Source: a virus
DNA: 53,953 nt
Strand: one strand, 5' to 3'
IMG/VR virus record: IMGVR_UViG_3300019135_000051
Span: 1 to 53,953 of that record
Of the stretch, positions 1 to 53,953 are shown in pieces. Position numbers and translations under genes: made by a program. Numbering within the stretch: position 1 is the stretch's first letter; each line of letters begins with the position of its first letter. The notes beneath the pieces were generated by a model. The model did not search any database. It saw only the letters and a list, made by a program, of their open reading frames with translations, and was not told the DNA's origin.

Positions 1-1140
1 CTAAAGTGACTTTGAGCGTTTTTGCTTCATCATTTTCTCGAAGTTGTCAGCTGCGTCTTTTTGCATGTCCGGTAATACATGGCTGTAAACGTCCATCGTG
101 ATGCCCACCCGACTATGCCCCAGGCGCTCGGAAACCACCTTGGGGTGTTCACCCAGCTGCAGGAGCATGGTGGCATGGGTGTGTCGCAGATCGTGGAAGC
201 GAATGTACGGCAAGCCACTCCTTTTGATGATCCGCTCGTAGTGCCGTAGCAAATTGCGGGGGTCCTGCGGCCGACCGTCATCATAACAGACCACAAGGTC
301 GTGATCCTGGTAACCCGCACCGTATTGTATGCGCAGCGCATTTTGCTTAGCTCGGTGAGACTTCAGTTCCTTGACAACGAACTGAGGGATGGCAATTCGC
401 CGTTTCGCGCTTTTAGTCTTCGGCTCCTGGAAGATGATCCCGGAATTTGCGGGACGATATAGAGTCTGTTGCACGCTGATCCGAGACTGCTCAAAGTCAA
501 CATCTTTCCAACGTAGACCTAGGATTTCCCCTCGGCGCATACCGGTATAAATGGCCAGTACAAAAGCGATGTAATACTTGTCGTCCTTGGCATAAGACAG
601 AAACTCGTTCGCCTGTTCCGCAGTCCAGGTAACGATTTCTTTCTGGATAAGACGGGGAGGATCAACGTGCTCCATGATGTTCTTGGGAACCAACTGCCAT
701 TTGACGGCCTGATTCAGGGCTTTGCTGAGCACGGAGTGCAGATACTTGATGTAATCAGCTGAAAGCCCCTCTTTTTGCAGCTCGGCCAAATACTTTGTGA
801 CGCGGAGCGGAGTCAGCTTGTCCAACTCGTGATGGCCAAGAGAGGGGATGAGTCTGCTCCTGACTGCAATCTCGTGGTTTGTATAGGTGGACTGGCGGAG
901 ATTGGTCTTTGCGTAGTTCTCTAACCAAAATTCCAGGTAGCTTGCCAAGGTTTGCTTTTTCGAAATGACGAGCTCACCGCGTTCAAACTGTGCAATCATC
1001 TCTGCACATGCAACCTCGGCCTCCTTTTTGGTTTTGAAACCGGAGCGTGTTATTTGCCGACGCTTTCCTGTCTCGGGATCGGTTCCGAGGGAGACTGCAA
1101 ACGACCAGGTGCTTCCGCGTTTTCTGAAGTGTCCCTTCAT
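1..1140 (-). CDS. int: Tyrosine recombinase (prophage integrase)
   Basis: Site-specific recombinase that inserts and excises the prophage. An N-terminal arm-binding domain (about residues 1-55, opening MKGHFRKRG as in many Bacillota integrases) is followed by a SAM-like core-binding domain (about 60-160) and the catalytic domain. Visible catalytic residues are R202 (in TGMRRGE), a Lys in EPKTKS (about 241-243), H316 and R319 (HDLRH), H342 (LGHS) and Y352 (DVYSH). I start at ATG 1140 rather than 1149 because the AAAGGA ribosome site is better spaced and family members begin there. The stop codon is the first base triplet of the window, so attL should lie just to the left. The tRNA-Val 3' end at 42,267-42,311 is the matching right end. 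Confidence 0.96.
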   Translation of the reverse strand: MKGHFRKRGSTWSFAVSLGTDPETGKRRQITRSGFKTKKEAEVACAEMIAQFERGELVISKKQTLASYLEFWLENYAKTNLRQSTYTNHEIAVRSRLIPSLGHHELDKLTPLRVTKYLAELQKEGLSADYIKYLHSVLSKALNQAVKWQLVPKNIMEHVDPPRLIQKEIVTWTAEQANEFLSYAKDDKYYIAFVLAIYTGMRRGEILGLRWKDVDFEQSRISVQQTLYRPANSGIIFQEPKTKSAKRRIAIPQFVVKELKSHRAKQNALRIQYGAGYQDHDLVVCYDDGRPQDPRNLLRHYERIIKRSGLPYIRFHDLRHTHATMLLQLGEHPKVVSERLGHSRVGITMDVYSHVLPDMQKDAADNFEKMMKQKRSKSL

Positions 1141-1219
1141 AGCATCCAATCCTTTCTGTAAATGATGGGAATATATGTTCGGTTTCAGGGCGAAAGAGAG
1201 CCCCGAAACGAAGAACCAA

Positions 1220-1651
1220 TCAGAACTTTTTCAAGTGGGCCACATCTCCCGGCACTCCATAAATGGCTGCTGCCTCACGGATTGTCATGCCAGAGTGTCG
1301 ATGTTCATGCAGAAGGCTGTCAGGAATCAACAGCTCAACCGCGAATTCGTTAGCCTCACGTTCGACTCGGTCGATGGACTGAAACGTATTCGCCCGCAGG
1401 AATGGCACGTTAACCTTGGGATGCAGGATGCGGTGTCCGAGCTCATGTGCGATGACGAACCTCTGCAGGTGTTCGTCCAGGTTACGGTTGACGTGAATCA
1501 TGGGTATACGCTTGCTGATGTTAAAGTAGCCCCAAATATTTTTGAAGTCTTCATACAAAATAAGAATGCCTTTCTGGCTCGTGATGGTCGCCGGGTCGTT
1601 GGTGCCGTGTCGCTTGACGAGCCGTTGCACGATCTGCTTAATAGGCTGCAT
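1220..1651 (-). CDS. immA: ImmA/IrrE family metallopeptidase
   Basis: A 143-residue protein with the zinc-protease motif HELGH at residues 69-73 and the third-ligand region REANEFA around residue 99. In ICEBs1 and related elements, ImmA cleaves the cognate XRE repressor in response to DNA damage, triggering induction. It lies directly downstream of the repressor gene on the same strand, with only 20 bp between them and a GGAGAG ribosome site, so the two are probably cotranscribed. Its target is inferred to be the 171-residue repressor at 1672-2187. Confidence 0.93.
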   Translation of the reverse strand: MQPIKQIVQRLVKRHGTNDPATITSQKGILILYEDFKNIWGYFNISKRIPMIHVNRNLDEHLQRFVIAHELGHRILHPKVNVPFLRANTFQSIDRVEREANEFAVELLIPDSLLHEHRHSGMTIREAAAIYGVPGDVAHLKKF

Positions 1652-1671
1652 GTGTGCATCTCTCCAGCTCG

Positions 1672-2187
1672 TTATTTTCTATGTTTTTTCGGAGTGAACT
1701 TCTTCTTTGCCATCATCTTGGCAAGCCTGAGTGATTGCTCCAGAGAGGAGCGCAGCAACTCCATTTCTTCCTCGTCGATTGGCTCCCCATGGAAGGCGAG
1801 CGCCTGGTTGCTCTCCAGATCGGCCATGATGCGTTCCAGGTCTTTTACGATGTCGCGTTCTTCTTTAGATGTCAAAACAGTTTTAGGCTTAAGTTTTCGT
1901 TCCAGTTCTTTTTGTAGGTCCTCAAAAAATGACTCATCAGTGTAGCCGTCAGCATACATGTCGTCCGAAAGCATCAATACGCCTTCTGGGTGCGGCAATC
2001 CAAGTAAAAAGTCAACTGTGACCCCGTGAAATCGGGCTAGAGCCGCAAGCTTCGTGTGATCAGGATTGGAGATTCCGTTTTCCCAAGCATTGTAACGAGC
2101 GCGTTTAACGCCAATTGCTTCTGCAACTTGTTCTTGAGTAAGGCGTTTGTAATTCCTTAGTGCAGCAAGTCGTTGGCCCAAATTCAT
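1672..2187 (-). CDS. XRE-family phage repressor (CI-like)
   Basis: A 171-residue protein with an N-terminal helix-turn-helix of the Cro/CI (XRE) type (about residues 4-60, including LTQEQVAEAIGVKR and YNAWENG). The C-terminal half is acidic, then helical and lysine-rich (KKKFTPKKHRK). Divergent from the Cro-like gene with the operators between them, and followed by immA, so it is almost certainly the lysogeny repressor. It has no LexA/S24 self-cleavage domain, consistent with inactivation by the ImmA protease instead. Confidence 0.92.
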   Translation of the reverse strand: MNLGQRLAALRNYKRLTQEQVAEAIGVKRARYNAWENGISNPDHTKLAALARFHGVTVDFLLGLPHPEGVLMLSDDMYADGYTDESFFEDLQKELERKLKPKTVLTSKEERDIVKDLERIMADLESNQALAFHGEPIDEEEMELLRSSLEQSLRLAKMMAKKKFTPKKHRK

Positions 2188-2213
2188 CGTAAAAACCGAC
2201 CTTTCCTCGTGTG

Positions 2214-2265
2214 GATAAAAAATTTATCAAACTCGCTTGACGATAAGATTTTTATCAAATATAAT
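2214..2265 (+). promoter_or_regulatory. Divergent control region: operators O1, O2 and early promoter
   Basis: Two 15-bp palindromes of the form GATAA-N5-TTATC lie at 2214-2228 and 2242-2256. A sigma-A-type promoter reads rightward: -35 TTGACG at 2237-2242, a 17-bp spacer, and -10 TATAAT at 2260-2265. Operator O2 covers the whole spacer, so a repressor bound there would block polymerase. The leftward promoter for the repressor gene is not clear to me. Confidence 0.85.
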
Positions 2266-2294
2266 CAGATTACGACAAGGAGGTGAATCGTGAG

Positions 2295-2513
2295 ATGGCA
2301 AAAAGACGGCAACAGCTAATCGAGTGCCGTGAAGCGAAAGGATCAAGAGATCAGGTTGCCTCGGAACTTGGCATTTCAAAGGTCTATCTTAGGATGATTG
2401 AAACAGGTGCTTTGAAACCTGGTCGCGACCTAATGATAAAAATGTCTGGCTTTTTTGAACAACCGCTCGATATACTTTTCCCAGACCTGTTTGAAGGAGA
2501 GAGGTCTAATTAA
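2295..2513 (+). CDS. Cro-like XRE regulator
   Basis: A 72-residue helix-turn-helix protein (QVASELGISKVYLRMIETGALKP is the HTH core). It is the first rightward gene after the operator-promoter region. An upstream in-frame GTG at 2283 lies inside the AAGGAGG ribosome site, so ATG 2295 is the better start. By position it should be the Cro-type antagonist of the repressor and the first early gene. The gene is followed by three more copies of the operator (2527-2622). Confidence 0.88.
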   Translation: MAKRRQQLIECREAKGSRDQVASELGISKVYLRMIETGALKPGRDLMIKMSGFFEQPLDILFPDLFEGERSN

Positions 2514-2526
2514 GTGTGCTTACTAT

Positions 2527-2622
2527 GATAAAATTATTATCGCTACGAAATGAGTATACTGGATAAAATTATTATCGTCAACATGGTTTTTCTTTTTTGT
2601 AGTGGCTGATAAGAATTTTATC
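2527..2622. promoter_or_regulatory. Operators O3, O4, O5
   Basis: Three further 15-bp GATAA-N5-TTATC palindromes lie at 2527-2541, 2562-2576 and 2608-2622. The first two are identical (centre AATTA without the flanks). They occupy the gap between the cro-like gene and the excisionase-like gene and so probably bind the same repressor or Cro protein. The last copy lies 22 bp upstream of the start of the next gene. Confidence 0.8.
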
Positions 2623-2644
2623 AAAACCAAAGGAGGGGGACCTC

Positions 2645-2848
2645 ATGGAACAGACGCAGCCCATCCACAATGGTCTGCCAGCAATATTGACTGCTCAGGA
2701 CATAGCAAATTATCTCCGGATATCGGAGCGACGCGCCTATGAGCTTATGGACTTGAAATCATTCCCTCTGATCCGACTTGGTCGTTCCAAACGGGTGAAC
2801 AGAGATTCGTTTTTAAACTGGTTACAACAGAACGAAAGAAATGAGTAA
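2645..2848 (+). CDS. Excisionase-family HTH_17 DNA-binding protein
   Basis: A 67-residue protein with a single winged MerR-like helix-turn-helix (about residues 14-62: LTAQDIANYLRISERRAYELM, then FPLIRLGRSKRVNRDSFLNWL). This is the HTH_17/excisionase signature. A very strong AAAGGAGGGGG ribosome site precedes the ATG. It may bend DNA for integrase-mediated excision or act as an early regulator; small proteins of this family do both, and the sequence does not decide. Confidence 0.85.
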   Translation: MEQTQPIHNGLPAILTAQDIANYLRISERRAYELMDLKSFPLIRLGRSKRVNRDSFLNWLQQNERNE

Positions 2849-2853
2849 TCGTG

Positions 2854-3123
2854 ATGGACAAACGCGCTATCTGGCTCGCGGTAAACTCCGCACACGGCGA
2901 CCGTCTTGTACAAATTGCCCAAGAGCATTGCCGTTTAGCTCGTGAGGTCGCCGCAAACGAATACCTTTCACACCAGGATAAGGAAACGTATAAGGCACGC
3001 ATCGAGCAGCTACGTAGGGAGCGGGATCAAATCCTTACACAGTTTGAAGAGGAGGTGAGCACGGATGGACAAGACCTGGAAACAGCGACAGATGGAAGTG
3101 CTGATGGCGAGCTTCGAGCATGA
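2854..3123 (+). CDS. Hypothetical early phage protein
   Basis: An 89-residue protein. The middle (about 25-65) is a charged helix (KETYKARIEQLRRERDQILTQFEEEV). The last 20 residues are rich in D, G, S and A and overlap the next gene by 59 bp. A GTG at 2851 directly precedes the chosen ATG. I do not recognise the family. Confidence 0.55.
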   Translation: MDKRAIWLAVNSAHGDRLVQIAQEHCRLAREVAANEYLSHQDKETYKARIEQLRRERDQILTQFEEEVSTDGQDLETATDGSADGELRA

Positions 3124-3238
3124 GACGGCGTTGATGGCGTCATGGCCAGGAGGGAAGGAAGCAGCAGAGGGTTACGCTCAGCGCTTGCTGGCTTACGACA
3201 CAAAGCAAAAGGCAAGGGAAAAGGGGGAAAACCGGTGA
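3065..3238 (+). CDS. Small hypothetical protein (57 aa)
   Basis: A short gene reading MDKTWKQRQM... to ...KAREKGENR. It is supported by a GAGGAGG ribosome site about 9 bp before ATG 3065 and by its 4-bp GTGA overlap with the next gene. It is charged and probably helical. It overlaps the end of the preceding gene in another frame. Function unknown. Confidence 0.6.
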   Translation: MDKTWKQRQMEVLMASFEHETALMASWPGGKEAAEGYAQRLLAYDTKQKAREKGENR

Positions 3239-3483
3239 GGGCATACGGGTTCAGTGAAGCACAAAAGCGGATCGAGCGTTTGAAGAGGATTTACCGGATC
3301 ATGAAAGCGACCCATCCCCAGGACGGGACATGGGATTGGTGGATTAAAACAGAAATCACTGAGCTCAAACGAGAGATGGCCACTACTGCGAACAGTGACC
3401 ATTGGGCAACACGATTCCGAAAAGCGATTTCCCTTAGCGTATCACGATTATTGGTGTCGGGCAAGGAGGGGTCAACACTATGA
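3235..3483 (+). CDS. Hypothetical early phage protein (82 aa)
   Basis: Starts at GTG 3235 inside the stop of the previous gene (GTGA overlap) behind AAGGGGG. The frame is open further upstream, but that part overlaps the 57-residue gene and is biased (KGKGKGG). The protein is basic and helical with a Trp-rich centre (DGTWDWWIKTE). It ends in an ATGA overlap with the next gene, so the small genes here are translationally coupled. Function unknown. Confidence 0.6.
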   Translation: MRAYGFSEAQKRIERLKRIYRIMKATHPQDGTWDWWIKTEITELKREMATTANSDHWATRFRKAISLSVSRLLVSGKEGSTL

Positions 3484-3656
3484 GCGCCTATAAAGAAATG
3501 GCGATTTCTGATCGAGAGGATCAAATTGTTGATATTTGCGACCAATGCTCGGGTGGCATACATAAAGGTCAACAGGTCTGGAAGGTCGGAAGCGAGATTT
3601 ACTGCTGCAGAGATTGCTTGCAAACCGGGTTGCAGATTGTGACGTTGCGGATTTGA
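3480..3656 (+). CDS. Small zinc-ribbon protein (58 aa)
   Basis: Begins in an ATGA overlap with the preceding gene. Two cysteine knuckles, CDQC (residues 20-23) and CCRDC (about 43-47), suggest one structural zinc ion, as in small phage zinc-ribbon proteins. The TGA stop (3654-3656) contributes the first nucleotide of the ribozyme that follows. Confidence 0.7.
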   Translation: MSAYKEMAISDREDQIVDICDQCSGGIHKGQQVWKVGSEIYCCRDCLQTGLQIVTLRI

Positions 3657-3716
3657 GTCGAAACCGGGGCCACGCCCCTGGTCGCAGGGAGCTGACCGTC
3701 CCTGCCTGATGAGACT
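3656..3716 (+). ncRNA. Hammerhead ribozyme, type II topology
   Basis: All conserved hammerhead core elements are present in the right order. Helix II strand AGTC is at 3656-3659 and GAAA at 3660-3663. Helix III is formed by 3663-3669 with 3676-3682 (seven pairs including the A15.1-U16.1 pair). The cleavage-site C is 3683. Helix I is a closed 7-bp hairpin, 3684-3690 with 3699-3705. CUGAUGA is at 3706-3712, and the second helix II strand GACT at 3713-3716 pairs perfectly with 3656-3659. Helix II is the open one, which defines type II. Predicted self-cleavage lies between 3683 and 3684. It would separate the upstream small-gene mRNA from the downstream genes. Confidence 0.85.
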
Positions 3717-3821
3717 GGTCATACATATGCGAGGCAAAGCGGGAGCGCCCGGGGAGGCGCACGGCTGTCGGAGAGGTAGGGCCGGCGGCGGCCTCGTGAC
3801 TAAACGGAAAGGAGGGATAAA
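3717..3821 (+). other. GC-rich structured leader with hairpin
   Basis: The 105 bp between the ribozyme and the next gene are very GC-rich and can fold. The clearest hairpin is GGCCG (3780-3784) with CGGCC (3789-3793). A short upstream segment (3650-3652) could pair with 3718-3720 and extend ribozyme helix II beyond an internal loop. If the ribozyme cuts, this would be the new 5' region of the downstream message. No gene seen. Confidence 0.45.
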
Positions 3822-4037
3822 TTGGAGTATTTAAAACTGGTGCATACGCAGGAAGAGCTTGAATCAGCGGACGATAATTGTCTTCTGGAACATTTCGGTG
3901 TCACTTGCATGCGATACGTGCACGGGGAGGTACCACACCGTTATGTGAATCAAGTGAAAACGATCATTCTTCAAAGGATTTCCAGATCAAAAGAAAAAGA
4001 CTCCGCGGCAACGGAGTCTCAAGCAAAGCACTTATAA
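3822..4037 (+). CDS. Hypothetical protein (71 aa, TTG start)
   Basis: Starts at TTG 3822 after AAAGGAGGGAT. It is a small acidic-to-basic helical protein (HTQEELESADDNCLLEHFG; then VNQVKTIILQRI). It is the first gene after the hammerhead ribozyme. Family not recognised. Its last codons contain a strong hairpin (3998-4019). Confidence 0.65.
   Translation: MEYLKLVHTQEELESADDNCLLEHFGVTCMRYVHGEVPHRYVNQVKTIILQRISRSKEKDSAATESQAKHL
3998..4019 (+). other. Stem-loop at the end of the 71-aa gene
   Basis: Perfect 8-bp stem AGACTCCG (3998-4005) with CGGAGTCT (4012-4019) and loop CGGCAA. There is no U-tract, so it is not a classical terminator. It may stabilise or process the mRNA between the two small genes. 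Confidence 0.5.
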
Positions 4038-4085
4038 TTGCCTTCATTTTACAACTGTGGAGGCACAAACACAAGGAGGGTGCTC

Positions 4086-4550
4086 ATGAACATCACACTG
4101 AACATCGAAGCCGGCACTCCGGCTGAGCTGCAGGAAGCGATCGTCGGTTTGGCCGGTATCGTTGGATTCGTACAAGACGGCCCAGCGATCCAGCAGACGA
4201 AAAGCGATCAGGAAAAACCGAAACGTAATTCTCGCACGACAACCAAAACGGACAAGCCAACGGATTCTCAGCCAGACGATGAGGAGCAACAGTCCGCAGA
4301 GCAGATCTCTGAAACAGAAAAAGAGTCTGCAGAAGAAGTAACCAGCCATGAAACGGGAGATGGGCCAGGCGATAGTGAGGAACACATTCCGACTGTTGTG
4401 GAGCTGCGCGCTGCAGCACAGGAAAAAGGGAAAACGCCAGAGGGAAAACAGGCGATCAGGGAACTGCTTAACAAATTCGGCAGCAAATCAATTTCTGATG
4501 TTCCCGAGAAGAAGCGAGCGGCATTCCTTGCTGAGTTGGAGGCGCTATGA
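4086..4550 (+). CDS. Hypothetical phage protein with acidic linker
   Basis: A 154-residue protein starting at ATG 4086 behind AAGGAGGG. The N-terminal 30 residues are a short folded segment (NITLNIEAGTPAELQEAIVGL). Residues about 40-100 are a low-complexity linker rich in E, S, T, D and Q. The C-terminal 50 residues (VELRAAAQEKGKTPEGKQAI, LLNKFGSKSISDVPEKKRAAF) look like a compact helical domain. Proteins of this layout occur beside DUF2800 genes in Bacillota phages. Function unknown. It overlaps the next gene by ATGA. Confidence 0.6.
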   Translation: MNITLNIEAGTPAELQEAIVGLAGIVGFVQDGPAIQQTKSDQEKPKRNSRTTTKTDKPTDSQPDDEEQQSAEQISETEKESAEEVTSHETGDGPGDSEEHIPTVVELRAAAQEKGKTPEGKQAIRELLNKFGSKSISDVPEKKRAAFLAELEAL

Positions 4551-5743
4551 CACAGCAGGCACACGCTGAGCGTGCTCACGCTTTACTCGGCGCTTCCAAG
4601 GCGGAGCAGTGGATCAACTGCCCACCGAGCGCCAGGCTACAGGAAAGCATCCCTGACAAGCGGAGCGAATACGCAGAAGAGGGCACGACGGCCCATGAGC
4701 TCGCGGAGATCAAACTCCGCCGCCGTTTAACCATCTGCAACGCTGCCGAACGGGAACGGCTTGATGAGGCGCTCCAGAAGGTAAAAGACAGCCCGCACTA
4801 CAGCACCGAAATGGAGAACGCCATTCAGGAGTACATCGAGCTGGTCGGGGAGCGCTTCATGGCCGCGAAGGCGAGATCAAGTGACGCAGTTGTGCTGCTG
4901 GAAGAACGCCTGGACTTCTCAGAGTGGGTCCCGGACGGGTACGGCACTGGTGACGTGGTACTGATCGCGGACGGTGTTCTGGAAGTGATTGACCTGAAAT
5001 ACGGAAAGGGTGTACCGGTGAGCGCTGTTGGCAATTCGCAGATGCGGTTATATGCTCTCGGTGCTTGGTCGGCTTACAGCTATCTGTACGACATCCGTGA
5101 AGTGATGATGACAATCGTACAGCCGCGTCTCGATAACGTCAGCACGGACTCAATACCGATCGACGAGCTGCTGGGTTGGGCAGAGGCCGTTGTCAAACCA
5201 GCAGCCGAGTTGGCTCACCGCGGCGAGGGGGGTTACAAGGCCGGCGATCACTGTCGTTGGTGCAAGGTGAAGGGCAACTGCAGGGCGAGGGCGGACGCCA
5301 ATTTGGCGGCGCTGGCTTACGAGTTTAAAGATCCGGCCCTAATGACGAACGAAGAAATTGGGTCGGTCCTGTTCATCACAGAACAACTCAAGACATGGGC
5401 GAAAGATGTGGAAGAATACGCCTTCGAGCAGGCCAAGGCCGGCAACAAGATCCCGCAGTGGAAACTCGTCGAGGGCCGCAGTAACCGGGCGATCACCGAC
5501 AAAGATGCGGCATTGGCTGCCCTGGAAGCGGCCAAGTTGGATCCGGATAAATACCTGAAGCCGCAGGAGCTGCTCGGTATCAGCGAGCTGGAGAAGCGCA
5601 TCGGCAAAAAAGAGCTGGCATCCTTGCTTGATGGCCTGATCATTAAACCGCCTGGTAAACCGGTACTTGTGCCTGAAACGGACAAGCGCCCGGAGCTAAA
5701 CAGCATTGAAGAAGAATTCGCAAATATCGATTTGGAGGATTGA
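4547..5743 (+). CDS. DUF2800 protein, RecB-like nuclease fold
   Basis: A 398-residue phage replication or recombination protein. The family signature is clear: WINCPPSARL (22-31), EEGTTAHELAE (44-54), then the PD-(D/E)XK-like core VLEVIDLKYGKG (about 145-156), and a cysteine cluster CRWCKVKGNC (about 235-245) that in related RecB/Cas4-type proteins holds an iron-sulfur cluster. It probably acts as a DNA nuclease with the DUF2815 protein encoded next to it. It overlaps the previous gene by ATGA and is followed after 6 bp by the DUF2815 gene. Confidence 0.9.
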   Translation: MTQQAHAERAHALLGASKAEQWINCPPSARLQESIPDKRSEYAEEGTTAHELAEIKLRRRLTICNAAERERLDEALQKVKDSPHYSTEMENAIQEYIELVGERFMAAKARSSDAVVLLEERLDFSEWVPDGYGTGDVVLIADGVLEVIDLKYGKGVPVSAVGNSQMRLYALGAWSAYSYLYDIREVMMTIVQPRLDNVSTDSIPIDELLGWAEAVVKPAAELAHRGEGGYKAGDHCRWCKVKGNCRARADANLAALAYEFKDPALMTNEEIGSVLFITEQLKTWAKDVEEYAFEQAKAGNKIPQWKLVEGRSNRAITDKDAALAALEAAKLDPDKYLKPQELLGISELEKRIGKKELASLLDGLIIKPPGKPVLVPETDKRPELNSIEEEFANIDLED

Positions 5744-5749
5744 TTCTGA

Positions 5750-6346
5750 ATGGCAATCGACAATACCGTAACAAAAGTGATCACTGGTAAGGTACGCCTC
5801 TCGTATGTCCACGTTTTTGAGCCGCAAAAAGATGACCAAGGAAACGACAAATACAGCACGGCCATCCTCATCCCGAAGTCCGATAAGGAGACACTCCGAA
5901 AAATCAAGGCAGCTGTAGATGCAGCCATCGAGCTCGGCAAAAGCAAATGGGGAGGCAAGGTTCCTCCGAACCTGAAAAAGCCGCTGCGCGACGGCGACGC
6001 GGAGCGTCCGGACGACGAGGCATATGCCGGTCACTTCTTCCTGAATGCGACCAGCAAGAACAAGCCCGGAATCGCCAAACCAATCGGCAAAGGCCCTGAC
6101 GGCAAACCAAAGTTTCAAGAAATCACGGACAGCACCGAAGTGTACAGCGGGTGCTATGCCAAAGTGAGTCTGAACTTTTACCCATTTGACGCTAAGGGGA
6201 ACCGCGGAGTGGCAGCTGGACTTAACAACATTGTGAAGGTACAGGATGGTGAGTTCCTGGGCGGCCGCGCAAGCATCAACGATGAATTTGCCGATGAGGA
6301 ATTCGACGACCTTGGTGATGGGGACGAGGACGATTTTCTCAGCTAG
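5750..6346 (+). CDS. DUF2815 single-stranded DNA-binding protein
   Basis: A 198-residue protein of the phage DUF2815 family, considered a T7 gp2.5-like OB-fold single-strand binding protein. It starts with the typical GKVRLSYVHVFEP and has FKYSTAILIPKSDK-like strands. It ends in a strongly acidic tail (DEEFDDLGDGDEDDFLS), the usual partner-binding tail of single-strand binding proteins. It is coupled to the DUF2800 gene upstream and lies before the polymerase. Confidence 0.88.
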   Translation: MAIDNTVTKVITGKVRLSYVHVFEPQKDDQGNDKYSTAILIPKSDKETLRKIKAAVDAAIELGKSKWGGKVPPNLKKPLRDGDAERPDDEAYAGHFFLNATSKNKPGIAKPIGKGPDGKPKFQEITDSTEVYSGCYAKVSLNFYPFDAKGNRGVAAGLNNIVKVQDGEFLGGRASINDEFADEEFDDLGDGDEDDFLS

Positions 6347-6358
6347 TGCACAACTACC

Positions 6359-6386
6359 AAGGGGGATTCGGCAGCGGGTCCCCTTT
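6359..6386 (+). terminator. Weak terminator-like hairpin after DUF2815
   Basis: AAGGGGGA (6359-6366) can pair with TCCCCTTT (6379-6386) with one bulged G, followed by CATTTC. The short U-rich tail suggests at most partial termination after the highly expressed single-strand binding protein. Confidence 0.4.
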
Positions 6387-6422
6387 CATTTCAAACAAAT
6401 TCCGGGAGAGGGAGGTATTGCG

Positions 6423-6719
6423 TTGAAGACGGACGGGGTGCTTTTAACACCAGCTATTCTGAGCGTTATGGAAGAGCGGAAACGACAGGACGACAAGTGG
6501 GGCGAGCAAAATCATGAGCCAACCGTATGGCTTGGCATTTTGGGGGAAGAGTTCGGGGAACTTTGTCAGGCGGTAAACGAAACGTGGTTTGACAATGGGC
6601 CGGAGGAACGCAAAAAGGGTGGTTACGAAAACGTGCGAGCGGAGGCGGTGCAGGTCGCGGCCGTGGCGGTCTCCCTAATCGAATGTCTGGATCGCCGGCA
6701 TGGTGGGGAATCTTCATGA
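6423..6719 (+). CDS. MazG-like nucleotide pyrophosphohydrolase
   Basis: A 98-residue all-helical protein. LGEEFGELCQAV (about 35-46) and AEAVQVAAVAVSLIE (about 73-87) match the two metal-binding helices of MazG-like phage proteins, though the usual ExxD of the second helix is degenerate (EAVQV). These enzymes hydrolyse NTPs or dNTPs, or lower ppGpp. The start is TTG 6423 behind GGGAGG; upstream in-frame codons overlap the DUF2815 gene. It ends in an ATGA overlap with the polymerase gene. Confidence 0.75.
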   Translation: MKTDGVLLTPAILSVMEERKRQDDKWGEQNHEPTVWLGILGEEFGELCQAVNETWFDNGPEERKKGGYENVRAEAVQVAAVAVSLIECLDRRHGGESS

Positions 6720-8677
6720 CCGTCCTCCAAATCGACCTTGAGACATACAGCAGCGTTGATTTGACCAAGTGCGGTGTGTATCGGTACGTTGAAGCCCCAG
6801 ATTTTGAAATTCTGCTTTTCGCGTACGCCTATGATGACGAACCTGTACAGGTTATCGACCTGACAGCCTTTGAGGATCTTCCGGAGCGGGTCCGGCATGA
6901 CCTGACCAATCCCGCCGTGATCAAAACAGCCTACAATGCCAACTTCGAGCGGACCTGTATCTCCAAGCACTTCGGGATTGAGTGCGACCCTCTCCAGTGG
7001 CGCTGCACAGCCGTCCATGCACTCGCGCTGGGGCTGCCCGGCTATCTGGAAGGCGTTGCAGAAGTATTAAAGCTTGAAGCCCAGAAGGACGCGCGCGGTA
7101 AAAACTTGATCAAATATTTCTCCGTTCCGTGCAAGCCAACAAAAGCGAATGACGGGAGGACACGTAACTATCCGTACCATGATCCAGAGAAATGGGAGCA
7201 ATACAAAGAATACAACCGGCAGGACGTCGTCGTGGAACGGGAGGTCCGCCGGAAGCTGGAACGGTTCCCATTGCCGGACCATGAGTGGAAGCTGTGGGCG
7301 TTGGACCAGCGGATCAATGACCGAGGCGTCCGGCTCGATCCGGTTCTATTCCGACAAGCGATCGCTTGCGATGAGCAGTACGAGGCCCGGCTGGTGGCCG
7401 AGGCAAAAGAGATCACGGGATTAGACAACCCGAACAGTCTTCAGCAGCTCAAGGAGTGGCTGGCAGAGCGCGGACTGGAGACACCCGATGGCCTCTCCAA
7501 AGAGCATATGCCAGTCTTGCTCGACCGAGCGCCGGACGATGAGACACGACGTGTCTTGGAGCTGCGGCAGGAGATGAGCAAGACCAGCGTCGACAAGTAT
7601 AACGCAATGGAGCGCAGCATGTGTGCTGATGAGAGAGCCAGAGGGCTGCTCCAGTTCTGCGGAGCAAACCGCACCTGGCGATGGGCCGGGCGGATAATCC
7701 AGGTACAGAACTTGCCACAAAACAAAATTGAGGATCTGGCCATGGCGCGAGAGACACTCCGGAACGGCGATTTCGAAATGTTGGAGCTGATGTTCGGGCC
7801 TCCTCCTTTTGTACTCTCCCAATTGATCCGGACGGCGTTCATCCCGTCCCGGGGCTGCAGGTTCATCGTGTCAGACTTCGCGGCCATTGAAGCCCGCGTC
7901 ATTGCCTGGCTGGCAAACGAGCACTGGGTGCTTGATGTGTTCCGTGGGCACGGCAAGATCTACGAAGCCACGGCCGCGCAGATGTTCAAGGTCCCTTTCG
8001 AGACGATCACAAAAGGCCATGCAAACTATCAGTTGCGGGCGAAGGGGAAAGTGGCCACACTCGCCTGCGGATACCAGGGCGGACCGAATGCTTTGATTGC
8101 CATGGGAGCACTCAAGAGCGGGATTTCAGAGGAAGAACTACCGGCACTGGTTAAGCAGTGGCGAGAGGCCAACCCGAATATCGTCAACCTGTGGTACGCC
8201 GCAGAAGATGCTGCAGTTACCGCTGTGCGCGAGAAAACGACCGTCAAGTTGGCTCATGGAGTCCAGTACCGGTATGCCCCCGGAGTATTGTTCGCCGACC
8301 TGCCCAGTGGTCGCAGCTTGGCGTACGTCAACCCGCGGATCAAGCCTGATCCGAAATTCGGTAAGGACGGTCTCGTGTTCGACGGCATGGATCAAGTGAA
8401 GAAGAAGTGGATGTCTCACCGGACATACGGCGGCCGGCTGGTGGAGAACCTTGTTCAGGCAATCGCCCGGGATTGTTTGGCCGAGAGCTTGATGCGACTG
8501 GATTCGGAAGGATACAAGATCGTGATGCATGTACACGATGAAGTTGTACTTGATGTGTCGGTCGGGATTGGATCTGTGGAAAAGGTAGTGGAAATAATGG
8601 GACGCCCAATTGTATGGGCGCCAGGGTTACCGCTGAGTGCTGCCGGTTTTGAGTGCAATTTTTACATGAAGGATTAA
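6716..8677 (+). CDS. Phage DNA polymerase, family A
   Basis: A 653-residue replicative polymerase. The N-terminal 3'-5' exonuclease has its DxE motif at D7/E9 (IDLETYSS). The polymerase domain shows motif A DFAAIEAR starting at D387, motif B with KVATLACGYQGG, and motif C HVHDEVVLD with D608. I begin at ATG 6716, which overlaps the MazG stop (ATGA). The gene ends convergently, by 4 bp, into the minus-strand TIR-like gene, which interrupts the replication operon. Confidence 0.96.
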   Translation: MTVLQIDLETYSSVDLTKCGVYRYVEAPDFEILLFAYAYDDEPVQVIDLTAFEDLPERVRHDLTNPAVIKTAYNANFERTCISKHFGIECDPLQWRCTAVHALALGLPGYLEGVAEVLKLEAQKDARGKNLIKYFSVPCKPTKANDGRTRNYPYHDPEKWEQYKEYNRQDVVVEREVRRKLERFPLPDHEWKLWALDQRINDRGVRLDPVLFRQAIACDEQYEARLVAEAKEITGLDNPNSLQQLKEWLAERGLETPDGLSKEHMPVLLDRAPDDETRRVLELRQEMSKTSVDKYNAMERSMCADERARGLLQFCGANRTWRWAGRIIQVQNLPQNKIEDLAMARETLRNGDFEMLELMFGPPPFVLSQLIRTAFIPSRGCRFIVSDFAAIEARVIAWLANEHWVLDVFRGHGKIYEATAAQMFKVPFETITKGHANYQLRAKGKVATLACGYQGGPNALIAMGALKSGISEEELPALVKQWREANPNIVNLWYAAEDAAVTAVREKTTVKLAHGVQYRYAPGVLFADLPSGRSLAYVNPRIKPDPKFGKDGLVFDGMDQVKKKWMSHRTYGGRLVENLVQAIARDCLAESLMRLDSEGYKIVMHVHDEVVLDVSVGIGSVEKVVEIMGRPIVWAPGLPLSAAGFECNFYMKD

Positions 8678-9552
8678 ATATTATATTCTCGCCCGGCACG
8701 GTGTAATAATGCTTCAACTAGGTGTCTGAGGCGTCTGACGGTTACTTGATCTAAGTTTATATCATTATTTCTCAGGACCCTAATACAGTGATTTATCAAA
8801 TCAAATAAGTTTACAGCTGTATCGGACTCAAGATTAGATAGGTATTCCATAACAGTAATGTCCAAAATATTAAGCATGCGGGGGCTCAATGTAGTTTTAT
8901 CGCTATCCGTTCCTGAAAAATTGGCTGACAAATTATTGATAGAACGTAACTGTGCAGATTTTAACGCAGCTATATCAGTCTGCATCTCCGTTAGCTGATT
9001 AACAATAAGGTCGAACGGCATCACTTCAGTTTGATCAAGTTTAGCGACTTTAAATTCACCAAAACTCTTAAGAAAGGGGGAATGGTTCGGATCTTTTTCG
9101 GCATCTTCTAATGTTGCAATGGTTTTTCTAACTAGAGTGTTTTTAAACTCTACGATTCTTGTAAATCTGAGGTCTCTTGGATATTCAATATGCTCTATTC
9201 CTCCAGTATCAAATGAATAGTTTGTTTTATCGTCTTTGATTATGATTGTTGGTTTATCAAAAGCCAGGCGCATACCTAATTCGAACATAACATTTGGGTT
9301 CTTGCAGCTTACATCACAGATAACAATATCGGAATTGTAGAGACCCTGAACAATCCTTTTGTGGATTAACCCACTACTATCAGAGTCACTTACCAATCGA
9401 GTTTCGAAGTGGTAATGGTCATTCGAAGAAAGTGCATCAGTAATGATTGACTTTACTTCTAACCAATGTTCGGGTCCGCAGTTATCAATTTGTGCTATTG
9501 GCATAACTAATCCAACATGAACTTTCTTGGTTTCCTTAATCTCAATAACCAT
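8674..9552 (-). CDS. TIR / nucleoside deoxyribosyltransferase-like moron protein
   Basis: A 292-residue protein on the strand opposite to its neighbours and visibly more AT-rich, so it looks inserted (a moron). Residues about 10-125 form a Rossmann-like domain. The signature SDIVICDVSCKNPNVMFELG followed by KPTIIIKDD and FDTGGIEHIEYPRDLRF matches TIR-like/deoxyribosyltransferase-like proteins; the Glu of MFELG is the likely catalytic residue. The rest is helical. Proteins of this kind are frequent in anti-phage defence as NAD-degrading or nucleotide-signalling enzymes. A defence or superinfection-exclusion role is inference. The start at 9552 has an AGGGGG site. Confidence 0.7.
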   Translation of the reverse strand: MVIEIKETKKVHVGLVMPIAQIDNCGPEHWLEVKSIITDALSSNDHYHFETRLVSDSDSSGLIHKRIVQGLYNSDIVICDVSCKNPNVMFELGMRLAFDKPTIIIKDDKTNYSFDTGGIEHIEYPRDLRFTRIVEFKNTLVRKTIATLEDAEKDPNHSPFLKSFGEFKVAKLDQTEVMPFDLIVNQLTEMQTDIAALKSAQLRSINNLSANFSGTDSDKTTLSPRMLNILDITVMEYLSNLESDTAVNLFDLINHCIRVLRNNDINLDQVTVRRLRHLVEALLHRAGREYNI

Positions 9553-9584
9553 TGTAGCCCCCTGTTTACACAATTATTAGGAAC

Positions 9585-9593
9585 ATTATACCA
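9585..9593 (-). promoter_or_regulatory. Extended -10 promoter of the TIR-like gene
   Basis: Reading the minus strand, TGG-TATAAT (9593-9585) is a perfect -10 with the extended TG element, about 35 bp before the gene's start. The -35 region is weak. Its presence supports independent expression of this gene in the lysogen. Confidence 0.6.
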
Positions 9594-9622
9594 ATTGTGA
9601 GGGACAAAAGTAAGGAGAGGAT

Positions 9623-10003
9623 ATGATGAAAAACGCAGCAGTGAAAATAAAAACGGAGATGTGCAGTAACAAAAACAACTCTTATATCCAGGTAATCGGA
9701 GATTTCTTGCTCCGGCACCTTGAGGCCAATCCGGACTGCGCAGAGAAGATCCTGGCTACCGACAAGACGATCGTTAAAAGTCTTGACGCCATGAAGAACG
9801 AGGCCCGGAAAAAACAGCACAACGGTATGGCCATGCTCACCGATGCGGAGGGCTTCGCAATTGTGCTGAAATATTTCGGTATTGAGGGCGTGCCTGTCGC
9901 TGCGGATGCGCCGGCAGCACCGGTATCAGCGCCAGTCGCTACCGCCCCTGTGAAAAAGCCTGTTGCAGTCGATTTCGACGTCAAGCTCGAAGACTTTCTA
10001 TGA
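9623..10003 (+). CDS. PcfK-like (AcrIIA9-family-like) protein
   Basis: A 126-residue protein with a helical N-terminal domain (about 20-90: VIGDFLLRHLEANPDCAEKI, MKNEARKKQHNGMAMLTDAEGF). This matches PcfK of conjugative plasmid pCF10 and the family in which the Cas9 inhibitor AcrIIA9 was placed. It has an Ala/Pro/Val linker and a short conserved C-terminal tail (VDFDVKLEDFL). The ribosome site is AAGGAGAGG. It is followed by the PcfJ-like gene, the usual pairing. Function in phages is not established. Confidence 0.75.
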   Translation: MMKNAAVKIKTEMCSNKNNSYIQVIGDFLLRHLEANPDCAEKILATDKTIVKSLDAMKNEARKKQHNGMAMLTDAEGFAIVLKYFGIEGVPVAADAPAAPVSAPVATAPVKKPVAVDFDVKLEDFL

Positions 10004-10018
10004 GGGAGATGAAGATGT

Positions 10019-11599
10019 ATGGACCTGAAACAGTTTTCAGCTCATTTCCCTGAGAAACAAAGTCCGGAATTCGTCTCATTTGTGGAGAACGTGGCCATGC
10101 TGTCAAGCCGCTACATATTCACCTGCCGGAAAGGCAAGAAACAATATGGTTATTGCACGCATTGCAAGGCCGAATTTGAGACGCCGGGGATCCGCCACAA
10201 TGAGTTTTATGTCTGCCCGTCATGCGAATCCCACTGCGGCGTGCGCGCCAGCGGGAAGGGCCGCAAGCAGATGGTCGATGAGGCCTACGTAGTGTGGTAC
10301 GAAAAGTCGCTGGTCAATCCGGATGCGATTACCGCTCGCGGTGTGCTAGTTGTGAGGGATTATCGAGGAGACTATCGGGATGTGCCCACACATATCTCAG
10401 TCCGTGCTGAGTACCTGTTTGAGCCAGGAAAAAGCTTGATGCTGGACCATCCATATCTTTACTACAGCTTGTCCTACGGCGAAATGAGAAACGGGAGCTC
10501 GGTTTACTTCCGAAACAGTGTATTCTCTTTGGCCAATGGCGTCATGGCCAAGAAGCGATTATATTGCTCAGTCGATAGCATCGAAGCTGCTGTCCAAGGA
10601 ACGCCGTTCCGGTACAGCACCTGGGAGAATTATAAACACGACGATATGGTTGAATTCTTCGATCTTTTCGCAAAGTACCCGTGCATCGAATACCTCACGA
10701 AGATGGGGATGCGCGGGCTGGTTGAGGCAAAACTGGCGGGGGATAAAACATACGGAATGATCAACTGGCGCGCAAAGAACCCGCAGAAGGTTTTGAAAAT
10801 GACCAAGCAGGAGATAAACGAACTCCGCGACACGGGAGTCCGGGTGGATCCTTGGCTGTTGTATCTCAAGCATTTGTCCAAAAATGACGGCTCCAAACTA
10901 TCTTTCGAAGAACTGGCAAGGATCCATGCTGACATCTCCGAAGAGTGGCTTCCCGATCTTAGCAAGGTGCTTGAACGCACAACTCTACGCAAAGCATACG
11001 CCTATCTGGGTAAGCAACTTGGGAAGTCAGACGTCTCTCGGCGACATCGCAACAAGGGTCAATTGCTGTCTACCTGGAACGATTACATTGCGGATTGCCT
11101 GCGACTGGGGCTCGATATCACAAGGGAGGCTGTACTTTTTCCCACGAATCTATATCGGGCTCATCAGAACACAATCAAACAGATCAAGGTGAAAGAGGAT
11201 GAGAAGCTGAGAGCCCAATTTGCATCTAGAGGCAAAGCACTTGAAAAGTTGAGGTTTGAAGCACTTGGATTTCTCCTTCGACCTGTTTCCGATCAGAACG
11301 AGCTCATCGAAGAGGGGAAGGCGCTGCATCATTGCGTAGGAACCTACGCGCCGCGTTACGCCAAGGGGGAGACGGATCTGCTTCTCTTGCGTAAAGTGGA
11401 CGAGCCTGACAAGCCCTTTTACACGATGGAGATCCGCAACGGATCGATTGCCCAGTGCAGAGGGCTGAATAATTGCTCACCGACTGCAGAGGTTCAAGCC
11501 TTCATTGATCTTTTCGTCTCCAAAAAACTGCTGACCAAAAAGCGAACGCGTGTTGACGTGACCGCCCTTCAACAAAACAGACAGGAGGTAGCTGTATGA
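10019..11599 (+). CDS. PcfJ-like protein
   Basis: A 526-residue protein. The N-terminus has a zinc ribbon (C46, C49, C66, C69: CTHC and CPSC). The C-terminal PcfJ domain is recognised by GKALHHCVGTYAPRYAKG and FYTMEIRNGSIAQCRG around residues 435-490. PcfJ is encoded with PcfK in conjugative plasmids and many Bacillota phages; its biochemical role is unknown. The pair probably acts at replication. Overlaps the next gene by ATGA. Confidence 0.85.
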   Translation: MDLKQFSAHFPEKQSPEFVSFVENVAMLSSRYIFTCRKGKKQYGYCTHCKAEFETPGIRHNEFYVCPSCESHCGVRASGKGRKQMVDEAYVVWYEKSLVNPDAITARGVLVVRDYRGDYRDVPTHISVRAEYLFEPGKSLMLDHPYLYYSLSYGEMRNGSSVYFRNSVFSLANGVMAKKRLYCSVDSIEAAVQGTPFRYSTWENYKHDDMVEFFDLFAKYPCIEYLTKMGMRGLVEAKLAGDKTYGMINWRAKNPQKVLKMTKQEINELRDTGVRVDPWLLYLKHLSKNDGSKLSFEELARIHADISEEWLPDLSKVLERTTLRKAYAYLGKQLGKSDVSRRHRNKGQLLSTWNDYIADCLRLGLDITREAVLFPTNLYRAHQNTIKQIKVKEDEKLRAQFASRGKALEKLRFEALGFLLRPVSDQNELIEEGKALHHCVGTYAPRYAKGETDLLLLRKVDEPDKPFYTMEIRNGSIAQCRGLNNCSPTAEVQAFIDLFVSKKLLTKKRTRVDVTALQQNRQEVAV

Positions 11600-12438
11600 G
11601 TGAATTGGTACGGACCGCGCAGGTGATCGCGGCCGAGATCCGCAGCATTGACACACAGACCAGAGAGATCGTTTTGCGGAGTGCGATTGAGATCGGTAAG
11701 CGCCTGAATGAAGCAAAAGAACTGGTGCCACACGGTGAATGGAGAGCCTGGTTGGAGTCAAATGTCCATTACAGCCAATCCACCGCGAACAACTTCATGC
11801 GAATCGCAGAGGAGTACGGATCAAATTACCAAGCGATTGAGAATTTAAGCTACACCAAGGCGCTGGCTCTTCTCGGCGTTCCGGAGGAGGAACGGGAGCA
11901 GTTCGCCCAGGAACATGACGTCGAAAATATGTCGGCGCGCGAGCTGCAGCAAGCGATCAAGGAGAAGAAGCGGTTGGAGAAGGAGTTGAAAAAGGTCCAG
12001 CAGGCTGCCGAGAAGGAACGCAAGGAGCGTGTAGAACTTCAAAAACAAGTCGCCGAACTGCAAGACAAGCTGTTCGATGCGGAAATCGACGGAAATGAAG
12101 ATGAGGTCCAAAAGCTTGAAAATGAACTGAAAGCGGCTCAGGAAAAGGTGAAGCAGTTGGAGAAGGAGCTGCGGGAAAAACCGATCGATGTGCCTGCGGT
12201 TGTGGAGAAAGTCCCGGAGGAAGTAGAGAAGGAACTGGCCGAGCTTCGGAAGAAGGCATCCCAGTCAGGGAACGAAACGGCGATAAAGTTCAAGGTTCAG
12301 TTCGAGGGACTTGCTGCGGGGTTCCGGGATCTGTTGGCCACTCTGGCGGAGATTGAGGCTGCTGATCAGGAAACATATAAAAAATACAAAGGTGCAGTGC
12401 TTGGGCTAATCGGCAAGATGTCAGAGAGGCTTAACTAA
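11596..12438 (+). CDS. DUF3102 protein
   Basis: A 280-residue protein. The DUF3102 domain (residues 1-100) carries IGKRLNEAKELVPHGEWRAW and YSQSTANNFMRIAEEY. A long coiled coil follows (about 105-225, heptads rich in E, K, L and Q). DUF3102 proteins occur in phages and mobile elements and resemble nucleoid- or partition-associated regulators. The role is not known. Confidence 0.8.
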   Translation: MSELVRTAQVIAAEIRSIDTQTREIVLRSAIEIGKRLNEAKELVPHGEWRAWLESNVHYSQSTANNFMRIAEEYGSNYQAIENLSYTKALALLGVPEEEREQFAQEHDVENMSARELQQAIKEKKRLEKELKKVQQAAEKERKERVELQKQVAELQDKLFDAEIDGNEDEVQKLENELKAAQEKVKQLEKELREKPIDVPAVVEKVPEEVEKELAELRKKASQSGNETAIKFKVQFEGLAAGFRDLLATLAEIEAADQETYKKYKGAVLGLIGKMSERLN

Positions 12439-12466
12439 TCGGTAATGCAGGAAAGGGGAACGAAAA

Positions 12467-12574
12467 ATGTACTGCTATGATGAAAATGGCACGCTGCTGG
12501 GGCTTGGCAGGACTCAGCGTAGGGCTACTTCTTGGCTGGCTGATCTGGGCTTAACACAACACACGATTTGTTAA
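12467..12574 (+). CDS. Two alternative very short ORFs
   Basis: After AGGAAAGGGG an ATG at 12467 opens a 35-residue frame (MYCYDENGTLLGLG...). A second ATG at 12477 opens a 25-residue frame in another register (12,477-12,554) that reads as a single membrane helix (LAGLSVGLLLGWLIWA). Only one is likely to be real. The membrane peptide fits a protein-like pattern better, while the ribosome site fits the first start better. Confidence 0.35.
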   Translation: MYCYDENGTLLGLGRTQRRATSWLADLGLTQHTIC

Positions 12575-12587
12575 GAGGGGGATAACC

Positions 12588-12797
12588 ATGTGGCCAATGC
12601 ATTCAGCGAATGGACTTAAAAGAGGCGAGCGCGTAAAGCATGTGAAAAGTAATCGCAGTAAGTGGAATCACCTGGTTAATGGGGTCATCGAGGATATTTC
12701 CATGACAGCGGAAAGTGTTTACGTGCGGTGGTATGACAGCGACGGAAAGAAAATTCATTGGGCGAAATACAAATGCGAAATGATCGAGAAAATCTGA
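12588..12797 (+). CDS. Hypothetical protein (69 aa)
   Basis: A small basic protein preceded by AAGAGGGGGAT. The sequence LKRGERVKHVKSNRSKWNHL with VYVRWYDSDGKK suggests an SH3-like small beta-barrel. Last gene before the minus-strand small-peptide locus. Function unknown. Confidence 0.65.
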   Translation: MWPMHSANGLKRGERVKHVKSNRSKWNHLVNGVIEDISMTAESVYVRWYDSDGKKIHWAKYKCEMIEKI

Positions 12798-12823
12798 CTT
12801 AACAAAACATTACACGTGAAAAT

Positions 12824-12852
12824 AAAAAAGCCTCATAACTGAGACACGCTTT
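12824..12852 (-). terminator. Terminator of the 28-aa peptide transcript
   Basis: On the minus strand AAAGC-GTGT-CTCA-GTTA-TGAG-GCTTTTTT forms a bulged hairpin (CTCA/TGAG inner, AAGC/GCTT outer) followed by six Ts. It is positioned to end the minus-strand transcript that begins near 13,063. Confidence 0.6.
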
Positions 12853-12937
12853 ACTTATTATTTTTGGTTATTATCGGCCCATTTAGCAACAGATTGTACG
12901 CTGTCGCTAAATGCTGCACTTTTGCAGAGGTCACTGC

Positions 12938-13024
12938 TTACCTAAGCGCAAACACTGCAAAGGTAAAGCACAATGCAAAAATGGTGACACAGAAACCTAA
13001 AAAGGCTAGACTTTGCTTTCCCAT
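12938..13024 (-). CDS. 28-aa hydrophobic membrane peptide (type I toxin-like)
   Basis: Minus-strand gene behind an ideal AAGGAGGTGG ribosome site 7 bp before its ATG. The peptide has a basic start (MGKQ), a continuous hydrophobic helix (about residues 5-27) and ends in Arg. It has its own promoter (13,070-13,099) and a terminator after a roughly 85-nt 3' UTR, and it stands opposite to all flanking genes. Size and layout resemble BsrE/BsrG/TxpA-type toxins of Bacillus prophages, but I could not identify an antisense antitoxin RNA. Confidence 0.6.
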   Translation of the reverse strand: MGKQSLAFLGFCVTIFALCFTFAVFALR

Positions 13025-13069
13025 TCCAAACCACCTCCTTCTTCTTACTTGGTGGTTGAAACACACAAT

Positions 13070-13099
13070 AAATTACCATTTTTTTATGTAGATTGTCAA
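13070..13099 (-). promoter_or_regulatory. Promoter of the 28-aa peptide gene
   Basis: On the minus strand, a perfect -35 TTGACA (13,099-13,094), an 18-bp spacer, and an extended -10 TGG-TAATTT (hexamer 13,075-13,070). It lies within the 5' flank of the rightward primase-helicase gene. Confidence 0.7.
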
Positions 13100-13118
13100 A
13101 TTGAAAGGGTGAACCTTC

Positions 13119-15476
13119 ATGCTTGACCAGGACATCGAACTTGATATCTCTTTCGGCAAACACCGGGCCGACATGAACTGGAAGCCGGAGTACCTCACCT
13201 GGAACGAGTTCGTTGGCCGTCTGCAGAAGGTGCGCCGAACGTCCGAAACGATGGCCCAGTACGACAAGATGACCGTGGTCGGGAAAGGAAAGGTTAAGGA
13301 TGGGCCCGCCTTTGTTGGCGGGCTTATCCGGGGCGGACGGCGGAAGAAGGAGAACGTCGACACCCGCAGCCTGATCACGCTGGATGCCGACTTTGCGGAC
13401 GATGATTTCCTCTTCACCACAGAGCTCGTCCTGGGCGGACGGGCCTACGTCGTCTACTCGACCCACAGTCACCGTCCGTACAAGCAGAAATACCGCCTCA
13501 TCGCGCCAGCTGATCGCACCATGAGTCCAGACGAGTACGCGGCGGTTAGCCGGCGGATCGCCGAGCAGATCGGTATGCATTACTTCGACAAAACGACCTT
13601 TCAGGTTCATCGTCTGATGTATCTGCCCAGCTGCTCTGCCGATGCGGAGCCCGTGCTGAACATTTATGAGGGCGGCCCAATCTGCGTTGATGACATCTTG
13701 GCCGAGTACGATGACTGGCGGGACGTAATGAGCTGGCCGCGGCATCCGGAAGAGAAGAAGGCGATTCGGACGTCCGCCAATAAGGCACAGGACCCGCGGG
13801 AAAAGTTTGGCACGATCGGGCTGTTCTGTCGGGCGTTTTCGATTGATGAGGGCATCGACACGTTCTTGTCAGATGTGTACGTTCCCGGCTCCATGCCGAA
13901 CCGGTACACCTACATTCACGGTTCGTCAGCCAACGGCTTGGAAATCTATCCAGATCAGGAGCTTGCCTACTCCCACCAAGACAGCGACCCGGTGGCTGAC
14001 GGGCGCACATATAACCTGTTCGATCTTGTGCGGGTCCACAAATTCGGCCATCTGGATGAACGAGTGAAAGAGCATACGCCTGATACCAAGAAGCCAAGCC
14101 ATCTGGCAATGGAACAATGGGCGATTCAGCTCCCGGAGGTCAAGCGGCTCGCAGCAGCGGAGCGTCAAGCGGATTTCGGGGAGATGGCCAAAGAATTCGA
14201 TGAAGATGACGATCCGGAGGATGACAGCTGGACGGAGAAATTGGAGCGACATCGCAAGACCAGTGAAATCTTACCTACGGCTGAAAACGTGGAACTGCTC
14301 CTCACTCACGGCCCCTGGCGCGGCGTTCTCGCCTATGACGCCTTTGGGAATACGGAAGTGATCCGGAAGCCGCTGCCGTGGCGTGGCCGCGAACGGCCAG
14401 GGCGAACTTATGAGCCATGGCTGGCGGCGGACGACAAACGGCTGCAACACTGGTTTGCCAAAGTCCACAAAATCACCTCAGCTAAAATCATCCAGAACGC
14501 TTTCACTGAAGTGGTCCATAAAAACACCTTTCACCCGATCAAGTCCTATCTGGAAAGCACCGTTTGGGACGGCGTGCCGCGGGCGGAGAGGATCTTCCCC
14601 GTATACCTAGGGGCACCTGATACGCATTACGTCCGACAGGTGACGCGGAAAATGCTGCTGGCGGCAGTCACCCGGCTGTACCGGCCAGGCTGCAAGTTTG
14701 ACCAAATGCTGGTCCTCGTTGGCCCGCAGGGGGCCGGCAAGAGCAGCCTGCTGGCGAAGCTGGGGCGGGAATGGTTCAGCGACTCGCTGAGGACGTTCGA
14801 GAACAAGGAGGCGGGGGAGCATCTGCAGAGCGGCTGGATCTTTGAGATCGGAGAGCTATCAGCCATGAAGAAGTCCGAGGTCGAAGAGGTCAAAGCGTTC
14901 TTGTCCAAGACGGAGGATCGCTACCGGGTGGCCTACGACCGGCAGGTGTCGGAATTCCCGCGAAAATGCGTATTTTTCGGCACGACCAACACCCGCGACT
15001 TCCTGCGGGACGCCACGGGAAACCGCCGCTTTTGGCCGGTTGAGGTGGATCCGGAGAAGGCGGAGCTGAGCCACTGGACGCACTTGACGGATGAAGTGGT
15101 GAGCCAAATCTGGGCGGAGGTTTTGTGCTGGTTCAAGGCGGGGGAAACCTTGGAGCTGGATCAGGAAGCCAGGACGGAAGCTGAGCGCCAACAAGCGGCA
15201 CACATGGAGAGCGATCCGCGCGAAGGGCTTATTCAGGAATGGCTCGATACGCCGATCGAGGACGAATGGGCGGACGGCCCATCAGACCAGTTGCGGCAGC
15301 GCGTCTGTGCTGCCCAGATATGGGTGGAGTGCCTAGGAAATAAAAAGGGGTCCATGCGTCCATGGGAGGCCAAGGAAATTTTGGACATCCTGCGCCGCAT
15401 ACCCGGCTGGGAAGAGAGAAAAAAGAGAGCGCGGGTAGCTGGATACGGATTGCAAACCGTCTTTGAACGGGTTTAG
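13119..15476 (+). CDS. VapE-type primase-helicase
   Basis: A 785-residue replication initiator. The N-terminal third resembles archaeo-eukaryotic-type primase (LITLDADF at about 85-92, with Asp residues in the metal-binding position, and KQKYRLIAP). The C-terminal half is the virulence-associated E helicase: Walker A VGPQGAGKSS (about 533-542), FFGTTNTRDFLRDATGNRRFWP (sensor region) and a C-terminal extension. It probably primes and unwinds at the iteron region immediately downstream. The start is ATG 13,119 after GAAAGGGTGA. Confidence 0.92.
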   Translation: MLDQDIELDISFGKHRADMNWKPEYLTWNEFVGRLQKVRRTSETMAQYDKMTVVGKGKVKDGPAFVGGLIRGGRRKKENVDTRSLITLDADFADDDFLFTTELVLGGRAYVVYSTHSHRPYKQKYRLIAPADRTMSPDEYAAVSRRIAEQIGMHYFDKTTFQVHRLMYLPSCSADAEPVLNIYEGGPICVDDILAEYDDWRDVMSWPRHPEEKKAIRTSANKAQDPREKFGTIGLFCRAFSIDEGIDTFLSDVYVPGSMPNRYTYIHGSSANGLEIYPDQELAYSHQDSDPVADGRTYNLFDLVRVHKFGHLDERVKEHTPDTKKPSHLAMEQWAIQLPEVKRLAAAERQADFGEMAKEFDEDDDPEDDSWTEKLERHRKTSEILPTAENVELLLTHGPWRGVLAYDAFGNTEVIRKPLPWRGRERPGRTYEPWLAADDKRLQHWFAKVHKITSAKIIQNAFTEVVHKNTFHPIKSYLESTVWDGVPRAERIFPVYLGAPDTHYVRQVTRKMLLAAVTRLYRPGCKFDQMLVLVGPQGAGKSSLLAKLGREWFSDSLRTFENKEAGEHLQSGWIFEIGELSAMKKSEVEEVKAFLSKTEDRYRVAYDRQVSEFPRKCVFFGTTNTRDFLRDATGNRRFWPVEVDPEKAELSHWTHLTDEVVSQIWAEVLCWFKAGETLELDQEARTEAERQQAAHMESDPREGLIQEWLDTPIEDEWADGPSDQLRQRVCAAQIWVECLGNKKGSMRPWEAKEILDILRRIPGWEERKKRARVAGYGLQTVFERV

Positions 15477-15480
15477 CAGT

Positions 15481-15640
15481 TGTATCAGTGCGGTGATCAG
15501 TGCGGCACTCACCACTGATACAACTGATACGGGTAATGTAACAGATGTATCAGTGGTATAACAGTAAAATAGCCAAACACTGATACGCAGAAAATGCAGT
15601 AATGTCAACGCAAAATGCCTATATGTATCAGCTGTATCAG
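15481..15640. repeat. Iteron array, probable phage replication origin
   Basis: Seven copies of an 8-bp TGTATCAG-type element: plus orientation at 15,481, 15,546, 15,624 and 15,633; minus orientation (CTGATACA/CTGATACG) at 15,515, 15,524 and 15,580. One more degenerate copy lies near 15,493. They are followed by an AT-rich stretch (15,641-15,700) with the inverted repeat AACTATA/TATAGTT. There is no gene in 15,477-15,753. Iterons, an adjacent AT-rich region and a neighbouring primase-helicase gene are the layout of an origin. Confidence 0.75.
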
Positions 15641-15753
15641 TAAATTTAATAGAAATAGTAAAGATAGTAATTAACTATATAGCGACTATAGTTAAACGCA
15701 AAAAATGCGCATATACGCGTGCGCGTGATACTTCTGAACAAGGACGTGAGGTA

Positions 15754-16254
15754 ATGCAAGACTATAAGACATGGATCGCATCCCGGCTTGATGTGGTCGG
15801 CCCACTCGGGGAACTGGCCCGGATCATCCATTCGGACCCGAGTTTTCCAGATACTTCGGAGAGGGAGAAAATCCAGCAATGGCTATCAAAACGACCAGAT
15901 TATGAGCGATTGAAAATTGCCTTTATCGGTACGTGGAAGTATTACTTGGCCGATGCAAAAAAGCAGCTACGTGAAGTTTCCCTGGAGAGCAGATTGGTTC
16001 ACGAGGTAGAGAAGAGGGGCGGGCTTTGCTGGAAATTCACTTCCCCTGGAACGGTAGGTGTCCCCGATCGACTCGTCATAGCACCTGGGGGGAAAGTCGC
16101 ATTCGTTGAAATGAAAGCACCCCGTGGAAAACTTCAGCCCATACAACGAAAGCGAGCGGATGAGCTAATAGCTCGCGGCGCGAAATGGTATCTCTTGAAG
16201 TCAAACCAGGACATTCTGATTTTCTTGCAGGAGATGTTTGGTGATGAAGTATAA
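15754..16254 (+). CDS. YozE-SAM-like / VRR-NUC fusion nuclease
   Basis: A 166-residue protein. Residues 1-65 (YKTWIASRLDVVGPLGELAR, IHSDPSFPDTS) resemble the YozE_SAM-like helical domain. Residues about 80-160 are a VRR-NUC nuclease domain with GVPDRLV, FVEMKAPRGKLQP and the terminal strand. VRR-NUC enzymes cleave branched DNA, in line with phage replication or recombination. Stand-alone phage VRR-NUC proteins are usually shorter, so the N-terminal addition is notable. Overlaps the helicase gene by 11 bp. Confidence 0.85.
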   Translation: MQDYKTWIASRLDVVGPLGELARIIHSDPSFPDTSEREKIQQWLSKRPDYERLKIAFIGTWKYYLADAKKQLREVSLESRLVHEVEKRGGLCWKFTSPGTVGVPDRLVIAPGGKVAFVEMKAPRGKLQPIQRKRADELIARGAKWYLLKSNQDILIFLQEMFGDEV

Positions 16255-17620
16255 ACCGCACCAATATCAGGAGTACGCCACCCAGCGGATCCTGGATACG
16301 CCTTACATAGCCCTTCTGTTGGAGATGGGACTTGGCAAGACCGTATCCACATTGACGGCGATCGATCTGCTGCTGAACGATTACTTCGAAGCAGGCCGAG
16401 TATTGGTGATTGCGCCCCTTCGAGTGGCAGACGATACCTGGGCCCGTGAGATTGAAAAGTGGGATCACCTCCGGCATCTCCGGATTTCGAAGGTCTTGGG
16501 CTCTGTCACACAGCGCCGGAAGGCGTTGAAAGCTGAAGCAGACATTTGGGTCATCAATCGGGAGAACGTCGAGTGGTTAGTGAGCGAGTATGGCAGCAAG
16601 TGGCCCTTTGATACGGTGGTGATCGATGAGCTGTCCAGCTTCAAAAATCACCAGTCCAAGCGGTTCCGGGCACTCCGTCGCGTACGGCCGATGATGAAAC
16701 GGGTCATCGGATTGACGGGAACGCCAGCACCGAACAGCCTGATGGACTTGTGGGCTCCGATCTATCTGCTGGATCAGGGCGAGCGTTTGGGCAAAACCAT
16801 CACCGGGTTCCGCGACCGATACTTTCTACCTGGCGAGCGCAGTGGCCACATCGTATACAAGTGGCATGAAAAGAAAGAGGCTGAGCAGCGAATCTACGAA
16901 GCGATCAGCGATATCGCTGTAAGCATGAAGGCCGAGGACTGGCTGGAATTGCCGGAGAGAATCGACCGGATTGTGCCGGTCAAGCTGTCAGACAACGCCC
17001 GGGCGTTGTACAAGAAGCTGGAGCGGGAGTTGCTTCTTCCCTTCACAGACGCTGATGTCGTGGCCCAGACCGCCGCGGTTCTTTCGAACAAGCTGCTGCA
17101 AATGGCCAGCGGCGCCGTTTACGACGAGGAGCGCGGCGTCAAGCAGATCCACGACGGGAAGCTAGATGCGCTGGAGGACATCATCGAGGCAGCCAACGGT
17201 AAGCCGGTCATGGTGTTCTACAACTTCAAGCACAGCCTTGACCGGATCCAGCAGCGCTTCCCGCAAGCACGGACCCTGCGGAAGGGAAAGGACGGAAACG
17301 AGGACATCCGGGCATGGAACAACGACGAAATCCCGTTGCTGTTGCTTCATCCAAAATCAGCAGGCCACGGCTTGAATCTTCAGGAGTCAAGTTGTCAGAC
17401 GGTAGTCTGGTACGACCAGATATGGTCGCTGGAAGAGGACCAGCAGGCGAACGCCAGGGTTCACAGACAGGGCCAGACCCGCAGGATCGTTGTATTGCGA
17501 CTGGTGGCTGAGGGGACGATGGATGAAGAGGCTGTCTCGGCCCTGGAGAGAAAAGCAAGCGGCCAAGAGGCCCTGATGCAGGCGGTTAAAGCACGAATTG
17601 ATCGGGTAAAAGGGGAGTGA
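16244..17620 (+). CDS. SNF2-family DNA helicase
   Basis: A 458-residue superfamily 2 helicase. PHQYQEYA (Q-motif-like) precedes Walker A LLEMGLGKT (about 24-33). Walker B is VIDELSSFKN (about 125-134, DELS instead of DEAH). GLTGTPAPNSLMDLWAP is the SNF2 motif III region, and the C-terminal domain has VVWYDQIWSLEEDQQANARVHRQGQT (motifs V-VI). The VRR-NUC/SNF2 pair is typical of PolA-type phage replication modules. Start ATG 16,244 behind GGAGA. Confidence 0.94.
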   Translation: MKYKPHQYQEYATQRILDTPYIALLLEMGLGKTVSTLTAIDLLLNDYFEAGRVLVIAPLRVADDTWAREIEKWDHLRHLRISKVLGSVTQRRKALKAEADIWVINRENVEWLVSEYGSKWPFDTVVIDELSSFKNHQSKRFRALRRVRPMMKRVIGLTGTPAPNSLMDLWAPIYLLDQGERLGKTITGFRDRYFLPGERSGHIVYKWHEKKEAEQRIYEAISDIAVSMKAEDWLELPERIDRIVPVKLSDNARALYKKLERELLLPFTDADVVAQTAAVLSNKLLQMASGAVYDEERGVKQIHDGKLDALEDIIEAANGKPVMVFYNFKHSLDRIQQRFPQARTLRKGKDGNEDIRAWNNDEIPLLLLHPKSAGHGLNLQESSCQTVVWYDQIWSLEEDQQANARVHRQGQTRRIVVLRLVAEGTMDEEAVSALERKASGQEALMQAVKARIDRVKGE

Positions 17621-17625
17621 ACAAG

Positions 17626-18051
17626 ATGTCAGCGATCAAAATCCGGAAAGGTACCTTTCAGCACGTCGAATCTGAACTGTATGCCTATCACGACACGAGA
17701 AAAGAAATTGTGCGCCTGAAAAACGAGATTTTATACGCGAGCACATCGACTGATGAAAACGTTGGCGGCGGGAGGGGGAATATTCCCGGGGATCCGACAA
17801 GCCAGACAGCCATCCTGCTGACAAACCACAAGAAGCTGGAGCAGCTGCAAAACATCGTGGATGCCATCGAAAACGTAGTCGAACGGTTAACTGATGATAG
17901 AAAAAGACTTGTCCGATTAAGATATTGGGACAAGCCCAGACGACTTACATGGGACGGGATCGCAGCGGAACTGCATGTCAGCCGCCGCCAAGCGATGCGA
18001 TGGCGAGACGAGATCGTTCTAGCAGTGGCCGAAAAGATTGGTTGGAGATGA
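17626..18051 (+). CDS. RinA/ArpU-like late transcription activator
   Basis: A 141-residue protein. The C-terminal 55 residues form a sigma-region-4-like helix-turn-helix (LTDDRKRLVRLRYWDKP, LTWDGIAAELHVSRRQAMRW). This is the layout of RinA/ArpU/DUF1492-type activators that switch on packaging and structural genes. Its position between the early module and the terminase genes, directly upstream of a promoter with three TGNCAC repeats, supports this. Start ATG 17,626 after GGGGAG; a GTG at 17,617 overlaps the helicase stop. Confidence 0.85.
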   Translation: MSAIKIRKGTFQHVESELYAYHDTRKEIVRLKNEILYASTSTDENVGGGRGNIPGDPTSQTAILLTNHKKLEQLQNIVDAIENVVERLTDDRKRLVRLRYWDKPRRLTWDGIAAELHVSRRQAMRWRDEIVLAVAEKIGWR

Positions 18052-18101
18052 TGACACTAAGATGTCACTTTTGGCACTTAAATCCATGATAACATGGTAG
18101 T
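18052..18101 (+). promoter_or_regulatory. Probable late promoter with activator repeats
   Basis: Three TGNCAC repeats (TGACAC 18,052; TGTCAC 18,063; TGGCAC 18,072) spaced 11 and 9 bp on the same DNA face. They are followed by an extended -10 TGA-TAACAT (18,087-18,095) without a consensus -35. This is what an activator-dependent promoter looks like. The predicted activator is encoded immediately upstream. Confidence 0.65.
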
Positions 18102-18131
18102 GTGGAAAAAAATCAAATAAGTGAATTGGAC

Positions 18132-18158
18132 AAGCCATCCGATTTCGGGTGGCTTTTT
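18132..18158 (+). terminator. Terminator just downstream of the late promoter
   Basis: A 9-bp stem AGCCATCCG (18,133-18,141) with CGGGTGGCT (18,146-18,154), loop ATTT, followed by TTTTT. It lies about 30-55 nt after the predicted late start site and before the first late gene, so late expression may need antitermination or tolerate partial read-through. Confidence 0.75.
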
Positions 18159-18263
18159 GTATGGGGCGATCCGCACTGTAAGGCACGTTACTGGGTCGTC
18201 GGATCAGGTATCACGGGTGAGGTATGTGCCTTTGAAACACTTACTCCAAGGGAGAGAGGAGTT

Positions 18264-18566
18264 ATGAGACTTGATGAGTTGGAACTCCGAATAGAAGACC
18301 ATGCATACGAGCGATATTGCCAACGAGTTGAGTCGATCACCAAGCAAGCACTGATCGACTTAGTTACTGAGCAACTTATGGGTGAGTTTTATCGTCGACG
18401 AGACTATATACAGATGAACGATGTGTGGTGGAGATACAGCGCTACTGACGGTGTGCTGAGGCTGTACACCTGTTATGGAAAACACCAACTGGATCTGCCA
18501 GCTGCAATCCAGTGGGCCAAACAACACAAGGATCGGATCGTTCTTGGACAAGTATATGGCGATTAA
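18264..18566 (+). CDS. Hypothetical protein (100 aa)
   Basis: Starts at ATG 18,264 behind GAGAGGAG. The frame is open upstream to 18,102, but that part contains the terminator and has no ribosome site. The sequence has DHAYERYCQRV and a Trp/Tyr-rich centre (NDVWWRYSATDGVLRLYTCYG). First gene of the late operon. Family not recognised. Confidence 0.65.
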   Translation: MRLDELELRIEDHAYERYCQRVESITKQALIDLVTEQLMGEFYRRRDYIQMNDVWWRYSATDGVLRLYTCYGKHQLDLPAAIQWAKQHKDRIVLGQVYGD

Positions 18567-18954
18567 ACCCAAGCGTCCATGCGCTGTGCCTGGCTGCTGT
18601 AACCTTGCATCGGCACGATATTGTTCCGACCATTCACACATCGCAGAGAAGCAGAAGCGAGAACGCCATAAGCGGTACGATCTATATCAGCGAGACAGTA
18701 AGACAAGAGACTTCTACCACAGTGTAGAGTGGGGAAGGCTGCGGCAGCAGAGGCTGATGATTGATCATGGACTATGTCAGGACTGTCTTGGCGAGCAACG
18801 GGTCACTCCTGCAGATGTGGTGGACCACATCAAGCCGATTCGCTTGTACTGGGAGTTACGGTTGAGTTTGGACAACACGCGGTCATTGTGCCATCCACAC
18901 CACAACCGCAAGACGGCGGAGGACAAGCGACGATATGGAGGGAGAGGACCATGA
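18556..18954 (+). CDS. HNH endonuclease
   Basis: A 132-residue protein. An N-terminal zinc-binding segment (CAVPGC, YCSDH) precedes the HNH core CQDCLG...VVDHIKPIR...RSLCHPHHNRKT. HNH nucleases next to terminase genes assist cos-type DNA packaging in many HK97-like phages. It overlaps the previous gene and ends in ATGA with the next. Confidence 0.92.
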   Translation: MAIKPKRPCAVPGCCNLASARYCSDHSHIAEKQKRERHKRYDLYQRDSKTRDFYHSVEWGRLRQQRLMIDHGLCQDCLGEQRVTPADVVDHIKPIRLYWELRLSLDNTRSLCHPHHNRKTAEDKRRYGGRGP

Positions 18955-19151
18955 GGATCCTATTATTACCAACAGCCACTATCTTTTTGCTGGTGTTGTG
19001 GTACACAAGATTGTCACCAGAAGAGTGGCAGCACATAACCGGCAAAGACAGCTTTGTTTTCTGGTTTGGTCTCCCGAGCCTCCTGGTGTTCTTTGTAGCG
19101 GCACCTATACTTGTCTGGTTAGACGATCGACGAACGAAGAGCAGGTGGTAG
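18951..19151 (+). CDS. Small membrane protein, two TM helices
   Basis: A 66-residue protein starting in the ATGA overlap with the HNH stop, behind GGAGAGG. It has two hydrophobic helices (about 2-19 and 42-59) and a short basic tail (DDRRTKSRW). Its place between HNH and terminase is unusual for a membrane protein. Function unknown. Confidence 0.65.
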   Translation: MRILLLPTATIFLLVLWYTRLSPEEWQHITGKDSFVFWFGLPSLLVFFVAAPILVWLDDRRTKSRW

Positions 19152-19250
19152 GGGGAGGGTCAAAAATTTTTTAGCGGGTTGCGGGAGACCGCGCCCCCAC
19201 CTTCGCGCGAATTTTTTTCCCAAAATGAGATTTTTTTAGGAGGTGATGAC

Positions 19251-19781
19251 ATGGCAGGACGACCCAGTAAGCCGGTCCAACTGATAAAGTTGGAGGGTAA
19301 AAGTCACCGGACGAAGGATGAACTGAAGCACCGTGAAAAGGCGGAGAAGTCTCTTTACACCGGGACGACTTTTAAGGAGTCGCCCGCCGTGAAGGCTGAT
19401 CCGATTGCTCACCGTGAGTTCAACCGGTTGAAAAAACTCTACAAGCAGATCCAGTATGTCGACGGGCTGGATGAACAGATCATTAACCGGTATTGCATGC
19501 TGATCAGCCAGGAACATGCACTGGCGAAGATGATGGAGCGGATGCGGCAGGACATCGACGAAGTTGAAGAAGTGGATGACCGATTGCGGATATACGAGTC
19601 GATCGCTGGCGTCACTGACAAGGTCATGAAAACCAGAGACATGCTGCTCAAGCTGGAGGACCGACTGTTCCTCAACCCTACGGCGCGGATCAAATCGATC
19701 CCGAAAACACCGCCGGGGGAAAAGAAAGAGTCAGCGATGGCTCAATTTATAAGCAGAAGAGCTGGTGGCCATGCCCCATGA
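19251..19781 (+). CDS. terS: Terminase small subunit, P27 family
   Basis: A 176-residue packaging protein that recognises phage DNA. MAGRPSKPVQLIKLEGKSHR at the start and the helical REFNRLKKLY...INRYCMLISQEHALAKM segment match the P27 family of HK97-type terminases. Start ATG 19,251 after TTAGGAGGTGATGAC. It overlaps the large subunit gene. Confidence 0.92.
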   Translation: MAGRPSKPVQLIKLEGKSHRTKDELKHREKAEKSLYTGTTFKESPAVKADPIAHREFNRLKKLYKQIQYVDGLDEQIINRYCMLISQEHALAKMMERMRQDIDEVEEVDDRLRIYESIAGVTDKVMKTRDMLLKLEDRLFLNPTARIKSIPKTPPGEKKESAMAQFISRRAGGHAP

Positions 19782-21339
19782 TAAACAGCGAGCGCTAGAA
19801 CCAATTGAGTTTATCCAGATGCTCCACGCCGTCGATGATTTTTACGGTCAGCCGTTTCAACTGCTTGACTGGCAGTATCAAATTCTTTGGGATGTATACG
19901 GGACTGTCAAAGAGGACGGATACCGGCAGTACCGCTATGCGTATCTGGAGATCCCGAAGAAGAACGGAAAAACCTCACTGATCGCTGCGATCGCGCTCTA
20001 TCACATCGTCTGCGACGGGCCCGGCGGTCAGATATATTGTTGTGCGGCGGACCGGCAGCAGGCTGAGCTGGTATATCGGGCAGCTTGCGGCATGATCGAA
20101 CAGGAGCCGGAGCTTGATGTGATCCTCAAGGTCACCGAAAGTAAAAAAGAGATCAAAAACAAGCTGACCGGTACGACGCTCAAGGTTTTGTCCGCAGAAG
20201 CCTATACGAAGCACGGGATCAACCCTACCGTGGTCATCTTCGATGAGCTGCACGCTCAACCGAACCGTGATCTGTGGGATGTCATGACGTTTGGGGCGGG
20301 GGCCGCCCGGAAAGAACCGATCTGGTGGGTTATCACCACCGCCGGAGATGACCCTGACCGGAAGTCAATCGGCTGGGAGGTCCATGACAAGGCGCGTAAA
20401 ATTACCTCAGGTGAACTGGATGACCCATACTGGTACGCCAAAATATATTCGGCTCCAGAGGACGCGGATATTTTTGACGAGGAAACCTGGTACAAGGCAA
20501 ATCCGAGTCTTGGCCACACCATCAGCATAGAAAGCGTTCGCCAAGAGGCGCTGGCCGCTCGTAACAGTGAAGCGGCAGAGCGCCTTTTTCGTTGGCTCCG
20601 CCTGAACCAGTGGGTATCACTGAAGCGGGTTGGTTGGCTACCGCTTACGCTCTGGGACCAGACGACCGGAAAATGGTCACTGTCGGAGCTGGTCGGGAAA
20701 CGTTGCTATGTTGGTCTGGACCTGTCGAGTACCACGGACATCACTGCTGCCGTCTATTTGTTCCCGCCGCAGGATGGCATCCCGGATTGGCGGTTCATCC
20801 ATGACGCCTGGATACCGGAAGACAACATGCGGGAGCGGGTTGCCCGCGACCATGTACCTTATGATCGCTGGGTAAATCAAAAGTACCTCCATGCCACCCC
20901 CGGCAATGTAGTCGACTACGACTTTGTGGAGGCCCGGATCGTCGCGGCGAGCAAACAGTACAACCTGCATACAGCTGGCGCCGACCCGTGGAACAGCCGA
21001 ATGTTGACGCAACGACTTATGAGGCAGGGCATCGACGTCGTGGAGATCCCGCAGAATATGGCAAACATGAGCCCGGCCATGAAGCTGGTAGAACAGCTCA
21101 TGAAGCGCGGGATGATGACCCACGAGGAAAACCCCGTGGCCAGATGGTGTTGGGGTAATGTCGTGGTAGCCGTCGACGGGAACGAGAACATCAAGCCCAT
21201 GAAAAATAAGTCTGCGGACCGTATCGACCTGACGGTCGCGCTGATCGACGCGATGGCGACAGCCATGTTGTTTGAGGAGATCAGCCTGGATGTGTCCGAG
21301 TTTGCGGATGAAGTGTTTCTCAACAAACTGTGGGGTTAA
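19771..21339 (+). CDS. terL: Terminase large subunit
   Basis: A 522-residue packaging motor. The ATPase has Walker A IPKKNGKTS (61-69) and Walker B VVIFDE (154-159). The C-terminal RNase H-like nuclease begins at GLDLSST with D317. Pairing with a P27 small subunit and HNH protein suggests a cohesive-end packaging system. A GTG lies 6 bp upstream of the chosen ATG. Confidence 0.96.
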   Translation: MPHDKQRALEPIEFIQMLHAVDDFYGQPFQLLDWQYQILWDVYGTVKEDGYRQYRYAYLEIPKKNGKTSLIAAIALYHIVCDGPGGQIYCCAADRQQAELVYRAACGMIEQEPELDVILKVTESKKEIKNKLTGTTLKVLSAEAYTKHGINPTVVIFDELHAQPNRDLWDVMTFGAGAARKEPIWWVITTAGDDPDRKSIGWEVHDKARKITSGELDDPYWYAKIYSAPEDADIFDEETWYKANPSLGHTISIESVRQEALAARNSEAAERLFRWLRLNQWVSLKRVGWLPLTLWDQTTGKWSLSELVGKRCYVGLDLSSTTDITAAVYLFPPQDGIPDWRFIHDAWIPEDNMRERVARDHVPYDRWVNQKYLHATPGNVVDYDFVEARIVAASKQYNLHTAGADPWNSRMLTQRLMRQGIDVVEIPQNMANMSPAMKLVEQLMKRGMMTHEENPVARWCWGNVVVAVDGNENIKPMKNKSADRIDLTVALIDAMATAMLFEEISLDVSEFADEVFLNKLWG

Positions 21340-21381
21340 ATTCCCAATCGCTTGCGAATTTGAAGGGAGGGAGGTGCAGAT

Positions 21382-22704
21382 GTGAAGATCATAGATTATG
21401 CACGGCGCTGGCTTGGGATGGAAAAGCGAGAAACATTGCAACTGAACGTAGACGACCGCCGGTTGCTTGAGGTGTTGGGTATTGAACCTGGTGATGTCAA
21501 CGTGCGTGGGAAAAATGCCCTCAAAGTAGATACGGTTTTTGCCTGTGTCCGGATCCGATCAGAATCGGTGGCAAAGTTGCCTGTGAAGGTATTCCAGGAG
21601 GATGAGTCTGGGGTTCAAAAACATACGCGGCACCCTGTATATCAGCTGCTCCGATTGCGCCCCAATCCGTACATGAGCGCTTTTGACTTTTGGAAGTGCA
21701 TCGAGGCGCAAAACAGTATGCACGGCAACGCTTACGTTTCCATGGAATTTGATCATCGCGGCCGAATCGTCGGGTTGTGGCCGATGGACGCCAGCCGGGT
21801 AAAGATCATCGTGGATAACGACACCGGCGCAAGCGGCGTTCTCACCAGTCGATCGAAGCTCTGGTATGAGGTGAATCTTGGCTATGAACAGCGAAAGCTT
21901 TCGCCGGATGAGGTTCTGCACTTCAAAGGCGGCGTGACCCTGGACGGTATTGTCGGGCTATCTCCACTGGATTGTTTGCGGGCCACAGTTGAAAATGCGG
22001 CGTCGGCGAACAAGTTCGTCAACAACTTCTACAAACAGGGGCTACAGGTAAAAGGGATCGTCCAGTATGTTGGCGACCTGGATGAGAAGGCCAAGAGGAA
22101 CTTCCGTGATAAATTTGAAGCCATGTCATCGGGGTTGAACAACAGCCACCGGGTCGCGCTGATGCCCATTGGTTATCAGTTCGTGCCAATCGCGCTGAAT
22201 ATGCACGACGCGCAATTCCTGGAGAACAACCAGTTGACGATCCGTCAAATTGCTTCGGCCTTTGGGATCAAGATGCATCAGCTTAATGACTTGACCAGGG
22301 CGACGCATACAAACGTAGCTGAGCAACAGAAGGAATTTTACACGGACACGCTGCAGCCGATCCTGACGATGTACGAACAAGAGCTGACATACAAGCTGTT
22401 GCTGGATGAGGAGATCCAGGACGGGTACTTTTTCCGTTTTAACGTCGACGCGATCCTGCGGAGCGATATCAAAACCAGGTATGAAGCGTATCGCATCGGC
22501 GTGCAGGGTGGGTTTCTCGCACCCAATGAGGCCCGGGCGAAGGAGGAACTCCCGCCAATGGAAGGCGGCGACCAACTGCTGGTGAACGGCAGTGTTGTAC
22601 CGATCACCATGGCGGGAAGCGCCTATAAAGCGAAAGGGGGTGATGGAGCTGGACAAGGAGAAAAAGACGACCCAGACGAAGGAGATCCGGGCGTTACCGG
22701 TTAA
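21382..22704 (+). CDS. Portal protein, HK97 type
   Basis: A 440-residue portal with GTG start behind GGGAGGTGC. Family features include VFACVRIRSESVAKLPVKVF, HPVYQLLRLRPNPYMSAFDFW and EQQKEFYTDTLQPIL. It forms the dodecameric ring through which DNA enters and leaves. The 3' end (glycine-, acid-rich tail) overlaps the protease gene by 62 bp. Confidence 0.95.
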   Translation: MKIIDYARRWLGMEKRETLQLNVDDRRLLEVLGIEPGDVNVRGKNALKVDTVFACVRIRSESVAKLPVKVFQEDESGVQKHTRHPVYQLLRLRPNPYMSAFDFWKCIEAQNSMHGNAYVSMEFDHRGRIVGLWPMDASRVKIIVDNDTGASGVLTSRSKLWYEVNLGYEQRKLSPDEVLHFKGGVTLDGIVGLSPLDCLRATVENAASANKFVNNFYKQGLQVKGIVQYVGDLDEKAKRNFRDKFEAMSSGLNNSHRVALMPIGYQFVPIALNMHDAQFLENNQLTIRQIASAFGIKMHQLNDLTRATHTNVAEQQKEFYTDTLQPILTMYEQELTYKLLLDEEIQDGYFFRFNVDAILRSDIKTRYEAYRIGVQGGFLAPNEARAKEELPPMEGGDQLLVNGSVVPITMAGSAYKAKGGDGAGQGEKDDPDEGDPGVTG

Positions 22705-23275
22705 GCTTGAGGTTCGAGCCTCTGAAGGTGACGACGGCAAACGGACCATCACCGGGGCGATCAAGTACAACACAGACAGTGCAGAGATGCGCGACTGGTG
22801 GGGAGACACGTTTGTTGAGTCAATCGACAAGGAAGCCTTCAAGGATAGCATCGCTTCGCGTAACGTCGTTGGTCTGTGGAGCCACGACACATCTCAGGTC
22901 CTTGGAAACACGAAGTCAGGGACACTGCGCCTGACCAACACGGATACAGAGCTTCGCTTCGAACTCGATATCCCGAACACCACTGTCGGCAATGATGCGT
23001 GGGAGTTGATCCAGCGCGGTGATGTGGATGGCGTATCGTTCGGCATGCGCGTGACAAAAGACAAGTGGACAAGCGAGAAGCAAGGAGACAAGCGAATTTA
23101 CAAGCGCTTGATCCTTAACGCTGAACTGTATGAAATCAGCCCGGTTGCGTTTCCGGCTTATCCGGCCAATGAAGTCGCTGCAAGGTCTCTGGAAGAATTC
23201 AAAACGTCTGAAAAGCGGGCGGCCGATCAATACGAAAAAGAAAAAATGCTGATGGAGCTCGACCTTTTTGGTTGA
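22643..23275 (+). CDS. HK97-type prohead protease
   Basis: A 210-residue serine protease that matures the capsid. The catalytic His is in LWSHD (about residue 75), Ser in DGVSFGM, and YEISPVAFPAYP is the conserved C-terminal part of the fold. Start ATG 22,643 behind AAGGGGGTG. The stop codon lies within a terminator-like hairpin. Confidence 0.93.
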   Translation: MELDKEKKTTQTKEIRALPVKLEVRASEGDDGKRTITGAIKYNTDSAEMRDWWGDTFVESIDKEAFKDSIASRNVVGLWSHDTSQVLGNTKSGTLRLTNTDTELRFELDIPNTTVGNDAWELIQRGDVDGVSFGMRVTKDKWTSEKQGDKRIYKRLILNAELYEISPVAFPAYPANEVAARSLEEFKTSEKRAADQYEKEKMLMELDLFG

Positions 23276-23284
23276 GCTTTTGTT
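23256..23284 (+). terminator. Terminator-like hairpin between protease and capsid genes
   Basis: A 9-bp stem AGCTCGACC (23,256-23,264) with GGTTGAGCT (23,270-23,278), loop TTTTT, then TTTGTTTTG. The protease stop codon is inside the 3' arm, so ribosomes reaching the stop could melt it. It may tune the protease-to-capsid ratio. Confidence 0.6.
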
Positions 23285-23311
23285 TTGCCAATTATCCCTT
23301 GAGGTGATCAC

Positions 23312-24505
23312 ATGACAAAGGAATTGCGTGCGCTGCTCCAACAACTGGAGAACGCGAAACAGGAAGTACGATCTCTGCTGGCGGAAGATAAAACCACTGA
23401 GGCGAAAGAGAAAATGGATGAGGTTCGTACTCTGCAGACGAAGGTGGATCTACAACGAGAACTGGAAGAAACTGAGGCTCGCGGTCTTGGAGGAAAAGAG
23501 CTGAACGACAATGGTAATGTGGAAGAGCGGGACATGCAGGAGTTGGAGAAAGAATATACCGGCATTGTCCTGCGTGGTCTTCGCCGCCAACAAATCACTT
23601 CGGAAATGCGCAGCATCATCAGCGAGTATGAGCGCCGTGCCGTGATGAACGAAGGTAGCACGAATCCGGCCATTGCTGATGGCGATGTGGGGATTGTCGT
23701 ACCAAAAGACGTTCAAACACAGATCAATCAGCTGATGCGCGAGTGGAATGACCTCAGTCAATACGTGACGGTTGAGAATGTAACGGCTCTCTCGGGTTCA
23801 CGCGTGCTGGAAACAGACGCTGACATGACTCCGTTCGCGGACGTGGATGAGTATGGGATTATCCAACTGACGGACAACCCGAAATTCACCCCAATCAGTT
23901 ACAAACTCAAGAAGCGGGCAGGTTATTTGCCACTGACCAACGAGCTGCTTGCCGATAATGACGCCAATCTTTTGGCGTATGTCACCAATTGGATCGCTCG
24001 GAAAGCAGCTCATACTCGGAACGTCCACATTCTTTCTAAGCTGCAAACGTTGACTCCGCAAGTGCTTCCGGATCTCAAAGCGATCAACTCGGTGCTCAAC
24101 GTGGAACTTGACCCGGCCATCAGCCGTTCCGCAGTGTTGCTGACCAACCAGGACGGATTCAACTGGCTGGATAACCAAGTGGATGGCATGGGCAGGCCGA
24201 TCCTGATGAATGATATCACACAGCCTGGCCGCAAGCTGTTCAAAGGTCGCCCGATCGCGGTGGTGAGCAACCGGAATCTGCCGAATGATACGGTGACAGG
24301 GAATGCTCCTTTGTTCATCGGTAATCTGAAACAGTTCATGGTGCTGTTCAACCGCCGATTCTTTGAGTTGGCATCCACCCGGGAGGGCGGCGATGCATGG
24401 CGCCGCGATACCACCGAGCTGCGGACCATCATCCGCGACGATTACGTACAGTGGGATGCTGCGGCCGCGGTCTACGGCCAACTGGATATCACGCCAACAC
24501 CTTAA
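23312..24505 (+). CDS. Major capsid protein, HK97 fold
   Basis: A 397-residue protein. Residues 1-75 are a coiled-coil scaffolding (delta) domain (LQQLENAKQEVRSLLAEDK...), normally removed by the protease. The mature domain begins near 100 and contains VVPKDVQTQINQLMREW and VLLTNQDGFNWLDNQVDGMG, typical of Bacillota HK97-like capsids. Directly follows the protease gene. Confidence 0.95.
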   Translation: MTKELRALLQQLENAKQEVRSLLAEDKTTEAKEKMDEVRTLQTKVDLQRELEETEARGLGGKELNDNGNVEERDMQELEKEYTGIVLRGLRRQQITSEMRSIISEYERRAVMNEGSTNPAIADGDVGIVVPKDVQTQINQLMREWNDLSQYVTVENVTALSGSRVLETDADMTPFADVDEYGIIQLTDNPKFTPISYKLKKRAGYLPLTNELLADNDANLLAYVTNWIARKAAHTRNVHILSKLQTLTPQVLPDLKAINSVLNVELDPAISRSAVLLTNQDGFNWLDNQVDGMGRPILMNDITQPGRKLFKGRPIAVVSNRNLPNDTVTGNAPLFIGNLKQFMVLFNRRFFELASTREGGDAWRRDTTELRTIIRDDYVQWDAAAAVYGQLDITPTP

Positions 24506-24521
24506 TGATCCGCAAAAACGG

Positions 24522-24540
24522 GGGCCGGGAAGACCGGCCC
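24522..24540 (+). other. GGGCCGG stem-loop after the capsid gene
   Basis: A 7-bp GC-only stem GGGCCGG (24,522-24,528) with CCGGCCC (24,534-24,540), loop GAAGA, followed by a modest T-containing tail (TCGATATTTT). The same stem sequence recurs after the major tail protein gene. Probably mRNA-stabilising or attenuating. Confidence 0.65.
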
Positions 24541-24563
24541 TCGATATTTTGGAGGTGAAATGA

Positions 24564-24920
24564 ATGGCTAAGGTGATCAAAGCCTTCCGTGAGCGATATC
24601 ACGGCATGAAACTGTACCGCCCTGGCGAAGAATACCCGGATGATGACCAACAGCGGGTCCAATATCTGGTCTCCCAAGGATTTTTGGAAGCGTCCGAAAA
24701 AGTAGCTCCGCCCAAGCCACCGACTTTGGAAGAATTTTCGGAGCTTTCGGCTACTGAGCAAAAAAAATGGTTGGCCACTTTGGGGATCGAAGGGGACGAC
24801 AGCAACGCGGATAAGCGGGAGTCACTTTACCGGCAGTATCTCGGCGTCGATCCTTCCACAGCAGACGGTGGAGCGGTCAATGATGGGGTAGTGAATACGG
24901 ATGCCGATCCTGACGCTTGA
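24564..24920 (+). CDS. Hypothetical head protein (118 aa)
   Basis: Between the capsid and connector genes. The first 40 residues (FRERYHGMKLYRPGEEYPDDD...VSQGFL) occur in small proteins at this place in other Bacillota siphophages. A proline hinge is followed by a helical segment (LEEFSELSATEQKKWL) and an acidic tail. A head-decoration or connector accessory role is possible. Overlaps the next gene by 20 bp. Confidence 0.65.
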   Translation: MAKVIKAFRERYHGMKLYRPGEEYPDDDQQRVQYLVSQGFLEASEKVAPPKPPTLEEFSELSATEQKKWLATLGIEGDDSNADKRESLYRQYLGVDPSTADGGAVNDGVVNTDADPDA

Positions 24921-25200
24921 AGAAACGAAGACTTGGCTGCGCGTGGACGGCACTGATGAGGACACGGTCATTCAAACTCTGATGGGTGCAGCGGAGACGT
25001 ATCTGCACAACTCCGTTGAGGTTGAGTTTGACGGCACCAACCAACTGGCTAAGCTCTTTTGCCTGGTTCTCTGCGCTGACTGGTACGAAAACCGCGATCT
25101 TATCGGGTCACAGCCGTCCGATAAGGTCCGATTTACCGTTCAGTCCATGCTTGCGCAACTACAGCATGCTTACGCGCCGTCATCGGAGGAGATATCGTGA
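24901..25200 (+). CDS. Head-tail connector, gp6-like
   Basis: A 99-residue all-helical adaptor. LTLEETKTWLRVDGTDEDTV at the start and CLVLCADWYENRD in the middle are the usual signature of gp6/gp15-like connectors that bind under the portal. ATGA-type overlap with the next gene. Confidence 0.88.
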   Translation: MPILTLEETKTWLRVDGTDEDTVIQTLMGAAETYLHNSVEVEFDGTNQLAKLFCLVLCADWYENRDLIGSQPSDKVRFTVQSMLAQLQHAYAPSSEEIS

Positions 25201-25520
25201 AATCACTGGTCAATCGGCTGAACAAGCGAGTCACGATCAAATCGCTTTCAACCACCACGGACGGGTACGGGCAACCACAGGACATCTGGTCTACGGTGGC
25301 GACGGTATGGGCGGCGGTTGAGACACTTTCGGGGTCGGAGTTCTTCGCCGCACGCAAACTACATGCCGAAGTGACTACCAAGCTAACCATACGTTACCGG
25401 ACCGGCATCGATCGAACTATGCGGGCCCTCGTCAATAGTAAGACCTTCGAGATCATGTATGTGATCAACGTCAACGAGGCAAACCGGGAATTGCAATTGT
25501 TCTGCAAGGAGCTGCAGTGA
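25197..25520 (+). CDS. Head closure (head-tail adaptor) protein
   Basis: A 107-residue beta-rich protein: LNKRVTIKS, GYGQPQDIWSTVATVWAAVE and LTIRYRTGID match the SPP1 gp16-like stopper family. It closes the head after packaging and receives the tail. Confidence 0.88.
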   Translation: MKSLVNRLNKRVTIKSLSTTTDGYGQPQDIWSTVATVWAAVETLSGSEFFAARKLHAEVTTKLTIRYRTGIDRTMRALVNSKTFEIMYVINVNEANRELQLFCKELQ

Positions 25521-25521
25521 C

Positions 25522-25983
25522 ATGCCAAAAGACGACTTCAGAATTGATGGACTTGATGCCCTCATAAGGGACATTGAAAAGCTTGGTCGCGTACCACAGA
25601 CCGCCGTGACGCAGGCAGCACGCGCAGGGGCGCGAATCGCCTACAAGGCGGCGAAGGCGAATGCTCCGGTAGACACAGGCGAGCTGCAGCAGGCCATCAT
25701 CATGAAAAAGGAACGGAAGAAAGTCGTCGGTAAGGCTGTTTTCGACGCTATGATTGATCCGGGTAAGAATGACATTTTCGTGAAGTATAGCAAGGAAGGG
25801 GACCGATCTTATTACCCTGCCTCTCAGGAATACGGATTTCTGACGGTAAGCGGACGATACGTGCCAGGATATCGATATTTGCGTCGGGCGATCGATGAGA
25901 ACAAGGAAAATATCGAACGCACGGTACTGGATCGGGCAGGAAAAGAGATCGATAAGGCCTTAAGCAAGAAGGGGCTGAGATAG
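25522..25983 (+). CDS. HK97 gp10-like tail-completion protein
   Basis: A 153-residue protein with the family core ARAGARIAYKAAKANAPVDTGELQQAI and YYPASQEYG near the C-terminal third. It joins the tail tube to the head connector. The stop overlaps the next start. Confidence 0.88.
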   Translation: MPKDDFRIDGLDALIRDIEKLGRVPQTAVTQAARAGARIAYKAAKANAPVDTGELQQAIIMKKERKKVVGKAVFDAMIDPGKNDIFVKYSKEGDRSYYPASQEYGFLTVSGRYVPGYRYLRRAIDENKENIERTVLDRAGKEIDKALSKKGLR

Positions 25984-26384
25984 TGCCACAAGATTTTGAA
26001 ATGGCGTTGACCGCAGAGTTGAAATCGATACCGACGTTATCCGATCGGGTGTACCCACTCGTCGCCCCGGATGCCGATGCCGGAGCTGGTACACCGTATC
26101 TGATTTATCTTTCCGATTACGGAATCCCCACTCGAACACACAGTGGCCGGTCTGGGGGGCGCACTGTGACGCTCGAATTGAACATCATGGCTGAGCGGTA
26201 TGAAACGCTGAAAAGTGTAGTGTCCTCCGTGGTCAACCAGGTATACTCGTTTGTCAATCGTAAGATCGGGTCAGATGGCCCTTTTGTGCAAGAAGTTTTT
26301 CTTGTCACGCAGCCGTTTGAGACTTACGAGGCCCAGCCAAAGCTTTACCGGAGTGTGTTGGAATTTGAAGTTTACTATATCTAA
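25983..26384 (+). CDS. Tail-completion protein, DUF3168/gp11-like
   Basis: A 133-residue protein with GTG start. The fold pattern (ALTAELKSIPTLSDRVYPLVAP, then YLIYLSDYGIPTRTHSG and VTLELNIMAERYETLKSV) fits tail terminator or completion proteins encoded between gp10-like and tube proteins. Confidence 0.78.
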   Translation: MPQDFEMALTAELKSIPTLSDRVYPLVAPDADAGAGTPYLIYLSDYGIPTRTHSGRSGGRTVTLELNIMAERYETLKSVVSSVVNQVYSFVNRKIGSDGPFVQEVFLVTQPFETYEAQPKLYRSVLEFEVYYI

Positions 26385-26395
26385 GAGGTGATAAT

Positions 26396-27091
26396 ATGCC
26401 CCAACGTTCTGTAGGTACACGAATTTTGGTCGGTACCACTTTCGTAGCGGAGCTGAATTCTATCGATGCGCCTCCTATGTCGGCGGAAACGATTGATACC
26501 ACAGCGCTTGACAGCGTGGGTGGTTATCGTACATTTACAACCGGATTCCGAGACGGCGGCGAAATCACCGTTTCCGGATTCTACAACAAGGCTGACGGAG
26601 GGCAGTCCGCGCTCCTCACCGCGTTTAACGATGGCGCTACAGTACCTATTAAGATTATGTTCCCAGGTGCGTTTGCGGCCGAGTGGCAATTTAACGGCGT
26701 AGTCACTGCCTACCAGGGCGGTAATGCATCCCTCGAGGACATGCTTGCGTTCGAGGCAACCATTAAGGTGAGCGGCAAGCCTACGTTACTCACCACTGAG
26801 TCGAGCAACCTGACCAACGTAACCACGACGGCAGGGACGATGACGTTCGCAGCGACTACCTACGAGTATCAGATTACAACAAGCGGCACCTCCTTCACTG
26901 TCACACCGACATTTGCATCCGGTACGGTCGATATGTACGTAGACGGCACGTTTAACACGTCCCTTACGACGGCAACGGCTTCGACGGCTGTAACCATCTC
27001 CAGCGGACAAACGAAACGAGTGTTGCTTGTAGCTCGCGGATCGAACACAAGTGCTGCGAAGATGTACGAGTTAGTAGTCACTAAACCTTAA
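26396..27091 (+). CDS. Major tail (tube) protein with Ig-like C-terminus
   Basis: A 231-residue protein. Residues 1-130 form the tube domain (GTRILVGTTF, FRDGGEITVSGFYN, FPGAFAAEWQFNGVV). Residues about 140-231 are a separate Ser/Thr-rich beta-sandwich, probably a surface-exposed Ig-like domain, a common decoration of siphovirus tubes. A GGGCCGG hairpin follows the gene. Confidence 0.9.
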   Translation: MPQRSVGTRILVGTTFVAELNSIDAPPMSAETIDTTALDSVGGYRTFTTGFRDGGEITVSGFYNKADGGQSALLTAFNDGATVPIKIMFPGAFAAEWQFNGVVTAYQGGNASLEDMLAFEATIKVSGKPTLLTTESSNLTNVTTTAGTMTFAATTYEYQITTSGTSFTVTPTFASGTVDMYVDGTFNTSLTTATASTAVTISSGQTKRVLLVARGSNTSAAKMYELVVTKP

Positions 27092-27098
27092 TTTTTTC

Positions 27099-27119
27099 GG
27101 GCCGGGTAAACACCGGCCC
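27099..27119 (+). other. GGGCCGG stem-loop after the tail tube gene
   Basis: Stem GGGCCGG (27,099-27,105) with CCGGCCC (27,113-27,119), loop GTAAACA. The stem is identical to that after the capsid gene, with a different loop. The two hairpins follow exactly the two most abundant structural proteins. Confidence 0.65.
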
Positions 27120-27144
27120 AATTCAATTATCAGGAGGCACTGAT

Positions 27145-27486
27145 ATGGCAGAGATCAACAACGACGTTGTATATATTCAACTAGACCGACCGCGTCAGCT
27201 TCGATTCGGGCATTCCGCGTTGAAGCGGCTAACCGCACTGACCGGCAAGTCTATGGAACAGATCGACAATGGGTTCGATTTGGAGGACCTGGAGAAAGTT
27301 CTCTATGCGGGCCTACTTTACGATGCGCGGCAGAACGGGGAGACGCTACTGCTCGAGCAGATGGAAGAATTGCTTGACCAGGCGCCTTCCTACCAGCATA
27401 TTTTGGACAAGATGAACGAGGCGTTCACGGCGGCGTTCGGCAAACAACCAGAGGGGAAGCAAGCGGGAAACGGTCCGGAGAAGTAA
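27145..27486 (+). CDS. Tail assembly chaperone (gpG-like)
   Basis: A 113-residue helical protein between tube and tape measure genes, the position of lambda gpG. It contains a frameshift heptamer G-GGA-AAC near its 3' end, from which a longer G-T fusion is made. Confidence 0.87.
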   Translation: MAEINNDVVYIQLDRPRQLRFGHSALKRLTALTGKSMEQIDNGFDLEDLEKVLYAGLLYDARQNGETLLLEQMEELLDQAPSYQHILDKMNEAFTAAFGKQPEGKQAGNGPEK

Positions 27487-27809
27487 AGCCGTTCGATTGG
27501 AATGAATCCAAACAGGCAGCGATTGCCATCGGCATATCACTCTCGGAATACGACGACATGACGCCACACGAGTTGAACATGTACATAGAGGCGTATTCAG
27601 ATCGACAGATTGCAGAGGGCAAGGAGCGCCTGACAATGGCTTATCTCACGGCGGCATGGTCACGGGCAAACAAACTGCCGAAATTGGAGCAGATCTTGAA
27701 AAAGATGGATAAGGCCAGCAAGCCTGATAAAGAGCAAACTCCAGAGGAAATGCTAGCCATGTTGAATGCTTGGGCTACACCTGTAAAGCCCGTAGAGGAG
27801 GTGGAGTAA
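27465..27809 (+). CDS. Tail chaperone T extension made by -1 frameshift
   Basis: The heptamer G-GGA-AAC (27,465-27,471) lies in the correct register of the upstream gene (codons GGA AAC). Slipping back one base gives an open frame through KPFDWNESKQAAIAIGISLS and MTPHELNMYIEAYSDRQI to the stop at 27,809, adding about 115 residues. The embedded MTPHELNMYI motif is conserved in gpT-like chaperone extensions. Independent initiation at ATG 27,558 is less likely. Confidence 0.88.
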   Translation, partial: GKRSGEVKPFDWNESKQAAIAIGISLSEYDDMTPHELNMYIEAYSDRQIAEGKERLTMAYLTAAWSRANKLPKLEQILKKMDKASKPDKEQTPEEMLAMLNAWATPVKPVEEVE

Positions 27810-30431
27810 TTGGCAGTCGTAAGGAACCTACTTATCCGCGCAGGGGCGGACTTTTCCAAGGCGCGGGCCTCCATGCAGAAATTCCAAAGAGACATGTCTG
27901 GCTTCAAAGATCGAGTGTCCAGGAGCATGTCAGACTTGCGTGACTCGATAGCAGGTGAGATTGCAGGTATCGTGACGGTACTCGGTGCAAACAGTCTTCT
28001 GCAAGATGCAATTAAGGTGGAAGCTGCATTCGGGCAGCTAAGTCGCACGATGGGATCAAGCGCCGAAGCATATCGGGAGTGGGCGCAAACCGTCGGGGCG
28101 TCGATGGGGATGTCTATCTCGGAAACACTTCGTTATGGTGCGACGTACTCCCAGATCATTTCTGACTTCACCAAGGACAATGAGCAAGTTCTCAAACGTA
28201 CGCAAGACCTCATGAAAGCGTCTGCGCTCATCGTGGCAGGTACGGGACGCGATATGACGGACGTTATGGACCGTTTGCGCTCAGCGTTCAACCAGGAAGC
28301 TGACGCTGCCGATGAGCTTGGGATCAACGTGAGGGTGGCCGCCCTTGAAGCGTCTAGCGCTTTCAAAGAGTTGGCCAACGGTCGACAATGGGCCGACTTG
28401 GATCAATCGACGCAACGGCAGATCATCTACATGCAGATTTTGAATGAAACATCGCGTCGGTACGGCGACACGCTCCAGAACAATACCATGTTGCGGCAAG
28501 CACAATTTACCGCACAGGTAAAAAACCTCGGGACAGCGATTGGTAACATTCTCCTGCCTATTTACAACGCGATGCTTCCGATACTGACCAGGATTGCAAG
28601 CGCGCTGGCGAGCGCAGCAGCTGCAGCGGCTACATTCGTCGGGGCGTTGTTCGGGTATGACCCAGCAGCGGACGCTAAAGCGGTCCAAGCACAGGCAGAT
28701 GCAGCCGATAAACTTGGATCGTCCTACCAGGCAGCTGGCGACGCCGCGAAGGACGCCGGCAAGAAGGCCAAGGGGGCGGTGGCCGGATTTGACGAAATCA
28801 ACCAGCTTGCACAATCCACAGCAGAGTCAGACAAAAGCGGAGCATCCGGGGGCGTCGCGGCGGGAGCAGACGCAGGTAGTACAGCCGGGGCGCTTGGTGA
28901 CCTGTCTAAACAGATGCAGGAGACGGCGAACCAGGCGAAACAAATGGGCCAGAAAATCCGCGAGTTCTTTGCCTCTATCCACGATGCGATCGTACAGCAT
29001 AAGGACGTGATTATCGCGGCGCTTGCTGGTATCGGCGCGGCATTCCTTGCATTCTTTCTTATCACCAATTGGGGCGCTATCTCTAAGGCCATTTCAACTG
29101 CAATCGGTGCTATCCGTGTTGCGATGCTGGCCTTGGCAGGGTCATTAGGTTGGGTAGGTTTAATTGTTGTCGCAATAGGCGCTTTGGTAGCTGCTTTCGT
29201 CTACTTCTACCGAACGAATGAGACGTTCCGCGGCGTCGTGGATGGTATCCTTCAAAAAATCGGCGAAATGGCCAAATGGCTTTGGAATGAAGTTTTTGTG
29301 CCGTTTGGAAAATGGCTTGCTGACGTAATGGTCAAGGCATGGGAAAACCTTGCATCTGCCATGAAAGTGCTATGGGCCGAGGTGATGGTGCCTTTCGGAA
29401 AATGGCTCGCAGATGTGGGACCGAAAGCTTGGGATGCGGTTAAGGCAACGGCGCAGGACTTCTGGAAAAACGTGCTCGTACCGTTCGGAAACTTTCTCAA
29501 AGCGTTGTGGAATGATGTGCTCGTACCGGTAGGAAAGGTGATCGGTGAGGTTCTGGTTATCGCATTTAAGGCGTTGGCGGCTGTAGCGCTGTCTTTATGG
29601 AGTAACGTCCTAGTGCCACTGGGTGCAGCACTTCTGGAGATGTTTAAACCAGCTGTCGAGGCTGTGTCTGCGGTGCTCACCTACTTGTGGCAAAGCGTAT
29701 TATTGCCGTTGTGGGATATGCTCGTAAAGAGTTTCACACCTGCGGCCAACGGTTTGGGTACGGTATTTCAATGGCTGTGGCAAGAAGTTTTGAAACCGTT
29801 AGTCACGTTCATGTCGGATGTATTTGTAACGGTATTCGATAACGTATTCCAAAGCATTGGAAAAATCATCGGCAACTTAAAAGACACGTTCATCGGCCTA
29901 ATGAACTTTATTACGGGAGTGTTCACGGGCGACTGGGAAAAGGCTTGGGAAGGGATCGTTGATGTATTTGAAGGCATCGTAGGCTTGCTTAAGTCGGCAT
30001 TCAAAGGAGGCATCAACGCGATAATTGCGGGCATTAACAAGCTAATTGAAGGCCTCAACAAAATACAAGTACGTGCCCCCGATTGGGTGTACAAACTGAC
30101 CGGCATCTCCTCATGGGGGATTAAGATTCCAACGATCCCGAAGCTCGCACGAGGTGGGATCGTGGCTGGTGGAACTCCATTTATCGCGGGGGAAGCAGGC
30201 GCGGAAATGGTTGTTCCTCTCGAACGCGGCGATGTTTTCGACCGATTCGCCGGGGCAATCACTACGGCGATGATTACTGCACTTCAGATGACGCAAGGTG
30301 GGTCAGACAAGACGGCAGCGGGGCGCGACATCTTGTTAAGCATTGATGGCGTCGCTTTTGCTCGTTTGATGAATGCCTATAACAGACGGGAAAGCGCCCG
30401 AATTGGCTCCAGCTTGATTACAGTTACGTAA
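27810..30431 (+). CDS. Tail tape measure protein
   Basis: An 873-residue protein with TTG start behind GAGGAGGTGGAG. The N-terminal part is helical (KARASMQKFQRDMSGFKDRV). Two hydrophobic segments lie near residues 395-420 and 430-470. From about 480 to 690 run degenerate tandem repeats with Trp and PFG/PLG at fixed spacing (LWNEVFVPFGKWLADV, WAEVMVPFGKWLADV, FWKNVLVPFGNFL). It sets tail length and may form a channel during DNA ejection. The C-terminus has GGIVAGGTPFIAGEAGAEMVV, common in tape measures. Confidence 0.95.
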   Translation: MAVVRNLLIRAGADFSKARASMQKFQRDMSGFKDRVSRSMSDLRDSIAGEIAGIVTVLGANSLLQDAIKVEAAFGQLSRTMGSSAEAYREWAQTVGASMGMSISETLRYGATYSQIISDFTKDNEQVLKRTQDLMKASALIVAGTGRDMTDVMDRLRSAFNQEADAADELGINVRVAALEASSAFKELANGRQWADLDQSTQRQIIYMQILNETSRRYGDTLQNNTMLRQAQFTAQVKNLGTAIGNILLPIYNAMLPILTRIASALASAAAAAATFVGALFGYDPAADAKAVQAQADAADKLGSSYQAAGDAAKDAGKKAKGAVAGFDEINQLAQSTAESDKSGASGGVAAGADAGSTAGALGDLSKQMQETANQAKQMGQKIREFFASIHDAIVQHKDVIIAALAGIGAAFLAFFLITNWGAISKAISTAIGAIRVAMLALAGSLGWVGLIVVAIGALVAAFVYFYRTNETFRGVVDGILQKIGEMAKWLWNEVFVPFGKWLADVMVKAWENLASAMKVLWAEVMVPFGKWLADVGPKAWDAVKATAQDFWKNVLVPFGNFLKALWNDVLVPVGKVIGEVLVIAFKALAAVALSLWSNVLVPLGAALLEMFKPAVEAVSAVLTYLWQSVLLPLWDMLVKSFTPAANGLGTVFQWLWQEVLKPLVTFMSDVFVTVFDNVFQSIGKIIGNLKDTFIGLMNFITGVFTGDWEKAWEGIVDVFEGIVGLLKSAFKGGINAIIAGINKLIEGLNKIQVRAPDWVYKLTGISSWGIKIPTIPKLARGGIVAGGTPFIAGEAGAEMVVPLERGDVFDRFAGAITTAMITALQMTQGGSDKTAAGRDILLSIDGVAFARLMNAYNRRESARIGSSLITVT

Positions 30432-30443
30432 GGCGGTGAGATC

Positions 30444-30791
30444 ATGGCAGTATTGACAATTGGCACGACGTCTATCAGCCCTTCCGAAATGAGCCTAGAC
30501 GTCATGGATATATCCAACGCGGAACGGAACGCGAAGGGAACCATGATCATCGAGAGGATTGCCACCAAACGTAAAATCGAGTTGAGGTTCTCTTACCTTT
30601 CTGCGGCGGAGTTGAAAACGATCTTGACCGCCGTCTCAGGCGTTACGTTTCCCGTTACTTATACTGACCCTATCACCAATTCTAACCGTACCGCCACGTT
30701 TTACTGCGGGGACCGTTCTGTTGGAGTAGTCAGTTTCATCAACGGCACACCGGTCTACAAGGATGTGTCGTTTAATCTTATCGAAGTGTAG
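30444..30791 (+). CDS. DUF6711-like tail protein
   Basis: A 115-residue beta-rich protein. VLTIGTTSISPSEMSLDVMD, RKIELRFSYLSAAELKTIL and FPVTYTDPITN resemble small distal-tail proteins encoded after the tape measure in Bacillota siphophages. Probably part of the tail tip. Confidence 0.7.
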   Translation: MAVLTIGTTSISPSEMSLDVMDISNAERNAKGTMIIERIATKRKIELRFSYLSAAELKTILTAVSGVTFPVTYTDPITNSNRTATFYCGDRSVGVVSFINGTPVYKDVSFNLIEV

Positions 30792-30802
30792 GAGGGTTGA
30801 GC

Positions 30803-32377
30803 ATGTACAGTACGACGCAAGTTTATAAGGACAATGTATATGCTCAATCCAGACGATTCAGCGGGCGTGTTACGTTTGAGATCACAGACGTTGAAGCGTC
30901 GGGCGCAGTGTCAAGTGTATCGACTTCTACGCAAGCGTCGAATATCAGTCTGGCTACACAACTGTTCGACGGTGTACGTTCTCCATCCTACAGCTTGGCG
31001 ACTTTTGAGCCTGGACGGTTCAAATTAGATGGTAGTATGTCTTTTGCGGACAGTAACGTTGCCAACAACGGCCAGGTGGGATTCGTGAGTGATGTTATCT
31101 GTGGAGCCGACGGAACATTCTCCCCGGCACAAACTATCACGATAAACTACAGCAGCCTTCGCTCATCCTACGGTATCACGGTGACATTCGATCAAAATTC
31201 AGGGGAGTACGCGACAGAGTTTTCTGTTCGTGTGTATAATGGTACGTCTCTCGTAGCTAGCCAAAACGTAAACGGAAATACGAGTGTGGCAGCGGCTGTT
31301 CTCCAGCAACCTCTGTCCAACTATAACAAAATCGAGGTTATCATCACGAAGTGGGTAATAGGCAACCGACGTGCCAGGGTGCTTGAGATCGATGCCGGTA
31401 CGGTTAAAGTCTACACCGATGATAACCTGATCAATATGGAACTGACCGAGGAGATGGACGCATTCACGGGGCAATTGCCGTCTCCTGAGTTCCGGTTCAC
31501 GATTGACAATAGCAGCCGGGAGTTCAACATTCTGAACCCATCGGGGGTATATGCATTCCTTCAGCAACGGCAACGCATTACAGCTGAATTGGGTTTGGAC
31601 ATTAACGGTTCTGTTCAGTGGGTTCCACTCGGAAAGTATCTTCTCTGGGAGTGGAAGGGTGATGAAGGGGCAATGACGGCCACCTTTACCGCCCGGACTG
31701 CGCTCGATCTGATGGAGAACTACAGCTATGAGCAAAGCACCGCTAACTCTCAAAGCCTCTATAACCTAGCGGTCGCGAACTTCGCGGCATGCGGGATCAC
31801 TAAGTACAGCATCGACACGGCGCTGCAATCCATCATGACAGACAGCCTTTCCGAAAAGATCAACAGACGGGAGTTATTGCAACGTATCGCGTTGGCTGGC
31901 CTCTGCAACATATGGGTGTCGAGGGACGATGCGATCCATCTAAAGCAGCTACCCAACACGGTAGGAGCAGCCGTTGACCGGATTGACTTAGACAACGCCT
32001 ATAAGGAGCCGCAAGTTGTATTGGATACGCTGATCGGCAGCGTGCAGGTGTCGTACTGGACAAGTATCTCGTCCTCTGCGACATACACCGCAACGGATTC
32101 CAGTATTACAAATGGCAGCACATTGGCCCTTACCGGAAACAAGCTGATCAACACATCAGCACGTGCTCAAGCTGTAGCGGAGTGGCTTCTGGGCCGGTCG
32201 AAGCTGCGGGCCATCCTACAATCGAACTGGAGAGGTAATCCTGTCCATGAATTAGGTGACGTGCTGGGTATCGAGAACGTTTACGGCTCTGACCGGGCGT
32301 CATACGTCACAAAGAACCAATTGACCTACACAGGATACCTAAAGGCAACGACCGAGACGAGAGGAGCGTCGAGTTAG
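30803..32377 (+). CDS. Tail tip / baseplate protein
   Basis: A 524-residue protein starting at ATG 30,803 behind GGAGGG. The N-terminal 200 residues are beta-rich and Ser/Thr/Val-rich, like a carbohydrate-binding or Ig-type sandwich. The central part (VPLGKYLLWEWKGDEGAMTATF, then TARTALDLM) resembles siphovirus tail-associated or baseplate hub proteins. The stop overlaps the next start. Confidence 0.75.
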   Translation: MYSTTQVYKDNVYAQSRRFSGRVTFEITDVEASGAVSSVSTSTQASNISLATQLFDGVRSPSYSLATFEPGRFKLDGSMSFADSNVANNGQVGFVSDVICGADGTFSPAQTITINYSSLRSSYGITVTFDQNSGEYATEFSVRVYNGTSLVASQNVNGNTSVAAAVLQQPLSNYNKIEVIITKWVIGNRRARVLEIDAGTVKVYTDDNLINMELTEEMDAFTGQLPSPEFRFTIDNSSREFNILNPSGVYAFLQQRQRITAELGLDINGSVQWVPLGKYLLWEWKGDEGAMTATFTARTALDLMENYSYEQSTANSQSLYNLAVANFAACGITKYSIDTALQSIMTDSLSEKINRRELLQRIALAGLCNIWVSRDDAIHLKQLPNTVGAAVDRIDLDNAYKEPQVVLDTLIGSVQVSYWTSISSSATYTATDSSITNGSTLALTGNKLINTSARAQAVAEWLLGRSKLRAILQSNWRGNPVHELGDVLGIENVYGSDRASYVTKNQLTYTGYLKATTETRGASS

Positions 32378-32835
32378 TGGCGACAAGCACCGTTTATTCC
32401 AAGACTGTCGAGGGCACGACGTACAGTATAACGACCATCGAGGATTGGGCCAGCACCGACGCAGTCAGCCACTCCGACTTCAACCGGATCGAGACTAACA
32501 CACAAACGCTGCGGAACATGCTCACGGCTATGTCGTACGTCATCGACACGATGACATTCACCACAGGGCGTACCATGTCGTCAATTGAGTTTTTATCATC
32601 CATTACCCGGATCGAGAACAACATTGAAACAATCCGGGGGGCCTTCCTCACACCCCCAGACTACGAGGGCGCGGAAACGTGGTCGGTCGGTAAGGGGTTC
32701 GACTACATTGACATGAATCGTCTTGAGACTAACATCCGCTCTCTATTTAACTATGCGGCCAACGTTTATGATAGTTTTTTTCGCTGCGGACAGATAAACG
32801 CAGGTAACGCGCGGGGGGATTTACCTAATGCGTGA
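32377..32835 (+). CDS. Tail fibre-associated protein with triple repeat
   Basis: A 152-residue protein with GTG start. It contains three copies of a helical motif: DFNRIETNTQTLRNML, SITRIENNIETIRGAF and DMNRLETNIRSLFNYA. The same motif type (NFNKIEQGIYDA) appears once in the next protein, which suggests a shared oligomerisation element of the fibre. Confidence 0.7.
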   Translation: MATSTVYSKTVEGTTYSITTIEDWASTDAVSHSDFNRIETNTQTLRNMLTAMSYVIDTMTFTTGRTMSSIEFLSSITRIENNIETIRGAFLTPPDYEGAETWSVGKGFDYIDMNRLETNIRSLFNYAANVYDSFFRCGQINAGNARGDLPNA

Positions 32836-32855
32836 AAGAGGAGCGAGGCGAACTT

Positions 32856-34085
32856 ATGGCTTACACGAAAACGAACTGGATTGATCGTGCGGTACAGTAT
32901 CCGAACCGATATACCAAGAGCAACGAGACGGCAACAGCGGTCACGCTCACGGCGAGTCCTGGCACAGTAACGCAGGCAGGTACGCCTTTGAGTGCAACGA
33001 ACTTTAACAAGATCGAGCAGGGCATTTACGATGCACACGTTGCCGTGGAAGAAGTAAAAAAGAACTTCGGACCGTCGAGTCCATCCGGTACCTACTTCAA
33101 CAGTAACTATGGCCTTGTATTTAGTACTACAAAGGCTGTATATTTTTCGAAAACAAAAGTCTATGCAGATGTTGCCGGTACGATAACAGTAAGATTAGCG
33201 CCTTGGACTGCGGGTGTTGGCGCTGGTACAACTATCATTGGAAAAGTGTTTTCTGTTGTAGCAGGTGAAAATGTCATTAACTTGGACATGATCGTCCCTT
33301 CGTCAGGAAACTACCTCTTGTATCTTCAATCCACCACTGGAGGAGTTCAACTGTTGCGCCTCACTTCCTACACTGGATGGGCTCAACAGTCAAATGGTAT
33401 CGTCACTTTTACTACAGGCGGAAACGCTACCACTGGAGATATTCTAAGTAACTGGTACTGGTTTTACGACCTGCAAGTCTCTGCCTTGGACGCGCTCGTT
33501 GACCTTATTTATCGTTGGCAGACAGAGAAGGGGACACCCGGCGGCACGGAACCGAACAAGGTGCCGATAACAAATGCAAGCGGACGTGTGGGTGACAGCG
33601 AGAAAGTCAGCGGATACTCGCCGTCAACTGGAGCCACACCAAACACTCTAGTGGTCCGAGATGCAAATGGGGGTATATCCGGTCTTTCAGCATCAGGATT
33701 TTGGTCGGATACAACCACACAAGTTGCGGCGAATACGACTTACACAAAAACAATACCTATTGGGTTTGCTGGAAAGAAAGGGCGGCTTGTCATTCGGCAC
33801 GGTTCCAGCAGCACCTGGGCAACCGTATACTTCAATACCGATTCCACAAAAGCGACGTCGGTAGAGGTAACGAGTACACCCACATCCCAGTTTTACTCAA
33901 AAGCGCTAGGTGACGCCAGATTAGGATCAAGAAACACCTACATCAGCGAAGGAGTAAACGCAAGCGCAACAGGCTTGACCGAAGTTTATATTTCGGGTTC
34001 TAACCTTATCATCGTATTTAGAAACGGGTCTACATCGACGGCGACTCTTAGCGTTGGTGCATGTTATTGGGAGGTGGAAGGATGA
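32856..34085 (+). CDS. Tail fibre / receptor-binding protein
   Basis: A 409-residue protein starting at ATG 32,856 (MAYTKTNWIDRAVQYPNRY, a frequent start of Bacillota phage fibres). A short helical motif (NFNKIEQGIYDAHVAVEEV) is followed by beta-rich, Ser/Thr/Gly-rich domains (about 70-200) and a final beta domain (about 280-409). It probably binds the host surface. The stop overlaps the next ATG (ATGA). Confidence 0.78.
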   Translation: MAYTKTNWIDRAVQYPNRYTKSNETATAVTLTASPGTVTQAGTPLSATNFNKIEQGIYDAHVAVEEVKKNFGPSSPSGTYFNSNYGLVFSTTKAVYFSKTKVYADVAGTITVRLAPWTAGVGAGTTIIGKVFSVVAGENVINLDMIVPSSGNYLLYLQSTTGGVQLLRLTSYTGWAQQSNGIVTFTTGGNATTGDILSNWYWFYDLQVSALDALVDLIYRWQTEKGTPGGTEPNKVPITNASGRVGDSEKVSGYSPSTGATPNTLVVRDANGGISGLSASGFWSDTTTQVAANTTYTKTIPIGFAGKKGRLVIRHGSSSTWATVYFNTDSTKATSVEVTSTPTSQFYSKALGDARLGSRNTYISEGVNASATGLTEVYISGSNLIIVFRNGSTSTATLSVGACYWEVEG

Positions 34086-34495
34086 AATTTGTAGTCTATC
34101 GAAAGTCTGATTTCCGGATAATGTCTACTTCAATTGAAACACCTGACGAAAGCTATTCTCCGCGCTGGGAGATTGATAACAACGTAATTCCTAACCACGG
34201 GGGTGCGTTTGATGACTATGGGTATGTGGAGATAACGAAAGAACAATATAGACAGATGGTAGATAGGGGGTGTTCGGTGCAATTGGTTGACGGTGTTCCC
34301 ACCTTCATCACAGTGGACATTATGCCCTCACAATCGCCGAGCAAACTGGAAGAGTTGGAAACCGAACTTCAAGCGCTGAAAAAAGAAAACACCAAGCTGA
34401 AAACGGAAAACGATGCCCTGAAACAGCGCGACTCGGCGCTGCAGGATGATGTCTTGTTCATCATGGAGACCCTTGTCTCCAACGACTTGGCGTAG
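34082..34495 (+). CDS. Small tail protein with C-terminal coiled coil
   Basis: A 137-residue protein. An N-terminal alpha/beta domain (FVVYRKSDFRIMSTS, ITKEQYRQMVDRGCSVQL) and a coiled coil (about 85-125, LEELETELQALKKENTKL...) are visible. Proteins of this type follow fibres and may be fibre chaperones or tip components. Family not certain. Confidence 0.65.
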   Translation: MKFVVYRKSDFRIMSTSIETPDESYSPRWEIDNNVIPNHGGAFDDYGYVEITKEQYRQMVDRGCSVQLVDGVPTFITVDIMPSQSPSKLEELETELQALKKENTKLKTENDALKQRDSALQDDVLFIMETLVSNDLA

Positions 34496-34514
34496 ACAAA
34501 AGGAGGAATGCGGA

Positions 34515-34775
34515 ATGGCAGAAACAGTTCGACAGCGGATGGTGCGCGGGTACGCCTTTCAAATCTATGTAGACGGCACAAAGCGGTTCTCAGATGTCAA
34601 CACCACGTACCACGAAGAGATCAAGCAGTACGCTGCAGACAACTTCACGATTGACCCGTACGCGACCGCCGAGAATCGTACCATACAACTGGATAAGGCC
34701 TGGGCAAACAGCTGGATCAACCAGCAAGAGTATGAAAATACTGTTGCGAAAATCGAGCCATACCCAACCGAGTAA
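34515..34775 (+). CDS. Small XkdX-like tail protein
   Basis: An 86-residue protein starting at ATG 34,515 behind AAAGGAGGAATG. FSDVNTTYHEEIKQYAAD and ANSWINQQEYENTVAK give a weak resemblance to XkdX-type small proteins at the end of tail operons. Last gene before a terminator. Confidence 0.6.
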   Translation: MAETVRQRMVRGYAFQIYVDGTKRFSDVNTTYHEEIKQYAADNFTIDPYATAENRTIQLDKAWANSWINQQEYENTVAKIEPYPTE

Positions 34776-34807
34776 CGCTCCTTCTCAAAAGAGATTGAGC
34801 GTTTTTT
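34776..34807 (+). terminator. Terminator at the end of the tail operon
   Basis: CGCTC (34,776-34,780) pairs with GAGCG (34,797-34,801), and inside it TCTC pairs with GAGA around loop AAAA. Six Ts follow (34,802-34,807). It separates tail genes from the lysis cassette. Confidence 0.85.
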
Positions 34808-34872
34808 AATTGGGGAGCTGCCGCAGCTTCCTTTACTTTTGCCCCAAAAGGGGGTGAGGAGGAACGAAATAG

Positions 34873-35286
34873 ATGAAATACGACGGATGGCTAACAATTG
34901 CAACTGGCGGCACGATCGCCACGGCAACCTACCTCCTTGGAGGGCTGGATCACCTGTTATTCGCATTTGCTATCTTCCTGGCGCTAGACTATATCACCGG
35001 GTTATCAGCGGCGATATACCGCAGGGAAGTGAATAGTCGAACCGGATGGACTGGCTTGGGACGGAAAGTCCTCATGTTCGTTTTTGTGATTGTCGCGCAC
35101 CAGCTGGATGTTATCAGCGGCAATTCGCAGGGATTCATCCGGGATGCCATTTTGCTGTTCCTGATCGGGACCGAGGGGATCTCCATCATGGAGAATTGCG
35201 GCAAGCTCGGATTGCCGGTCCCTCCGTTTCTGTTGACCACGCTGGATCGGTTCAAAAACAAACAGCCCGAGAAAGAAGGAAGATAA
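34873..35286 (+). CDS. Holin, phage_holin_4 (phi29/TcdE-like) family
   Basis: A 137-residue inner-membrane protein with three or four hydrophobic segments (about 8-25, 28-48, 66-82, 92-106) and the family motif FAIFLALDYITGLSAA near residue 36-51, then GRKVLMF. It forms the lesion that frees the endolysin. It lies just upstream of the amidase. Confidence 0.92.
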   Translation: MKYDGWLTIATGGTIATATYLLGGLDHLLFAFAIFLALDYITGLSAAIYRREVNSRTGWTGLGRKVLMFVFVIVAHQLDVISGNSQGFIRDAILLFLIGTEGISIMENCGKLGLPVPPFLLTTLDRFKNKQPEKEGR

Positions 35287-35287
35287 C

Positions 35288-36091
35288 ATGAAAATGATCA
35301 TACCAGGCGCGCGCGTCGTAGACGTTCGCACCTCTTTGCCGCGGCACCCGGTGCTTAAATACAGGCGTCGCCGGCTGGAGGACATCCGGTCGGCAGCAAT
35401 TCATCACTCGCTGACCAAGACTGGGACACCGGAGGCGTTCGCAAACTTCCACGTCGGCACCAACAAGTGGCCCGGCATCGCCTACACGTTTGTCATCCAA
35501 AAAGACGGCACAATTTACTGGTGCAATGATCTGGAGGCGATCAGTTATCACGTTGGCGACAGCAACCGCCATGCCTTGGGTATTTGCTTGATTGGCGACT
35601 TCCGCACGCAACAACCAACACCAGCGCAGATCGACGCAGCTTACCGCCTCTTGGAGTACCTGCAGGGCATTCTGCCGAACATGAAGCAAATCCTTGGCCA
35701 CCAGGAGTACCCGGGCTACGCATGGAAAAACTGCCCGGCATTCTCAATGGATTGGTTCCGTGCAGGTTATGCACAATTTCTAAAAAAATCTGTGGAGAAG
35801 TTAGCCGGCGCGCCGGTTGCAATCGCCTTGAACAGTATCGCCCTCCCCTTCGCTGGCTTCCTGCAGAACGGTGTATCGATGCTCCCGGTGCGCGCGGTGG
35901 TGACAGCTGCCGGCGGAAAGCTGGAGTGGATCGCGGCGACGAAGGACGTGCGCGTGAACGGAAAAGACCTGCACGAAAAGATCGTGTCCGGATCCGCATA
36001 CGCTCCTGCGCGCGAGCTGGCAGCTGCCCTCGGCCTGACAGCGATATGGGACAACAAAACAAGAACCGTGAACTTGAAAGGATGTGTGTGA
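35288..36091 (+). CDS. Endolysin: N-acetylmuramoyl-L-alanine amidase with stalk domain
   Basis: A 267-residue enzyme that cuts the amide bond between muramic acid and the stem peptide. The amidase_2/PGRP domain (about 25-160) shows zinc ligands H39 (AAIHHS), H138 (LGHQEYPGY) and C149 (KNCPA). Residues about 175-267 form a copper-amine-oxidase-N-like stalk domain (LPVRAVVTAAGGKLEW, YAPARELAAALG), a cell-wall-targeting module frequent in Bacillales endolysins. Confidence 0.94.
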   Translation: MKMIIPGARVVDVRTSLPRHPVLKYRRRRLEDIRSAAIHHSLTKTGTPEAFANFHVGTNKWPGIAYTFVIQKDGTIYWCNDLEAISYHVGDSNRHALGICLIGDFRTQQPTPAQIDAAYRLLEYLQGILPNMKQILGHQEYPGYAWKNCPAFSMDWFRAGYAQFLKKSVEKLAGAPVAIALNSIALPFAGFLQNGVSMLPVRAVVTAAGGKLEWIAATKDVRVNGKDLHEKIVSGSAYAPARELAAALGLTAIWDNKTRTVNLKGCV

Positions 36092-36092
36092 C

Positions 36093-36334
36093 ATGGAACA
36101 ATTCGCACATGAGATCACAAACGCCCTCGTCAGCCTGCTCGCTCTCCTGGTACTGGCTGTCATCACGGAGCTGCGTAAGCGCGTGCTGGGGTGGATTGAT
36201 GCCCGAAAGAGCTCAGCTGAGCGTGAGATCCTGTACAAGCTGGCTCAGGAGGGCTTCGCCTTGGTAGAACAGACGAAGAAGTGCGCGCAGCCATTGAGCG
36301 GTTCGTGACCGAATACAACAAGCACAAAAAGTGA
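36093..36334 (+). pseudogene. Holin-like membrane protein with C-terminal frameshift
   Basis: ATG 36,093 opens a protein with one membrane helix (ALVSLLALLVLAVITEL) and a helix SSAEREILYKLAQEGFALVEQ, as in LLH-type small holins. The frame then ends at 36,308 with an odd tail (KKCAQPLSGS). In the -1 frame the sequence continues naturally as DEEVRAAIERFVTEYNKHKK to a stop at 36,334. A single-base change, or rarely a frameshift, would explain this. Probably inactive or shortened. Confidence 0.6.
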
Positions 36335-36340
36335 CCTCCT

Positions 36341-36370
36341 CCCCCATCCGTTCTTCGGGTGGGGGCTTTT
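36341..36370 (+). terminator. Strong terminator after the lysis cassette
   Basis: A 10-bp stem CCCCCATCCG (36,341-36,350) with CGGGTGGGGG (36,356-36,365), loop TTCTT, then CTTTTCTATTTTCT. It marks the end of the late operon. Confidence 0.92.
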
Positions 36371-36417
36371 CTATTTTCTGGAATGACTGTATGATAGAGA
36401 AAAAGGCGGTGAATCAA

Positions 36418-36732
36418 ATGGCTCACTACATTTTGAAAGAAATCGGCGAACGCGGTACCCCTGCCGTGATGGATGGTGGACCGGGATGGAATGCTTCTCT
36501 GTTGTCGTATGGCGATGAATGGCAAATGGAAGGCGGCCCGGGTTGGAAGCTACACCAAGACGGTCCAAGCTGGAAGTTTCAAGACGGCCCCGGTTGGTCT
36601 CCGACTTTTTTCGGTCCCCCAGAGGGAAATGGCGATGTTATATACCATCGTCTCATGTTGGGCGATTGCCCCGGTTATGACAAACTGCGGTTTGGTCCTC
36701 CTGAAAATAACGGAATCTCGATGCTCCACTGA
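36418..36732 (+). CDS. Small protein with GGPGW repeats
   Basis: A 104-residue protein behind AAAGGCGGTG; a TATGAT -10-like box at about 36,391 may belong to its own promoter. After a short N-terminal segment (MAHYILKEIGERGTPAVM) come four spaced repeats: DGGPGWNASL, EGGPGWKLHQ, DGPSWKFQ and DGPGWSPT. Two FGPPE(G/N)NG units and an ending ISMLH follow. It looks like neither a structural nor a lysis protein and sits in the moron region. Possibilities include a peptide-precursor-like protein or a binding protein. I do not recognise a family. Confidence 0.65.
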   Translation: MAHYILKEIGERGTPAVMDGGPGWNASLLSYGDEWQMEGGPGWKLHQDGPSWKFQDGPGWSPTFFGPPEGNGDVIYHRLMLGDCPGYDKLRFGPPENNGISMLH

Positions 36733-36761
36733 AAAGTGGGATCTCCGTTCGGTACCCTCCT

Positions 36762-36884
36762 TTGACGAAGCGTGAATAGCAAGGGTATGATTTAAATATG
36801 ATCTAGGGTGGGAGGAGTCTTTCAGCTCCATCCCTTTGTTCAAGCGAACCTCTTGCGGTGCCACGCAAGGGGTTTCACTTTTTT
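36762..36884 (+). ncRNA. Probable small RNA gene with own promoter and terminator
   Basis: Promoter: -35 TTGACG (36,762-36,767), 18-bp spacer, -10 TATGAT (36,786-36,791), so a start near 36,798. There is no plausible reading frame. An imperfect hairpin around GGGTGGGAG/CTCCATCCC (about 36,807-36,833) is followed by a perfect 11-bp terminator stem, 36,847-36,857 with 36,864-36,874 (one G-T pair), loop GTGCCA, then TCACTTTTTT. Expected RNA about 87 nt. It occupies the otherwise empty stretch 36,733-37,065. Confidence 0.65.
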
Positions 36885-37065
36885 CTGGAGCTCTCCAATT
36901 GATGATCGCGGGTACCAGGTTGATGAAGGTTGTTGTCAATTTACTTGTTAGGTCCTTTTAAATAGATGAGTAGATAAGAAATTTTACTGACTAGGAAGGA
37001 ATACCCAGATACTTGTCGTAAAAATACCAATAGTGACGAAAATTGGAAGGTAGGGGGTATTATTC

Positions 37066-37527
37066 ATGGGTTATTGGATTTTATATGCGTTGTTTGCATT
37101 GTGGGTCTTTTATGATGCCGGAAAGCGAAAAAACAATCGAATATGGTGGCCACTTGCAACGTTTCTAATTGGACCGCTCGCGCTACCGGTTTACTACGCT
37201 AAGCGTAACTTGAAAGAAGGGGAGGTTCGCGAGGGCGGTACTGCATGGAATGTTCTGAAAAACTTTGCGCTATTCTGGACGATCACGATGGTGGTCGCTG
37301 CCGTTGCCGGTATGGCTGGCGCAGGTGAAGTCGTAAACAACGCTGGTAATGAGTACGAACAGGCTGGAGCTGTCATTGGCATGGGAATCGGCTTTGCGAT
37401 GCTCGGTACTCTTTGGTTCTTCCCGATGGTTGGGGCGTTGATACTCGGTTTTTTCCTCAAAAAATCGAGTATCGTTGAAAAGGGTCCGACTGGTAAGCTG
37501 GCATCCGTCGAGATCCCGGTAAACTAA
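37066..37527 (+). CDS. Integral membrane protein
   Basis: A 153-residue protein with four hydrophobic segments (about 2-16, 27-44, 66-86 and 103-131) and short charged loops (GKRKNNR, KRNLKEGEVREGG). Alone in the moron region, with GGTAGGGGG upstream. Such genes often alter the host envelope or exclude superinfecting phage. No family recognised. Confidence 0.65.
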   Translation: MGYWILYALFALWVFYDAGKRKNNRIWWPLATFLIGPLALPVYYAKRNLKEGEVREGGTAWNVLKNFALFWTITMVVAAVAGMAGAGEVVNNAGNEYEQAGAVIGMGIGFAMLGTLWFFPMVGALILGFFLKKSSIVEKGPTGKLASVEIPVN

Positions 37528-37538
37528 CGCTAAAATGT

Positions 37539-37568
37539 CTCGGAGTCAATCCGGGGCTTCTTCTTTTT
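37539..37568 (+). terminator. Probable terminator after the membrane protein
   Basis: CTCGGA (37,539-37,544) pairs with TCCGGG (37,550-37,555) using one G-T pair, loop GTCAA, then GCTTCTTCTTTTTG. Confidence 0.55.
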
Positions 37569-37571
37569 GTC

Positions 37572-37617
37572 TTGATAATCCGTCTCTCATCGCACATAAT
37601 ATAAGAACTAATGTTCG
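37572..37617 (+). promoter_or_regulatory. SOS-controlled promoter (LexA/DinR box)
   Basis: -35 TTGATA (37,572-37,577), 17-bp spacer, -10 CATAAT (37,595-37,600). GAAC-TAAT-GTTC at 37,605-37,616 overlaps the expected start site and fits the Bacillus LexA box CGAAC-N4-GTTCG (with A for the first C). LexA would block this promoter until DNA damage. Confidence 0.82.
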
Positions 37618-37641
37618 CTGTTATATTACGGAGGGGTCTCG

Positions 37642-37983
37642 ATGGCACGGAAAATCAACGATTTATTCGGCTCGATGCGGATGGTCCTGCCGGAGCACCG
37701 CGCAGCCATTCTCGAGCATAACGAGGAGAGAGGGCTCATCGAGCGTCCAGTGATCGACGAAGTCGACATGGGCGAAATGTGCTTTCGCATCTACGACTCG
37801 ACACAGTACGATTACGCGATCACAGTAAAATGGTTCCAACCGGTGCGCGGCAACCTCGGCGTGTTCGAGACCGCGTGGGGAGTTGTTCGCGAGATCGACC
37901 CGGAACGGAAACGATTCAAACTAGCGAACGATTGGGAGTCCCGGTGGATTAACGTGAAGGACATCGTGAGCGTAACGAAATAA
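37642..37983 (+). CDS. YolD-like protein
   Basis: A 113-residue protein of the YolD-like family (MVLPEHRAAI, then a beta-rich SH3-like half with YAITVKWFQP and ESRWINVKDIVSV). Family members are commonly encoded with UmuC/DinB-type Y-family polymerases and are SOS-induced; here there is no polymerase gene next to it. The LexA box upstream matches this habit. Confidence 0.87.
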   Translation: MARKINDLFGSMRMVLPEHRAAILEHNEERGLIERPVIDEVDMGEMCFRIYDSTQYDYAITVKWFQPVRGNLGVFETAWGVVREIDPERKRFKLANDWESRWINVKDIVSVTK

Positions 37984-38074
37984 TAATTTCCAGTAAACAG
38001 TGTTGTTCGAACATAGTTGACGGTTCAGAGAATGATATTACTAAACAATAGCACAACGGAACGAGGGATAATAA

Positions 38075-38932
38075 TTGTCGGATTTAAAGTTGGCTGTTTC
38101 TGAAAAATTAACTTATTGCACGGTCAGAATTGAATGCATCTTAAAAGACGGATCTACAAGTACTGGAACCGGATTCTTTTTTAATTTCCTTGAGGGAAAC
38201 AACAGGTATTTACCTACTATCGTGACTAATAAACATGTAGTCAAAGATGCAGTAATAGGGAGAATTCCAATTACAATTCAGGATAGTAACGGTAACCCTC
38301 AAACAGGCTCTTATTTTAATGTTGAGGTACCAGACTTTGAGCGTAAATGTATTTTTCATCCTGAGGATGATGTTGACCTTTGTGTATTACCGATCACCTT
38401 TATACTCAATACATTAGAATCACACGGCGTAAAAGCTTATAATCTAGCATTAACTAAAGCGCAAATTCCAACTGCTGAAGATCTGAACGATTTGACAGCT
38501 TTGGAAGAAGTAATAATGATTGGTTATCCAAACGGAATATGGGATCATGTGAATAACTTACCAATTGTTCGCAGTGGTGTAACAGCAACGCACCCTAATA
38601 TTGACTATCAAGGTAGACCAGAATTTATGATTGATGCAGCTTGTTTCCCTGGCTCTAGTGGATCTCCGGTACTGCTCTATAATCAGGGTTCATACGTATC
38701 AAAATCTAAGGGTGTACTTATCGGAGGAACAAGATTAATGCTTTTAGGTGTCCTCTATGCCGGCCCCCAACATACGGCCTCGGGGGAAATAAAAATCGTC
38801 AACATTCCTACGAGACAAGAACCGGTGGTCATTTCAAGAGTACCAAATAATTTAGGACTGATCATAAAGTCTCGTAAGATAATAGAGTTCGAAGAAATCC
38901 TAAGAAATTTAATCGCAGAGAAGAATAAATAA
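38075..38932 (+). CDS. Trypsin-like serine protease (moron)
   Basis: A 285-residue protein with TTG start behind GAGGGAT. The chymotrypsin-fold triad is readable as H54 (TNKHVV), D101 (DVDLCVLPI) and S195 (PGSSGSP). No signal peptide, so it acts in the cytoplasm. It is more AT-rich than the phage genes and lies between the YolD gene and a bidirectional terminator. Cytoplasmic trypsin-like proteases occur in bacterial immunity systems, where they activate or destroy partners. A defence role is inference. Confidence 0.8.
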   Translation: MSDLKLAVSEKLTYCTVRIECILKDGSTSTGTGFFFNFLEGNNRYLPTIVTNKHVVKDAVIGRIPITIQDSNGNPQTGSYFNVEVPDFERKCIFHPEDDVDLCVLPITFILNTLESHGVKAYNLALTKAQIPTAEDLNDLTALEEVIMIGYPNGIWDHVNNLPIVRSGVTATHPNIDYQGRPEFMIDAACFPGSSGSPVLLYNQGSYVSKSKGVLIGGTRLMLLGVLYAGPQHTASGEIKIVNIPTRQEPVVISRVPNNLGLIIKSRKIIEFEEILRNLIAEKNK

Positions 38933-39114
38933 TAAGGTATATACTGTTTTGATGCCTTTTTGTGTGCATGTTCCCTTTCTGTTCGCATATAAAAGTAAAT
39001 CACGTTCTGTTGGGTGATTCCAAGAGCTCGCATGACTAAATGCTTTCCTGGTTCTCCTGCTGGCAGCTCGTGGCCTTCCTGCGGCATTCTTGTTCTAAGC
39101 ATCTGAAAGAATGA

Positions 39115-39147
39115 AACCCGCCCCGCTTACGCTGAGGTGGGTTTTGC
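39115..39147. terminator. Bidirectional terminator
   Basis: Stem AACCCGCC (39,115-39,122) with GGTGGGTT (39,136-39,143), one G-T pair. T-rich on the right (TTTTGCTGTTT) and on the left when read on the minus strand. It is shared by the protease transcript and the convergent minus-strand module. In 38,933-39,114 I see no supported gene. Confidence 0.7.
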
Positions 39148-39150
39148 TGT

Positions 39151-39588
39151 TTAAATACTTTTTCCGATCTGCTCCAGAACCTTGATAAAAAGCGGTGACA
39201 ATTGAATGAGGACGTATCCCAGGCCCGCGTTTTGGATGGTGCTCCAGGCCTTTTCTGAGTTGCCGAACATGAAGAAGAAACAGCCGCCGATCATGACGAT
39301 GGATGCAACTGGTAGCGAAATTGCCACCAGGATCTGCACAATAGGATCCAAGGCGTGTGAAAGGATCTGTAGTGCGGTGCCGGCAACAACTTTCGATGCT
39401 GTTTCCGTAGCACCAGATGCACTTGCAAACGACGCCATTGGGGCGATAGCCAATGGGATTAGTGTTCCAGCCTTCACCAACCCGTCGACAAGCGCGGCAA
39501 CCTCCTCTTTACTCAATTTCTTTTTCTTTGGTTCTTTCCACGTTCCGTCCATGAAATCCCGAAACTTGATGGTTTGAACCTTCGCCAT
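39151..39588 (-). CDS. Small membrane protein of the FtsK module
   Basis: A 145-residue protein starting at MAKVQTIKF behind AAGGAGTGG. A basic cytoplasmic start (KEPKKKKLSKEE) is followed by a hydrophobic segment (about 40-62), a second one (about 90-112) and an amphipathic end. This two-helix layout recalls pilin-like or channel subunits of transfer systems, but similarity is too weak to name. Last gene of a three-gene minus operon with the relaxation and FtsK genes. Confidence 0.65.
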   Translation of the reverse strand: MAKVQTIKFRDFMDGTWKEPKKKKLSKEEVAALVDGLVKAGTLIPLAIAPMASFASASGATETASKVVAGTALQILSHALDPIVQILVAISLPVASIVMIGGCFFFMFGNSEKAWSTIQNAGLGYVLIQLSPLFIKVLEQIGKSI

Positions 39589-39600
39589 TTGGACCACTCC

Positions 39601-40206
39601 TTATCGAATGTCATCAATCAGGTAAACCGAGGATGGCATACCCTCGCATATGTCTCTGAACCGCCTTACTCTGCCGGGGCTGACCGTTACGATGTGAAGG
39701 GTGGGGAAGTATCCAAACTGCTGTTGAAACAAGCCTCGGTCGAACATCTCCCGATATCTCTTGATTTTTGCGCTGTTTTCGACCATGGTCTGAGTGTTAT
39801 CGACCTCTAGAAAGTGATACTGCTTATTCTTCATGAACAGGGCGTCTGCAACGAGCGTGGTCTGCCCATCAGTCACCTTGATCTCGTTTCTCCAATTGAC
39901 AGGACAGCCGACATGGAAAAAGAAATCGTTTCGCATCAGAGTGTGTCTGATTTGGAGGGTGCGTTTGACCACCTTTTTAGAGCCGATCATCTGCCGGCCG
40001 TGCTTATTCAGGTAGTAGACTGTGCCATACCGCTCTTCCCGGAAACTGTGAACGAGATCTCCCATCTGCCTGAGTACCTTCTGGGCGTTCCGATCACCGC
40101 CCAAGCGGTGCAGCCGCTGGAGTTGCCCTCTACTCAAAAAACCGAATCTGTCCAAGCTGTGCAGGATCTGCTCCTGTCTTTCTAACCTGTTCACGGCGAC
40201 TCTCAT
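39601..40206 (-). CDS. Replication-relaxation family protein
   Basis: A 201-residue protein. An N-terminal winged helix (QEQILHSLDRFGFLSRGQLQ) precedes a nuclease-like core (VADALFMKNKQYHFLEVDNTQ, KIKRYREMF), the pattern of the plasmid replication-relaxation family. Ribosome site GGAAGGAGG is excellent, although the start lies 77 bp inside the FtsK gene. Found with FtsK/SpoIIIE-like genes in mobile elements and some Bacillota prophages. Confidence 0.87.
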   Translation of the reverse strand: MRVAVNRLERQEQILHSLDRFGFLSRGQLQRLHRLGGDRNAQKVLRQMGDLVHSFREERYGTVYYLNKHGRQMIGSKKVVKRTLQIRHTLMRNDFFFHVGCPVNWRNEIKVTDGQTTLVADALFMKNKQYHFLEVDNTQTMVENSAKIKRYREMFDRGLFQQQFGYFPTLHIVTVSPGRVRRFRDICEGMPSSVYLIDDIR

Positions 40207-41458
40207 CGCTGGCCTCCTTCCTTGGCTTGATTACGATGTTTGGCTGAACGACATACCGGATGGTCTTTGTGTCGATGAGCGGAGTCTGCACGATCTGCCG
40301 TTTGTCAGCGGTCTGAAAGATAGCTCGCCCTTTGATCTCAGGTAGAGTTTCGGCCCCGGTATCATCAAGTACGACACGGGAAGCGGTCCCGTTCTGCACG
40401 CGGAAGCATAGCTTCGCATCACTGTTTTGCTTGCACTGGCGAGGTATGACATCGCCGGTGGGGTACTGTGTGGCCAGGATCTGACGGTAACCAAGACCGG
40501 CACCGAGACGGGCAATCGTGCTCATGTACGTCTGGCAGCGTTCCTTCAGAGCGCGTTCTTCCTTTGTCACCGCCTCATCAGGGTTGAGTTCGCCGACCTC
40601 ATCGACGATTACGAAATGCCGAAAGGGGTCCTTGGCCTCCTGTACGTTTTTCACACCGCGTCGCTTGAGCGCCTGTTGCTTTTCCCGCATCTCCACTACA
40701 ACGGCCTGCAATGCCTTCTCAGCTTCTTCAGGCTCCTCAGCGTAGTGGGAGACCTGCTTCGCATCCTGGAATTCATGGAACTCTACGCCGCCTTTGAGGT
40801 CGACAAGCGTAAAACGAACGTGATCTGGCTGCTGTGCGATCAACGTGGCGATCAACATATTGAGAAAGTTGCTTTTTCCGTATCGGGTCGCGCCGCCAAC
40901 GACCATATGCGGCGTTTGATCGAAGTCGTGGTAGATGATGGTGTTGCTCTCCCTGATCTGGCCAACGGGAACCTTCCAGTCCCCGACAAGCGGAGCGTCT
41001 TCATAGTTTAACAGGGGCGGTAACGGAGTGTGATAGACCCGCACCTTGAGCAGGCCATCATAAATTAACTCCACCTCCTTCTTTACCGCTTTCCTCGTGA
41101 GGAGCATTTTGACTTGTGGAATCAGTGGCTGCCCCCAGTCTATCTTCATGAAATCCGCCAATGTTACCTGAAAAGGCATCTTTCGGTTGTTCAGACCGTC
41201 CTGGATGTGGTTGAGCTTTGCAAGGTAATCCTCAAAACTCCGTCCGAGCGGGATCCGGTAGCTGTACTCCGTTCCCCAGGTGTGGGCCCGCTTTTTGATC
41301 AGTTGCGCCGTGTAAGTCTTATCCTTGTCGCGGACGTTCAGGCCAGTGAGCGTAAAGATTTTGTTTATTTTGTCGCTGTCGCTCGTCAATCCGGATTTTT
41401 TAATTTTTGCATAAAACGCAATCCCTCCCATGATGGCAGTAGTGAAGACCTCAATCAT
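40130..41458 (-). CDS. FtsK/SpoIIIE-type DNA translocase
   Basis: A 442-residue protein with one short N-terminal hydrophobic segment, Walker A GGATRYGKS (188-196), Walker B FVIVDE (282-287) and GLGYRQILATQYPTGDVIP, as in FtsK/SpoIIIE coupling proteins. It lacks the FtsK gamma domain. In conjugative elements such proteins drive DNA transfer; in a prophage the role is open. Start behind AGAAGGAGTG. Confidence 0.92.
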   Translation of the reverse strand: MIEVFTTAIMGGIAFYAKIKKSGLTSDSDKINKIFTLTGLNVRDKDKTYTAQLIKKRAHTWGTEYSYRIPLGRSFEDYLAKLNHIQDGLNNRKMPFQVTLADFMKIDWGQPLIPQVKMLLTRKAVKKEVELIYDGLLKVRVYHTPLPPLLNYEDAPLVGDWKVPVGQIRESNTIIYHDFDQTPHMVVGGATRYGKSNFLNMLIATLIAQQPDHVRFTLVDLKGGVEFHEFQDAKQVSHYAEEPEEAEKALQAVVVEMREKQQALKRRGVKNVQEAKDPFRHFVIVDEVGELNPDEAVTKEERALKERCQTYMSTIARLGAGLGYRQILATQYPTGDVIPRQCKQNSDAKLCFRVQNGTASRVVLDDTGAETLPEIKGRAIFQTADKRQIVQTPLIDTKTIRYVVQPNIVIKPRKEASDESRREQVRKTGADPAQLGQIRFFE

Positions 41459-41567
41459 TCGATCACTCCTTCTCGCGCCACCTCATTGTTGTTTCGGTAG
41501 AAACAGTTGCGAAGAAAGCGAACCGCACAGAGCTGCTATTTACTCTTGAAAAGTCTGTATTTGCTGG

Positions 41568-41605
41568 TTCGTTTCGTCGTTTCGCCGGCCGGCGACGCAA
41601 ACGAA
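41568..41605. repeat. Long GC-rich inverted repeat upstream of the FtsK operon
   Basis: TTCGTTT (41,568-41,574) and AAACGAA (41,599-41,605) flank a perfect 12-bp palindrome CGCCGGCCGGCG (41,583-41,594), with CGTCG/CGACG between them imperfectly placed. It lies in the divergent gap (41,459-41,728) between the FtsK module and an XRE gene. It could be an operator for the XRE protein or a nick/transfer-origin-like site for the module. Confidence 0.6.
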
Positions 41606-41728
41606 TAGCGGTGCGAACTGACTTTGGTATAACTTGATGCCAAACGGATTGTCCAGTATTCCTAAATGAATCAACGTTTGAAAAAAGAAACTTTTGACCA
41701 AGCTATTAGCAAAAGGAGCTGGTTATAA

Positions 41729-41953
41729 ATGTTTGGATTGGGCAAGCCCAGATCACGGTTTGGTAAGTGGTTGGACCGGAACGGGATCACACAAGAGGAG
41801 TTATCAAGAGAAAGTGGGGTGAATAAGTCAACAATCAGCCGAATATGCAGCGGTGATGCCTTTAAGCCCTCAATACGGAGTGCAGCCAAAATTATCAAGG
41901 CACTCCGGAACAGAGGCAAGGATGTGACCATGGATGATTTTTGGTCGATGTAG
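41729..41953 (+). CDS. XRE-family regulator
   Basis: A 74-residue helix-turn-helix protein (ITQEELSRESGVNKSTISRI) behind AAAAGGAGC. Divergent from the FtsK module, so its likely target is the intergenic region with the inverted repeat. Confidence 0.85.
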   Translation: MFGLGKPRSRFGKWLDRNGITQEELSRESGVNKSTISRICSGDAFKPSIRSAAKIIKALRNRGKDVTMDDFWSM

Positions 41954-41965
41954 GAGAGAGTTGTT

Positions 41966-42172
41966 TTGAAAAGAACAAAAAGACGCAAACGTCCGGCCAT
42001 TAGAATTGGAGCTCATTACATGTTGATCGATGGGAAGGAAGTAGAAATCGATCCTTTCAAGACAAATTTACCCGATCGTTGTAAACAGGCTTTGACCGAA
42101 ATAGTAACCGGCCATCCCTGCAGGTTTGTTGACAACGGCGTTGACAACCAAACTGACAACGCACATAAGTAA
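41966..42172 (+). CDS. Hypothetical protein (68 aa)
   Basis: TTG start behind GGAGAG, directly after the XRE gene. A basic beginning (KRTKRRKRPA) and a short C-terminal helix. Function unknown. Followed by a strong terminator. Confidence 0.55.
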   Translation: MKRTKRRKRPAIRIGAHYMLIDGKEVEIDPFKTNLPDRCKQALTEIVTGHPCRFVDNGVDNQTDNAHK

Positions 42173-42203
42173 AACAAATAAACCTTACGTAGCCAAAAGA
42201 AAG

Positions 42204-42229
42204 AAAAACCGCAGTAGAATGCGGTTTTT
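42204..42229 (+). terminator. Terminator at the prophage right end
   Basis: A 10-bp stem AAAAACCGCA (42,204-42,213) with TGCGGTTTTT (42,220-42,229), loop GTAGAA. The symmetric A/T tracts make it effective in both directions. Confidence 0.9.
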
Positions 42230-42266
42230 GCGGTCAGATTAACCACCGGAAACACGATTGATCAAA

Positions 42267-42311
42267 TTGACAGGGTGGGGGTCGCTGGTTCGAACCCAGT
42301 CCGGATCACCA
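42267..42311 (+). other. attR: 3' part of tRNA-Val(GAC)
   Basis: The segment reads as the 3' part of a tRNA: anticodon loop TTGACAG (anticodon GAC), stem strand GGTGG, variable loop GGGTC, T-arm GCTGG-TTCGAAC-CCAGT, acceptor strand CCGGATC, discriminator A and encoded CCA. The 5' bases (ATCAA before the loop) cannot pair with GGTGG, so the tRNA is incomplete. This is the usual result of phage integration into a tRNA 3' end. The integrase lies at the opposite end of the prophage. Confidence 0.9.
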
Positions 42312-42326
42312 TACATAAGACGTTGG

Positions 42327-42350
42327 AACCCTTGCGGAAGCAGGGGTTTT
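42327..42350 (+). terminator. Terminator of the tRNA-Val transcript
   Basis: A 9-bp stem AACCCTTGC (42,327-42,335) with GCAGGGGTT (42,340-42,348), loop GGAA, followed by TTTTTC. It belongs to the host tRNA unit now cut off by the prophage. Confidence 0.85.
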
Positions 42351-42428
42351 TCATTTTTCTGTTTCTGTATAAGTAAGAGCGTACGGTCACCTCAATGCCT
42401 TTTGACGACCACTTGGTGACCAAAGGCT

Positions 42429-42618
42429 CTAGTTACCTGTTTTCTTGAATAATAACTCGTTAATTGCATTTGATGATTCTGCTTGCATGGTGGGCTGAAC
42501 ATGGCTGTATGTGTCCAGTGTTTCTGGTATTCCTGTGTACTAGACGCTCTGGAACTACTTTGACATGAATACCCTGTTTTAGAAGAAGAGTGGCGTACCG
42601 ATCCCGGACGCTAGTCAT
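42429..42618 (-). pseudogene. C-terminal remnant of a second tyrosine integrase
   Basis: Minus-strand translation gives YATLLLKQGIHVKVVPERL, then after a 2-base loss HTGIPETLDTYSHVQP and a final segment to the stop at 42,429. This is the HxxR-to-Tyr end of a tyrosine recombinase (Tyr in DTYSHV). It points toward the tRNA and lies about 120 bp beyond attR, the position of an integrase of another element inserted at the same tRNA. It differs from the phage integrase. Confidence 0.82.
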
Positions 42619-42659
42619 GTGTGAGGACCAATACGCGAATCTGAGTGCGGCGCAGGGGT

Positions 42660-42758
42660 ATGCTTATCCAGAAGTCGCAAGGCGTTCAGATTCCTGTTCA
42701 AGACGTAGAAATGCGTGCGTTGGACGTGTATGAGCGTCTTGTGGAGGTGGGCGCATGA
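42660..42758 (+). pseudogene. IS21-family IstA, C-terminal remnant
   Basis: MLIQKSQGVQIPVQDVEMRA and LDVYERLVEVGA to a stop that overlaps the IstB start (ATGA), exactly the usual istA/istB junction. The upstream part of istA is missing. Confidence 0.75.
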
Positions 42759-43560
42759 TCGAGTTCGAACAAGCCCGCCACCGTTTGGAGGAACTCGGAT
42801 TGGGCCAAGCGGCCCAATCACTCGATGCAAAGTTGGAAGCCGCCAGCCGCAACCAAAGCACGTATCTCTCTTTCCTCAACGAATTGCTAGATGCTGAGAT
42901 TCAAGAGCGCCAGCGCCGAAACGTGGGGGTTCGCATGAAGCTGTTCCACCTGCCTTATCGGCGCGCGCTGAGCGAGTTCGATTTCTCCTTTCAACCGGGG
43001 ATTGATGAGCGACTGATTCGTGAACTGGCGGCGCTGTCCTTCGTTGGGAGGCAAGAAAATGTACTGTTTCTTGGTCCTCCTCGCGTGGGGAAAACGCATT
43101 TAGCAATTGCCATTGCCATGGAGGCCATTGGACAAAGATTGCCTGTGTATTTCGTTTCACTCGCACAGCTCGTGGGCTGCAAACAGCTTACGAAGAGAAG
43201 CGCCTGGACAAGCGAATGAGGGTATATCTTCGTCCGCGCATCCTCATCGTAGACGAGGTGGGATACCTCCCTCTCCATCCGCTTGCTGCAAACCTGATTT
43301 TTCAGTTGGTTTGTGCACGCTACGAGAAAGGAAGCATGATTCTAACTAGCAACAAAAGCTTCGGCGAGTGGGGTGAACTCATGGGCGATCACGTTCTTGC
43401 AACAGCTGTTCTTGATCGCTTATTGCATCACTCCCACGTCGTGAACATCCGAGGGAACAGCTACCGACTCAAAGAAAAACTAAAAACCGGAATCTATTCG
43501 ACGCTAGGCGCACAGGTGGGTCAAAATTATCCCGGCGTTGAGAGTTTTGATAGCCATTAA
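42755..43560 (+). pseudogene. IS21-family IstB ATPase, frameshifted
   Basis: IstB is the ATP-binding helper of IS21 transposition. The first part (to 43,219) carries Walker A LGPPRVGKTH, and the second (from about 43,180 in the next frame) Walker B ILIVDEVGYLPL and TSNKSFGEWGE. Around 43,172-43,180 the register is lost (LVG then a shifted LQTAYEEKR), so the gene is broken by a small deletion. Confidence 0.88.
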
Positions 43561-43632
43561 ATAAAGGACATGTAATTACACCAAACTGTATCCGAAGATG
43601 CTTAAGATTGACATAAGAGGAGAAATTATTAT

Positions 43633-44166
43633 ATATTAGAGATTTATGATTTCTATAATGACCAGAAAGGTTACGCAACTCCAACTCAGCTTACCTTAGC
43701 AATTAATTTAGGAACTACCCCTAGTACTATAAGTAGGCACCTAAAGACATTAGAAGAAAAGGAGTTTATTGAGAGTAAAGGGAGAAAAGATAAACAGAAA
43801 AGATACTACCCTGTTTTCAAACTTGCAGAAAATCCCTATATAATCTTAACTGAGTGGTTTCACTTTGGAGTTAGGGTGTTGAACACCTGCAAGACTTGGT
43901 GGGCGGGGAATGGCCAAACAGATTACTCAAATTTAAATATAAAAAGTGACCTGGAATTTACTGTAGATGACCCGTACAAACAATATATCGTTAATTTAAG
44001 GAGATTTTCTCCCCAGCAGAGATGGGATTTCGTTATTAAAAATTTCCTTGATCATCTACTCCAAATTGCAAATGAGTACACACAAAAAGATATACAATAT
44101 GACTGGTTAGAAGAACTCATAAAATTTAATCAAAAAAATTTGAAGAACTGTTTGCCAATCGAATAA
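43633..44166 (+). CDS. Winged-helix transcriptional regulator, start uncertain
   Basis: The open frame runs from 43,612 to 44,166 without ATG, GTG or TTG before 43,876. A good AAGAGGAG site stands 10 bp before an ATA codon at 43,633 (ATA TTA GAG), which may be a mutated ATG. The N-terminal half is a clear winged helix (TPTQLTLAINLGTTPSTISRH, LKTLEEKEFIES, KRYYPVFKL); the rest is helical. AT-rich like the defence operon that follows, it may have regulated it. Could be a decayed gene. Confidence 0.6.
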   Translation: MLEIYDFYNDQKGYATPTQLTLAINLGTTPSTISRHLKTLEEKEFIESKGRKDKQKRYYPVFKLAENPYIILTEWFHFGVRVLNTCKTWWAGNGQTDYSNLNIKSDLEFTVDDPYKQYIVNLRRFSPQQRWDFVIKNFLDHLLQIANEYTQKDIQYDWLEELIKFNQKNLKNCLPIE

Positions 44167-44718
44167 CTAAATAAGAGTTGAGAAATTATGAAGATGAGGC
44201 GTAAGGCTTGTACACCTCGGAATGACAATATCCGTTAAAAGAGTTGTTCTTAAATCTTTTTTGGGGTGAAAAACTTGGACGAAGTCCGTAGTTTATCAAG
44301 CTATTACCTTTCTTTAGGTACTATTAATGATATTTTTATGTGTGCTTTTCTAAACTGTCACATTGCATTTTTAGCTTTACTTTAAGTCATTTTTGAAAGT
44401 CTAAAAACATAAACGCACTGTCAACTTACGTTTTTGCAACACATTTACCATGAGTCCCCTATGATATGGGAAGTAGCTTCTCATAACTGATGACAAGGAA
44501 TTTACCTAATACAACTAATAAGACTGTATAAAGTGTTAGGATCACAAAGCAACATTGGTAGTTATACGGGTTTTTTCTGTATGTACTTACCTGTTGCTGT
44601 TGTGGCCACCAAAAATGAATGTCTTAAATGGCAATAGTCGGTAGAAAGTGTTAAACAATGTTGATAAAATAGGAAATTAGTAATGGGTTGTTGTGGAATA
44701 TTTTTGAGGAGGCTCGGC
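44167..44718 (+). promoter_or_regulatory. Non-coding leader and promoter of the NurA-HerA operon
   Basis: About 550 bp of AT-rich sequence with no supported gene. An extended -10 TGA-TAAAAT at 44,662-44,670 with a weak -35 lies 49 bp before the NurA start and is the best promoter candidate. The rest shows only short imperfect hairpins. Confidence 0.45.
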
Positions 44719-46518
44719 ATGGCAAACAAGGTATTAATAGTAAAGAAATTAATGAGTTCTGATCTTGGGTGGTTTGCTGTATGTCGTACCCCGGATATTA
44801 CTAGAGCAAAGCAATGTGGATTGAATATAGATACCAAATTCATAACGAATTTATTTAATAACATAGAGGATCAGAATTCTATCCCAGTGGAAGTTTGTTA
44901 TTGGCAAAATGGAGACTCTGTACCTTTTAAAAAAAATTTTGAGATTCGGCATCAAGGCAAAAATTGGCGACTTACAGGGAAAATTGAAGGGGATTTTTAC
45001 TCGGGACTAAAACCAGGAGACTATATACTCCTTTTCTTTAATATTGACAGTGGTAAAACTAGTATCTATTGGGAGCTTGCTTGCCAAGATCCAAATATGG
45101 GTAGAACAGCACTTTATAAGTATATTGATAATGAAATAGGAGAAAACTCTATCGTCCATGATTCAACTATTAAAGAAAAAATTTTAAGCTTTCTAAAAGA
45201 TATAAACACAGAACTGCATGACTTTGTTAAGAATTCAGAGGTGGTGCACCAACAAGTTAAGAGAGCATTTTCATCTCGCCACGTTCTTGCAGATATTATG
45301 GCAACCGTAGTTACACTTTCTAGTAAAACACAAGTTGAATATTTAGACATCCTGGAACGTATTGTCGAACGGTTCAGATATCTTCTACGGGATCAGATTT
45401 TCTCAATAGACTTAAACCATAAACAAATGTGGGATTCTGTAAAGGGTATGAAACTTGGATTTATAGATGGTGGAGTTGCCTCAATTAGTTCACTTGGTTC
45501 TGAACCTATTGCTATAAGAGTGGGTGAATATACAGTTAAGCCTGGAATAATTGGTGATGACAGAGAGACTTTTAAGTTCAAAGCTCAACTTGTAGACGAG
45601 CTATATGACTACGAAAGTAGTATCTTCGATGAGTATTCTGATAACTTTCCTAAATTACTTGATATGGCGAGGATTTTTACAGAAGCTGGAGCAGTATACA
45701 AATCAATAAAAGAAGAGGACAAATGTGATTTCCTATTTTTACATGGCCCTTTGGTTAACCCGGCTGCACCTTATGCTGATTTACCCAAGTTTACTAACAA
45801 GGCTTTAGAAATGTTTGGGCTAAATCGAAACGACATAATACAAGGTGTGGTACCTCCCCCCGGTTATGAGTCTCACTTTATAGCTGTATATCAATATTTA
45901 CTACATTCAATCTTTAAAAGTGATACACCTATATGCGGCATTGTAGAACGTAGTGCAGGTTCTCGAATTGTATCAATGACTTTGCTAAATCAACTAGCAA
46001 AACGAGGATTTGCAATGGAAGCAGATCAGATTGCTAGTTCAATGAAGGAAAATCGAATCTCTGATGCGATACTTTTCTCTTGTTTATTGAAAGAAGGGGA
46101 GTATATTCGACCTATAAATATTGATAAGAATGAATTAGGAAAATCACCAGACAGATGGAAATCCGTAATTGATAACTATCCTGAGCCTCTAACAACTTAC
46201 TTGAAAGCAACGGATACCTCGTATCCTTTTAGAGTCGAACTGAACAAATCTTTTAATGAACACAGTCAATTCATAATAAGCTTGGTTTATCATATGGCTA
46301 GATTGCTCCCTCAATATGCTTTCCCTGTTGGCCTAGACATCGTTGATAAGTTTGCAAAAGTACCAGCTTGGATGACCAAGCAGATATCGAAGGAGCAGAG
46401 TGCTCAAATACTTAGTAAAGCTTTAACATCAGGAAGAAGAGATGTTGTCGATCTTGTTAGATTATACTTGTCTGGAAACTCTCGGGATTGGCTATTTAGG
46501 CCGAAATATGACCGTTAA
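44719..46518 (+). CDS. NurA-domain nuclease with N-terminal DNA-binding-like domain
   Basis: A 599-residue protein; start ATG 44,719 behind GAGGAGG (an earlier in-frame ATG at 44,683 has no ribosome site). Residues 1-130 form an extra domain (VKKLMSSDLGW, KNWRLTGKI, GDYILLFF) with a resemblance to the B3-like effector-binding domain of EcoRII. Residues about 240-570 form the NurA nuclease: LGFIDGG with D250, FLFLHGPL around H342, and a C-terminal His/Tyr-rich part. NurA partners with HerA in DNA end processing. The extra domain suggests sequence recognition. In the third motif the usual Asp of DG(P/S)L is His. Confidence 0.85.
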   Translation: MANKVLIVKKLMSSDLGWFAVCRTPDITRAKQCGLNIDTKFITNLFNNIEDQNSIPVEVCYWQNGDSVPFKKNFEIRHQGKNWRLTGKIEGDFYSGLKPGDYILLFFNIDSGKTSIYWELACQDPNMGRTALYKYIDNEIGENSIVHDSTIKEKILSFLKDINTELHDFVKNSEVVHQQVKRAFSSRHVLADIMATVVTLSSKTQVEYLDILERIVERFRYLLRDQIFSIDLNHKQMWDSVKGMKLGFIDGGVASISSLGSEPIAIRVGEYTVKPGIIGDDRETFKFKAQLVDELYDYESSIFDEYSDNFPKLLDMARIFTEAGAVYKSIKEEDKCDFLFLHGPLVNPAAPYADLPKFTNKALEMFGLNRNDIIQGVVPPPGYESHFIAVYQYLLHSIFKSDTPICGIVERSAGSRIVSMTLLNQLAKRGFAMEADQIASSMKENRISDAILFSCLLKEGEYIRPINIDKNELGKSPDRWKSVIDNYPEPLTTYLKATDTSYPFRVELNKSFNEHSQFIISLVYHMARLLPQYAFPVGLDIVDKFAKVPAWMTKQISKEQSAQILSKALTSGRRDVVDLVRLYLSGNSRDWLFRPKYDR

Positions 46519-46530
46519 AGGGGAAAAGTC

Positions 46531-48216
46531 ATGACTAATATTTGGAAACATATAGGAACTGTTGTTGGAAATACAGATACACAAGAATATACCTTCATTC
46601 TCAAGAAATTCAAATCCAGAGTAGGAGATATAGTATGTGTTAAAATGTTAATTCCTACAGAAGACTATATCTCAACGAAACAAGTATTAGTATGGGGAAG
46701 AGTTGTTTCTATAGAACGATATAATCCGTTCTTTCCTTTTGAAGCAGCACAAGAATTAGGTGAGAATGGCATTAACATAATTGATACAGTTCTTTCCAAT
46801 AGCCGAGACCAACTTCAAGCAAGGGTACTAGTTCTAGGTTATACGAATGAAGGAGATAGCAAATACAATCTTTTCCCAGTTACCTATCCAATCGAGCCAG
46901 CAGCTGAAGTTGTGTTTCCCCCATCTGATGTAATTACGCTTTTATTGCAAGGAGAACAAAAAGACACAAGTATTCATGTTGGGAGTCTTATATCACGCAG
47001 TGACGTTGGGGTATCGTTAAGAGCTAACCCCATCGTTGCTCGTCACATGGCAATCTTGGCTATGACAGGTGGTGGTAAATCAGTAGCCTCCAGACGAATT
47101 ATAAGGGAACTGGCAAACCAAGGTTATCCCCTTCTTATACTCGATCCTCATGGTGACTACTTGTCTCTTGCAGAACACCAAGAAAAGTTTGAAGGAAACA
47201 AGATAAAGCTCTTTTATCCACATATAAAAATAAACAGCAGAAACGAATACATGATAAAAATGCTCATTGCAAAGATGACAAAGGGCTTGACCGAACCACA
47301 ACAAGAAGTACTTGACTTAGCCCTTGAAAATGAAATACCAAGAAATGAGGTTAGTATTAGAGACTACATTGGTACCTTAATATCTAGAATCGATCAAATG
47401 CAAGTAGCTTCTACACTTAATCGTTCTAAAGGTGCACTAAAGCGTGCATTGAGGTTTGTGGATGAAAAACTTAACGCTATGGAGGCATCAAACCAACAAT
47501 TACGAACTAGGTTAGATAATTTTGATTTTAAGGAACTCCCTGATCCTATAGACAACCCAAACGGAATTATTGCCCCTAATCAAATATCTATCTTATATTT
47601 AGGTGGTTATGACCATATAACTCAAAGTACTATCGTTTCTATATTATTGGATGCAATGTTTAACCATAGAGCTACTATGACTAACCGAATACCTCCTTTC
47701 TTTACAGTAGTTGAAGAAGCTCACAATTTCATTCCTTCCCATTCAGAAGGTCAAAGTGATACTCCTTCTCTGGAATCAATTAGAAGAATCATTACTGAGG
47801 GAAGAAAATTTGGAACTGGGCTATTATTAATAAGTCAACGACCAAGTCGATTAGACCAAACTATTTTATCTCAATGTAACTCGTTTCTAATTTTACGACT
47901 TGTAAATCCAAAAGATCAGAACTTTGTGCGTCAGGTAATGGAAAATCTTTCTGAATCTGATGCAAGAATGCTTCCAGCGTTTGGTCCCGGTCAGGGGTTA
48001 ATTAGCGGACAGGCGGTTCGGTTTCCACTTTTAGTTAAGATAAAAATGGACGAAGACCTTATTCCGAGTACTATTGGGGATGAGAATTTTATTGAACAAG
48101 CAAAAGCGTGGGGGCAATCTCAAGAAGCTGAAGAAGTGGCCATTTCAAATGCAACAACAGAGTTTTTAAAGCGAGCTTCTAGACGTAAAAAACGGGTGAA
48201 TAGCAATGGAAAATGA
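46531..48216 (+). CDS. herA: HerA-type ATPase/translocase
   Basis: A 561-residue hexameric-type motor. The N-terminal HAS-barrel-like domain (about 1-140) is followed by Walker A MTGGGKS (178-184), Walker B with E395/E396 (TVVEEAHNF) and the Arg-finger/C-terminal part (GRKFGTGLLLISQRPSRLD, LPAFGPGQGLISG). It starts 12 bp after the NurA stop and overlaps the AIPR gene by 11 bp. It would translocate DNA for NurA. Confidence 0.95.
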   Translation: MTNIWKHIGTVVGNTDTQEYTFILKKFKSRVGDIVCVKMLIPTEDYISTKQVLVWGRVVSIERYNPFFPFEAAQELGENGINIIDTVLSNSRDQLQARVLVLGYTNEGDSKYNLFPVTYPIEPAAEVVFPPSDVITLLLQGEQKDTSIHVGSLISRSDVGVSLRANPIVARHMAILAMTGGGKSVASRRIIRELANQGYPLLILDPHGDYLSLAEHQEKFEGNKIKLFYPHIKINSRNEYMIKMLIAKMTKGLTEPQQEVLDLALENEIPRNEVSIRDYIGTLISRIDQMQVASTLNRSKGALKRALRFVDEKLNAMEASNQQLRTRLDNFDFKELPDPIDNPNGIIAPNQISILYLGGYDHITQSTIVSILLDAMFNHRATMTNRIPPFFTVVEEAHNFIPSHSEGQSDTPSLESIRRIITEGRKFGTGLLLISQRPSRLDQTILSQCNSFLILRLVNPKDQNFVRQVMENLSESDARMLPAFGPGQGLISGQAVRFPLLVKIKMDEDLIPSTIGDENFIEQAKAWGQSQEAEEVAISNATTEFLKRASRRKKRVNSNGK

Positions 48217-49954
48217 TCTTATAGTGTTTTCACATGAATTTCAACAACAAGTTCTGCTGAGTATGCAAAACTCTGACGTTGAAGAAAGAGAGAACTGTTT
48301 TACTGAATATATGATAAATTGCTTAATTGAGGACGGTACACTGGAAGACGGTATCCCACTTTATTACAGAAAGGGTGGGATGCAAATAAATGGCTACTCA
48401 TTTGTTGAAGAGACTGGTATTTTAAACCTTTTTGTTAGCCAGTACAATGCAGCTTCACCACCAGCAAATGTCAGATTAAGTGACTTGGATTCAGCGTTGA
48501 ATCGACTGTTTTTGTTCCTCAAAAAGACTTTAAATGGCCTAAATAACAATCTAGAAAAGGGAACCCCTATTAACGATCTCATACTTAGACTTTTTGAAGA
48601 AAAGGAATCAATAACAAAGGTCAATCTTTATTTTTTAACAGATGGAGTAATCAAAAAAACTTGGAATAAGGAACTATCTTTAGATAACTTAGAGATTGAG
48701 GTTCATTTATGGGACATCGAAAGGTTATTTCGAACTATTACCTCAGGAAAGAATAGAGAAGCTATTGAGATCGATTTTGAAAAACTAGGATATTCTATTC
48801 CCTGTCTTGAGATGCCAGAAAAAAACGAAACATATGAAACCTATCTTGCAATTTTTCCCGCAATTTTATTAGTAGAGATATATGGGAAATATCGTTCACG
48901 TCTTCTTGAAGGTAATGTTAGATCTTTTCTTCAAATCCGGGGAAGTGTGAATAAAGGAATACGTGATACGATAAAAAATGAGCCACATATGTTTCTTGCT
49001 TACAACAATGGAATTTCAGCCGTAGCTGAGAGTGCAGAAATTGTGAAAACTCCTAAGGGTCTTGCGATACGAAAGGTTAGAGATTTGCAGATTGTAAATG
49101 GGGGCCAAACAACTGCGACACTTTACTATGTATATAAAAAAGATCGTGTAAGTCTAAAAGGTGTTAGCGTTCAAGTAAAGCTTACCGTAGTTTCAGATCC
49201 AGCGACTATGGGGGAAATTGTACCCAAAATATCGGAGTATGCTAACAGTCAGAATAAAATACAAGGTGCTGATTTCTCTTCGAATCATCCCTACCATCGG
49301 GCACTTGAAGAGCTTTCAAGGACTGTTTGGGCCCCTGTTGTTGGTGGTATGCAGCGACAAACTAAGTGGTATTATGAACGAGCTCGAGGCCAGTATTTGG
49401 TAGATAGGGGTAGAGAAAATACACTGACTCACAAGCGTAACTTTGATGCGGAATTCCCCAAAAATCAAAAATTTGATAAAACGGATCTGGCTAAGTATGT
49501 AAACGTATGGCAACAAAAGCCATACGTTGTTAGCCGTGGTGCACAAAAAAACTTTAATGAGTTTATGGATTACATTAACGAAGAAAAGATACCGTTGCCC
49601 GTTCAATCAGATTATGAAAAGCTTATTGCATTAGCAATTTTATACAGGAAAGCCGAGCAATTATTAAACGAACAAAAAGATAGATACCCGGCTTACCGTT
49701 CCTATATAGTGGCATACTCTATCGCTTGGATTTCTTATGTAACAGATGGTGAGATAGATCTACATAAAATATGGCGAGAACAAGATATTGATGATTCCAT
49801 AAAAGAAAGCTTAAATTATATTTTTCCTTATGCTAATAAACATATTACTAACGCACCAGGTAGCGGTAATATTACGGAATGGGCTAAAAAGAAAGAGTGT
49901 TGGGATGCCTTCACCAAATTAGATATCGATATTCCAGACTCTTTGATTGAGTGA
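48206..49954 (+). CDS. AIPR protein (abortive infection phage resistance)
   Basis: A 582-residue protein. The AIPR core spans about 230-430: LLEGNVRSFLQIRGSVNKGI, NEPHMFLAYNNGISAVAES, LQIVNGGQTTATLYY and KISEYANSQNKIQGADFSSN. These match the family tied to phage abortive infection and found in several defence islands. The mechanism is not known in detail. The first 190 residues are a less conserved helical part. Tightly coupled on both sides. Confidence 0.92.
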   Translation: MENDLIVFSHEFQQQVLLSMQNSDVEERENCFTEYMINCLIEDGTLEDGIPLYYRKGGMQINGYSFVEETGILNLFVSQYNAASPPANVRLSDLDSALNRLFLFLKKTLNGLNNNLEKGTPINDLILRLFEEKESITKVNLYFLTDGVIKKTWNKELSLDNLEIEVHLWDIERLFRTITSGKNREAIEIDFEKLGYSIPCLEMPEKNETYETYLAIFPAILLVEIYGKYRSRLLEGNVRSFLQIRGSVNKGIRDTIKNEPHMFLAYNNGISAVAESAEIVKTPKGLAIRKVRDLQIVNGGQTTATLYYVYKKDRVSLKGVSVQVKLTVVSDPATMGEIVPKISEYANSQNKIQGADFSSNHPYHRALEELSRTVWAPVVGGMQRQTKWYYERARGQYLVDRGRENTLTHKRNFDAEFPKNQKFDKTDLAKYVNVWQQKPYVVSRGAQKNFNEFMDYINEEKIPLPVQSDYEKLIALAILYRKAEQLLNEQKDRYPAYRSYIVAYSIAWISYVTDGEIDLHKIWREQDIDDSIKESLNYIFPYANKHITNAPGSGNITEWAKKKECWDAFTKLDIDIPDSLIE

Positions 49955-50015
49955 TGTTTACTTTTATAAAATACTAGAGTATTCTATTGAAGCTAAAGAA
50001 TTTTGGGGTGAGACC

Positions 50016-51251
50016 ATGAATTTCATTGATATATTTGCAGGGGCTGGTGGACTTTCAGAAGGATTTGTCAGACAGGGTTTTTTGCCAATTGCCCATGTTG
50101 AAATGAATCGGGATGCTGCTCTCACTCTAAAAACAAGGATGGTATATCATGAACTGAAGAAAAGTAATCAGTTAGATATATATAATAACTATCTCCTTGG
50201 AAGTATTACGAGAGACGAGTTGTATAAAACGAATCCACAGGTTGAGAATTTCGTTATTCAAAAGGAAATTTCTGATGAGACCATTGATTCAATATTTAAC
50301 ACAATAGACAAGAATTTAAAAGAATTAAAACAGAAGAGTGTTGATATTCTTATCGGTGGGCCGCCGTGTCAGGCGTATTCATTAGTTGGAAGAGCTAGAG
50401 ATCCTTATGGGAAAGAACATGATCCAAGAAATTATCTGTATAAGCAATATATAAAATTCCTCATAAGATACGAACCTAAAATGTTTATCTTTGAAAATGT
50501 TCCAGGTATCCTTACTGCTGGCAAAGGTCAGTTGTTTAATGATGTTAAGAAATATATGGACGAGGCTGGTTACGATATTAAAGCAGAGACGCTTGATGCT
50601 TCTGACTTTGGAGTATTACAAAAGAGATTTAGAGTTATCTTAGTTGGATGGAAGAAGGGAACCAAATACAGTTATCCAATTTTGGAAAAGCAGTCACATA
50701 ACTTTCTAGTCAAAGATTTACTTATTGATTTACCAAGGCTTCATCCAGGGCAATCAATAAATTGTGGTGATTATACAGGAGAGCCTACGAGGTACCTGCA
50801 ACAATTCAAAATTAGAGATAAAGAAGATATTTTGATTCAACATATAACTAGGCCTCATAATGAGAGAGATCGAGAAATTTATGAACATGTAATCAATACT
50901 TGGGAAAAGGAAAATAGACGTCTGAAGTATAATGAGTTACCTGAGAGATTAAAGACTCATAAGAATAGGGAATCTTTCTTAGACCGTTTTAAAGTGGTAG
51001 GTTCTAATCAACCTTACTCACATACATTGGTTGCACATATTGCCAAAGATGGACACTACTATATTCACCCGGACATTACACAATTAAGATCTATTTCAGT
51101 TCGTGAAGCAGCAAGGATACAATCATTTCCCGATAATTACTTTTTTGAGGGTTCAAGAACTGCAGCATTTACGCAAATTGGAAACGCTGTACCTCCTTTG
51201 ATGTCTGAAGCTCTTGCGATGAAGCTTAAGGAAATGATCTCTTCAGTATAA
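50016..51251 (+). CDS. DNA (cytosine-5) methyltransferase
   Basis: A 411-residue C5-methyltransferase. Motif I FAGAGG (7-12), motif IV GPPCQ with catalytic C118, motif VI ENVPG (160-164), motif VIII QKRFRVILVG, and motif X QIGNAVPP (about 387-394) are all present, with a variable target recognition region between about 235 and 345. Start ATG 50,016 behind GGGGTGAG; TTG 49,947 overlapping the AIPR stop is an alternative. It would protect host DNA at the sites sensed by the nuclease. Confidence 0.95.
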   Translation: MNFIDIFAGAGGLSEGFVRQGFLPIAHVEMNRDAALTLKTRMVYHELKKSNQLDIYNNYLLGSITRDELYKTNPQVENFVIQKEISDETIDSIFNTIDKNLKELKQKSVDILIGGPPCQAYSLVGRARDPYGKEHDPRNYLYKQYIKFLIRYEPKMFIFENVPGILTAGKGQLFNDVKKYMDEAGYDIKAETLDASDFGVLQKRFRVILVGWKKGTKYSYPILEKQSHNFLVKDLLIDLPRLHPGQSINCGDYTGEPTRYLQQFKIRDKEDILIQHITRPHNERDREIYEHVINTWEKENRRLKYNELPERLKTHKNRESFLDRFKVVGSNQPYSHTLVAHIAKDGHYYIHPDITQLRSISVREAARIQSFPDNYFFEGSRTAAFTQIGNAVPPLMSEALAMKLKEMISSV

Positions 51252-51256
51252 GTTGT

Positions 51257-51288
51257 AAGCCACTTCTTTTTGGAGTGGCTAATTTTTT
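51257..51288 (+). terminator. Terminator of the defence operon
   Basis: A 7-bp stem AGCCACT (51,258-51,264) with AGTGGCT (51,274-51,280), loop TCTTTTTGG, then AATTTTTTG. Confidence 0.88.
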
Positions 51289-51519
51289 GTAGTTATTCCC
51301 TTTGTATGGTTGTTTAATTAATCAATTTAACCTAAAAGGCTTAAAAACTGGGAGATAAAGCAAGTCAATTTACGCATGATGTATGTTGTTACCGCGGGTT
51401 AAAATTGCCCCAGGTTCGCCGAAAAGAAAATGCCCCACCCCTACCTCTCTCTGAAATTACCGACCAAAGTAGCATCAGAGGGAGAGACATATACTAAGGA
51501 ATATGACTGTGATCAGATG
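51289..51519. other. Non-coding AT-rich stretch
   Basis: Between the operon terminator and the IstA remnant. I see no gene, promoter or repeat that I can support. Confidence 0.5.
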
Positions 51520-51690
51520 ACACGAACTTTAAGCGAGCGGCAAGAGTATGCGCGAAATCACAGGAGAAACGGGCTATTGGAAAATACCTCCGCGCAGACG
51601 GAATTCCTAAACATCGTTCACGAAAGAAGAAGGTCTCCAAACTCGATGCGTTCAAAACCTTGCTGGATCAATGGTCCGTAAGGCTGTTGT
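51520..51690 (+). pseudogene. IS21-family IstA, N-terminal remnant
   Basis: Frames that read KSMREI and, after a frameshift, GKYLRADGIPKHRSRKKK and SKLDAFKTLLDQW. This is the N-terminal helix-turn-helix and linker of IS21 transposases. The gene stops and is lost after 51,690. Together with the IstA/IstB remnants at 42.7-43.6 kb it brackets the defence operon. Confidence 0.75.
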
Positions 51691-51699
51691 ACATGAGCT

Positions 51700-51947
51700 G
51701 AAGGCATACAAAGCCCTCCGTGTCCCAATACAAAAAAACAAGAGCAGGCCGAGAAGGGGATTGATCAGCTGTTTCCACGGCTGCATCAATCAGAGAAAAA
51801 AACGACCTGAAAGCGAGACAGATCGAGCGGGCACTTAAATACCCAATGGATGATGATTATCGGGGAAAGTACCTCAGCCCTGCCAGAGTGAATGACATCA
51901 ACGTTTACTTGGAGCTGGGTCTGATTGAAAGACCAACTCTATATTAA
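51700..51947 (+). pseudogene. Decayed gene fragments
   Basis: Short open pieces such as EQAEKGIDQLFPRLHQSEKK and, to the stop at about 51,946, YRGKYLSPARVNDINVYLEL with GLIERPTLY. They look like broken coding sequence in different frames with no intact gene. The source is not recognised. Confidence 0.45.
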
Positions 51948-52048
51948 AAAGTGAGAGGCGATATTCCAACTCCCGACGGCACTCAGGATCATTTGAGCCC
52001 TTTTATTTTAATCATTTATAGCATTGTTTAGGTTGCGTGTGATGTGTA

Positions 52049-52435
52049 TCATTTTGGTTCTACATTAATATCCCAACTAAAACTATCTGAAATATTTTCA
52101 TACTGAGCAAAGATCGTGACATTGTGTATACCCGGTTCCTTAAAAGTAACAATAAATTTATAATTCCCATTCTCTGCTTCTTCCATTAAACAATTTCGAG
52201 CTTCACCACTATCAACGTAAAAGAATGTCGCATTGACATTTTTCAAAGGAATGTTGTTCAAACTGATGTGGCCTGTTATTTGTAGTGGCTTACCTACGAC
52301 GATACGGCCTGTGTTTTGTGCAGCCGCTTGAAAGTAAAATACCATTTTCGGTGATGTATCTACTATAAAACTCAGCGGAATCAAGAGCGCAAATAAGATG
52401 GGTAGGAATATCGTCAATAAAGAAGACTTAAACAT
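52049..52435 (-). CDS. Secreted or anchored protein with Ig-like domain
   Basis: A 128-residue protein behind TTGGAGG. An N-terminal hydrophobic segment (LLTIFLPILFALLIPLSFIV) acts as signal or anchor, followed by a beta-sandwich with GKPLQITGHI, NVNATFFYVDSGEA and FKEPGIHNVTIFAQY, an Ig/BIG-like pattern. Exported or membrane-anchored outside. Function unknown. Confidence 0.65.
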   Translation of the reverse strand: MFKSSLLTIFLPILFALLIPLSFIVDTSPKMVFYFQAAAQNTGRIVVGKPLQITGHISLNNIPLKNVNATFFYVDSGEARNCLMEEAENGNYKFIVTFKEPGIHNVTIFAQYENISDSFSWDINVEPK

Positions 52436-53325
52436 GAATAACCTCCAAAAGTTAATTATTAATTCTGAGTAGTAATTTAAATGTAAAGACGTGGCTAATA
52501 GAAAAATTGTTACTACCTAAAATTTACATATTGAAGAATACTACTTCTACTGTCAAGGTGTTTTTTGCAAAAAAATTAAGAGGCGGACAAAAATCAGGAC
52601 AAAATCCGGATAAATATTTTGAAGAAAAATGAGGAAAATTATACTCCCTATTCATATTGCGATTTTCTAAAGCTCAGAGAGGGCGACCAACCCCGAAAAT
52701 TGACGCTGTACAAAAAGACAACAGGATAAATGAATAAAAAATGCAAGTTCCCCGCTACGACCATCGCAAGACCGACTAGAGTTCAGATAGGTGTCGCAAG
52801 AAGAGCGGTGGCTTTCCTGCCGTTCATTGATGATTCGAAAGCCTTCCGTGACAAGGTTCTGGCGGATTCTGCGAATGGTTTATATAGGTTCTAGGGTGAA
52901 TGGAACTGGGTTGACGATAAACGGGACGCAATATATGATGTTAAAGATTTAGCAGCTGTTCGAATGACCAACACGTCTGGATATGGGGTTTACTCAAGTT
53001 ATGCGAAGGACAAGGGATGAATTTGGCAATCAAACTGGCTATGTTGATAACCATGGAAACCATACCCCCAAAAAATTCAAACGTAACAAAAAGTTTGAAT
53101 ATTCAGCAGGTGTGTATATAACTAAATTGATACCGATGAATTTGTAAGAACAGGTCCTTTTATTTACAATACAGACAGTGGAAGAATAACACAACTGCAT
53201 TGGCAAAGATCAAGTGGTGGTAGAACCATCAATTAATTAATTTCTTATAAAAATGTGGTATTTATTGTCCAACGATTCTTTTTATCTGATATTGCAGACA
53301 ATGTAAATACATTGCTGACTTTTAC
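52436..53325. pseudogene. Degenerate region with coding relics
   Basis: About 890 AT-rich bp without an intact gene. Fragments on the plus strand read AVRMTNTSGYGVYSS (about 52,950-53,010) and, further on, DTDEFVRTGPFIYNTDSGR with ITQLHWQRSSGGRTIN before a stop near 53,237. They suggest the broken remains of one small, possibly secreted, protein gene. No RNA gene or clear promoter seen. Confidence 0.45.
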
Positions 53326-53523
53326 TTGTGGATGGTGATCAAGGTGAGTGAAAGGAAAATATATGTAATAATCCTGATAGGGTTTTCAATCGTGTCTTTT
53401 GTTATTTTGGCAAATTATTTTAAGACAAGTCAGCCGTTATCAGATTTTTTAGTATTAGTGATAACTACTCATTTAATAATCGATAAGTTAGACTTGCCAA
53501 AATATTTTCGTGATAAACTGTAG
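53326..53523 (+). CDS. Small membrane protein
   Basis: At most 65 residues (the start could be GTG 53,326, ATG 53,332 or GTG 53,344). Two hydrophobic segments (IYVIILIGFSIVSFVILA and FLVLVITTHLII) and short charged ends. No family recognised. Confidence 0.5.
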   Translation: MWMVIKVSERKIYVIILIGFSIVSFVILANYFKTSQPLSDFLVLVITTHLIIDKLDLPKYFRDKL

Positions 53524-53635
53524 AATTTTAAAAATTAAAAGCAAAAGTTAAGCATCGAACTTTCGAACCCTATGTAATAACTATACCCCTGTTATAATTT
53601 CGAAAAGTAACAGAGGAAGAATCGCTGATTGGCAG

Positions 53636-53953
53636 GTGCTGCCGCGAAAAGCGATTACCGAACGGTCACCGAGGCCAGGTACGGAAGAAGAGTTGTACGT
53701 GAAGTTCGTGGTGGAAGAGTGGATGAAGCGAGAAGTGCCGATCGTATCCGGCGGACAAGGGATCTATACCTTGTTGTTTACCACCAAGTATATCTTCGAC
53801 CGCGCCAGCGAGATTGCCGAACTTCGCTTAGAAAACGAAGAACAGTTAAAAGAATGGCGTGAGAAGCGCCGGCGTGGCAACGTGAAGGTTGAGTTGGATC
53901 ATCACTACGTGGATCTGGCCAAGCGTGTGGTGAGGATTGAGGGGCATGAGTAA
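53636..53953 (+). CDS. Hypothetical soluble protein ending at the window edge
   Basis: A 105-residue frame with GTG start. It has a protein-like composition: TEEELYVKFVVEEWMKREVP, TTKYIFDRASEIAELRLENEE and LDHHYVDLAKRVVRIEGHE. GC content rises again here, which fits host or another element's sequence. The start is uncertain: a TTG at 53,629 opens a different frame that looks less like protein. Stop is the last codon of the window. Function unknown. Confidence 0.5.
   Translation: MLPRKAITERSPRPGTEEELYVKFVVEEWMKREVPIVSGGQGIYTLLFTTKYIFDRASEIAELRLENEEQLKEWREKRRRGNVKVELDHHYVDLAKRVVRIEGHE

What the first reader, a model, noticed from the sequence alone, without database searches (positions are those of the whole stretch)
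3656..3716. Complete type II hammerhead ribozyme inside the early phage operon
All invariant core bases and three helices are present: CUGAUGA 3706-3712, GAAA 3660-3663, cleavage-site C 3683, helix I 7 bp, helix III 7 bp, helix II 4 bp open. The chance of all of these coinciding is tiny. Bacterial and prophage hammerheads are known, but few have a defined role. Here it would split the early mRNA right after the stop codon of a zinc-ribbon gene and leave a structured 5' end on the downstream message.
Basis: partly seen in the sequence, partly recalled or inferred. Interest (0 to 1): 0.88.

Follow-up and report, generated by a model that had tools for sequence, protein, structure and literature searches.

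The report
Phage hammerhead ribozyme plus conserved leader RNA
A Brevibacillus-type phage carries a self-cutting RNA (a type II hammerhead ribozyme) exactly between two early genes, followed at once by a second conserved folded RNA that the RNA-family library does not hold on that strand; the pair sits in front of the phage's DNA-replication genes and probably cuts the messenger RNA there.

Summary
Window 3656-3721 holds a complete type II hammerhead (HHR). Rfam Hammerhead_II matches end to end at 31.8 bits (E 3e-6; curated cut-off 37). No match of this quality occurs in 6,553 shuffles. Relatives keep the structure through compensatory changes, and some exceed the cut-off.

The HHR is only half of the feature. 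Six nucleotides after its core starts a conserved ~90-nt three-way-junction RNA, element E (3719-3808), directly before the next gene's ribosome-binding site. E occurs once per phage record, 0.2-1.3 kb before replication genes of several types. Of 51 strong E loci, 25 have an HHR upstream and 18 another conserved RNA ('ALT'). E has weaker homologues across Bacilli chromosomes, where Rfam's BsrC is modelled on the opposite strand; wobble-pair counts say E's strand is the folded one.

Best explanation: the HHR cuts the early transcript before the replication block and gives that mRNA a processed 5' end headed by E. Cleavage was not tested. The HHR is a known kind; I found no description of the HHR+E unit.

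The parts
2237..2265 (+). promoter-like site (TTGACG-17-TATAAT) that could drive the early operon
   Evidence: 11 of 12 consensus matches; consensus match only. No + strand promoter-like site between 2395 and 5028, no + strand terminator-like site in 1900-6700
3480..3656 (+). 58-aa cysteine-rich ORF upstream; its stop codon UGA 3654-3656 touches helix II
   Evidence: no Pfam or PHROG family
3656..3721 (+). type II hammerhead ribozyme, including pseudoknot tail
3663..3682 (+). helix III hairpin (7 pairs), would form the 3' end of the upstream cleavage product
   Evidence: helix conserved and covarying in relatives
3683..3684 (+). predicted cleavage site, after C3683
   Evidence: position fixed by the hammerhead core (U16.1-H17); cleavage not tested
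3684..3705 (+). helix I hairpin with loop GCUGACCG; new 5' end of the downstream mRNA
   Evidence: all six inner pairs show changes on both sides in relatives
3717..3721 (+). GGUCA, pseudoknot partner of UGACC 3693-3697 in loop I
   Evidence: 20 of 21 family members have 4-6 pairs; over all 113 hammerheads mean 4.25 bp against 3.26 with shuffled tails
3719..3808 (+). element E: three-way junction, P1 3729-3735/3791-3797, P2 3745-3749/3756-3760, P3 3764-3771/3782-3789 with conserved loop AGAGGUAGGG 3772-3781
   Evidence: 92.8 bits with model R1; covariation counts
3806..3815 (+). ribosome-binding site (GGAAAGGAGG) directly after E
   Evidence: read from sequence
3822..4037 (+). 71-aa ORF (TTG start), first gene after E
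   Evidence: no family; similar ORFs after E in the L056 and L113 loci
4547..8677 (+). replication block: DUF2800 nuclease-like protein, ssDNA-binding protein (Enc34 family), DNA polymerase A

Best explanation
The site is a self-cleaving type II hammerhead that processes the early polycistronic phage transcript at one fixed point ahead of the replication gene block. The upstream mRNA would end at C3683 in the helix III hairpin with a 2',3'-cyclic phosphate. The downstream mRNA would begin at G3684 with a 5'-OH on the helix I hairpin, followed by element E and the ribosome-binding site of the next gene. E is a conserved 5' leader whose 5' side is usually supplied by a structured RNA module, here the hammerhead. 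I infer that the cut separates the two parts of the operon and that the structured 5'-OH leader protects, or tunes translation of, the replication mRNA. Shown here: structure, conservation and covariation, linkage to E, position before replication genes. Inferred: cleavage, the ends produced, the effect on stability or translation.
For: All invariant core bases, three helices and the loop I/tail pseudoknot; 0 of 6,553 shuffles; RF02276 end to end, E 3.1e-6, relatives over the cut-off; 13 of 21 pairs with changes on both sides, 0 of 500 shuffles. E conserved and covarying, once per phage record, directly before a ribosome-binding site and 0.2-1.3 kb before replication genes of several types. 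25 of 51 strong E loci have an HHR upstream. No + strand promoter-like or terminator-like site between the early promoter and the HHR. Precedents: active prophage hammerheads that cut polycistronic RNA, and HHphage of haloviruses HF1/HF2, 13 nt before an early helicase gene with the mapped transcript 5' end within 3 nt of the cleavage site (PMC3088659).
Against: No experiment. Score is under the Rfam cut-off. Full-length folding of HHR+E prefers a fold that pairs helix I with E (-68.2 against -60.4 kcal/mol, pseudoknot not counted), though the HHR is complete before that part of E is transcribed and the alternative is predicted in only 5 of 18 relatives. 26 of 51 strong E loci lack an intact HHR directly upstream, so the HHR is not indispensable to E. 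Most DUF2800 relatives lack the HHR, many of them fragments.
Confidence: 0.62

Rival explanations
1. A chance or decayed hammerhead-like sequence without activity.
For: Score below the Rfam cut-off; 4 of 18 consensus hammerheads tested in 2011 were inactive in vitro (PMC3088659); two relatives (L156, L187) carry an insertion of about 30 nt in the core.
Against: 0 of 6,553 shuffles; core invariant and helices covarying in relatives; pseudoknot present.
Confidence: 0.06
2. The hammerhead cleaves but is a passenger of gene cassettes: it marks the end of an inserted small gene and its cut has little effect; E alone is the functional leader.
For: In L208 and L216 a gene with its own HHR lies between ALT and E. 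Upstream genes vary, and the HHR abuts their stop codons (20 of 21 within 2-6 nt of GAAA). E exists without an HHR in 26 of 51 strong loci.
Against: In 23 of 25 HHR-E pairs the spacing is a constant 4-15 nt from core to E. Where the HHR is absent, another structured RNA usually takes its place.
Confidence: 0.2
3. HHR and E form a switch: E's fold (by pairing with helix I, or by binding a host factor) decides whether the HHR cuts.
For: In the window GGUAGGG of E's loop is complementary to CCCUGCC of helix I over 7 pairs, and the free-energy minimum uses it. E is related to an RNA locus found associated with Hfq in B. subtilis (PMC3574147).
Against: The complementarity is lost in relatives with the UGCCGG helix I, and the alternative fold is predicted in 5 of 18. 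E's loop is conserved without any HHR.
Confidence: 0.1

Closest known systems
Type II hammerhead ribozymes of bacteria and phages (Rfam RF02276; Perreault et al. 2011, PMC3088659)
   Same: Core, helix order with open stem II, loop I/tail pseudoknot, place between phage genes
   Different: Score below the cut-off for this copy; linked to a second conserved RNA, E; stop codon of the upstream gene fused to helix II; one copy at a fixed place
HHphage of haloviruses HF1/HF2 (PMC3088659)
   Same: Hammerhead just before early replication genes; the mapped transcript start suggests cleavage in vivo
   Different: Archaeal virus, variant core, start codon 13 nt downstream, and no companion like E is mentioned
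Hammerhead groups in prophages (Agrobacterium, Azorhizobium; PMC3088659)
   Same: Hammerheads cutting polycistronic phage RNA between genes
   Different: Here a single copy at a fixed site; arrays occur in other phages collected here (up to 20 RF02276 matches in one contig)
BsrC (Rfam RF01410), for element E
   Same: Same chromosomal loci, same core sequence; 14 of 16 chromosomal-type E homologues carry the BsrC match antisense
   Different: Opposite strand; E has P1 and sits in a phage mRNA leader; the window scores 29.7 bits against a cut-off of 38
RAGATH candidate RNAs (RNAs found near genes that neighbour twister and hammerhead ribozymes; from memory)
   Same: Structured RNA found beside hammerheads in phages
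   Different: No RAGATH or other Rfam family matches E on this strand or ALT

Membership tests
Hammerhead ribozyme, type II (RF02276) | Invariant core C3-U4-G5-A6-N7-G8-A9 and G12-A13-A14, A15.1-U16.1, H17 | tested here: met
   CUGAUGA 3706-3712, GAAA 3660-3663, U3682, C3683
Hammerhead ribozyme, type II (RF02276) | Three helices around the core, I and III closed by loops, II open | tested here: met
   7, 7 and 4 pairs; 93.7% of cells paired and compensatory changes in 22 sequences
Hammerhead ribozyme, type II (RF02276) | Loop I/tail pseudoknot or another I-II tertiary contact | tested here: met
   UGACC x GGUCA, 5 pairs; 4-6 pairs in 20 of 21 relatives
Hammerhead ribozyme, type II (RF02276) | Bit score at or above the curated cut-off of 37 | tested here: not met
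   31.8 bits. A cut-off is a filing rule, not a structural feature; relatives before E score 38.1, 38.8 and 43.4
Hammerhead ribozyme, type II (RF02276) | Self-cleavage 3' of H17 with 2',3'-cyclic phosphate and 5'-OH | not testable with these tools
   needs in vitro or in vivo cleavage assay
BsrC (RF01410), for element E | Match to the family model above its cut-off of 38 bits | tested here: not met
   29.7 bits, on the opposite strand
BsrC (RF01410), for element E | Homology with the bsrC loci of Bacilli chromosomes | tested here: met
   E model finds matches in 104 of 399 Bacilli genomes (prophage copies included); BsrC lies antisense at the same place in 14 of 16 chromosomal-type loci scanned; 0 of 148 genomes of another class
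BsrC (RF01410), for element E | RNA made from the strand modelled by Rfam | tested here: not met
   G-U pairs 16-20% of P2+P3 cells on the E strand against 0-0.2% A-C: the folded RNA is on the E strand. No expression data.

The most novel reading that the evidence does not exclude
E is a new class of phage leader RNA, related to a chromosomal RNA of Bacilli, that works best at a 5' end made by processing. Phages therefore place an interchangeable cutter in front of it: a type II hammerhead, a tRNA-like unit, or the conserved three-hairpin RNA 'ALT' (GCGGGCUUCGGCCCUGC..GGAGGUUCGAACCUCC), which would itself be an undescribed self-cleaving ribozyme or nuclease substrate.
Probability: 0.22. Interest if true: 0.85.

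Novelty: new variant of a known kind. Interest (0 to 1): 0.55.

Why it matters
Hammerheads have been known in bacteria and phages since 2011, but few have a defined job. Here one recurs at a fixed, meaningful place, in front of the replication block, joined to a second conserved RNA, and other structured RNAs stand at the same spot in its place. That makes 'why do phages carry hammerheads?' directly testable, in an isolated phage (Brevibacillus phage Emery). It also yields a structured RNA that Rfam does not hold on this strand, and suggests that the BsrC family is modelled on the wrong strand.

Tried and rejected
Relatives through the two flanking ORFs: the 58-aa ORF found none and the 71-aa ORF one weak hit; DUF2800 as bait worked. 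RF02276 over 47 DUF2800-phage records found the HHR in 2 relatives (L003, L039) and a weak third match (L052, 23.4 bits) that lacks the core CUGANGA with its helices and was rejected. E as a tRNA or tmRNA: ARAGORN and Rfam give nothing in the window. E's chromosomal homologues as leaders of cold-shock genes in general: true position in several Brevibacillales genomes (about 180-190 nt before a CspA-type gene), but others have different neighbours and hairpins resembling terminators downstream, so this is not general. HHR/E mutual pairing as a switch: strong in the window, not conserved. The pseudoknot shuffle test is uninformative inside the close family (4.90 against 4.68) and informative only over all 113 HHRs. 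My automatic count of upstream modules missed several ALT copies and counted one false HHR (L198); I corrected both by reading the printed sequences. Folding energy of the HHR or of HHR+E is not significant against shuffles (z -1.66 and -0.76) and is not used as evidence. A literature search for a DUF2800 RNA motif found nothing. The first script for helix counts failed on an indexing slip and was redone.

Full report
What was checked. The window was read at 3640-3740. In addition, GGUCA at 3717-3721 is the exact complement of UGACC at 3693-3697 in loop I. A pseudoknot of four or more pairs between loop I and the tail after stem II is what Perreault et al. (2011, PMC3088659) report for the majority of type II hammerheads; in their test ribozyme, mutations predicted to disrupt it drastically reduced cleavage and the compensatory mutation restored it. 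A descriptor scan finds this one site in the window and none in 6,553 dinucleotide shuffles at 5/5/4 base pairs. The Rfam Hammerhead_II model matches from end to end at 31.8 bits, E 3.1e-6, below the curated 37, so a default Rfam scan is silent.

Relatives. With the DUF2800 protein as bait, two phage contigs (L003, L039) have the hammerhead 0.8-1.0 kb before the same gene, as in the window. DNA-pattern scans then gave the same family in further viral contigs and in Brevibacillus laterosporus and B. fulvus genomes. On 22 sequences, 93.7% of helix and pseudoknot cells pair, 13 of 21 pairs show changes on both sides, and no shuffle reaches these values. In the 21-member family anchored on the core, helix I switches as a whole between GCAG/CUGC and UGCC/GGCA, helix III varies and stays paired, and the pseudoknot changes on both sides together (UGACCxGGUC, UGGCCxGGCC, UAACCxGGUU). 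This is conservation of a structure, not only of a sequence.

The second RNA. Comparing the 3' flanks showed a conserved block that starts about six nucleotides after the core. Aligned over 22 loci it folds as a three-way junction: P1 closing P2 and P3, with an almost invariant P3 loop AGAGGUNGGG. 97.2% of cells pair, 47 cells have changes on both sides against 17.9 in shuffles, and 0 of 500 shuffles reach it. In the window this element, E, is 3719-3808, 92.8 bits. A permissive Rfam scan shows no match on this strand. E is found once in each of the 23 virus records where it was found at all, directly before the ribosome-binding site of a small gene whose identity varies.

What stands before E. 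Of 61 E loci with distinct flanks, 51 score 64 bits or more. Of these 51, 25 have a hammerhead, 23 of them 4-15 nt from core to E. Eighteen have a different conserved RNA, ALT: GCGGGCUUCGGCCCUGC, a variable hairpin, then GGAGGUUCGAACCUCC. The other eight are two disrupted hammerheads (L156, L187), two with tRNA-like sequence by eye (L155, L159), three near-identical ones after an HNH-like ORF (L134, L136, L141), and L004 with a diverged ALT-like sequence. The default ARAGORN scan calls no tRNA in L155 or L159. A scan for ALT alone gave 18 viral loci, all of which have E downstream, one of them (L216) as a remnant. In L208 a gene lies between ALT and E, and that gene is followed by a hammerhead that again stands directly before E. 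The simplest reading is that E wants a processed 5' side. This is inference.

Where it sits in the phage. In the 11 loci examined, E lies 0.2-1.3 kb before replication or recombination genes, whatever their type: DUF2800 nuclease, ssDNA-binding protein and DNA polymerase A; YqaJ-like nuclease and RecT; or SbcC-like ATPase and helicase (types outside the window are read by eye, those of the window by Pfam and PHROGs). The window has a promoter-like site at 2237-2265, no + strand promoter-like site between 2395 and 5028, and no + strand terminator-like site from 1900 to 6700, so the hammerhead is probably inside one transcription unit. The stop codon of the upstream ORF touches or overlaps helix II: in 20 of 21 family members it ends 2-6 nt before GAAA.

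Isolated phage. Brevibacillus phage Emery (KC595516.1) has HHR and E at 41716-41864, 84% identical, in the gap between gp73 and gp74 where no feature is annotated, ahead of DNA polymerase gp81.

Chromosomal homologues. The E model also finds weaker, full-length, mostly single copies in Bacilli genomes (104 of 399 genomes with a match, prophage copies included; 0 of 148 genomes of another class). In 14 of 16 such loci scanned, Rfam reports BsrC at the same place on the opposite strand. G-U pairs make up 16-20% of P2+P3 cells on the E strand, while A-C mismatches, which would be G-U pairs on the other strand, make up 0-0.2%. The folded RNA is therefore on the E strand. In B. subtilis bsrC (ydaG-ydaH) is the first entry in a published table of Hfq-associated putative sRNAs, ratio 53.6 (PMC3574147), and another copy lies between cspC and ydeB (PMC8208703). 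The passages I read do not say which strand was measured.

Mechanism. Hammerhead chemistry (established knowledge) gives a 2',3'-cyclic phosphate at C3683 and a 5'-OH at G3684. The upstream mRNA would end in the helix III hairpin; the downstream mRNA would start in the helix I hairpin followed by E. In Bacilli a 5'-OH on a hairpin should resist RppH- and RNase J1-dependent decay (general knowledge, not tested here), so the cut should make the stability of the two parts independent. Precedent: HHphage of haloviruses HF1/HF2 lies 13 nt before an early helicase gene, and the mapped transcript 5' end is within 3 nt of its cleavage site (PMC3088659).

Caveat on folding. The free-energy minimum of HHR+E in the window pairs helix I with E's P3 region (-68.2 against -60.4 kcal/mol for the two separate structures, pseudoknot not counted). 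Loss of helix I is predicted in 5 of 18 relatives, and the complementarity is not kept in the subfamily with the UGCCGG helix I, so I do not treat it as the design. The hammerhead is complete before that part of E is transcribed.

Verdict. Observation confirmed and extended; interpretation correct as far as it went. The hammerhead is a member of a known kind by every structural feature tested, short only of the Rfam score cut-off; activity is untested. The HHR+E unit, its fixed place before replication genes, and the exchange of HHR for ALT at the same spot are what I have not found described.

Noticed in passing
L128 4076-4145, L131, L140, L147, L148, L152, L154, L184, L189, L191, L208, L211 and others: ALT: a conserved three-hairpin RNA (GCGGGCUUCGGCCCUGC, variable hairpin, GGAGGUUCGAACCUCC) before E in place of the hammerhead; no Rfam match in L130 at E up to 5. 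All 18 viral loci found by its own pattern have E (or a remnant) downstream. Possible new self-cleaving or processed RNA.
   Followed up: partly
L161-L182 (chromosomal E homologues), RF01410: Rfam BsrC seems to be modelled on the strand opposite to the folded RNA: 14 of 16 loci carry it antisense to E, and wobble pairs occur only on the E strand. Several copies have hairpins like terminators 3' of the E strand.
   Followed up: partly
L085 and L106 (IMGVR_UViG_3300033551_000003, 42.6-58.8 kb): One phage contig with 20 type II hammerhead matches, all on one strand within 16 kb; other arrays in L059, L071, L073, L089, L092, L099, L102, L110.
   Followed up: partly
113 hammerheads in the collected loci: In 68 of 113 the stop codon of an upstream ORF ends 2-6 nt before GAAA; often UAG overlaps the helix II strand (UAGUCGAAA). 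Ribosome termination and ribozyme folding may compete.
   Followed up: partly
L156, L187 and L126, L135: Hammerheads before E with an insertion of about 30 nt inside the core (L156, L187) or one extra base after the core (L126, L135); possibly inactive or variant ribozymes.
   Followed up: no
L216 7305-7349 (- strand): E reduced to its P1 stem (P2 and P3 deleted) behind an intact hammerhead: a natural deletion that could help to test what E does.
   Followed up: no
L058 2450-2702, L078 1184-1445, L104 2471-2736: BsrG (type I toxin-antitoxin RNA) matches on three of the Brevibacillus-type phage contigs.
   Followed up: no
window 1-2513: Integrase-like, peptidase-like and repressor-like ORFs diverge from the early operon (read by eye): probably a temperate phage of a Brevibacillus-like host.
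   Followed up: no
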